Virus record (IMG/VR): IMGVR_UViG_3300032222_000348
Location: 1-30,296 of that record
Strand: one strand, 5' to 3'
DNA: 30,296 nt
Source of the DNA: a virus
The notes under the pieces were generated by a model. The model saw only the letters and a program-made list of their open reading frames with translations. It ran no database searches and was not told the DNA's origin. Of the stretch, positions 1-30,296 are shown one piece after another. The translations under genes and the position numbers were made by a program. Every line of letters starts with the position of its first letter. Positions within the stretch are counted from its first letter, which is position 1.

Positions 1-650
1 AGTTTGCCGAATGGTTTTAATGAATATAGGTCGTGATCTAAATTTTCTCCAGACATGTTTAAAACTATGTCGTATTCGTTTTGCTTTATATTTTCCTTTA
101 TTAATGCTGATTCAATTATAAAGTCTGCCCCTAATTCCTTAACCAACTCTTCTTTTTCTTTATTTGAAACCGTTGTCGTCACTTTAGCCCCAGCAAGTTT
201 TGCAATTTGTATTGCCATAACTCCAACGCCACTTGATCCCGAATGTATTAATACGGAGTTTCCATTTTTTACATTTCCCAAATTATGTAATAAATTCCAT
301 GCGGTTGTTCCTTGAATCATAAGAGCAACAGATTCTTCAAATTCAATATTATCTGGAATTTCTATTGTTAAATTTTTAAATGTATGTACTTTTTCTGCGT
401 ATGCGCCAGATGATGCAATTGCAACAACTCTTTTTCCCTTTAAATTTATTCCAGCAACCTCGGCTCCAGGAATAAAGGGTAGTTTTTGTTTAGATATATA
501 TGTATCTTCAGTTTGATGGGTATCTGCAAAATTAACTCCGATACATTTAACATCTACAATATCATAAAAATAGTTTGGCTTTGGCACTTCGTAATTGACA
601 TATTCCATTACTTCTGGCCCACCAAATTTATTAACAACTATGGCTTTAAT
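1..650 (-). CDS. Zinc-free quinone oxidoreductase (MDR superfamily), 3' end cut by window
   Basis: The minus-strand frame reads 216 residues and runs off the window at base 1. The N-terminal GroES-like fold is recognisable (KAIVVNKFGGPEV, then GVNFADTHQ and PFIPGAEVAG at about 38-67). A Rossmann nucleotide-binding motif follows (HSGSSGVGVMAIQ, about 136-148), as in NADPH:quinone reductase. The zinc ligands of alcohol dehydrogenases are absent. The expected first codon, just before KAIVV, is ATT at 648-650. A stop lies in frame at 663-665 and the first ATG in frame (606-608) would remove the first strand of the fold. A purine-rich GGGGAA sits 3 bases before the ATT. So it either starts at a rare ATT codon or has lost its start. 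It is divergent from the methyltransferase at 704. The family assignment is firm; the substrate is unknown. Confidence 0.8.
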   Translation of the reverse strand, partial: MKAIVVNKFGGPEVMEYVNYEVPKPNYFYDIVDVKCIGVNFADTHQTEDTYISKQKLPFIPGAEVAGINLKGKRVVAIASSGAYAEKVHTFKNLTIEIPDNIEFEESVALMIQGTTAWNLLHNLGNVKNGNSVLIHSGSSGVGVMAIQIAKLAGAKVTTTVSNKEKEELVKELGADFIIESALIKENIKQNEYDIVLNMSGENLDHDLYSLKPFGK

Positions 651-673
651 AAATTCCCCAATCTAACTTTTAA

Positions 674-702
674 AGTTTATCATTTAATGATATAATAGTC
701 AA
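674..702 (-). promoter_or_regulatory. Promoter for the quinone oxidoreductase gene, overlapping the opposite promoter
   Basis: On the minus strand TTGACT (697-702) is followed after exactly 17 bases by TAAACT (674-679). Its -35 lies directly beside the -10 of the plus-strand promoter (691-696), so the two polymerase footprints overlap almost fully. Confidence 0.55.
688..696 (+). promoter_or_regulatory. Extended -10 promoter, leaderless start for the 704 methyltransferase gene
   Basis: TGA-TATAAT (extended -10) ends 7 bases before the ATG at 704, so transcription should begin at or within a base of the start codon. No convincing -35 or Shine-Dalgarno sequence is present. Confidence 0.6.
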
Positions 703-703
703 T

Positions 704-1354
704 ATGAATCCCGAATTTGCTATACCTATTAGTCAGGATCAAGTTAGAGACGCTAAGCTTTACGTTAATAGATATGAATATTTAAAAGAAAATTTAAATA
801 AACAATCAAGCGTATTAGAAGTAGGAACTCATGCTGGAGATTTTGCCGAACATATTTTAAAAAACTACGATCCTTTTTCACTTCACCTAATTGATATTTT
901 TACTCAATATGATTTTGCTGTAGAGGGTGAGCCAAGGTTTGATCCAGAAACCCATGAACAATTTGTTCGCAATAGATTTAAAAATCACCCCGAAGTTAAA
1001 GTTCATAATGGTATGGGTTATAGGTTTATGGTTACAATAAGGATGAATAGAATTGAGGATTTTGATTTTATATATCTTGATTCTAATCATTCATATATGA
1101 ATGTTTTACATGAACTTGGTACTGCAAAAAATCTTTTAGCGCCTGGAGGGGTAATTGCAATAAACGATTATTGTAATTATGGGTTATTCACAAAACATGA
1201 CTATGAGTCTTTAAAATGGGACGATGTTCATATAGGGGTAATTCCAGCAGTTAATTATTTTTTAAGCGTTAATAAAGATTGGTACGTTAAAGCTTTTGCG
1301 TTTAACGAGACTATGAATTCTGATATATATATAGCTAAACGTTCGGACTCTTAG
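704..1354 (+). CDS. SAM-dependent methyltransferase (Methyltransf_24 type)
   Basis: A 216-residue class I methyltransferase. Motif I is SVLEVGTHAGDF (36-47), the acidic ribose-binding turn is LIDIF (62-66), DFDFIYLDSNH spans 119-129 and the late-strand motif is LAPGGVIAINDY (145-156). This matches the family that methylates sugars or small secondary metabolites and is often found with glycosyltransferases. The acceptor cannot be read from the sequence. It is the only plus-strand gene in the window, and its last 20 bases overlap the end of the convergent beta-hydroxylase gene. It shares layout with the methyltransferase at 9136-9837, including an N-terminal NRxEYx element, so the two are probably paralogues. 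It has its own leaderless promoter. Confidence 0.8.
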   Translation: MNPEFAIPISQDQVRDAKLYVNRYEYLKENLNKQSSVLEVGTHAGDFAEHILKNYDPFSLHLIDIFTQYDFAVEGEPRFDPETHEQFVRNRFKNHPEVKVHNGMGYRFMVTIRMNRIEDFDFIYLDSNHSYMNVLHELGTAKNLLAPGGVIAINDYCNYGLFTKHDYESLKWDDVHIGVIPAVNYFLSVNKDWYVKAFAFNETMNSDIYIAKRSDS

Positions 1355-1964
1355 GGAATATATCAATAATTAAATGTATTCTGTCTTCTTTTCCTAAATT
1401 TGATACTGAATGATATTTACCGTTGTGTATCTCCCAGCACTCTCCAGATAACATCTTCTTCTGTTCCCCGTCAATAGTAAATTCTACATCATCGTTTGTA
1501 ACAATGGGTATGTGGTATCTATGAATTGAATTCATATACCTTCCTATACCCGTATTATTATTTAAGTCATAATCATAATGAGGGTGAATGATACAACCAG
1601 CTGGCAAATTTGCAAATAAAACACTGCCTACAAAACCATTGTCGTAATTTTCAAGATATTCAACTAATGGCTGTATTAAATTAATTAGATCTTCTTTATC
1701 GGAAACCGTAGTTACTGGCACTGGCTTGCCTGTCATATAACTTATTTGTAGCATTAAAAATAAATCAGTAATGTCTATTTCTTTTATTACATAAGCCGTG
1801 CTTTGTTCAAGTGGAAAGGCGCCATTCCTTGGCAACTTTTTTCTTTCAATTGCCTTATCTCCTAGCCATTCTTGAGGAGTAAGTTTTAGTATTTCTTTTT
1901 TAATAGAATCTATGTCAAAATTTGTAATATATTTAAAGTTAAAATCACCTTTTAATGTTGACAT
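1335..1964 (-). CDS. Aspartyl/asparaginyl beta-hydroxylase-like Fe(II)/2OG oxygenase
   Basis: A 209-residue protein with the AspH core. FANLPAGCIIHPHYDYD (118-133) holds the candidate metal histidines H127/H129, HRYHIPI (148-154) the conserved arginine strand, and GECWEIHNGKYHSVSN (174-189) the distal metal histidine H185. DRIHLIIDIF (194-203) holds the 2-oxoglutarate-binding arginine. Family members hydroxylate Asp/Asn side chains in proteins, or free or carrier-bound amino acids. It is last in the run that starts at the 4243 promoter and includes catalase. The start at 1964 follows the purine-rich AGAAAGAAGAAAAA. Substrate unknown. Confidence 0.8.
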   Translation of the reverse strand: MSTLKGDFNFKYITNFDIDSIKKEILKLTPQEWLGDKAIERKKLPRNGAFPLEQSTAYVIKEIDITDLFLMLQISYMTGKPVPVTTVSDKEDLINLIQPLVEYLENYDNGFVGSVLFANLPAGCIIHPHYDYDLNNNTGIGRYMNSIHRYHIPIVTNDDVEFTIDGEQKKMLSGECWEIHNGKYHSVSNLGKEDRIHLIIDIFPKSPNV

Positions 1965-2058
1965 TTTTTCTTCTTTCTATTTTTTTCATTGTTATGCTAA
2001 TAACAAATAATATAAATAAATATGCTCCGCTAATAGCATTTTTAATTGTTGCTAACAA
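1945..2058 (-). CDS. Possible 37-residue membrane peptide (TTG start)
   Basis: A short frame opens with TTG directly after the stop of the 2059-2178 gene, with GAGGTGG as a possible Shine-Dalgarno sequence. It encodes one hydrophobic stretch (about residues 5-24) followed by a basic tail (KKIERRK). It overlaps the beta-hydroxylase start by 20 bases, like many gene junctions here. The evidence is only position, ribosome-binding site and the membrane segment, so it may not be expressed. Confidence 0.35.
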   Translation of the reverse strand: MLATIKNAISGAYLFILFVISITMKKIERRKNVNIKR

Positions 2059-2178
2059 TTATACCACCTCTGATGTTTTTTCACATCTAGTGCATACTAA
2101 GTAAGTTTTTCCAGTAAATGGGCATGATGACTCTATAGCTTTATGACCTTTAATAAGGCAGGTTAGTTCTTTAATCAT
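2059..2178 (-). CDS. Small zinc-ribbon protein (39 aa, DUF1660-like)
   Basis: A 39-residue protein with the pattern C7-(11)-C19-(9)-C29-xx-C32 and the core SCPFTGKTYLVCTRC. It resembles short phage proteins of the DUF1660 type (CxxxGH ... CP.TGKTY..C.RC). Four cysteines and H12 suggest a structural zinc site. The ATG overlaps the last 8 bases of catalase, so translation is probably coupled. Function unknown. Too short for routine gene callers, but the cysteine pattern and coupling make it credible. Confidence 0.65.
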   Translation of the reverse strand: MIKELTCLIKGHKAIESSCPFTGKTYLVCTRCEKTSEVV

Positions 2179-3439
2179 TTAATTTTTCCCTTATTCCATT
2201 TGCAAAATCTTCATCTACATTAGCAAATATTATCATTTGCTTATCAACTAAATCTTTATTTACACGCTTTAAAGTTCTTGCTAAATTTGAGTAAAGCCTG
2301 TCTTTTTCCTCATGTGTCATAATATTAAAAAGACTTTTAGCAAATCTATATATGCTATTGTTACTGGACTCTTCACATTTCATCCAAGTTTCCACTGGAA
2401 CAAATTTTTTCAATTCTTTTATTACATGATCAGACAAAGGATTTACATCTCTTCCAAGCCTGGTTTTTTGAACTAATGGGTAGGCTGTTACACGATCTAA
2501 TAATCCTCCATCATAAGATAAACCTATACCCTGTGGAACATTTGATGGTGACCATGCCATCTTTTCTATTTGTAGCCATTGATGGTAAGTGTCATCATTT
2601 AATTCCATTATTCCTAATTCTATCAAAGGGTATTGGGAGTGTGGCCATATGTTATTAAGCCTGAATGCATTAAAGTCTAATTTATATATATCTTCTTCTG
2701 GCATTATTTGAACACAAACTTTCCATTTTGGGAAATTTTTTTCAGCTATAGATTTATGCATATCATATGTGTGAAAATTTACTTCCTGTTGTGATACTGC
2801 TGCCGCTTCTTCATCTGTTAAATACTCTATGCCTTGCATTGTTTTAAAATGGAATTTAACCCAGTGTCGTGTTCCATCTTTATTTATGAAAGAGAAAGTG
2901 TTTACTCCATATCCATTCATATTTCGCCATGTTTTTGGAATTCCCCTATCCCCCCATGTCATCATAATTTGATGGATAGATCCTGGATTATTATTAAACC
3001 AGTTCCATCTTATGTTATTATCAAATATTCCTGAAAAATAATTAACCTGAGAGGCATTGTGGAATTCTCTAATTTGACTTCTATCAATAACATACTGTAT
3101 TGGAAAATTTAAACCGACTATATCAAATGGACCATCTTCATTTTCAAATCTTACCGTAAATCCACGGGTATCCCTTAATGTTTCTGTGGTCCCATGCTGG
3201 GAAGCTGTACTTGAAAATCTTACTACAACTTTGCTTTCGTTACCCTTTTTATTAAAAATATTTGATGTTGTGTATTCAGAAATATCATTTGTAGATATAA
3301 AAGTGCCACCAAATCCAGCACCATTGCCATGAAAAATTCTTTCTTTTGAGTACCCGTCTTTATAAAACTGATTCATTCCTGCTGCTGCAGTACTTACCAT
3401 TATGTTATTTGCAAGAGGATCTCTTGATATTTCTGGCAT
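2171..3439 (-). CDS. Heme catalase (compact, 422 aa)
   Basis: Decomposes hydrogen peroxide to water and oxygen. Hallmarks are in order: the distal heme histidine H37 in RIFHGNGAGFGGTF, VVVRFSS (71-77) and RDTRGFTVRF (89-98), the distal asparagine N111 in DIVGLNFP (106-113; usual enzymes have GNN), SDRGIP-like WGDRGIP (162-168), MNGYGVNTFSFIN (174-186), VKFHFKT (194-200), and the proximal R316/Y320 in LLDRVTAY. At 422 residues it is shorter than the usual 480-500 because the N-terminal arm is nearly absent; the catalytic set is complete. It follows four small genes with 5 bases between. The leader holds TATAAATAA before ATG and no clear Shine-Dalgarno sequence. No signal peptide is seen, so it should be cytoplasmic. 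An unusual phage cargo gene. Confidence 0.93.
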   Translation of the reverse strand: MPEISRDPLANNIMVSTAAAGMNQFYKDGYSKERIFHGNGAGFGGTFISTNDISEYTTSNIFNKKGNESKVVVRFSSTASQHGTTETLRDTRGFTVRFENEDGPFDIVGLNFPIQYVIDRSQIREFHNASQVNYFSGIFDNNIRWNWFNNNPGSIHQIMMTWGDRGIPKTWRNMNGYGVNTFSFINKDGTRHWVKFHFKTMQGIEYLTDEEAAAVSQQEVNFHTYDMHKSIAEKNFPKWKVCVQIMPEEDIYKLDFNAFRLNNIWPHSQYPLIELGIMELNDDTYHQWLQIEKMAWSPSNVPQGIGLSYDGGLLDRVTAYPLVQKTRLGRDVNPLSDHVIKELKKFVPVETWMKCEESSNNSIYRFAKSLFNIMTHEEKDRLYSNLARTLKRVNKDLVDKQMIIFANVDEDFANGIREKLND

Positions 3440-3444
3440 TTTAT

Positions 3445-3648
3445 TTATACTTTTTTTCGGCCATTTCTTTTAGCAGGTTTCGGATTTAAAGATACTTCTC
3501 TACGAATTCCATGTTTATTCCGATCAATTTTAATCCCTTGATTATATCTTTGATTAGGATTTTTTCTTGTTGCTTCACGACTTGTAACTGCACCTGAAGC
3601 AGAACCTGCTGCTGGCGGTGTATCCATACCAGTACCGTTTTCGGACAT
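3445..3648 (-). CDS. Small basic protein of unknown function (67 aa)
   Basis: Not recognised. The first 20 residues are small and polar (SENGTGMDTPPAAGSASG) and the rest is strongly basic, with KNPNQRYNQG and RRE and a C-terminal cluster NGRKKV. It appears disordered and nucleic-acid binding is possible by charge alone. The ATG overlaps the stop of the upstream 44-residue gene as TAATG, pointing to coupled translation. Catalase follows 5 bases later. Confidence 0.6.
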   Translation of the reverse strand: MSENGTGMDTPPAAGSASGAVTSREATRKNPNQRYNQGIKIDRNKHGIRREVSLNPKPAKRNGRKKV

Positions 3649-3782
3649 TATAATTCTTTCTTTTTATTTTTTGGATTGTAAGGTTCAATCCAAGCTTTTA
3701 TTGTTCCATCTTTTCGAAGGCGAACAATCCAACCATCTTTAATTTGGGTTGGATTGAACGCAGTCGATTTTCTTTTTGGCAT
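3648..3782 (-). CDS. Small basic protein (44 aa), unknown function
   Basis: Begins MPKRKSTAFNPTQIKDGW and contains a short strand pattern (WIVRLRKDGTIKAWIEPY) before a lysine-rich tail. Both ends overlap neighbours in the TAATG arrangement (start with the 3782-4000 stop, stop with the 3648 start). That exact coupling on both sides is the main evidence it is real. Function unknown; the RLRKDGTIKAWIE stretch suggests a small beta-hairpin. Confidence 0.65.
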   Translation of the reverse strand: MPKRKSTAFNPTQIKDGWIVRLRKDGTIKAWIEPYNPKNKKKEL

Positions 3783-4000
3783 TAATCTATATCTTCACCG
3801 TTTGGGCCTTTAGGCTCAAGTTCTTCATGCATTTCGCTTTCTTCTACTTCTACTTCTGTAGCTCCAAGCGGATTCATCGAATCTGTTCCAAACATTTCTG
3901 GTGAAGTTAATTGAGTTGGATTACCAACATTAGTAACATTTGGATTTGAAATTGCAATATCCATAAAGTTTTGACTGCTGCATCCACACATTAAACACAT
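3782..4000 (-). CDS. Small acidic protein with N-terminal cysteine cluster (72 aa)
   Basis: The first eight residues contain three cysteines (MCLMCGCSS), giving CxxCxC, followed by an Asn/Thr-rich middle and an acidic tail (EVEVEESEMHEELEPKG). It lies between two small genes, 1 base after the stop of the 59-residue protein and overlapping the next gene by TAATG. Not recognised. A metal-binding knuckle or a lipid-like N-terminus are possible, but there is no hydrophobic signal segment to support the second. Confidence 0.6.
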   Translation of the reverse strand: MCLMCGCSSQNFMDIAISNPNVTNVGNPTQLTSPEMFGTDSMNPLGATEVEVEESEMHEELEPKGPNGEDID

Positions 4001-4001
4001 A

Positions 4002-4181
4002 TTACTTACCGTTAGCGCCTAAGCCTGAGCCATCTTGTGATGACTTGTCTTCTGCTGCTGGCCATGAAAGTCCTGCACCAAAATCTCCACCAGATGCTGG
4101 TGATTGTGATTGTGCATTCCAAGGTGTTACGCCTGCTGGGCGTGTCTCGTTAAATCCTGTTAAATTCTTTCCGTCTGACAT
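4002..4181 (-). CDS. Small Gly/Ser-rich protein, first gene of the catalase operon (59 aa)
   Basis: Starts MSDGKNLTGFNETRPAGVTP and is rich in Gly, Ser, Ala and Gln with no hydrophobic segment. It has one of the best Shine-Dalgarno sequences in the window: AGGAG 7 bases before the ATG, behind an extended -10 at 4238-4243. This implies strong expression. A small virion-associated or scaffold-like role is possible but nothing in the sequence proves it. It heads the run that leads into catalase. Confidence 0.65.
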   Translation of the reverse strand: MSDGKNLTGFNETRPAGVTPWNAQSQSPASGGDFGAGLSWPAAEDKSSQDGSGLGANGK

Positions 4182-4237
4182 TTTATTACTCCTATAGGTT
4201 TGTATTTAGATGGGTCTAGATCTCCATCTATGCCTCT

Positions 4238-4246
4238 ATTATAGCA
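4238..4246 (-). promoter_or_regulatory. Extended -10 promoter of the small-protein/catalase operon
   Basis: TGC-TATAAT on the minus strand, -10 at 4238-4243, with a 57-base gap to the ATG at 4181 that carries AGGAG. Unlike most promoters here it makes a real leader. The inverted repeat at 4255-4274 covers the -20 to -40 region. Confidence 0.55.
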
Positions 4247-4254
4247 AATGTTGT

Positions 4255-4274
4255 GCCAAAGGGCCGTTTGGCCC
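4255..4274. repeat. Two overlapping inverted repeats upstream of the catalase-operon promoter
   Basis: GGGCC-GTTT-GGCCC (4261-4274) and GCCAAA...TTTGGC (4255-4260 and 4267-4272) share bases, so only one hairpin can form at a time. The site lies between the end of the 4301-4411 gene and the -10 at 4238. It could be an operator or a weak terminator; the following U-run on the minus strand is only three bases, so I do not call it a terminator. Confidence 0.4.
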
Positions 4275-4300
4275 AATTTAATATATTTTTCTTTATATAA

Positions 4301-4411
4301 CTAAGATTTATAGGCTTTATGGTAGCAAGACTTACATACATTTAAAACTTGACCATTTGAAATTACAACCATTTTTGCCTCAACGCCACAATCTTTTGTA
4401 GTACAAATCAT
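4301..4411 (-). CDS. Small zinc-finger-like protein (36 aa)
   Basis: Reads MICTTKDCGVEAKMVV...VCKSCYHKAYKS. Four cysteines are spaced C3-(4)-C8-(18)-C27-xx-C30, a typical split zinc ribbon. The ATG overlaps the upstream oxygenase stop as ATGA, showing coupling. It is the last gene of the 5988 operon. Function unknown. Confidence 0.65.
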   Translation of the reverse strand: MICTTKDCGVEAKMVVISNGQVLNVCKSCYHKAYKS

Positions 4412-5088
4412 TTATTTTCAGCAACCTCAAATAGCTTAATCAATTCCATTACATTCCATCCTTTGGTGTTTGTTTCATTCAAATCCTTTTTATATATTGG
4501 GAAATATTCATTTATTTCCTCTGCCTGACCCTCAAGCAAGGGGATTGGCATTGTTTTATCTACAAAGCTATAGAACATTACGTAAAGATATTCGCCTTGC
4601 TTAAACTCTTGAGGCTTTCTCCAATGAATTACACGTAATGAATCAAAAGCCAGGCATTCTCCATTTTTGACAATGTACTCATCATCTCTCATAACTAAAG
4701 GCCAGTCTACGTTGCCATCTAACTGATAGTCTAAAAGAAAACATACATGAGATGGTCTATCAAAATGAGGTGAAAGCTGTGGATTACCGTATTCAGCTGA
4801 ATATTTTACAATAGAAATATATTCAAATTCAGCATTTGGATTTAATTTTTTTGCATGTTCTTTTGCGTGTTGTAAAAATTGTGGTGGGAAATCATTTTCT
4901 CCTAGATTAATATAAGCTTTTCCTACACTTGGATCTAGCTTTAATGGAGAATTAACAGTAGCAAGATTTTCTTCTTTTTTATATTGTTTTGCATCCCACA
5001 GACCTTCTACATATCTAATAAACTCTTGCCTTAAGTCTTCTGGCATAAACTCTTCTATGATATGAGTTTTTATTGATGGGATAAGCAT
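4408..5088 (-). CDS. Fe(II)/2OG-oxygenase-like protein, compact family, paralogue 1
   Basis: A 226-residue protein with an HxD...H facial-triad pattern: H108/D110 in LSPHFDRPSH, then VCFLLDYQL, and H155/R157 in SLRVIHWRKP, followed by a GEYLYVMFYSF strand (165-175). This fits a double-stranded beta-helix oxygenase in which HxD and the distal His bind iron and the following Arg binds 2-oxoglutarate. It is about 40% identical by eye to the next gene (5093-5788) and shares the same core with 13660-14271. Starts 4 bases after the upstream stop. Substrate unknown; other readings are a related cupin or a non-enzymatic jelly roll, but the triad favours an enzyme. Confidence 0.7.
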   Translation of the reverse strand: MLIPSIKTHIIEEFMPEDLRQEFIRYVEGLWDAKQYKKEENLATVNSPLKLDPSVGKAYINLGENDFPPQFLQHAKEHAKKLNPNAEFEYISIVKYSAEYGNPQLSPHFDRPSHVCFLLDYQLDGNVDWPLVMRDDEYIVKNGECLAFDSLRVIHWRKPQEFKQGEYLYVMFYSFVDKTMPIPLLEGQAEEINEYFPIYKKDLNETNTKGWNVMELIKLFEVAENK

Positions 5089-5092
5089 AGGA

Positions 5093-5788
5093 TTATTGTA
5101 CCATACCGTCTCTATTTAAATCAAGAAACTCTAGCATCTCTCTATTGTTAAATTGTTGAATTAGTAATTTATGAGAGTCGCTAAAATTTTCTTTACCTAA
5201 TTGTTCTAGATAAACATTAAAATATTTTTCTAATTTATTTGCCTGTGCCTCTGGTGGCGGAAGTACCATAGAGTCATCAGCGTAGTGATAGAATGCCATG
5301 TAAACATACTCTCCGTCATTGAAGGTTTTTGGCATTCTCCAGTGTATAGTTCTTATTGAGTCAAATACTAAACAAGAATTGTCTTCTAGTGGGAACAACT
5401 CTCCGTCAATACAAATTGGCCATGTTAAATTACTTTCAATTTGATAATCTATAATAAAACAAAGATTGGAAGGTGAATCAAAATGAGGTGGAAGTTGAGG
5501 GGTGCCATGCTCTTTTGCATATCTCACAACAGATAGAAATACAAATTTAGCATTAGGATTAATGCTTTGAGCGTACTCTGTTACTGGATCTAAAAACTTT
5601 TTTGGCAAATACGGATCAATTATATTTGTATATGTTTTACCTAAAAATTTGTCTAATTTAAGTGGTGATAATTTTGTATTCTTTTTATAATCCCAGATAT
5701 CTTTAATAAAATCTACATATTCTAGATGAATATTTTTATAAAAAAGATCTTTCTTTATGTGTGCATTTACTGATGGGACTATAGACAT
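5093..5788 (-). CDS. Fe(II)/2OG-oxygenase-like protein, compact family, paralogue 2
   Basis: A 231-residue tandem paralogue of the 4408-5088 protein. Triad: H102/D104 in LPPHFDSPSN and H149/R151 in SIRTIHWRMP, followed by GEYVYMAFYHYADD. The shared N-terminus (xIxPSxxxHI) and the shared SPLKLDxxxGK...Y segment show duplication of a whole gene rather than of a domain. The neighbours are DUF2061 upstream (5 bases) and the other paralogue downstream (4 bases). The two copies differ in their middle and C-terminal residues, consistent with different substrates. Confidence 0.7.
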   Translation of the reverse strand: MSIVPSVNAHIKKDLFYKNIHLEYVDFIKDIWDYKKNTKLSPLKLDKFLGKTYTNIIDPYLPKKFLDPVTEYAQSINPNAKFVFLSVVRYAKEHGTPQLPPHFDSPSNLCFIIDYQIESNLTWPICIDGELFPLEDNSCLVFDSIRTIHWRMPKTFNDGEYVYMAFYHYADDSMVLPPPEAQANKLEKYFNVYLEQLGKENFSDSHKLLIQQFNNREMLEFLDLNRDGMVQ

Positions 5789-5793
5789 TGTTT

Positions 5794-5988
5794 TTATTTT
5801 TTACCGAACTTAGCCCATAGTCTTTCATGGATATAATACCCGATAGACTCCCATGCAATATATAATAAAGCTCCAAGGCTAGCGTATTCCCATTCACCAG
5901 TAATTAAGTATATTACTCCTGCCACCGCAATTAAATGAAAGGCTTCCCAGCTTACGGTTTTAGTTAAGCTTTTTTTATTTGAATCCAT
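5794..5988 (-). CDS. DUF2061 membrane protein, copy 1
   Basis: A 64-residue protein with two hydrophobic segments (about 17-30 and 38-50) and the DUF2061 end pattern IGYYIHERLW. The family has a conserved YY.HER(I/L)W after the second helix; its function is unknown. A second, clearly related copy lies at 20174-20380. It heads the operon with the two paralogous oxygenases and is expressed from a leaderless promoter (TAGAAT 6 bases before the ATG). Confidence 0.8.
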   Translation of the reverse strand: MDSNKKSLTKTVSWEAFHLIAVAGVIYLITGEWEYASLGALLYIAWESIGYYIHERLWAKFGKK

Positions 5989-5994
5989 ATACCC

Positions 5995-6003
5995 ATTCTA
6001 TCA
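5995..6003 (-). promoter_or_regulatory. Extended -10 promoter, leaderless start for DUF2061 copy 1
   Basis: TGA-TAGAAT with -10 at 5995-6000, exactly 6 bases before the ATG at 5988. There is no ribosome-binding site. It lies beside the terminator at 6011-6045. Confidence 0.6.
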
Positions 6004-6010
6004 TTTAAAT

Positions 6011-6045
6011 ATTAAAGGGGCAAGACCTAGTCCTGCCCCTTTAAT
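6011..6045 (-). terminator. Strong, probably bidirectional, intrinsic terminator
   Basis: Perfect 12-base arms ATTAAAGGGGCA (6011-6022) and TGCCCCTTTAAT (6034-6045) enclose an 11-base loop. Each strand leaves a TTTAAT tract after the GC stem. It ends the secreted-protein gene (stop at 6055) and insulates the DUF2061 promoter. This is the clearest terminator in the window. Confidence 0.85.
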
Positions 6046-6054
6046 TATAGTTAA

Positions 6055-7059
6055 TTACTTAACTAATGTAACCTTTGCCTTTGGATTTTTTGCATTCCAT
6101 TTCTTAATTAAAGCGTTGTATGCCTTTTTAAGATCAGCAATTGATTTATCTGAAGCTTCTTTGGCTGCTGCTGCTGCAGACGCTGATGATGTTGCGTCTG
6201 CTGCACGTGCTGCCTTTTCTGCTGCTAAAGCAGAATTTGCTGCTGCAAGTTGCGCCTGAACTGAAGAAAGTTCAGTGGCAAGATCACGAATTGCTACTGT
6301 TTTAACAGCAACGCCAACTGGTGTAGCAAGTCCAGTGACTGCTCCTGCTACAGTTGCGGTTGCAACAAGTGTCAATGTTCCTGATGTAGGTACTGAAACA
6401 TCTACTGACTTAGTTCCTAGAACCGCTGTAGAAGTTGTTGTTGATTCTGTTGTATATGCTGTTGTAACTGATGCAGTTGAACTAATAACCTGAAGATTAA
6501 TTGTTGCTCCTGCAATTGAATTTCCAAACACATCGTATCCTGCTAGTAGAACTTTTTGTGTAGTTCCAGCAGCAGCAGTGTCTGGTGTAGTCATTGTGAT
6601 TGCATTAAGCGCACCAGCGCCACCTTGGAAATAGTATGTAGTTGATGCTCCGCCAACTGTAACTACTACAGATCCAGGAGTTGTTGATGTTGTAAATACA
6701 TAGAATGTAGCAGTAGCACCACTACCTGTATTCACAGACGCTGTTGAAGATCCTGCTGATGCAGAAACTGGAGCTAATGATGTTCCAATTGTTGTTAAAA
6801 TCTTTCCATTTGTAGCAGATGCTGTAACAACTGTATTGTTAGCAAGTGTGTCTACTACAATCGATAATGCTTTAGACGCTAGAACATTATTCTGATCTGG
6901 CACTGGAATTGTAACTGGAGCAACTGACGTTGTTCCACCTACGGCTGCAACTGAGTTAACTGTAAGCGTTGTTGCAGCAGATGCTGGCAATACCGAAACA
7001 GTTGTTGCAATTGCTAGAGCTGCAGCGGTAGCAATTGATAGTGTCTTAAATGACTTCAT
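6055..7059 (-). CDS. Secreted Ala/Thr/Val-rich protein with C-terminal coiled coil
   Basis: A 334-residue protein with an N-terminal signal peptide (basic start, hydrophobic core about 8-22, cleavage near LPASAA). The mature part is rich in Thr, Val, Ala and Ser and looks like tandem Ig-like beta domains of bacterial surface proteins (about 30-255). An alanine-rich coiled coil follows (ELSSVQAQLAAANSALAAEK, about 265-315) and a basic tail. The start carries AAGGAG 10 bases upstream in a leader of about 40 bases, and a strong terminator follows. It is a separate single-gene unit with signs of high expression. It could be a virion decoration, host-surface or secreted protein; no receptor-binding motif is seen. 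Confidence 0.75.
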   Translation of the reverse strand: MKSFKTLSIATAAALAIATTVSVLPASAATTLTVNSVAAVGGTTSVAPVTIPVPDQNNVLASKALSIVVDTLANNTVVTASATNGKILTTIGTSLAPVSASAGSSTASVNTGSGATATFYVFTTSTTPGSVVVTVGGASTTYYFQGGAGALNAITMTTPDTAAAGTTQKVLLAGYDVFGNSIAGATINLQVISSTASVTTAYTTESTTTSTAVLGTKSVDVSVPTSGTLTLVATATVAGAVTGLATPVGVAVKTVAIRDLATELSSVQAQLAAANSALAAEKAARAADATSSASAAAAAKEASDKSIADLKKAYNALIKKWNAKNPKAKVTLVK

Positions 7060-7104
7060 TTAATTTATTCTCCTTATGTTTTTCTGTCTCTTAATGAGCA
7101 CAGA

Positions 7105-7110
7105 ATTCTA
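7105..7110 (-). promoter_or_regulatory. Candidate -10 box of the secreted-protein gene
   Basis: TAGAAT on the minus strand, about 46 bases before the ATG, with AAGGAG in the leader. TACATT at 7115-7120 is an alternative -10. The -35 is weak. Confidence 0.35.
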
Positions 7111-7125
7111 GTGATAATGTATCAC
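7111..7125. repeat. Palindrome GTGATA-ATG-TATCAC at the secreted-protein promoter
   Basis: Perfect 6-base arms with a 3-base centre, immediately upstream of the TAGAAT box. In that position it would lie between -35 and -10, a classic operator site. No repressor is identified in the window. Confidence 0.45.
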
Positions 7126-7162
7126 ACTATGTAAGACGTTTTTAAAATCAAAATGTCGCGTT

Positions 7163-7333
7163 TTAGTGCAATTCATTTATTTTTACGTGAAAGGAACATG
7201 GATCTCCGCCTTCGTCCCACTCAATCATTTCTTCATCTGTTAATGGCGGTCCTTCATGAGTATCGCAAAATACATCAGAAATCCATCCTTTATCGTATCC
7301 GTATTCCATCCATGAATCAAAATTTAAATCCAT
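7163..7333 (-). CDS. Small acidic protein (56 aa), unknown function
   Basis: Reads MDLNFDSWMEYGYDKGWISD then VFCDTHEGPPLTDEE and ends GGDPCSFHVKINELH. It is strongly acidic in the middle (TDEEMIEWDEGGD) with two cysteines. The ATG overlaps the last 10 bases of thioredoxin, so it is translationally coupled. The GWISDVFCDTHEGPPLT style is familiar from small phage proteins that I cannot assign to a function. Any functional link to thioredoxin is inference. Confidence 0.7.
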   Translation of the reverse strand: MDLNFDSWMEYGYDKGWISDVFCDTHEGPPLTDEEMIEWDEGGDPCSFHVKINELH

Positions 7334-7626
7334 TGCTCTAATTCCTTTAACAAAACATGCTTTGGTTTTGCTCCAGTAATTACTTTTACTGGGACTCTAT
7401 TTTCAAATAGAATCATTGTTGGAATTGTTGTAACAGAAAACTCACGAGTTTTTGCAAGATTTTCATCAATATTAATCTTTCCTACTGGCAATTTATATTC
7501 TAAAGAAATTTCATCTAGAATTGGTGAAACCTGTTTACAGGGAGCACACCATTCTGCCCAGAAATCCATTAAGATTACTGGATGCCTTGATATTGTTGTT
7601 TCAAAATTAATGTCTGTAACTTCCAT
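7324..7626 (-). CDS. Thioredoxin
   Basis: A 100-residue thioredoxin with the redox motif in DFWAEWCAPCKQ (C27 and C30) and the cis-proline in TTIPTM (P69). It reduces disulfides and may feed ribonucleotide reductase or, in some phages, a polymerase. A longer reading from 7668 would add 14 residues overlapping the upstream gene. I chose 7626 because AGGAG lies 5 bases before that ATG. It follows the glycosylase-like gene by 8 bases and overlaps the small acidic gene. Confidence 0.92.
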   Translation of the reverse strand: MEVTDINFETTISRHPVILMDFWAEWCAPCKQVSPILDEISLEYKLPVGKINIDENLAKTREFSVTTIPTMILFENRVPVKVITGAKPKHVLLKELEQWI

Positions 7627-7634
7627 ATAAACTC

Positions 7635-8111
7635 CTAAGAAATAATTGCATGACCAACAACTGGCCAATAATAGTTACACTTTTGACAACATGTGTAACC
7701 CAATTCTTTATAATCTGAATATTCTTGATAGAACCAGTAATGCTCTGGATCTTTTTCAAACAATCTACCTTTATGAGTATAATGTAAATTATTGTCTCCA
7801 AGCCACCACGGCTTTTCAGATTCCATTCCCATAAAATTTTGTTCATATATTTCATCAAACTTAGTATGTGTTGTATTTTTATATCCTCTTTGAATAATAT
7901 CTTTAATTATTGCTTCATTATATAAAAATAACCAGTCTTCGTGGCCTCTCCACATTTTTACTGCTGGATGATTAGACCATGCTCCAGTTTCATACATGCC
8001 AGCTAACGATTTTAAAATTTGTAAATTTTCTACACTTTGTTTAATTAAACGTTTACGGTCAAGATGCTTAGCGGTTTGCTGAAAGTCCGACTCTGGTAAG
8101 AATGTTTGCAT
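7635..8111 (-). CDS. Pyrimidine-dimer DNA glycosylase-like protein (PF03013 / DenV-related)
   Basis: A 158-residue protein with the family signature: MQTFLPESDFQQTAKHLDRK at the N-terminus, RLIKQSVENLQIL (21-33) and W-SNHPAVKMWRGHE (45-58). PF03013 includes T4 endonuclease V and a large group of uncharacterised bacterial proteins of this MQTFLP type, so UV-lesion repair is likely but not proven. The C-terminus contains two paired cysteines (TCCQKC), unlike DenV. It has its own promoter with good -35 and -10 boxes and a near-leaderless start, and is followed by thioredoxin. Confidence 0.75.
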   Translation of the reverse strand: MQTFLPESDFQQTAKHLDRKRLIKQSVENLQILKSLAGMYETGAWSNHPAVKMWRGHEDWLFLYNEAIIKDIIQRGYKNTTHTKFDEIYEQNFMGMESEKPWWLGDNNLHYTHKGRLFEKDPEHYWFYQEYSDYKELGYTCCQKCNYYWPVVGHAIIS

Positions 8112-8118
8112 GTATACT

Positions 8119-8147
8119 ATTCTACTAAATTACCTACTGATGGTCAA
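8119..8147 (-). promoter_or_regulatory. Sigma70-type promoter, near-leaderless start at 8111
   Basis: TTGACC (8142-8147), 17-base spacer, TAGAAT (8119-8124), then 7 bases to the ATG. Start of transcription should coincide with the start codon. Confidence 0.7.
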
Positions 8148-8216
8148 TAGATAAATCTGTTTTCTTTTTTAATTTTTTTTCTTATTTTGTACATCCTATA
8201 AAGAATAACTAATCTT

Positions 8217-9146
8217 TTAATCATTGAATGCTCCTAACTTATCTATTTGGTTTATAAACTTATGGGTCCACCATTCATGCCACAATCTTCCTTTATGCTG
8301 ATCTCTTTTTTCAAGATCGTCATCTAATAATTTTAAACTTGGCCTTGCATCTAAAATAAATCTTTCAAATTCTAAGCCATCCATTCTAAAAAATGAATTA
8401 TTCTGTCCAGAGAGGCAAATATTATGATGCTCTAGGGTATCCCAGGAAGTTGCAATAAGCTTAACATTGATCGAATTGCAATACTCTTCAAATATCTTCC
8501 ACCCAACAATAAAATTTATTAGTTCGTTTTTTTGATCTTCTATTGTAATTAAATTTGTTTTTGTAAAATTGCCAGTTTCTTTGTATCCTAGCGATATATC
8601 TCTGTCTGCATATTTTTGATAATACTTCCAGGTTCTGTCTTCTTTATCCCACTCATATCTTCTTCCTATATTTGGAAGCATTACAAAATAATGAGTTGGT
8701 TTTCCATATTTTTTTGAATATACAAAAAAGTTATTTATTATTTGATGCCAGCCATACCCAGCACGTCCAATATTATAGTACCCGCCTACATCATAATTTT
8801 TTGAAAGTTCTTTATGCAACATTTTTGCCCAGCAATCTTCTAGGTTTCCACCCATGCCTTCTGTTTCTGAGCATCCGCCAAATAACACATGGTACTTGCT
8901 GCTATGATTTTGAATAAAATCATCACACCTAAACCATTCATTGTTGTAGGAATAAAACACTTTGCCATTATCTACAGAACCTGGACCTTCGCCTTCTTTG
9001 ACAATAGACATAGTTCTTTGATCTAGAGGTTCATTTTCTTTTCCAAAAGCCCATGTTATATCAAATTTATTTTCAAAAATATTTACAGTTGCTGAATGTT
9101 TTTTTATTGCATCTTTACTTAAAAAGTAATCCTCTTTAATTTTCAA
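8217..9146 (-). CDS. SGNH/GDSL-hydrolase-like protein, copy A
   Basis: A 309-residue protein. Block I-like FGGCSETEGMGG (about 88-99) contains the candidate serine (GCSxTxG), YNIGRAGYGWHQI is block II-like, MLPNIGRR is block III-like, and a C-terminal GRLWHEWWTHKF could supply the D/H pair. SGNH enzymes are esterases or acetyl-transferring/-removing enzymes for glycans. Starts at TTG (9146) with AAGGAGG 4 bases before it, overlapping the methyltransferase by 11 bases. A related protein lies at 14978-15757; both share RCDDF, GC at the block I position, a GKP...P motif and a TSWD motif. Serine and histidine assignment is by pattern. Confidence 0.6.
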   Translation of the reverse strand: MKIKEDYFLSKDAIKKHSATVNIFENKFDITWAFGKENEPLDQRTMSIVKEGEGPGSVDNGKVFYSYNNEWFRCDDFIQNHSSKYHVLFGGCSETEGMGGNLEDCWAKMLHKELSKNYDVGGYYNIGRAGYGWHQIINNFFVYSKKYGKPTHYFVMLPNIGRRYEWDKEDRTWKYYQKYADRDISLGYKETGNFTKTNLITIEDQKNELINFIVGWKIFEEYCNSINVKLIATSWDTLEHHNICLSGQNNSFFRMDGLEFERFILDARPSLKLLDDDLEKRDQHKGRLWHEWWTHKFINQIDKLGAFND

Positions 9147-9837
9147 GTGGCCTCCTTAAATATATATCATAAAAACCTAATTTATGAAGTGCAATTCCAT
9201 CAACTACCCAGCTTGGGTTAAGGTGTAGGAATTCATTTACCGATTGATATGTTCCATACGGCTGATCTTCTATTATACCGTCATATATTAGATAATCGTT
9301 AAGTCCTATTATTCCGCCAGGTTTTACAAGCGAGCTGGCTTTGTTTAAAGTTTCTTTTATTAAATCTCTTTCGTTAGTTACATCTATATAAATATAATCA
9401 TATATTGGTTTTAACCTAGGCAGTATGAATTTAACATCTCCTTGAATCACACGAACATTTTTATACTTAGAAAATTTTTTAGAAATATAAGTCATGTGTG
9501 TTTTTTGATCATACAGATATTCGTGCTTTGGAGTACATTTACATTCTCCAAATTTTCTCCATGACCAGCACTTAAAGTCTTGGTCATACCTATCTATTAA
9601 ATCTATTGAATATGGATTTCTTGTTTCTGCTATTAATTCTGAGTAATATCCCCAAGCAACTCCAAGTTCCATATAGACAGAATTTTCTGGAATTGTTTTT
9701 ATATATTCCTCACGATTTGTAAATATCTTTGCTTCATTTAATTGTTCTTGATTTATTAAATGAGCACTCTCTATTTGATCGCTATTTAATTCTATAACTC
9801 TATCTATAGGAAATGGAGAAACTGGTTCTCTTGACAA
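9136..9837 (-). CDS. SAM-dependent methyltransferase paired with SGNH-like gene
   Basis: A 233-residue class I methyltransferase. VYMELGVAWGYY (54-65) is motif I, DLIDRY (79-84) the acidic turn, YDYIYIDVTNE (146-156) and LVKPGGIIGLNDY (170-182) the later strands. It resembles the 704-1354 protein but has a cysteine-containing insertion (CWSWRKFGECKC, about 90-101). Starts at TTG (9837) with AAAGGA 7 bases upstream. It overlaps the SGNH-like gene, suggesting that both act on the same sugar or small-molecule substrate, which is inference. Confidence 0.8.
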   Translation of the reverse strand: MSREPVSPFPIDRVIELNSDQIESAHLINQEQLNEAKIFTNREEYIKTIPENSVYMELGVAWGYYSELIAETRNPYSIDLIDRYDQDFKCWSWRKFGECKCTPKHEYLYDQKTHMTYISKKFSKYKNVRVIQGDVKFILPRLKPIYDYIYIDVTNERDLIKETLNKASSLVKPGGIIGLNDYLIYDGIIEDQPYGTYQSVNEFLHLNPSWVVDGIALHKLGFYDIYLRRPLEN

Positions 9838-9840
9838 TTA

Positions 9841-10044
9841 TTAATCCTTTAGTTCATCAGCAGCATCGTTAAACTTTTGCATAAAATTTTGGATAACCCA
9901 TACCGCAGTTTCTCCTGCATTTTTAGCCATTGCTTTTGAAGCTTCCTCTGTTCTATCTTCAATGGCAAGGCCGTTGTACCATTTCTGGTACAACTCCTCA
10001 CCAATGCTTTTAATAATTTCTTCTAGTACGGTTAGTTTACTCAA
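9841..10044 (-). CDS. Small helical protein (67 aa), unknown function
   Basis: Mostly helical, with IKSIGEELYQKWYNGLAIED and ETAVWVIQNFMQKFNDAADE. Starts at TTG (10044) overlapping the subtilase stop as TTGA, and stops 3 bases before the methyltransferase start. It could be a chaperone or inhibitor for the preceding secreted protease, but it lacks a signal peptide, so I leave it unassigned. Confidence 0.65.
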   Translation of the reverse strand: MSKLTVLEEIIKSIGEELYQKWYNGLAIEDRTEEASKAMAKNAGETAVWVIQNFMQKFNDAADELKD

Positions 10045-10964
10045 TTATTTTTCCAATTGATTAGTTTCTTAAAGGTTCCTTGTCGACCTTTAGTAGTAAT
10101 GGCTGTATCATTAAACATTTTAAGCAAAGAATCAAATGTATAAGATGAGTCTTTTTGTTTTGCAGATACCCATTGTGCTGCTGCAACTTGAGCGGATACA
10201 GAAGTCCCAGCTGCATTTATTTCCTTACCACCTGGAATATATACAGGCATGCTTCCATTTGCAAAAAAGTCTAACAAAATGTCATCATTGTTACTATATG
10301 ATGCTATTTCTCCAATTTGATCTGTTGCTCCTACTGAAATTGTGTCCTGAATGCATGAAGGCCAGTCAATTCTCTTGTAGTCTCTTCCGTTGCCTGCTGC
10401 TGTAAAAAATGGAACTCCAGTTAGCTTAAGAGATGATACGTAGGCTGGTAACTGATTATTGTTTGGGCAATAGTTCAAGCCAGGGAGCAGGTTGTGATGA
10501 CCCTGAGACATTGATACTGCTTGAATATTGTACTTATCTTTATTTTTAATTACCCAATCAAGTGCATTAATTACTGTTTGTACTCCAGAGATTTGTCGTG
10601 CACCTGCTGGGGTGTTTCCAATAATTCTAATAAAAACAATTTTCATATTTGGATTTGTTTTTAATGCTGCAGTTGCCATTTGTGTTCCATGATTAAAATC
10701 TTTGCTTGACATAATGTTTAAAGGAATCACAGAAGATCCGACGCCTTCTTGGAAATTAGTTCCGTTTGGACAAGATTTCCAATCTAGGATACAAACTTCT
10801 TGTGCAATCTTACCTTGAAAAATTGGCAAAGATGTGTCAAGCGCTGTGTCAAGAATAGCAAGTGCTGGTGTCTGAGTAGTTTGCTCAGCTGATGATGCCG
10901 TTGGAGCGGCCAGTGTAAATGATAGTACGATAGCTATAAGTGCTGTTGTAAGTTTTTTATTCAT
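10041..10964 (-). CDS. Secreted subtilisin-like serine protease (S8)
   Basis: A 307-residue subtilase with a signal peptide (KK then hydrophobic 7-20, cleavage near TASSA, 22-26). The catalytic triad is visible: D39 in LAILDTALD, H92 in FNHGTQMA, S255 in AAGTSVSA, with the oxyanion asparagine N192 in TAAGNGRD. There is no long propeptide; mature enzyme begins almost at once. Two to four cysteines (CILDWKSC) suggest a disulfide after export. It has one of the best promoters in the window and starts a four-gene unit with methyltransferase and SGNH-like genes. Secreted subtilases are rare in phages; it may process host or virion surface proteins. Confidence 0.9.
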   Translation of the reverse strand: MNKKLTTALIAIVLSFTLAAPTASSAEQTTQTPALAILDTALDTSLPIFQGKIAQEVCILDWKSCPNGTNFQEGVGSSVIPLNIMSSKDFNHGTQMATAALKTNPNMKIVFIRIIGNTPAGARQISGVQTVINALDWVIKNKDKYNIQAVSMSQGHHNLLPGLNYCPNNNQLPAYVSSLKLTGVPFFTAAGNGRDYKRIDWPSCIQDTISVGATDQIGEIASYSNNDDILLDFFANGSMPVYIPGGKEINAAGTSVSAQVAAAQWVSAKQKDSSYTFDSLLKMFNDTAITTKGRQGTFKKLINWKNN

Positions 10965-10970
10965 ATTGCT

Positions 10971-10999
10971 ATTGTATATAATTCGATAGTAATTGTCAA
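10971..10999 (-). promoter_or_regulatory. Consensus promoter, leaderless start for the subtilase gene
   Basis: Perfect TTGACA (10994-10999), 17-base spacer, TACAAT (10971-10976), then 6 bases to ATG at 10964. No Shine-Dalgarno sequence. Confidence 0.8.
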
Positions 11000-11005
11000 T
11001 AGCTT

Positions 11006-11161
11006 TTATACGCTATCTTGATACCATTTTCCGCCATCCATATTAATTTTCATACCCTGTGAGAGTATTAGATTATTTAATGATAGCTCCATGAGACCCA
11101 TTTTAGCCTCTAGTTCAAAAATTCTTTTTTCTAGATCTTGTATTTTAGATCGATTAATCAT
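11006..11161 (-). CDS. Short coiled-coil protein (51 aa)
   Basis: Heptad-like IQDLEKRIFELEAKMGLMEL predicts a short coiled coil, followed by NNLILSQGMKINMDGGKWYQ. Overlaps the upstream gene as ATGA at 11158-11161, so coupled. The subtilase promoter lies in the 40 bases after its stop. Function unknown; likely an oligomerisation peptide or partner of the preceding membrane protein. Confidence 0.6.
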   Translation of the reverse strand: MINRSKIQDLEKRIFELEAKMGLMELSLNNLILSQGMKINMDGGKWYQDSV

Positions 11162-11490
11162 TCTGTTATTTCTCTATCTGCTAAGGTTGGTGCTGTTGCC
11201 ATACTGCCACAGTTGGCACATTCCATATCTATAAAATATGAAAATATTGAATAGTCTTCAAATACTGCTCTTATATTCCATATATTGCATCCGCAAACGC
11301 AAACATGTGTGGGGGTTCCTCTTAGATCTATTGCATCTTTATAAGGATCCGTAATATATCCTTCTTCACCCTCACGAACAAGATCTTCTTTTTTAAAAAT
11401 AAGTAATTCATTTTCATCAAAAAACTTTATTGTTTTTTTAATTCCTAGCAGTGCTAAAAATCCTATAAACAATAAAGAAATAGTTTTCAT
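11158..11490 (-). CDS. Membrane-anchored zinc-ribbon-like protein (110 aa)
   Basis: An N-terminal hydrophobic segment (about 3-17) is followed by a cytoplasmic-looking acidic region and a cysteine pattern CVCGC (about 64-68) and CANCGS (91-96), consistent with a zinc ribbon. No catalytic motif is recognised. It has its own leaderless promoter that begins inside the end of the Ntn-hydrolase gene. It overlaps the coiled-coil gene downstream. Membrane association is a prediction from one hydrophobic segment. Confidence 0.65.
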   Translation of the reverse strand: MKTISLLFIGFLALLGIKKTIKFFDENELLIFKKEDLVREGEEGYITDPYKDAIDLRGTPTHVCVCGCNIWNIRAVFEDYSIFSYFIDMECANCGSMATAPTLADREITE

Positions 11491-11496
11491 AACACA

Positions 11497-11525
11497 ATTA
11501 TACTCTAGACTTCAATTATTGTAAA
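11497..11525 (-). promoter_or_regulatory. Promoter inside the upstream gene, leaderless start at 11490
   Basis: TTTACA (11520-11525), 17-base spacer, TATAAT (11497-11502), 6 bases to the ATG. The -35 lies in the last codons of the Ntn-hydrolase gene. Confidence 0.75.
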
Positions 11526-12071
11526 GGGAGGTCTTACTGACATGTTAAATTTTGCTGCAGCTTCTAAAGCCATCCTAACACGTTTTCTTGGGGTTTTTAT
11601 AGCTGCTGTAGAATACAATGAGCCTAAAGCTAGCTCTTGTCCAGCTCCCTCAGCCATATACTGTATGTCAGCTTCTCCAATATGGAAATCTGAATCCATT
11701 GTAAATATCCGACCAGTCCCTTGAACTGAAATCAAGAATACTCCGCCTGCATCGCCATCTTCAGAGCCCTGTCCAAAATTTCCGTATCCGTGCTCTTTAA
11801 AAGATTCTTTAACGGAATCTACAAACTTTGTTCTCATAAATTTATCTAAATTTTTATATCCAGCCGTTGGCTTATATACTGGTGGAACCCAGTTGTACTG
11901 TAAAATTTGTCCCATTCTAAAACTATCGACAAACCCTATTCCAAATTGACCAACTTTAAAAACCTTAGCGTCTGTTCTGGAAAATATCAGTCCACTTTTA
12001 TCGTCAGAAGCAGCAGCATCCCCGCCAAGGAATACTTTGTTTTCATTAATTAAGGCTACGATACAGGTCAT
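11505..12071 (-). CDS. Proteasome beta / HslV-like Ntn hydrolase
   Basis: A 188-residue protein starting MTCIVALI. After removal of Met, Thr2 would be the N-terminal nucleophile. FLGGDAAAS (14-22) gives the aspartate at the position of proteasome D17, and TDAKVFKV (33-40) contains the candidate active-site lysine. The Ntn fold strands continue with GIGFVDSFRMGQ (43-54). FMRTKFVDSVKESFKEHGYG and GTGRIFTMDSDFH fit the later strands. There is no ATPase or alpha-subunit gene nearby. It could be a self-standing protease ring, or a decoy or replacement subunit. A homologous, small phage group of MTCIV proteins is known to me, function unproven. Confidence 0.75.
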   Translation of the reverse strand: MTCIVALINENKVFLGGDAAASDDKSGLIFSRTDAKVFKVGQFGIGFVDSFRMGQILQYNWVPPVYKPTAGYKNLDKFMRTKFVDSVKESFKEHGYGNFGQGSEDGDAGGVFLISVQGTGRIFTMDSDFHIGEADIQYMAEGAGQELALGSLYSTAAIKTPRKRVRMALEAAAKFNMSVRPPFTIIEV

Positions 12072-12077
12072 AATCCT

Positions 12078-12083
12078 AGTATA
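12078..12083 (-). promoter_or_regulatory. -10 box, leaderless start of the Ntn-hydrolase gene
   Basis: TATACT exactly 6 bases before the ATG at 12071. No good -35 or ribosome-binding site. Confidence 0.5.
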
Positions 12084-12103
12084 CTAAATATATATTCGAA
12101 GGG

Positions 12104-12394
12104 CTAGTCCTCTTTTATTTTGTCTATTTCCATTGACATAAGGGCTTTTTGAAATTCCAATTTAATATCTAGAAGGTCCTGTACTGTCTGGTAATATTTA
12201 TCTTTCCATTCCGCCAGATCTTTTTCAAGTTGGTGCAATTGAAGTTTTAAATCTTTAATTTCATTAGATTGTTTTTCTTTTCCAAGCTCTTCTTTTATGC
12301 GCTTATTTCTTTTGGATTCCCATCCAATATTAAGAAGAAACATCAAAATTGCTCCTATTAGAGCATATACGGCTTTTAATAAATTCTCGTCCAT
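12104..12394 (-). CDS. Membrane-anchored coiled-coil protein (96 aa)
   Basis: One transmembrane segment (about 5-23, AVYALIGAILMFLLNIGW) followed by a charged coiled coil (LKLQLHQLEKDLAEWKDKYY). The shape resembles an inner-membrane spanin, but an actinobacterial host would have no outer membrane, so I do not assign it. It could be a lysis accessory or cell-envelope anchor. Promoter immediately upstream. Confidence 0.6.
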   Translation of the reverse strand: MDENLLKAVYALIGAILMFLLNIGWESKRNKRIKEELGKEKQSNEIKDLKLQLHQLEKDLAEWKDKYYQTVQDLLDIKLEFQKALMSMEIDKIKED

Positions 12395-12403
12395 GTTACT
12401 CTA

Positions 12404-12409
12404 ATTATA
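12404..12409 (-). promoter_or_regulatory. -10 box, near-leaderless start at 12394
   Basis: TATAAT 9 bases before the ATG, giving a leader of only two or three bases. No clear -35. Confidence 0.5.
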
Positions 12410-12423
12410 CCTTAAAATGTATA

Positions 12424-12660
12424 TTAAATTAACAATTCAGAAGCAGATATTTCTTCTCCTACATATCTTTTCTTTAAAACAACTTCTCTTACGGACTCTG
12501 GGCCAAATTGTCTGCCAGCGATAATGATTGCCCATCTTGGTTCATATTTAGAAACAATACATGTTTCGCACATGAATAAGTTAATTGGCAAGATAGTTGA
12601 TTTTTTTACGTTCAGCTTATTCTTAGTTTTGTTACATGAATAGCATAATATTTTTTCCAT
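12424..12660 (-). CDS. Small zinc-ribbon protein (78 aa)
   Basis: CYSC (6-9) and CETC (31-34) form a four-cysteine zinc ribbon. The C-terminal part (EPRWAIIIAGRQFGPESVREVVLKKRYVG, shown in parts: PRWAIIIAGR, ESVREVVLKK) is a short strand-helix element. The start overlaps the previous stop as TAATG. Last gene of the eight-gene 15757 operon. Function unknown. Confidence 0.65.
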   Translation of the reverse strand: MEKILCYSCNKTKNKLNVKKSTILPINLFMCETCIVSKYEPRWAIIIAGRQFGPESVREVVLKKRYVGEEISASELLI

Positions 12661-12866
12661 TATTCCTGTTCCTCTACGTGGTGAAATACAATTTCATCTA
12701 TTATAGCAAAATCGTCGTTCTCTACAAGTTCTTCGTATTCTTCATTATTTATTTTGTATTTAACTATTGATGCATATGCACCCAGTTTTTCTATGCTTCC
12801 GTATACTTTTAGATCATGTAAGTACACTATATTTACAACTTCATAGTACTCTTTCACTAGGCACAC
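12660..12866 (-). CDS. Small acidic protein (68 aa), unknown
   Basis: No family recognised. The sequence has alternating hydrophobic strands (YYEVVNIVYLHDL, SIVKYKI) and an acidic tail. The first start is GTG at 12866; a second GTG at 12857 has a better AAGG spacing and would give 65 residues. Overlaps the upstream gene by 26 (or 17) bases, consistent with operon coupling. Confidence 0.55.
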   Translation of the reverse strand: MCLVKEYYEVVNIVYLHDLKVYGSIEKLGAYASIVKYKINNEEYEELVENDDFAIIDEIVFHHVEEQE

Positions 12867-13158
12867 CTTCCAGTTCGCATCTTACTCCGTATGACTCTAT
12901 TACTCTTTTTACCTTTGATACATAATCAATTACTTGTTCTTTTTTTATGCCATCAAACTGTAAAAAATTGTCTTCATATAATCTTACTGCAAGAAACTCT
13001 GGGTATTTTGCGATGTCCATAAGTAACATTGATGGCTTTTGCAATTCACGTATTTTTTGAGCCATCTCTTTTGTATAAAAAACTGGCTTATTTGGTTCAC
13101 CCGTCCATTGATTAATACCATATTTAAAATGATCTTTATCTTTATTAATGAATTCCAT
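12841..13158 (-). CDS. Protein of unknown function (105 aa) downstream of WhiB
   Basis: Contains DHFKYGINQWTGEPNKPVFY near the start, then KEMAQKIRELQKPSMLLMDIA and a mixed alpha/beta rest that ends KRVIESYGVRCELEGVPSER. Not recognised. The start overlaps the WhiB gene by 14 bases. Being directly behind WhiB it could be regulated with it, but nothing shows a physical link. Confidence 0.6.
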   Translation of the reverse strand: MEFINKDKDHFKYGINQWTGEPNKPVFYTKEMAQKIRELQKPSMLLMDIAKYPEFLAVRLYEDNFLQFDGIKKEQVIDYVSKVKRVIESYGVRCELEGVPSERVL

Positions 13159-13459
13159 TTTTTGCCCTTACTCTTTTCCAAACTTCTTTTGTTTTATGAA
13201 TATTTCTAGACTTATCCGTTGATCCAGAGTTTAGATAAACTCCTCCCCAGACCCCGTATTCATCATTTTCTACTCCAGATTGATAACAAAATTTAGAAAC
13301 TGGACAAGACATGCATGCCTCATCTATGCTTTTTGCAACATTAATATCTGTTTCATATTTTTCATAAAATAAATTCGTATCCATTCCACGGCATGCTGAT
13401 AGATGATACCAGTCAAAATCATCTTGGTCTAGGCCTAAATCATTTAAAATATTTGACAT
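13145..13459 (-). CDS. WhiB-family Fe-S transcription regulator
   Basis: A 104-residue WhiB-like protein. Four cysteines are placed C23, C49, C52 and C58 (ACRG, CMSCPVSKFC), the set that binds a [4Fe-4S] cluster, followed by GVWGG (69-73), the turn that defines the family, and a basic C-terminus KEVWKRVRAKNG for DNA or sigma-factor contact. WhiB proteins occur essentially only in actinobacteria and their phages, so this is the best host marker here. It lies in mid-operon after oxygenase genes and could control or be controlled by redox state along with catalase and thioredoxin, which is inference. Confidence 0.93.
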   Translation of the reverse strand: MSNILNDLGLDQDDFDWYHLSACRGMDTNLFYEKYETDINVAKSIDEACMSCPVSKFCYQSGVENDEYGVWGGVYLNSGSTDKSRNIHKTKEVWKRVRAKNGIH

Positions 13460-13673
13460 ACTTTTTATTTAGCCTCCATGTTCCATCGTTTTCAATATTA
13501 ATTCTTTGTAAAATCCCCCAAGAATCTTTTTTATATGATCCATCTTTTCTAAAGTATCCACTGTTATTTTTTTCCCATATGTTTAATTCATAATTATTCC
13601 AATAACAGTCTCTATTAGACGATTGAAATCTTTCAATAAACACTTTTACTCCTTGTAAATTAAGAGTTAACAT
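13440..13673 (-). CDS. Small protein of unknown function (77 aa)
   Basis: Reads MLTLNLQGVKVFIERFQSSN and is rich in Asn, Tyr, Trp and Lys, ending in KYVKYFK. An upstream ATG (13715) would add 14 residues but overlaps the preceding oxygenase by 56 bases. The ATG at 13673 overlaps it by only 14, so I prefer it; the choice is not certain. The WNNYELNIWEKNNSGYFRKD region looks like a compact beta-rich domain. Function unknown. Confidence 0.55.
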   Translation of the reverse strand: MLTLNLQGVKVFIERFQSSNRDCYWNNYELNIWEKNNSGYFRKDGSYKKDSWGILQRINIENDGTWRLNKKYVKYFK

Positions 13674-14271
13674 TTTGGTTTCTTTCGTAATATAAAGTTT
13701 TATAGTAGTTAACAAGCCTTCTCATATTTAATCTATGTGTATCTGTAATATCTTCTGAAAGTGGATCCTCTAAGTGTGCAAAAACCATGTCTAAAAAGCT
13801 ATATGATTCAAAGTCCACTTTGTCTCTCCAATGAACTTGGTGGGTGCCAGAAAATGTGAGGGCTTGGTTATCTTTTAAAACATATTTTTTATTTGAAACA
13901 TATATAGGCCATTCAAAACTAGAGGCCATTTGTATATCAAAAGTAAATACTGGTTTTGGGAAAGCAGTGTCTACGTGAGGGAATAATTCTGGAACAACTC
14001 CAGTTTCTAAAGTATATCTACAAAACTGTAACGCTCTTAATTTCATTTTTTTCCCAGCTACATTAGACACATGTTCCTCTATGGTTTCCCATATATCTCT
14101 TGCTCCGCCATCAATTTCGTCAAACTCTTTTATAAAAAATAACTTTTGTCCTTGATTTGTATTATCAACAACCTTATCTTTTGGGCATGAATCAACATAT
14201 TTATATATTCTACTTATTTGATCTTGTGTAAAAACATTATCAACAACAATTTGTTCTAGCTCTAGGTTCAT
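13660..14271 (-). CDS. Fe(II)/2OG-oxygenase-like protein, compact family, paralogue 3
   Basis: A 203-residue protein sharing the core of the 4408-5088 and 5093-5788 proteins. PELFPHVDTAF (94-104; H99/D101) is the HxD part, FTFDIQMA and WPIYV follow, and HQVHWRD (144-150) gives the distal H147 with R149. It is shorter and more diverged than the tandem pair. The stop of the neighbouring P4H-type gene overlaps the start (TAATG). Same fold and motif order support Fe(II)/2OG chemistry; the substrate is unknown. Confidence 0.65.
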   Translation of the reverse strand: MNLELEQIVVDNVFTQDQISRIYKYVDSCPKDKVVDNTNQGQKLFFIKEFDEIDGGARDIWETIEEHVSNVAGKKMKLRALQFCRYTLETGVVPELFPHVDTAFPKPVFTFDIQMASSFEWPIYVSNKKYVLKDNQALTFSGTHQVHWRDKVDFESYSFLDMVFAHLEDPLSEDITDTHRLNMRRLVNYYKTLYYERNQNVNS

Positions 14272-14978
14272 TAGAATGTATTTAAATCCGATCCATCTTC
14301 ACCAGGGTTTCTCCATAGGGCTGTGGAGTCTCTAAAGTCTGCTGTGTCTGGGGCTTCTTTTTCTTCTACATCAAATGTGTACCAAATTGGCATTGTGTAT
14401 CTTACTCCAGAAGTTACGTGGGTTACTTCGTGAGGGTAATTGCTTGGAAATAAAACTAATGTTCCTGCTTTAGGTTTTAAAAATATATCATACTGAGGAA
14501 AATTAATTTGTCCTCCTTCATAATTATCGTTAGGATACATTAATCCAGATATGTTTAATCTATAGTATGAAGACTTGGCAACTGGCTCACCGTTTGGATG
14601 TAAACAGTCTGCATGCAGACCAGAACCCATTCCCTCTCTCCATTTAACAAAATGAAGTTGATTCCATGGGGTTCTTCTTACTGGAACTCCATATTTTTCG
14701 CAATAATATTTTTCAATTGCTTCATATATTTTTGTATTGTATTTGTGAAGCAATGCATATACAGTTCTATTTTCATTTACTACTCTAGTAAATTTAATAT
14801 CTTTACCACCTGAGAATTCTGGATCATCCCTATATTGCTCTAAATATTGAAATACAATTTTTCTATCTTGTTCTTCAAGGAAATCTTCAATAATAATGAC
14901 ATTGTCTTTACTGTTACCTATTTTGTCAAAATTTTCTTTATACTTGTTCCAAATTTTTGGATTTAATACGTCAGACAT
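14271..14978 (-). CDS. Prolyl-4-hydroxylase-type Fe(II)/2OG oxygenase, copy A
   Basis: A 235-residue protein with the P4H core. GLHADCLHPNG (120-130) holds H122 and D124, LNISGLMYPNDNYEGGQINF (141-160) is the conserved strand-turn, KPKAGTLVLFPSNYPHEV (168-185) leads to H183, and TSGVRYTMPIW (189-199) supplies the 2OG-binding R193. All four key residues are present. P4H-type enzymes hydroxylate prolines or related peptide positions; virus members are known. Copy B is at 22609-23277. The start lies in an AATAATG overlap with the SGNH-like gene, which carries GGAGAA before it. Confidence 0.85.
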   Translation of the reverse strand: MSDVLNPKIWNKYKENFDKIGNSKDNVIIIEDFLEEQDRKIVFQYLEQYRDDPEFSGGKDIKFTRVVNENRTVYALLHKYNTKIYEAIEKYYCEKYGVPVRRTPWNQLHFVKWREGMGSGLHADCLHPNGEPVAKSSYYRLNISGLMYPNDNYEGGQINFPQYDIFLKPKAGTLVLFPSNYPHEVTHVTSGVRYTMPIWYTFDVEEKEAPDTADFRDSTALWRNPGEDGSDLNTF

Positions 14979-15757
14979 TATTCTCCTTTATTTTCTACAA
15001 AAAAATTCAATATATCTTCTTGTGAAACTAAATCTTTTTCTGATTTTAAGAAATATTTAAATCTATAGTTGCTTAAAAACTCATTTGTTTGTGAGTCCCA
15101 TGATGTCCAATATAGGTTTATTCCTGCTGCTTCGCAGTATTGTTCAAAAGCTCTCATTGTATGCAAATATTTAATGCCTAAAAGTTGCATAGGGGTATTG
15201 TTTGGTACACACATTATGTTGTGTTCGATGCCATCGTTTACTTCTGGCCTATATTGATAAAAGATTTTTGGCTTAAATATTTGATGCTCTTCCCAAAAAC
15301 CTAAGTCTCGTATCATTTCTGGGGCCAGTAGGTATACGTCTTTTGGCTTTCCTATTAAATTAAAATATTTATATAGATTTGGAATAATTTTGTGAATAGA
15401 AGCACCTGGATAAGATATATTTCTATAGGAATTTTTATCTACAGATATTTGATTATATATTCTTTTTGCCCAACCATCTTCTTCATCAATATCCATCGGT
15501 ATTGATCTTTCACAGCCAGCAAATAGTATGTGCTCATTATCTAAATTTATTTTTGTAAAATCGTCACATCTAAGTCCGTAGTTATTTTTTCTATAGCTAG
15601 TTTTGCAGTCTTCGTGACCCTCTTGCATCCAGGTTGGATTATTCTCTACAACTGGTTCTATGATCTCAGAAAGCCACGTTGAGTGTCTTTGTTTTAAATC
15701 CTGTGCCTGCTCTAAATATGACTTCAAGGTATCCCTAAATAAAGAGTAGCATCCCAA
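14978..15757 (-). CDS. SGNH-hydrolase-like protein, copy B
   Basis: A 259-residue relative of the 8217-9146 protein: LRCDDFTKI, HILFAGCERSIPMD (block I-like; the nucleophile position differs from the GCSET of copy A), YRNISYPGASIHKI (block II-like), KPKDVYLLAPEMIRD and a YWTSWD motif. The catalytic serine of copy A is not clearly aligned here, so it may be inactive or use another residue. Starts at TTG (15757) because ATG at the next frame is blocked by a stop. It heads the eight-gene operon and its start lies 7 bases after a consensus promoter. Function by analogy only. Confidence 0.5.
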   Translation of the reverse strand: MGCYSLFRDTLKSYLEQAQDLKQRHSTWLSEIIEPVVENNPTWMQEGHEDCKTSYRKNNYGLRCDDFTKINLDNEHILFAGCERSIPMDIDEEDGWAKRIYNQISVDKNSYRNISYPGASIHKIIPNLYKYFNLIGKPKDVYLLAPEMIRDLGFWEEHQIFKPKIFYQYRPEVNDGIEHNIMCVPNNTPMQLLGIKYLHTMRAFEQYCEAAGINLYWTSWDSQTNEFLSNYRFKYFLKSEKDLVSQEDILNFFVENKGE

Positions 15758-15764
15758 TATATAT

Positions 15765-15794
15765 ATTATACAGGTTGTTATAAGTTCTTGTCAA
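15765..15794 (-). promoter_or_regulatory. Near-consensus promoter, leaderless TTG start at 15757
   Basis: Perfect TTGACA (15789-15794), 18-base spacer, perfect TATAAT (15765-15770), then 7 bases to TTG. The strongest promoter pattern in the window; it drives eight genes down to 12424. Confidence 0.85.
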
Positions 15795-15938
15795 CTACTT
15801 TGGAGAAATTTTATTTATTGAAACTTTTTTAATTTCATCGTCAACACTAAATATATCCTGTATATATTCAAGGGCGTCATCCGAATTAAATGCCTCTACT
15901 TCTATTTCAACACTTAATTGAACTATATACTTGTTCAT
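15795..15938 (-). CDS. Small protein after the endolysin (47 aa)
   Basis: Reads MNKYIVQLSVEIEVEAFNSD then DALEYIQDIFSVDDEIKK. The ATG is directly adjacent to the endolysin stop. The beta-strand start followed by an acidic helix (SDDALEYIQDIF) looks like a small ferredoxin-like fold of phage accessory proteins, but the function is unknown. The -35 of the next promoter starts right at its stop codon. Confidence 0.65.
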   Translation of the reverse strand: MNKYIVQLSVEIEVEAFNSDDALEYIQDIFSVDDEIKKVSINKISPK

Positions 15939-16517
15939 TTATTTAATTAATTGGCCACATGTTTCGCATGTTTTTTTCTTAGAAGACGTGGCTTTTGTAG
16001 TAATTGATTTTGGAGAAGATCCAAATTTAGGTCTTCCAAATCCTACAATTGAAATCATTACGCCAGCTTTGTTTTTCTTATAGGCACGAAGTTGTTTACA
16101 AACTTCTCCGCCATTTCTTTGGCTTCCAGACTTCTTTGATGATGTATTTCCTTCTATGCACCAGACAGTTCCGTCCTCATTATCTTTAACAACAATTCCT
16201 ACATGTGAAACTCTGTCTACGCCATCTGATGGAAAATCAAAATAGGCAATATCTCCTGGCTCTGGATCTGCAATGTCTCCGTCAATCCATGCGTTAGCTT
16301 TCTTGAATGCAGTTACTCCCGCTGGAGTGTATACTGTATTAGGAATCTTTACACCAGCTTCGTTGCCACACCAATTTACAAAACTTCCGCACCATGGTTG
16401 AAAGTTAGCCTTTGTATAAGCGCCGTATTTTGTTTCGTTATCTTTTGGACCTTCGATAGTCCCAATCTCTGCTGTAGCAACTTCAATTAAACGTGCTGCT
16501 GTGCCTTGTTCTGCCAT
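15939..16517 (-). CDS. CHAP-domain endolysin
   Basis: A 192-residue enzyme with the CHAP triad: C43 in PWCGSFVNW, H105 in VSHVGIVV and E122 in WCIEGNTS. CHAP domains cut peptidoglycan peptide or amide bonds. The segment GDIAYFDFP (88-96) is the usual strand. A Ser/Lys-rich linker leads to a C-terminal CETCGQ knuckle, possibly a small cell-wall or metal-binding tail. A longer TTG reading to 16532 is possible, but the ATG at 16517 overlaps the upstream stop as TAATG and is preferred. Two extra cysteines (C50, C120) could form a disulfide. It follows the holin-like gene, as in a lysis cassette. Confidence 0.9.
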   Translation of the reverse strand: MAEQGTAARLIEVATAEIGTIEGPKDNETKYGAYTKANFQPWCGSFVNWCGNEAGVKIPNTVYTPAGVTAFKKANAWIDGDIADPEPGDIAYFDFPSDGVDRVSHVGIVVKDNEDGTVWCIEGNTSSKKSGSQRNGGEVCKQLRAYKKNKAGVMISIVGFGRPKFGSSPKSITTKATSSKKKTCETCGQLIK

Positions 16518-16927
16518 TAGTCTTTGTCCCAATCTGTATCAACTGGTTGCTCTGCTGGCATTTGTCCGTCTGGCTTTGCTGCTAAACGTGCTGCAGTTGC
16601 ATCAATTTCTGCTTCTAGCTTTTTATCCGCCTGTGTATTTTTTGCATCCATCTCCTTGTTTTGAAGTTGAGCTGCCATAATATCCTTAGCTCCTGAGTTT
16701 CCAATAAGGATTCCTGCTAGTGTTCCTGTAATAAATGTTGCAATGCTACCTAGTACATTAAAAAACATTTTGTCATTTTCTGACTGCGCCCCTATGGGTT
16801 GTGTTACAAAAAGCAATCCGTAAATAATTCCAACTGCTGTTAAAAACAAAATGCTTCCAAGAGTTATTCCTAAAATAAACTTTAAACGAGCATCTAAATC
16901 CGCAGCCGTTAATCTTTCTTTAGCCAT
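16517..16927 (-). CDS. Two-TM membrane protein, holin candidate
   Basis: A 136-residue protein with two hydrophobic segments (about 17-42, FILGITLGSILFLTAVGIIY; and about 55-75, VLGSIATFITGTLAGILIG) and a charged C-terminal coiled tail (about 85-120, MDAKNTQADKKLEAEIDATA). Size and position immediately before the endolysin support a holin, but the long C-terminal tail is unusual and a virion-associated membrane role is possible. Overlaps the lipoprotein end by 8 bases and the endolysin start by one base. Confidence 0.6.
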   Translation of the reverse strand: MAKERLTAADLDARLKFILGITLGSILFLTAVGIIYGLLFVTQPIGAQSENDKMFFNVLGSIATFITGTLAGILIGNSGAKDIMAAQLQNKEMDAKNTQADKKLEAEIDATAARLAAKPDGQMPAEQPVDTDWDKD

Positions 16928-17135
16928 TTGTTATTTCCTGTTCTGGTGTAGTAGGTGTAATTTTTATTACATCTTTTGTACAAGTCTGCGAGGCTTCACA
17001 GATTGGTGGATTACATTCTGCCAATTCCCAATTTTCTGGATCCTGGCATGGATATCTATATCCTCCACTATAACCACATGAACTCAATGATACCATTAAT
17101 AGGCCAGCTAAGGCAATAGCAATTATTTTCCTCAT
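16920..17135 (-). CDS. Cysteine-rich lipoprotein (71 aa)
   Basis: A lipoprotein signal: KK-like start, hydrophobic core, and lipobox LSSCG with C20 as the acylation site. The mature 52 residues contain four more cysteines (C30, C41, C47, C52 by position), enough for two disulfides. It would sit on the outer face of the membrane. Between the two small membrane genes of the lysis region it could be a superinfection-exclusion or lysis-control lipoprotein; this is inference. Leaderless promoter directly upstream. Confidence 0.75.
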   Translation of the reverse strand: MRKIIAIALAGLLMVSLSSCGYSGGYRYPCQDPENWELAECNPPICEASQTCTKDVIKITPTTPEQEITNG

Positions 17136-17141
17136 AATACT

Positions 17142-17150
17142 ATTATATCA
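17142..17150 (-). promoter_or_regulatory. Extended -10 promoter, leaderless start of the lipoprotein gene
   Basis: TGA-TATAAT (-10 at 17142-17147), 6 bases to the ATG at 17135. It drives the lipoprotein, holin-like and endolysin genes. Confidence 0.7.
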
Positions 17151-17168
17151 AATATATTTCTATAAGTG

Positions 17169-17357
17169 CTATTCTTCTTCCTTTTCTGCTTTTTCTCTAA
17201 TTCCTATGGTTATAAACCATATGGCTACTGAGGCTAGGGTCACGTATCCGACCACTGTTTTTGCGCTGCCCTCAAGGACAACCCAGGCTACAAAAAATCC
17301 TAGAAACGTAAAGTTTTCGCTAAGAATAGCTATAGCTCTTTTTTTCAACCAGTTCAT
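17169..17357 (-). CDS. Small two-TM protein (62 aa)
   Basis: Two hydrophobic segments (FTFLGFFVAWVVL, about 16-29; VGYVTLASVAIWFITIGI, about 36-53) with a basic N-terminus and acidic tail (REKAEKEEE). The layout resembles class II holins, so it is a second holin candidate in front of the 16517 gene; it could also be an antiholin. Starts with GGGGG 5 bases before ATG, 2 bases after the stop of the large surface protein gene. Confidence 0.6.
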   Translation of the reverse strand: MNWLKKRAIAILSENFTFLGFFVAWVVLEGSAKTVVGYVTLASVAIWFITIGIREKAEKEEE

Positions 17358-17359
17358 AT

Positions 17360-19801
17360 TTACCCCCTTATTCTCAAAATTGAACTACCAAGGATTACTT
17401 GGCCAACTAAAATTACTGCCACTAAAACCTCTGTGGCATCTTTTCTTTCTTGTGGAGACATATCTGCTCCAATATTTGCTAATGCTTTACCAAGCTCGCA
17501 TTTCTGTTCTTCTGTTAATCCTTCAATTGCTTCTTCTGGATTAAAACATCCAGAAATTGCATTAACAAGTGCTGCTGGAGATTCTAATGCTAGTAGTGCC
17601 GAAGCGACTTCTGCTGTAATAACTACTGGATTACCATTAGAATCCTCTCTAACCTCTACTGGAATTTGTGGAGGAAGATCACGATACTCAAGTCCCGCTG
17701 CAATAATATCTGCTGCTGCAATTGGGGCGCCTTCCGATGAATCTACTAATGCATCCGAAACTAATTCTTTTTCTGCTAGGGTAAACGTACCGTCTTCAGT
17801 TAATGCATCTGATAAATTATTTACTTCTTCAGTTGTTATTTCACCGTCTGCAGATAGAGCTTCAAGTACAGCTTCTGCATCTTCAGCTGTTAAGTTTCCA
17901 TCTTCGATAAGATTTTCAACCACTTCAACTATTTCTTCTACCGACATTTCTTCTGCAGGTGGTTCTTCAGCAGGTGGTTCTTCAGCAGGTGGTTCTTCTG
18001 CTGGTGGTTCTTCAGCAGGTGGTTCTTCAGCAGGTGGTTCTTCAGCAGGTGGTTCTTCAGCAGGTGGTTCTTCTGCTGGTGGTTCTTCTGCTGGTGGTTC
18101 TTCTGCTGGTGGCTCTTCTGCTGGTGGCTCAATGGCAGGAGGTTCTGATGCTCCTCCACCAGTTAAGTTAGAACTTTGTGTAGCAGGTATGGAAATAACA
18201 GTTTCAGTATAAGTACTTACTGGCCCAGACCAGTTAGCAACTCTAATAGTATAAGTAGCGCCTTCTGTCAAACCAGTTAATTCAATAGATTCTGGTGCAC
18301 CATCTGTATTTAATGTTTGTCCTTCGTATGGATTTTCTGCATTAGGATCATTTGTTACTACTTGATAAAACCAAGTGTTGGCTTCATAGCCTTGAGGTAG
18401 TTCTGGAGCAATTGTTACAGTAGTTCCTTCAATAATAGGTTCTGCAAGAATTGGAGCGGGAGTAGGAATATTATTATTTATAGCAGATATAAGTTGTCCT
18501 GCTTTAGTGTTTAATGTTGACTGTAAGGAAGTTTTTGTTGATACTGCTGAGTTTACGATATTATTTAAAGATGTTGTGTTAATAGAATTTATATTTGATG
18601 TATTTATTGAATTTTGTGCAACGACTGGAGATAGACTTTGATTTAATTGAGTAATAGTTGCATTTGCTGAATCTACTGCTGCCTGAACAGTTGAAGTGTT
18701 TGGATCTACATATGGAGTAAATGATGTACCCTGACTTATTTGTCCCGCAAATCCAGTGCCTGTATTTGTATCGTTAATTTCTGAGATAGCACCATTTGTT
18801 GTTTCTCTATAATTAAATCTTGCACCATTCGGTATTGGACCAACTGCAGTTACATTTGCCATCCAAGCGCCATCATTTGGATTAATATCAGCGTTAAATC
18901 TTATTTGAACCATTTGAGTAGAAGCATCTTGTTGTGGATAAGGCCTTAAGTCCCAAGCAATGTCTAGACTTGTTCCAGTGGTTGAATATGTTATTCCAGT
19001 TCCTGTACTCCAGGTAGTCCAATCCCACCCAGCAATAGAAACAGATGGTGCGTCTGGAGTTTGATAATAAACCCATCCCTGATCTACTCCAAATGTTATT
19101 GTAGCATTTGATCCTACATATACATTGCTATATAAGGTTCCGCCCATTTGCATTCCGAAAGGAAGATTCATTCTTATTCCAGCGTCATCTACGCCAGCCA
19201 AAACGTTTGTTGTTGTTCCAATGGTTGCCTGTAAATTATTTACTGCTGTTTGTGCATTATCAATAGCAATATTTGCCTGAGTTAATTCTGTTTGAGCAGT
19301 TGCTTGTGCTGCAGAAGCTGTTGTTTTTGCCGCAGAAACTTGTAATACTTCTGTCTGTGCGGAAGTTACCGTAATACTATCTACGGCTGTTTGAGCAACC
19401 ACTATTGTTTGTTTGGAATCCTGAACTATTTGAGAGCTTTGGTCTATTGGATTTGTTGCTAGATTAATACTACTTATTGTAGTAGTTGCAGTATCAACTA
19501 GGGCAATTGCTGTTTGAGCTGTTGAAATACTTTGAGTTAGTTGTGTTACTGCTGATTGAGCTTGTGATAATTCTGTTTGAGCTGTTGATATTAATGCTGT
19601 AGATGAATCTGTGGCTGCAATAGCTTGTTGAACTTCTGCATTAGCCACCCCAAGAGCTGTGTTTACTGCTTGTTGAGCGGGGCTTACTGCAACCTGTTCT
19701 GATCCGCCTGTATCTGTAGCATGAGCACTATCTGGTATAGAAAGCGTTAACCAACCTAAAACAATAAGGCTGAATAATAAAAGTTTAACTTTTCTAGTCA
19801 A
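17360..19801 (-). CDS. Large secreted/anchored surface protein with (EEPPA)n stalk (813 aa)
   Basis: Signal peptide (RK...LLLFSLIVLGWLTL, cleavage near SAHA), then Ala/Thr/Gln-rich helical coiled coil (about 35-200), a beta-rich domain with aromatic residues (about 205-355; FGVDQGWVYYQTPDAP, YRETTNGA), a second helical stretch, a fibronectin-III-like domain (about 455-545; TGLTEGATYTIRVANWSG), then eleven EEPPA units preceded by IEPPA and SEPPA, an EF-hand-like acidic helical region (EDGNLTAEDAEAVLEAL) and a C-terminal hydrophobic anchor (TEVLVAVILVGQVILGSS) with RIRG. Starts at TTG with AGGAG 9 bases before it. Likely a fibre-like or host-surface protein. A PEP-rich stalk is a plausible target of prolyl hydroxylase-type enzymes; that is inference. 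Confidence 0.75.
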   Translation of the reverse strand: MTRKVKLLLFSLIVLGWLTLSIPDSAHATDTGGSEQVAVSPAQQAVNTALGVANAEVQQAIAATDSSTALISTAQTELSQAQSAVTQLTQSISTAQTAIALVDTATTTISSINLATNPIDQSSQIVQDSKQTIVVAQTAVDSITVTSAQTEVLQVSAAKTTASAAQATAQTELTQANIAIDNAQTAVNNLQATIGTTTNVLAGVDDAGIRMNLPFGMQMGGTLYSNVYVGSNATITFGVDQGWVYYQTPDAPSVSIAGWDWTTWSTGTGITYSTTGTSLDIAWDLRPYPQQDASTQMVQIRFNADINPNDGAWMANVTAVGPIPNGARFNYRETTNGAISEINDTNTGTGFAGQISQGTSFTPYVDPNTSTVQAAVDSANATITQLNQSLSPVVAQNSINTSNINSINTTSLNNIVNSAVSTKTSLQSTLNTKAGQLISAINNNIPTPAPILAEPIIEGTTVTIAPELPQGYEANTWFYQVVTNDPNAENPYEGQTLNTDGAPESIELTGLTEGATYTIRVANWSGPVSTYTETVISIPATQSSNLTGGGASEPPAIEPPAEEPPAEEPPAEEPPAEEPPAEEPPAEEPPAEEPPAEEPPAEEPPAEEPPAEEPPAEEMSVEEIVEVVENLIEDGNLTAEDAEAVLEALSADGEITTEEVNNLSDALTEDGTFTLAEKELVSDALVDSSEGAPIAAADIIAAGLEYRDLPPQIPVEVREDSNGNPVVITAEVASALLALESPAALVNAISGCFNPEEAIEGLTEEQKCELGKALANIGADMSPQERKDATEVLVAVILVGQVILGSSILRIRG
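17957..18136. repeat. Tandem 15-base repeat coding for the EEPPA stalk
   Basis: Twelve in-register 15-base units of the type GGTGGTTCTTCAGCA (read on the plus strand) encode (E/I)EPPA. Silent changes (CAGCA versus TGCTG) alternate among units, which shows selection on the peptide and probably recent expansion. The number of units is likely to vary between relatives. Confidence 0.9.
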
Positions 19802-19812
19802 TTACGACTCTC

Positions 19813-19843
19813 CTAAGTTACATAAATTATTTATGTAACTTAG
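19813..19843. repeat. 31-base perfect hairpin at the surface-protein promoter
   Basis: Arms of 14 bases (CTAAGTTACATAAA / TTTATGTAACTTAG) separated by a 3-base TTA loop, perfect in all positions. It begins 2 bases after the -10 box (19846-19851) and ends at the Shine-Dalgarno AGGAG. In DNA it could be an operator covering the transcription start; in RNA it would be a leader hairpin next to the ribosome site. The hsp20 promoter (21865-21895) has a similar plan. Confidence 0.7.
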
Positions 19844-19845
19844 TA

Positions 19846-19854
19846 ATTATATCA
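19846..19854 (-). promoter_or_regulatory. Extended -10 promoter of the large surface-protein gene
   Basis: TGA-TATAAT, -10 at 19846-19851. The transcript starts inside the palindrome that follows and carries a leader with a good Shine-Dalgarno sequence, unlike the leaderless genes. Confidence 0.6.
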
Positions 19855-19883
19855 TCATAATTAAACTAATTTGAGTTAGTTGA

Positions 19884-20072
19884 CTATTTTTGATTATCTG
19901 TTTTGTAAAAACCAGAGCCTTTAAACTGTATCCCAAACGGTGTGAAAAACCTAGTCATCTCTGATCCGCACTCTTCGCATCGGTATCCTGGATCAGCGTC
20001 AGCAATAGATCTTGTTACTTCAAGTTTTTTATGAGCATCATCTAACTTGCATTTGTATTCATAAACAGCCAT
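19884..20072 (-). CDS. FmdB-type zinc-ribbon protein (62 aa)
   Basis: Begins MAVYEYKCKLDDAHKKLEV, followed by CEECGSEMTRFF (32-43), the layout of FmdB/CxxC putative regulatory proteins (Pfam zinc ribbon), whose roles are unknown. The first cysteine pair is reduced to a single C8. Ends the operon that starts at 21204. It overlaps the 20059-20181 gene by 14 bases. A RNA polymerase- or regulator-binding role is possible but unproven. Confidence 0.75.
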   Translation of the reverse strand: MAVYEYKCKLDDAHKKLEVTRSIADADPGYRCEECGSEMTRFFTPFGIQFKGSGFYKTDNQK

Positions 20073-20181
20073 TACTTGTACCCTTTTCTTTTTTAAACAA
20101 CACCGACTCTTCTACTTTGTCTATAGAATCATCTATAGTTGGCAAGTGTTCTTTTCCACAAGAACCACAATTCTTACACAT
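20059..20181 (-). CDS. Cysteine-cluster peptide (40 aa)
   Basis: Starts MCKNCGSCGKEHLPTIDDS, with C2-xx-C5-xx-C8 and H12, a compact metal-binding pattern, then an acidic helix and a tail C39. GGGGAAGAA precedes the ATG. It overlaps DUF2061 by 8 bases and FmdB by 14. Position, ribosome site and cysteine pattern support it; function unknown. Confidence 0.6.
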   Translation of the reverse strand: MCKNCGSCGKEHLPTIDDSIDKVEESVLFKKEKGTSNGCL

Positions 20182-20380
20182 TTCTTCCCCATGATATCTT
20201 ATTCCATCCACGTTCATGGGCATAGTAAATAAATACCTTTACAACTGTTTCCCAAAACGCAACAAGTGTAGCAAGGCTACCTTCGTTAGTTAAAACATAA
20301 ACAACTGCCCAGGATGACAACGTACCCCATATCCTATAGCTTAATGCTTTTGCAAATGATCTGGCCTTAGTTACTTTCAT
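20174..20380 (-). CDS. DUF2061 membrane protein, copy 2
   Basis: A 68-residue protein: RSFAKALSYRIWGTLSSWAVVYV, with two hydrophobic segments (about 17-30 and 38-50), then VKVFIYYAHERGWNKISWG, the DUF2061 end pattern (YY.HER.W). The N-terminal ARSFAKALSYR is closer to the classic family than copy 1. Function of the family is unknown. It overlaps the upstream 32-residue ORF by 14 bases. Two diverged copies in 30 kb, both beside genes for modifying enzymes. Confidence 0.8.
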   Translation of the reverse strand: MKVTKARSFAKALSYRIWGTLSSWAVVYVLTNEGSLATLVAFWETVVKVFIYYAHERGWNKISWGRNV

Positions 20381-20465
20381 TGTCTACATCTTCTTTAAAC
20401 ATAGACTCTACAAATCTATCTTCTGCATCTGAAATTCCTTGCCCAATATTAGATGCCCAGTTCAC
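20367..20465 (-). CDS. Small acidic ORF (32 aa), GTG start
   Basis: Reads (M)NWASNIGQGISDAEDRFVES and ends MFKEDVDNESN. It starts at GTG inside the last codons of the kinase-transferase gene and stops 14 bases inside DUF2061, filling an otherwise empty 68-base gap. Its amino-acid makeup resembles small phage proteins. Supporting evidence is only position and composition. Confidence 0.5.
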   Translation of the reverse strand: MNWASNIGQGISDAEDRFVESMFKEDVDNESN

Positions 20466-21204
20466 GACGCTTTTCAGTAGCTGAAATAGCATGAATGTCT
20501 GCCCCCAAATCTATTTGCTCAATCTTGTATCCAACGTCTCTTCCATAAACTATATTAGTGATATTAGGAAGCTTTAATACTAAAGCTTTTTCCATTATTG
20601 GATCTTTATCAATATAAGACTTTACTTCATTAAAATTTAAAGGATCTTTTTCGCTTGTTTTATATGTATCTCTTACTCCAAGCAAGACCTGCTTTGTTCT
20701 ATTGCCAGCTTCTTTATAAAGAGCGTGGTGACCTTCGTGCCACGGTTGGTATCTACCTAGCATAAGTGTTGTTGGTTCTCGCCAATCATGCAATTGAAAA
20801 TCTATAACGGACAGTCTTGCTGCATCTTCTGATTCAATTAAATCATCAAACATTAAGTCTACATTTAATGGAAGTTCCCACATTGCTGTTGTGTCAGGGT
20901 AGTCTCTAGTTGGCTTTCTATTTCTCCAAATAACTTTATCTACTCTACCAAATGCTTCTCTTGTTTCCTCTGTAGGATTAACAAAATCAACAACAACATT
21001 ATAATTTTGATTTGCAAGCAACCTAGATAGTGCACCCATTCTTCTTGCTTGCTCTAATCTATCTTCTTTTGTAAACCCCAAGTCTTTATTTAAATCAGAT
21101 CTTACTTCATCTGCATTTAAATGAATGGCATTAATTCTACTTGCTAACTCTTTTGCCAAAGTGGTTTTTCCACTTCCTGGGAGTCCTATGATTTGAATAA
21201 TCAC
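20449..21204 (-). CDS. APS-kinase-like P-loop domain fused to an HxGH nucleotidyltransferase
   Basis: A 251-residue two-domain enzyme. N-terminal P-loop GLPGSGKTT (7-15), then NADEVRSDLNKDLGFTKEDR (30-49), ARRMGALSRLLANQ and VVVDFVNPTEETRE: this sequence order is that of adenylylsulfate (APS) kinase. C-terminal domain has GRYQPWHEGHHAL (150-162), whose HEGH (156-159) is the HxGH nucleotide-binding motif, and a closing ISATEKRREL, like ISxTxxR of nucleotidyltransferases (NMNAT and cytidylyltransferase-type). GTG start at 21204, with UAGGA in the loop of a hairpin 7 bases upstream. Could serve PAPS/sulfate, NAD salvage, or nucleotide-sugar or lipid activation; not decided. Confidence 0.8.
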   Translation of the reverse strand: MIIQIIGLPGSGKTTLAKELASRINAIHLNADEVRSDLNKDLGFTKEDRLEQARRMGALSRLLANQNYNVVVDFVNPTEETREAFGRVDKVIWRNRKPTRDYPDTTAMWELPLNVDLMFDDLIESEDAARLSVIDFQLHDWREPTTLMLGRYQPWHEGHHALYKEAGNRTKQVLLGVRDTYKTSEKDPLNFNEVKSYIDKDPIMEKALVLKLPNITNIVYGRDVGYKIEQIDLGADIHAISATEKRRELGI

Positions 21205-21317
21205 TAAATAGTCCTAACTATTTGATGAGCAGTTTAAACACATGCTCAGGTGCGTCCAGTTATTTACTGTCGCTGTCTCCCCCGACCAGTCTGCGACTTC
21301 CCGATGAAGGGGTGCAG
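21205..21317 (-). ncRNA. Structured 5' leader of the kinase-transferase gene, candidate riboswitch
   Basis: On the minus strand from the -10 at 21324-21329 to the GTG at 21204, a GC-rich leader unlike its AT-rich surroundings. Predicted helices by eye: UCUGC with GCAGA enclosing CUUC-AUCGG-GAAG; ACUG/CAGU with GUC-GGGGGA-GAC and a bulged AGCGA; UGAGCA/UGCUCA around an 11-base loop; and AAAUAGU/ACUAUUU with loop UAGG. The last loop contains the Shine-Dalgarno sequence just before GTG, so folding could hide or present it. No tRNA or known riboswitch is recognised by me. I report a structured leader, with the ligand idea as inference. Confidence 0.55.
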
Positions 21318-21323
21318 ATTTCT

Positions 21324-21329
21324 ATTATA
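21324..21329 (-). promoter_or_regulatory. -10 box of the structured leader / kinase-transferase operon
   Basis: TATAAT immediately after the Hsp20 stop codon, with no good -35. Transcription may also read in from the Hsp20 promoter because no terminator is seen. Confidence 0.45.
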
Positions 21330-21836
21330 CTATTTCTTTTTTCTTTTTGTTGGTTCTTCTATTTCAGAAGTTTCACCAATATCTCTAACGTCTTCAAAAC
21401 CTTCAAGTTCGTCAAAGTTGTGAATAGCAAATTTCTTTGGCTTTTCATTTTCTGGAATAATTTTCATAAGTCCTACCATCAAAATTCCATTTGAAATTAC
21501 CACTGAATTTACTTCAACATATTCTGCTAATTGGAATGTCTTTACAAAAGACCTTCCTCCAATACCTTTATAGATATATTCTTTATTGGTATCTTCTTTT
21601 GCAGAACCTTTAATTGTAAGAACATTTTTGTCTTGCTCTACTTCAATGTCTTCCTTACTAAACCCAGCCATAGCCAGTTCAATAACATACATGTCATCGC
21701 TCCCAATAACTTTTGATATATTGTGTGGAGGATAATTTGAAGAGTTCTTCATTGTTTTTTCTAGATCTTTGAATTGGCGATCAAAACCAATAAAAAATGG
21801 ATCATTAAAAAGATCCAGGGTTAAGCTACTTACCAT
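21330..21836 (-). CDS. Hsp20-family small heat-shock protein
   Basis: A 168-residue small heat-shock chaperone. The N-terminal arm has DLFNDPFFIGFDRQF, then the alpha-crystallin domain (about 38-128; VIELAMAGFSKEDIEVEQ, LTIKGSA) and the closing SNGILMVGL beta strand pattern. The C-terminal tail is acidic then basic (EPTKRKKK) and lacks a clear IxI motif. It resembles the IbpA/Hsp20 proteins carried by many large phages, thought to assist virion protein folding. AAGGAG lies 6 bases before the ATG. The promoter carries a nested palindrome. No overlap with neighbours. Confidence 0.9.
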   Translation of the reverse strand: MVSSLTLDLFNDPFFIGFDRQFKDLEKTMKNSSNYPPHNISKVIGSDDMYVIELAMAGFSKEDIEVEQDKNVLTIKGSAKEDTNKEYIYKGIGGRSFVKTFQLAEYVEVNSVVISNGILMVGLMKIIPENEKPKKFAIHNFDELEGFEDVRDIGETSEIEEPTKRKKK

Positions 21837-21864
21837 TTTGTGCTCCTTTTTTAAGCGAGTATTT

Positions 21865-21895
21865 TATATAGGCCCTCATTTGAGCGACCTATATA
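21865..21895. repeat. Nested palindrome at the hsp20 transcription start
   Basis: Outer arms TATATAGG (21865-21872) and CCTATATA (21888-21895) enclose an inner CTCA-TT-TGAG (21875-21884). It starts 1 base after the -10 (21897-21902), so it covers the expected transcription start. A repressor operator is the best reading; a leader hairpin or thermosensor is a weaker one because the Shine-Dalgarno sequence is outside it. Confidence 0.65.
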
Positions 21896-21896
21896 T

Positions 21897-21905
21897 AGTA
21901 TATCA
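21897..21905 (-). promoter_or_regulatory. Extended -10 promoter of hsp20
   Basis: TGA-TATACT, -10 at 21897-21902; leader of about 55 bases with AAGGAG near the start codon. Confidence 0.55.
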
Positions 21906-21922
21906 AAAAAATAATTTAAAGT

Positions 21923-22330
21923 CTATAGTCCAGATTTTTTTCTTGCTTTTGCTAGTGCTTCAAAATCCTTGACTTTTGTCTCACCCAAATATCCCCATGC
22001 ATGACCTACATCAATCATTTTTTGATTTAATGAAATATCTGATCCGTCTAAATAAACCCATCCTAATATTCTTCCATATTTTTCTGAGCTATCCATTTTT
22101 TCTGTTTTAATTACTACTGATTTTGCTGCTTCAATTTCATGCTTTAAAAAAGCCTTTGCTTCAAGACCTAGCGCCTTTTCCATTTTATCTGCAGTTCTAC
22201 TTTCAGGAGTATCTATTCCAGCTAATCTGACTCTTGAGCTAAACGATATATCAAAACCTAAATCAATATCAACATCTATTGTATCTCCATCAACAACTTT
22301 TGATACTTTTTTTACGTAATACTCAAACAT
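21923..22330 (-). CDS. Thermonuclease (SNase family)
   Basis: A 135-residue staphylococcal-nuclease homologue. VVDGDTIDV (12-20) is the calcium-binding strand, RVRLAGIDTPES (33-44) supplies R35, D40 and E43, and EKYGRILGWV (83-92) the arginine R87, so the key catalytic residues are all present. No signal peptide, so it probably acts in the cytoplasm, on host DNA or RNA. The stop of the upstream gene overlaps its start (TAATG). Phage SNase genes may aid host-genome breakdown. Confidence 0.9.
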   Translation of the reverse strand: MFEYYVKKVSKVVDGDTIDVDIDLGFDISFSSRVRLAGIDTPESRTADKMEKALGLEAKAFLKHEIEAAKSVVIKTEKMDSSEKYGRILGWVYLDGSDISLNQKMIDVGHAWGYLGETKVKDFEALAKARKKSGL

Positions 22331-22590
22331 TATTTTCCGCCTTTTCTAGATATAAATATTTTTTTAACTGGAACACAGTTTGGTACACGTTTTCCGTTTT
22401 GTGTTTTCCAACCTATCATTTCGTATCCATCCCAACAAGGGTTTGCTTTTTCAACTTCATTTGCGTATAGTGCTTTTAAATGTGCAGATGCTGCTGATTT
22501 AGTTGGATGACAACCAACCAGTTCCCCAGTCTCTTTTACCACAGCGTAACCTTTACACCCAGCTGCACCTTGCTTTATATTCCACGGCAT
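22330..22590 (-). CDS. Small conserved phage protein with GCH/ALYANE and NCVP motifs (86 aa)
   Basis: Reads MPWNIKQGAAGCKGYAVVKE, then ELVGCHPTKSAASAHLKALY-ANE and PCWDGYEMIGWKTQNGKRVP-NCVP. Small proteins with these two parts occur in many actinophages and other phages, sometimes attached to larger structural or protease proteins. The first half looks like an alpha/beta YwqJ-type or AddAB-like fold that I cannot name. The NCVP end is a short motif found at C-termini of several phage proteins. Leaderless promoter in front, overlap with thermonuclease behind. Confidence 0.7.
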   Translation of the reverse strand: MPWNIKQGAAGCKGYAVVKETGELVGCHPTKSAASAHLKALYANEVEKANPCWDGYEMIGWKTQNGKRVPNCVPVKKIFISRKGGK

Positions 22591-22596
22591 AGTTTT

Positions 22597-22605
22597 ATTA
22601 TATCA
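22597..22605 (-). promoter_or_regulatory. Extended -10 promoter, leaderless start at 22590
   Basis: TGA-TATAAT (-10 at 22597-22602), 6 bases to the ATG. It drives the small cysteine protein and the thermonuclease. Confidence 0.7.
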
Positions 22606-22608
22606 TTT

Positions 22609-23277
22609 CTATTTTTCTGGCCTTGGATTAAATCCCTCAAATTGAGCCCATTGTGACAGCGTGTATCTTGTTCCAGATGTTATTTCTGCAACACCGTGGA
22701 CATAATGCAAGCTTCCAGGAAACATTATGAGCATCCTTTTTTTTGGTCTAATCCCCCAGTCTAACTCAGGAAAATATAGTTCTCCACCTTCATAGTCGTC
22801 ATTTAAATATGCAAGTATTGATAGGTGTCCGCTCCATAAATAAGGGTATAAATCTAATTCTGATTCGTATGTATCGTTTTCATAGTCTGTATTATCAATA
22901 TCAAGTATATCTGTATGCGGATCTATTCTTGTTCCCTTTGGATGTACTACATATAAAAATTGTTTGTCGTCAAGAAGATTTATTTGATAAGCATTTCTTC
23001 CCATTCTTTTCATTTTTCTAGACATCATTAATGAAAACTCCTGCTCTTCTAAAGTTGTTACGTAAGAAGGTACGGTATGTATTGGATAAGAATGGTCTGC
23101 TCCCTCAATTACAGGGTACTTTGTTATGATCCGCATTGCAGTTTCAATTTCTTCGTTTGTTAAAAAGTTTTCAACTACTTTTATATTATTTATACCAGTT
23201 CCAATTTTAGCAGTTATGTTGTCTATAAGCTTAATATCATTTCGTGGCACATACCAGTCTGGTGTTAGCTCATGCAT
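22609..23277 (-). CDS. Prolyl-4-hydroxylase-type Fe(II)/2OG oxygenase, copy B
   Basis: A 222-residue P4H-type oxygenase. RIDPHTDILD (117-126) holds H121 and D123, NDDYEGGELYFPELDWG (159-175), MLIMFPGSL (182-190) with H194 in the following HGVAEITSG, and R204 in SGTRYTLSQW. All four iron/2OG residues are present. It shares the core with copy A (14271-14978) but N-terminal regions differ (NNIKVVENFLTNEEIE here). Starts 8 bases inside the TipAS-like gene. P4H-type enzymes act on peptides with proline, sometimes with collagen-like repeats; target unknown here. Confidence 0.85.
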   Translation of the reverse strand: MHELTPDWYVPRNDIKLIDNITAKIGTGINNIKVVENFLTNEEIETAMRIITKYPVIEGADHSYPIHTVPSYVTTLEEQEFSLMMSRKMKRMGRNAYQINLLDDKQFLYVVHPKGTRIDPHTDILDIDNTDYENDTYESELDLYPYLWSGHLSILAYLNDDYEGGELYFPELDWGIRPKKRMLIMFPGSLHYVHGVAEITSGTRYTLSQWAQFEGFNPRPEK

Positions 23278-23692
23278 TTAATGGCCTTAACTTGTATGCA
23301 TAATGAATAATTAATCTTGGTAAATACATTCCTAGTCCTGGAGCCTGTTTTTCAAAAAACAAAGCATACTTTTTATTAATGCTTGTTTCTAGTGCAAGTT
23401 TATGGATATATTCTTCGTCTATTGGGAAAAACCATTTAATATAATGTTCCGCAAATAATTCAAATCCATGTTCGGCTTTTGGATCGGTAACTGGAACTTT
23501 GTCAACAATTAGTTTTGCTAAATAGGCATTTAAAGCGTGAGCTTCTTCGACCATCATATCCCAATCGGATCTTGTATAATTTTTAATTCTTTCTTTAGCG
23601 AGAATAACTAGCCTGTCCTCTGGAAAATTTGTAGACCACTCTTTCCATAATAATGCACATGTGACGTCTTCTGCTCGCTTAATCCATTTCAT
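23270..23692 (-). CDS. Stand-alone TipAS-like (antibiotic-recognition) domain protein
   Basis: A 140-residue all-helical protein. HALNAYLAKLIVDKVPVTDP (52-71), ELFAEHYIKWFFP (78-90), EEYIHKLALET and the closing GLGMYLPRLIIHYA (119-132) match the pattern of the TipAS domain, which binds thiopeptide antibiotics in the MerR-type regulator TipAL. No DNA-binding domain is attached, so it would be a free binding protein. The family call is by pattern and not certain. It is first in an operon with a P4H-type oxygenase and has a leaderless promoter. Confidence 0.55.
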   Translation of the reverse strand: MKWIKRAEDVTCALLWKEWSTNFPEDRLVILAKERIKNYTRSDWDMMVEEAHALNAYLAKLIVDKVPVTDPKAEHGFELFAEHYIKWFFPIDEEYIHKLALETSINKKYALFFEKQAPGLGMYLPRLIIHYAYKLRPLNA

Positions 23693-23698
23693 ATATCA

Positions 23699-23707
23699 AT
23701 TATACCA
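23699..23707 (-). promoter_or_regulatory. Extended -10 promoter, leaderless start at 23692
   Basis: TGG-TATAAT (-10 at 23699-23704), 6 bases to the ATG. It overlaps the end of the carbamoyltransferase gene. Confidence 0.65.
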
Positions 23708-23708
23708 T

Positions 23709-25127
23709 TCAACGAGTTATACTAAAATTATATGTTTTTTCCCATTGTTTGATATCATTTTCATCATTTAATAAGGGTTGGCCTTTAATATTAAGGCTAG
23801 TATTTAATAATACTGGAACTCCAGTCAAAGCATACCAATTAGACAGTACCTCATGTAGTCCTGGGTGCTGTTGTTTATTTACAGTTTGAACTCTTGATGT
23901 TCCGTCCTTATGAACTACAGATGGTATCTTATCTGGCTGTAAACATTTAACTGCATACTGCATGTAAGGGGAATTGAAATCCATATCAAACCATTTGTCT
24001 GCATACTCTTCAAGCACTACTGGGGCAAAGGGTCTAAACAATTCTCTTTTTTTAATTTCATTAACTTTATCCTTAATGCTTGGGTCTCTTGGATCTGCCA
24101 ATATACTTCTATTACCCAAAGCTCTTGGACCATACTCCGCTTTTCCAGTGGCTACTGCAACAATTTTATTTTTTATTAATCCAGTAATAACTTCTGAAAC
24201 TGGGTATTCCCCTCCTAGGTCATGACCTAAATATGGAGACTTCCAGTTTAAATGTTTTCCATACAATGCAGCTGCTGCTCCAAGCGATGATCCAGCATCT
24301 CCAGGATTCGGCATAATCCAAACATCATCAAAAATATTCCACAGGATTGTATTTGCAGAACAATTCAAAGCACAGCCACCCATAAAAACCAAATTGTCTT
24401 TACCAGTAATTAATTTTGCCATACGCATAAACTCGTTAAGCCTTTGTTCGTAAACTACTTGAACTGCTGCTGCAATATCAAATTTATCTTGCTCTGAAAC
24501 CCATCCCCAGTCAGTAATACCTTTATGAAAATTATATTTTTGTTTATCATATCTAGGAAAATAATTATCTACCTGTTGGTAATATTTTGTCCAATCCCCA
24601 TGGGCCGCCATTCCCATCATAATATACTCTTCTTGATTGGGCATAAGTCCAACCAACTGAGTAAAGGCTGAATAGAATAAACCAAAACTTACTGGGTAGT
24701 TTTGCTTAAATTTTAATTTAATCTTTTCACCTTCTCCTACCCAAATAGTAGAAGTGTTGTATTCTCCAATTGAATCTAAAACTACAATTGCTGCATCGGT
24801 AAAACTGCTTGTGTAATATCCAGCACATGCGTGTGAATAATGATGTTTAAAATAATGTACTGGGGCATCTATTAAAAATTTTGGTTTCCAATCACCTGCT
24901 CCGCCTTTAAACATAATTCTAGATTTTTTTAAAAATGGTTTTTCATAATATGCGATTGCGTCTGGGATCCCATAATTCAATGCATCTTCAATAATATCTT
25001 TATTATTATACCAATCGTTCTTTTTTTTACTATATCTTTCTGAATGGGCAGCAAAAAGAATTTCTCCATTATTAATTAAAGACACAGATGCATCATGGGA
25101 TGTTTCATTTATTCCTAAAATTATCAA
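23709..25127 (-). CDS. NodU/CmcH-type O-carbamoyltransferase
   Basis: A 472-residue enzyme with the full family pattern: LGINETSHDASV (4-15), HSERYS (28-33), KHHYSHACAGYYTS (94-107; metal histidines), VVLDSIGEYN, GGCALNCSANT and EYGPRALGNRSILADPRDP, then a C-terminal LFRPFAPVVLEEYA. Family members move a carbamoyl group from carbamoyl phosphate to a hydroxyl of a sugar, antibiotic or, in some phages, a hydroxymethyl base. It follows the small 25124-25426 gene with ATGA overlap. Target unknown; sugars or DNA both fit. Confidence 0.9.
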   Translation of the reverse strand: MIILGINETSHDASVSLINNGEILFAAHSERYSKKKNDWYNNKDIIEDALNYGIPDAIAYYEKPFLKKSRIMFKGGAGDWKPKFLIDAPVHYFKHHYSHACAGYYTSSFTDAAIVVLDSIGEYNTSTIWVGEGEKIKLKFKQNYPVSFGLFYSAFTQLVGLMPNQEEYIMMGMAAHGDWTKYYQQVDNYFPRYDKQKYNFHKGITDWGWVSEQDKFDIAAAVQVVYEQRLNEFMRMAKLITGKDNLVFMGGCALNCSANTILWNIFDDVWIMPNPGDAGSSLGAAAALYGKHLNWKSPYLGHDLGGEYPVSEVITGLIKNKIVAVATGKAEYGPRALGNRSILADPRDPSIKDKVNEIKKRELFRPFAPVVLEEYADKWFDMDFNSPYMQYAVKCLQPDKIPSVVHKDGTSRVQTVNKQQHPGLHEVLSNWYALTGVPVLLNTSLNIKGQPLLNDENDIKQWEKTYNFSITR

Positions 25128-25426
25128 ATATCTTCTCCGTCAATGGGCAATATTCCTAATTCTTTTGCCATTTGAATTCCATCTTCACTTAATTCAAATG
25201 TTGCCTCAAGGTTGTCATCATAATGCACTTCCATTAGGCCAGCCTGGTATAGCTTTATTAAAGCATTATCTAAAAACTCTACATGAGTTTTCCATAATTC
25301 AGGAGCAACTATCTCAGCTTTTTTTGTAACAGCATAAATAAATTCTCCGTTTTCTTGAATACCCACAACTTCCACTGCACCAATTTCTAAGTAGTGGTCT
25401 AGCAAAGAGTTTTCTTCTTCATCCAT
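25124..25426 (-). CDS. Small winged-helix-like acidic protein (100 aa)
   Basis: Acidic start (MDEEENSLLDHYLEIGAVE), a beta pair (VVGIQENGEFIYAVT) and helices ELWKTHVEFLDNALIKLYQA, ending ELSEDGIQMAKELG. The pattern looks like a winged-helix fold without a recognised DNA-binding residue set. GGAGG lies 5 bases before the ATG. The tRNA ends only 12 bases upstream, so it is probably transcribed with it. Function unknown. Confidence 0.6.
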   Translation of the reverse strand: MDEEENSLLDHYLEIGAVEVVGIQENGEFIYAVTKKAEIVAPELWKTHVEFLDNALIKLYQAGLMEVHYDDNLEATFELSEDGIQMAKELGILPIDGEDI

Positions 25427-25438
25427 TTATCCTCCAAG

Positions 25439-25512
25439 TACAGCAGACAGGACTTGAACCTGTGATAACCGAATTATGAGTTCGGGGCCTTGACCAACTT
25501 GGCTACTGCTGC
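25439..25512 (-). tRNA. tRNA with CAU anticodon (Met or lysidine-dependent Ile)
   Basis: A complete cloverleaf of 74 bases: acceptor GCAGCAG / CTGCTGT (first pair G1-U72, unusual), D-arm GCC...GGC, anticodon stem CCGAA / TTCGG with loop CTCATAA (CAT anticodon), T-arm ACAGG-TTCAAGT-CCTGT. The 3' CCA is not encoded. The initiator features (C1 mismatch, GGG/CCC in the anticodon stem) are missing, so it is elongator Met or Ile-CAU. It stands between the terminase block and the 25426 gene with its own promoter. Confidence 0.92.
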
Positions 25513-25520
25513 ATACATTA

Positions 25521-25548
25521 AGTATACTATTTAAGCCAGCGTAGTCAA
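25521..25548 (-). promoter_or_regulatory. Promoter of the tRNA
   Basis: TTGACT (25543-25548), 16-base spacer, TATACT (25521-25526), and 8 bases to the first tRNA base. The spacing fits transcription starting at the mature 5' end. Confidence 0.7.
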
Positions 25549-25555
25549 TACTATA

Positions 25556-25798
25556 TCAGACAATAGTTTCTTTATCTATTGACTCTTCGACTATTGATTG
25601 TACATAATCAGAAAAATGTTTTCTAATATTTCCCGATGGTCTTCCGCCGATTGAAGACCAAAGTCTTTTATACTCTATAACGTTAGCAAATGTTGTTGGG
25701 CAAAGAGTAATTCCATTATATTCTTTTAGAACTATTGGCAACGGGACATGCTTTCCGCAACATAAACATTGTTTAGCTTGATCTTGATAAAAACTCAT
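25556..25798 (-). CDS. Small zinc-binding-like protein after terminase (80 aa)
   Basis: Contains CLCCGKHVPLPIVLKEYNG and a further cysteine (LCPTTF), a split zinc-ribbon pattern, then SIGGRPSGNIRKHFSDYVQS, which resembles a basic DNA-contacting helix. It overlaps the large terminase stop by 4 bases. Function unknown; the position suggests packaging or DNA handling. Confidence 0.65.
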   Translation of the reverse strand: MSFYQDQAKQCLCCGKHVPLPIVLKEYNGITLCPTTFANVIEYKRLWSSIGGRPSGNIRKHFSDYVQSIVEESIDKETIV

Positions 25799-27597
25799 AA
25801 TATTTGCATCCTATCCATTGCGTCCTGTAATGAACTTGGCATTCTTGGTGCCCTAATCATATTCATAACAACTTCCTCTTCTTTCTCTTCTCTATCAAAA
25901 CTAAATGATTCATATGTATGTACATTTATTTCTTGATTATTATCAAACCTGGTTCTACTTATTGCATTAAATATAGACCCACAAACGGCGTCTGCTAAAT
26001 CCTTCGAACCCTTTCTTGGGTGGTCAACTTTATCTCTCATTATTTTAAGCTGAAGTAATTCATCTATCAATAAAGATATATGAGGCCCCTGCAATCTTTC
26101 TTCTAAAACAACCATTGCCATATCGTCGTAATGTTTTTTAGCAACAGACAAAATTTCAGTATTAATTCCATAAGTTTTAAGCTGCTGCATCATGTCGTGA
26201 GAATTCCATCTATCAAATGTGCATACGCTAATATTAAATCCTCTTGTTTTAAGTGCAAGAATGTAATCTTTCACCTCAGTAAAATCTACAGATTTATCTG
26301 GGGTTGGTGTCCAATACCTTACTGCATCTACATTAACTATAGGTGCTGGTTGAGAATATTCATTTGTAACTTTTACATTAACCCATCTTTCAACATGGGC
26401 TAGCGAGACTGCACAGTGGTCGTGTTTTTGTGCAAGGTCAACATGAATAAAATACTTTTTGTCTGGGTCTGGCTTAAACCATTCTTCAAGTCTGCCAAAT
26501 TTGTCTACTGCTATTGCCGTGTTGTTAAAGGCTTTTTCTACTTTTTCTCTTGATTTAAAAAATGCATCGATCATTTCTGGTGGCATGCATGCAAATCTTC
26601 CTAATGCATCTAATGAGTTTTTATAGAACGCTGTTTTAAAATCATCAATTTTTCTTGTTGGATTTACTTCCCAGGTTGGTCTTTTTAATGCGTATACTTT
26701 TGGAACTAGGTAAGATTTAATATGATCCTCTTCCCATTCTACTTCAAACTCATTTCCCTCAACCCCGTCTGGTAAATCTTCGTCCATTTTAAATTTATGA
26801 ACTCTTATAATTGTTTCTTTTTCAGCAATAGATCCTTCATAAAATTTTTGAATAGGGTCATTTTTAAATCGTGGAAAAGAAAGCAATATTACTTTACCGT
26901 AGTCTGGAAAACGTGAATCAACAGAACCCCTATACATCTCATAGATAGCATCTGCTGTTTTGGCTTGATCGTGGCCAGTAGTGTTTTCGATTGCAAAACC
27001 AGCAATCTCGTCTAGAATTACAACCAAAACGTTATAACCTTCCCAGGCTTCTCTTTCTGAGTGTCCTGAATGTACTGTAATTGCTTTATCAAATTTCATT
27101 TCAGAAGCTTTTGATTCATACTTGCCCGCAAACCATGGAGATCTCTCAATTCTTGTTTTAAAACCTTTAAAGAAAACGTTGTTGGCTTGTTGTGCGTTAA
27201 TAGCAATATTAAGAATATCTATAGAGTCACCTGGAGGTTTTCCATAATATGTTGCTGGATCTTTTAAACACAATAACAAATACACTATGTAAGAAACTGC
27301 TATTGTAGAACAGTAATCTTTGCCAGATCCTTTGCCAAGTTGTGCTATAACTTCTGTTGCAGTTTGCTTAAATATCCTGGATCCTTCATCTTCTCCAAAT
27401 AATTTAATTAGAGTTGACTCTTTATATATCTGTGAACTTTTTTCAATTAATGTATATTGAAGATCTGAAAGCGGAGGCAATCCTAAATAATTTGGGCTGG
27501 TGACAAAAGTTTTAAGTTCTACTGGCCTTTCTTCAAACTCTTCTCCGTCAAGGATATCAATAAGATCATTAAAATTAAGCTCCACTGACTTCCTCAA
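25795..27597 (-). CDS. terL: Terminase large subunit
   Basis: A 600-residue packaging motor. Walker A-like QLGKGSGKDY (86-95), Walker B VVILDE (192-197), coupling segment near LLSFPRFKND (238-247), and a nuclease domain with FIHVDLAQKHDH (383-394; D387, D393), VCTFDRWNS and KDLADAV, as in Terminase_6/RNase H-fold nucleases. The protein packages concatemeric DNA into proheads and makes the packaging cut. Starts 23 bases inside terS. Unusually, no portal gene follows. Confidence 0.93.
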   Translation of the reverse strand: MRKSVELNFNDLIDILDGEEFEERPVELKTFVTSPNYLGLPPLSDLQYTLIEKSSQIYKESTLIKLFGEDEGSRIFKQTATEVIAQLGKGSGKDYCSTIAVSYIVYLLLCLKDPATYYGKPPGDSIDILNIAINAQQANNVFFKGFKTRIERSPWFAGKYESKASEMKFDKAITVHSGHSEREAWEGYNVLVVILDEIAGFAIENTTGHDQAKTADAIYEMYRGSVDSRFPDYGKVILLSFPRFKNDPIQKFYEGSIAEKETIIRVHKFKMDEDLPDGVEGNEFEVEWEEDHIKSYLVPKVYALKRPTWEVNPTRKIDDFKTAFYKNSLDALGRFACMPPEMIDAFFKSREKVEKAFNNTAIAVDKFGRLEEWFKPDPDKKYFIHVDLAQKHDHCAVSLAHVERWVNVKVTNEYSQPAPIVNVDAVRYWTPTPDKSVDFTEVKDYILALKTRGFNISVCTFDRWNSHDMMQQLKTYGINTEILSVAKKHYDDMAMVVLEERLQGPHISLLIDELLQLKIMRDKVDHPRKGSKDLADAVCGSIFNAISRTRFDNNQEINVHTYESFSFDREEKEEEVVMNMIRAPRMPSSLQDAMDRMQIL

Positions 27598-28114
27598 TTA
27601 TCTCTATTGGCTCAACAACTCCAGTTATTTGAGAAAGTCTTTTTCCTACATCTAGTTTACATTTAGGGCAAGAAGCTGTAACCTCTTTTAATATTCCTAC
27701 TAAAATCTCTTGCTTTCTTTCTGTCTCTGCAATTTGAGATGCTATTTCGTTGTTTTCTAAAACCCCTACTGATTGAAGCATTGTAATTCTTTTTGTTTCA
27801 ATATCTGCTATAAGCTTTAATGCTCCAGCCTTTACGCTTAGTTGACCTTGAGTATCTGCATCTTCTGCTGTTTTCCAGGCTTCTTTTATTAGCATTGCGT
27901 AGTGCTGGTCTGCCCCAGAGATGGCCTCTCTTGCACGATCACGAATATTGCTGTCGTTATGTACTACCGATTTCCATTCATCGATATACTCCAGAACTTC
28001 TTTTCTTGTGTATCCAGTCATGTTGGCAATTTGGGTAGCCGAATTTCCTTTGAGCAATTCTTGCACAACTTTATTCATTCTATCAAAATGTACTGCTGGT
28101 TCTAATTCGGACAT
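27575..28114 (-). CDS. Terminase small subunit-like protein
   Basis: A 179-residue protein. An N-terminal helix-turn-helix (about 12-45; LLKGNSATQIANMTGYTRKE) is followed by helices (SIGADQHYAMLIKEAWKTAE-type segment), then a short CPKCKLD knuckle (about 150-156). The position directly before terL, the HTH and the size fit a terminase small subunit that recognises packaging DNA. The start at 28114 is set by a consensus promoter with the ATG 6 bases after -10. Confidence 0.8.
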   Translation of the reverse strand: MSELEPAVHFDRMNKVVQELLKGNSATQIANMTGYTRKEVLEYIDEWKSVVHNDSNIRDRAREAISGADQHYAMLIKEAWKTAEDADTQGQLSVKAGALKLIADIETKRITMLQSVGVLENNEIASQIAETERKQEILVGILKEVTASCPKCKLDVGKRLSQITGVVEPIEIIEEVSGA

Positions 28115-28120
28115 ATAATT

Positions 28121-28149
28121 ATTATACTTCTGGTCGACTGAAAAGTCAA
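28121..28149 (-). promoter_or_regulatory. Consensus promoter, leaderless start of the small terminase gene
   Basis: TTGACT (28144-28149), 17-base spacer, TATAAT (28121-28126), 6 bases to ATG at 28114. The -35 overlaps the last codon of the gene at 28146. Confidence 0.8.
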
Positions 28150-28469
28150 TTAGATTTTGCTATTTTATATAGTACTAAATACCCTATAAGATCATCTATA
28201 TCATTATCTCCAGCAAAGCCTTGATTATTTTTTACCCTATTTAGCTTATCATCAATTCGAACTTTTAATTGTTCTGTTGAATCCGCCGTAGAAAATATTC
28301 TTGCTGGCTCTAACGCAGAATTGCCATACGATATATTTTTATCGATTAGCATATGCGCTATTTCCAGACATGTTCCTAATATCTTGGATCCTGCTGGTGC
28401 TCCAACAGAGTGTAGGTATAAGTCTTCATACCTAAACTCTTTGGCATCTTCAAATACTGGTCTTAACAT
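28146..28469 (-). CDS. DUF1599 / Nmad1-like protein
   Basis: Read from ATG at 28469 (107 residues). That start has AGAGG 6 bases upstream; a start at 28508 would overlap the methyltransferase. Key pattern: MLIDKNISYGNSALEP, then KVRIDDKLNRVKN and GDNDIDDLIGYLVLYKI. This is the K..YGNS ... RIDDKL.R ... D..DL.GYL order of DUF1599 (nucleotide modification associated domain 1). The family is found with nucleobase-modifying genes in phages. It follows the methyltransferase and glycosyltransferase genes. Confidence 0.65.
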   Translation of the reverse strand: MLRPVFEDAKEFRYEDLYLHSVGAPAGSKILGTCLEIAHMLIDKNISYGNSALEPARIFSTADSTEQLKVRIDDKLNRVKNNQGFAGDNDIDDLIGYLVLYKIAKSN

Positions 28470-28479
28470 TTCCCGCCTC

Positions 28480-29097
28480 TTATTCGTGAATATGTTCTGG
28501 TCGAACATAATCTGGATTCTTTCGTATCCAAACTTGCCATCCTTTTTCTATAACAGTTAAATGTTCTGCATACATGTTTACAAACATGTCAATTGCTGGT
28601 CCTGGATTATATTTAGCACCTCTTGGATGTGTCCACGCATAGTCGTCGATTGCCATGATCCCACCTGGTTTTAAAAGTTCCCAGGATAGAAGTGCGTCCA
28701 TCATAAATGCCTGCGGCATATGGTCACCATCAATATAAATAAAATCATATTGTTTAGAACGATTTTTCATAAGCCATTCATCGCTATAAGATTTTTCTTT
28801 AATAAGTTGATCTTTAAATGGCTCTAGCTGTTCGTCAAAAGCAGCCTCAACATCAGAAAAATCAAATGCTTCATGTGCAACATTTCCATTCCATGGGTCT
28901 ACGCATGTAAGTTTTGATGTTTTATTGGTTAGAATATTTTCAATAGTCCATGCTGCGCTGTTACCGCAAAATGATCCGATTTCTAAAAATTTAAGATTTG
29001 GCTTTCCCCTAAATTCATCTAACAATTTATTAAAATCTTCTTGAGTTTTATTTCCTAAAAACCAATTTGGTAGTTTTTCTGCTAGTGTTCTTGGCAT
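28480..29097 (-). CDS. SAM-dependent methyltransferase (Methyltransf_24)
   Basis: A 205-residue class I methyltransferase. KFLEIGSFCGNSA (36-48) is motif I, LTCVDPWNGN (63-72) the acidic turn, YDFIYIDGDH (117-126) and LLKPGGIMAIDDYAW (141-155) follow. This is the type that often methylates sugars or macrolide-like hydroxyls. It sits between a GT25-like glycosyltransferase and an Nmad1-like gene, so a glycan or nucleobase target is plausible. One base separates it from the glycosyltransferase stop. Confidence 0.85.
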   Translation of the reverse strand: MPRTLAEKLPNWFLGNKTQEDFNKLLDEFRGKPNLKFLEIGSFCGNSAAWTIENILTNKTSKLTCVDPWNGNVAHEAFDFSDVEAAFDEQLEPFKDQLIKEKSYSDEWLMKNRSKQYDFIYIDGDHMPQAFMMDALLSWELLKPGGIMAIDDYAWTHPRGAKYNPGPAIDMFVNMYAEHLTVIEKGWQVWIRKNPDYVRPEHIHE

Positions 29098-29098
29098 G

Positions 29099-29794
29099 CT
29101 ATCTCTTTTCTGGCACTGTGTGCCACTCTTCTCTTTCTTGAAATGTTGATACTATATCATACAATTTACATCCCATTTCCGCAATAGGGTTTAGGGTATA
29201 AGATTTAAATACTTCAGGCTGTCTGTATATATACCAATCTATGGGCATATCAAAGCCATTAATTAAACATAGATCTAATATTTTTATAGCAGTTTTTTTA
29301 TTTATTATGTAGCAAAGCATGGACCAGTCTTGGTAGGCTGGAACAATATCTGTATTACCGTATATATTTTGAAATCTTGTAAATTGATTCTCATGAACAA
29401 AATAACTAAAGACTTCCCACCCTTCTGGAAGACTGTCCATATAGACACCCAATAATTCTATAAACCTGTCCTTATCAGGAACATAAATATCATCTTCCAT
29501 TAACATTAAATATTCTTTATCTGTTTCTATAAAATTTTTTATGGCCAAAAGGTTGCTGGCCCAGATTCCAAGCTCTCCCCATTTAAATTTTCTATTGGCT
29601 TTAATTAGGTTATACTTTTCATTAAAATCAAAATACTGCTCTTGGTTACTTATTAATACAGTATCTGTATTTAATCTGTCAATCTTATTGAAAAGATATG
29701 AATCAAGTTCATTAAATAGCCTAGATCTTTCTTGAGCAGATTCACCATAATTTGGAATATGAAAAATTTTATAACACATGTTGTCTAGATTCAT
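29099..29794 (-). CDS. GT25-type glycosyltransferase
   Basis: A 231-residue glycosyltransferase. KWGELGIWASNLLAIKNFIE (71-90) and YLMLMEDDIYV (95-105) form the GT25 pattern, the DD pair (101-102) being the metal/nucleotide-sugar site, and YQDWSMLCYIINKKTA the closing core. GT25 includes LPS galactosyl- and collagen hydroxylysine galactosyltransferases. The start overlaps the HTH gene as ATGA. The donor and acceptor are unknown. Confidence 0.7.
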   Translation of the reverse strand: MNLDNMCYKIFHIPNYGESAQERSRLFNELDSYLFNKIDRLNTDTVLISNQEQYFDFNEKYNLIKANRKFKWGELGIWASNLLAIKNFIETDKEYLMLMEDDIYVPDKDRFIELLGVYMDSLPEGWEVFSYFVHENQFTRFQNIYGNTDIVPAYQDWSMLCYIINKKTAIKILDLCLINGFDMPIDWYIYRQPEVFKSYTLNPIAEMGCKLYDIVSTFQEREEWHTVPEKR

Positions 29795-29937
29795 CTTTTT
29801 TTAATTAAGCCAAACTGCTCTAGGTATCTCTGTATGGTCATTGCAGAGACATTACATTCTTTTGCTATTTCTGTAACCGTTTTCTTTTGAATTACATATC
29901 TTCTTTTTAACCACTCCTGGCTTTGATAAAATTTCAT
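29791..29937 (-). CDS. Small HTH protein (48 aa)
   Basis: Reads MKFYQSQEWLKRRYVIQKKT then VTEIAKECNVSAMTIQRYLE. The segment EIAKECNVSAMTIQRYLEQF is a classic helix-turn-helix of homeodomain/Sin3-like type. It overlaps the RuvC-like gene before it and the glycosyltransferase after it, each by 4 bases (ATGA). Likely a DNA-binding accessory of resolution or packaging, by position only. Confidence 0.75.
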   Translation of the reverse strand: MKFYQSQEWLKRRYVIQKKTVTEIAKECNVSAMTIQRYLEQFGLIKKR

Positions 29938-30296
29938 CTTTCAGTTAAAACCTGATTCCCATAATATGCTATTCCAAAACTATCTGCAACATCAAAATCA
30001 TTAACCTTTAAATTATATTTATTGTTAAAGTAGTCTACAGTTCTTTGTTTTCTCATATTTCTTAATTGATTTTTATACCATGAGTCTGCGTATCCTGGGT
30101 TTGCAAGTCTTATTGCAGACTTCTCATCTTTTGTAGGATTCTTGTTACCAATGTACGCCTGCCATGCGGATGGGCTAATTGTAATAACCTTAGCGCCAGT
30201 AGACATAAGCTCAGCAATAACAACTCCATAGACATATGACAATTTTATCACAGCATCTGGAGATCTTACAAGTATTGCTCCCTCTACCACAATATA
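29934..30296 (-). CDS. RuvC-like Holliday-junction resolvase, 5' end cut by window
   Basis: The frame is open to the window edge. Within 120 residues: VVEGAILVRSPDAVIKLSYVYG (shown in parts VVEGAILV and KLSYVYG), with E of VVEG as a catalytic acid, AKVITISPSAWQAYIGN, and NDFDVADSFGIAYYG with the C-terminal DxxDA-type acids. This is the RuvC/RNase H-fold resolvase pattern, minus the first aspartate which lies outside. It resolves DNA junctions before packaging. The real start is beyond base 30296, so the GTG at 30290 is not the start. Confidence 0.85.
   Translation of the reverse strand, partial: YIVVEGAILVRSPDAVIKLSYVYGVVIAELMSTGAKVITISPSAWQAYIGNKNPTKDEKSAIRLANPGYADSWYKNQLRNMRKQRTVDYFNNKYNLKVNDFDVADSFGIAYYGNQVLTER

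Follow-up and report, generated by a model that had tools for sequence, protein, structure and literature searches.

A compact, phage-specific clade of catalase-superfamily proteins with a remodelled distal pocket, carried as optional cargo by large actinophages

The window, by which we mean the whole 30,296-base stretch of an IMG/VR virus record that was analysed, encodes a protein belonging to a new, phage-specific catalase clade in which the distal pocket is remodelled and the architecture reduced. We propose, with a probability of roughly 0.6, that this protein is a phage-specific enzyme of the catalase superfamily, carried as optional cargo of the late operon, which consumes peroxides through catalatic and/or peroxidatic turnover at a reduced rate. 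The gene and its neighbours are arranged as follows.

2171..3439, minus strand: catalase-fold, predicted heme protein of 422 aa (ORF, Pfam, PDB match, alignment and AF2 model)
3445..3648, minus strand: small basic protein of 67 aa, 5 bases upstream of the catalase start, with about 47–65% identity in the lineage
3648–3782, 3782–4000 and 4002–4181, minus strand: three small ORFs of the same operon (ORF list)
4408..5788, minus strand: two related proteins of 226 and 231 aa with a 2OG-Fe(II)-oxygenase-like HxD...H pattern and no Pfam match, upstream in the same operon
2059..2178, minus strand: Cys-rich ORF of 39 aa whose ATG overlaps the catalase stop by 8 bases, a coupled operon arrangement
1335..1964, minus strand: Asp/Arg beta-hydroxylase-like gene downstream of the catalase, also near the catalase in the related records G006, G007 and G008

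The catalase ORF is intact and fills the minus strand from 3439 to 2171, where the plus strand is rich in stop codons. The 422-aa protein matches the Pfam families Catalase (1.4e-93) and Catalase-rel (4.2e-11), and its matches to solved clade-3 catalases reach about 1e-81 at 31–36% identity; matches of this strength exclude a chance ORF. Since the start lies 5 bases after a small gene and the stop is overlapped by the 39-aa ORF, the gene is embedded in an operon. The initial annotation had described an operon with four small genes and a hydroxylase, which agrees with the small ORFs preceding the catalase and the Asp/Arg-hydroxylase-like gene following it. The 67-aa protein carries a conserved DxNKHGIRRE-like motif and, in many phages of the lineage, sits at the slot's edge irrespective of what the slot contains. 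A PHROG match of the ORF at 4408–5088 to ferrochelatase was set aside, as the protein shows the HxD...H oxygenase-like pattern.

An AF2 model of the protein has a mean pLDDT of 86, and its residues 28–422 align structurally with H. pylori catalase over 385 residues (VIA Z 51.7, rmsd 2.5 Å). By profile and by fold (VIA Z of about 51 against clade-3 catalases) the protein is thus a member of the Catalase superfamily (PF00199 fold). With the NADPH-binding clade-3 catalases (H. pylori KatA, P. aeruginosa KatA, human) it shares the barrel, the His, Ser, Arg and Tyr of the heme site, residues of the NADPH site and the C-terminal helical domain. Alignment with human and bacterial catalases shows that the whole phage clade, unlike these enzymes, has lost the N-terminal arm together with some 45 residues of the wrapping segment. 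The phage proteins measure 422–426 aa against at least 455 aa in every full-length comparison homologue fetched, bearing out the compact, arm-less architecture claimed earlier. Having no arm, the protein probably assembles into something simpler than the tetramer usual in catalases.

The most distinctive changes concern the distal side of the heme. In the GNN motif it is the first Asn (human N148, H. pylori N129) that serves as the catalytic distal residue and helps to bind and polarise the peroxide; mutants of it in human catalase reportedly change the rate and not the chemistry (Gao 2008, cited in PMC5617202). In the window protein this position is Leu110. A heme catalase with H37, N111, R316 and Y320 intact had been annotated: H37, R316 and Y320 do align with human H75, R354 and Y358, but N111 aligns with human N149 and is not the catalytic residue. 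The initial annotation had noted GLN in place of GNN without recognising that the catalytic Asn was the one lost. In the human catalase sequence used for these alignments, His75, Asn148, Arg354 and Tyr358 land at the expected numbers; H. pylori numbering follows the chain matched in the search of solved structures.

We compared ten phage sequences with 113 other catalases, nearly all from bacterial and archaeal genomes and the rest ordinary catalases on IMG/VR contigs. Human position 148 is Leu in all ten phage rows and Asn in all 113 comparison rows. The same complete separation is seen at position 116 (Thr, T78 in the window, against Val) and at position 153 (Gln, Q115, against Phe), while position 161 is Ile, Val or Thr in the phage rows and never Phe (I123 in the window), against Phe in 113 of 113. 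A fifth position, human V74, is Phe in every phage row (F36). It precedes the distal His and is said to act as a switch between catalase and allene oxide synthase. Across the whole phage clade, the loss of the distal Asn is accompanied by a coordinated replacement of the distal hydrophobic residues. Other parts of the site are retained: the distal H37 and S76, the proximal R316 and Y320 and the heme-propionate residues R34, R74 and R327 are present in all ten phage sequences. Most residues of the NADPH site are kept as well; there the window protein has H156, R165, K199, W265 and H267, equivalent to human H194, R203, K237, W303 and H305, and also keeps N175. Among the more distant phage catalases (L102, also listed as G005, and L211–L213), three have Ser for the second Asn of GNN, and two have Thr for Arg203 in human numbering, the only two of the ten phage rows with this change. 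In this subgroup the pocket has thus drifted further.

Compared with a canonical monofunctional catalase (EC 1.11.1.6), the protein has the distal His and the distal Ser; it is without the distal Asn, the hydrophobic V116/F153/F161 set, and the N-terminal threading arm with a full wrapping domain. Because the distal Asn and the hydrophobic pocket are altered, ordinary catalase activity cannot be assumed.

Three further genes serve as markers, the first for the slot in which the catalase lies and the other two for the phage lineage.

6055..7059, minus strand: secreted-looking protein of 334 aa that, in related phages, delimits the cargo slot on its upstream side
13145..13459, minus strand: WhiB-family regulator, an actinophage marker
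25795..27597, minus strand: terminase large subunit (TerL), the lineage marker gene

Besides TerL and WhiB the window encodes a TerS-like protein, a RuvC-like protein and a CHAP endolysin. Its TerL is 61–63% identical to that of Streptomyces phages of about 128 kb, which together with WhiB places the window among the actinophages and supports the actinobacterial host suggested before. Related TerL genes were found on more than 590 IMG/VR contigs, the best 80 being 81–95% identical.

A single-sequence scan of IMG/VR with the catalase gave no match; a degenerate active-site motif followed by an alignment search recovered the family, with the same catalase on ten other IMG/VR contigs. Six of these proteins are 60–65% and four are 41–43% identical to that of the window, and a partial eleventh copy lies at the end of contig L232. 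At least 11 other IMG/VR contigs therefore carry the gene, near the end of the late operon, and most of them clearly belong to the same large-actinophage lineage; in four of the ten records found by the motif scan a TerL 78–84% identical to that of the window is also present. Gene order, compared with the short record G001 set aside, is shared: RuvC, TerS, TerL, carbamoyltransferase, CHAP, WhiB, S8 peptidase, the 6055-type protein, DUF2061, the 3445-type protein and cargo. The catalase occupies the cargo position in 4 of the 45 lineage loci that reach at least 7 kb past the anchor gene, other loci holding 2OG-oxygenase-like or unknown genes in the same slot. A Pfam search of 50 TerL-related records for a catalase gave none; many of these are short fragments, but one of them is 114 kb long. 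In a TerL tree aimed at the gains and losses of the gene, most relatives were fragments. The late operon ends in a slot of variable content, and the phage catalase is one of its optional cargoes. In record G005 the TerL is the nearest among the catalase carriers (84%), yet its catalase is among the most distant (42%), so that exchange or replacement of the gene takes place between phages.

These contigs also bear on the origin of the gene. The catalase could be a bacterial one if the contig were chimeric, or bacterial and filed as viral by mistake; such cases do exist in IMG/VR, where records L103, L104 and L105 hold ordinary catalases without synteny to this phage. In the window, however, phage genes flank the catalase and the next ORF overlaps it. 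The related contigs were searched for a bacterial context and instead place most of the 11 further copies in syntenic phage operons of independent contigs, four of them with the TerL 78–84% identical. Contamination is rejected by this synteny; we regard a misfiled contig as extremely improbable, and the gene as encoded by the phage, as had been claimed. L103–L105, and likewise L325 and L326 (Acinetobacter phage MD-2021a records), are labelled as phages or viruses and look like pieces of bacterial chromosomes with ordinary catalases.

Phylogenetic analysis placed the phage sequences in one clade (100/100 in the more careful tree) on a stem of 1.35 substitutions per column, in line with the diverged clade proposed initially. 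The clade has full support in both trees; relative to KatE it sits on the side of the small-subunit enzymes, and it does not fall among the actinobacterial catalases. Cellular homologues reached 32–42% identity for the closest ones found, and 396 genomes of the actinobacterial phylum contained no catalase of the phage type, the best identity being 42%. Both the best match in these 396 genomes and the position outside the actinobacterial clade led us to reject descent from actinobacterial catalases. Within the clade, dN/dS is 0.04–0.19 in the seven pairs with a reliable estimate, showing that purifying selection maintains the gene; a single near-identical pair with very few changes gave 0.64.

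The clade-3 fold and the retained residues (His and Ser on the distal side, Tyr and Arg on the proximal side, and those of the NADPH site) would all suit an ordinary high-turnover catalase of host origin that acts on H2O2, its pocket changes being neutral or compensated, for example by Gln115 supplying the lost amide; moreover, the distal Asn is reportedly not strictly essential (Gao 2008). Against this, five pocket or channel positions have changed together in ten of ten phage sequences, four of them invariant in 113 comparison sequences, and the clade sits on a long stem and is not nested in the actinobacterial catalases, so that we consider an ordinary catalase rather unlikely. A further candidate is a hydroperoxide-specific relative resembling the coral allene oxide synthase/hydroperoxide lyase or the minimal peroxidases and acting on organic or lipid hydroperoxides, for instance in remodelling host membrane products. 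In its favour, the channel could become more open and more polar without Phe153, Phe161 and Val116. The changed Val74 is also the catalase/allene oxide synthase switch position (Tosha 2006, cited in PMC5617202), although the phage residue there is Phe and not Thr, and no lipoxygenase or lipid gene was recognised in the window. The coral enzymes, like the phage protein, are a catalase core retuned through changes of the distal pocket; they differ in keeping the distal Asn and in being fused to a lipoxygenase (PMC5617202). The minimal relatives mostly lack this Asn, which speaks for a hydroperoxide specificity that we nevertheless find improbable on balance.

The minimal catalase-related proteins (about 305 aa, from actinobacteria, Mycobacterium avium MAP type) resemble the phage protein in being short, arm-less and, for the most part, without the distal Asn. 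Of six such proteins matched by eye, most have a residue other than Asn at the distal position and one keeps it. They are only 21–25% identical to the phage protein and end at about 300 aa without a C-terminal helical domain, unlike the phage protein with its 422 aa and Catalase-rel domain. An AU test neither favoured nor rejected a tree joining the phage clade with them (p 0.18). The analogy to a minimal peroxidase rests on resemblance; the frequent lack of the distal Asn in these proteins speaks for the slowed-turnover reading too.

Under the preferred reading of a slowed, peroxide-consuming phage enzyme, the protein would take up heme from the host and would form compound I with peroxide, His37 and Ser76 lying above the heme and Tyr320 below. 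Turnover would be slowed, catalatic and/or peroxidatic, and might extend to substrates larger than H2O2. The phage would profit because the infected cell is shielded from peroxide at a late stage, with the phage thioredoxin acting beside the enzyme. That the protein binds heme, is active, has a simpler oligomeric form and works late is inferred from the features described above. More speculatively, the phage protein could represent a new functional type with a relocated distal amide (Asn148 to Leu, Phe153 to Gln) and an opened channel, giving a compact peroxidase for peroxides or reductants unused by cellular catalases, in hosts short of catalase and heme; we put this forward as a tentative suggestion.

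Strains of the freshwater acI actinobacteria have been kept in stable axenic culture with the help of added catalase, and one strain has a KatG that proved not to be a functional catalase (PMC7527133); acI strains are also heme auxotrophs (PMC10202952, PMC12381374). Such a need for catalase fits a benefit from a peroxide-acting phage enzyme, and heme auxotrophy would mean that the heme has to be scavenged. The host may be acI or another actinobacterium, and protection of the infected cell from peroxide, as proposed in the initial annotation, stays conjectural. A heme-dependent phage enzyme would bear on the limits that peroxide stress and heme supply set to infection, should the host link hold, and it may guard infected cells from peroxides in a manner different from ordinary catalase. 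In addition, the roles of the distal Asn and of the hydrophobic channel are a long-standing subject of heme enzymology, and an old, still selected clade that gave up both amounts to a natural experiment on them.

Catalase had been called rare in phages. This holds for the heme type and not for Mn-catalases, which occur in about 200 gut phage genomes (Benler et al. 2021, PMC8008677). That freshwater phages carry ROS defence genes is already an established idea (Kavagutti et al. 2019, PMC6802176), catalase being absent from the main text of that study. Relief of oxidative stress was likewise proposed for the gut-phage and freshwater genes, whose families (ferritin-like Mn-catalase, SOD, glutathione peroxidase, thioredoxin) are unrelated to the present one. 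A heme catalase is also annotated in the genome of a tailed phage, Acetobacter phage phiAO1; it differs in belonging to the large-subunit KatE type, is 707 aa long, has the usual Asn and Phe residues in the distal pocket and represents an unrelated acquisition. The other INPHARED matches examined were host catalases or mislabelled bacterial contigs. BFVD held no phage match and only a Tupanvirus catalase, and PHROGs no family match for the protein. In the literature searched, which stopped short of subscription journals, we found no description of heme catalases in these actinophages.

Six oxygenase-like genes of the window lie at 4408–5788, 13660–14978, 22609–23277 and 1335–1964, three with Pfam support (2OG-Fe(II) or Asp/Arg hydroxylase) and three recognised by an HxD...H-like pattern only; related phages have several such genes inside the cargo slot. 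Genes for the thioredoxin and a pyrimidine-dimer DNA glycosylase adjoin at 7324–8111, upstream of the slot, as in many relatives, so that phage genes for repair and redox functions neighbour the catalase locus. At 11505–12071 a 188-aa protein, mostly 82–88% conserved in the lineage and without a Pfam family match, has an N-terminus that by eye resembles Ntn hydrolases (proteasome/HslV-like). Finally, an 813-aa protein at 17360–19801, conserved at 34–85% in the lineage, contains a long PAEEP repeat tract and a weak fibronectin-like match and is possibly a virion surface protein.
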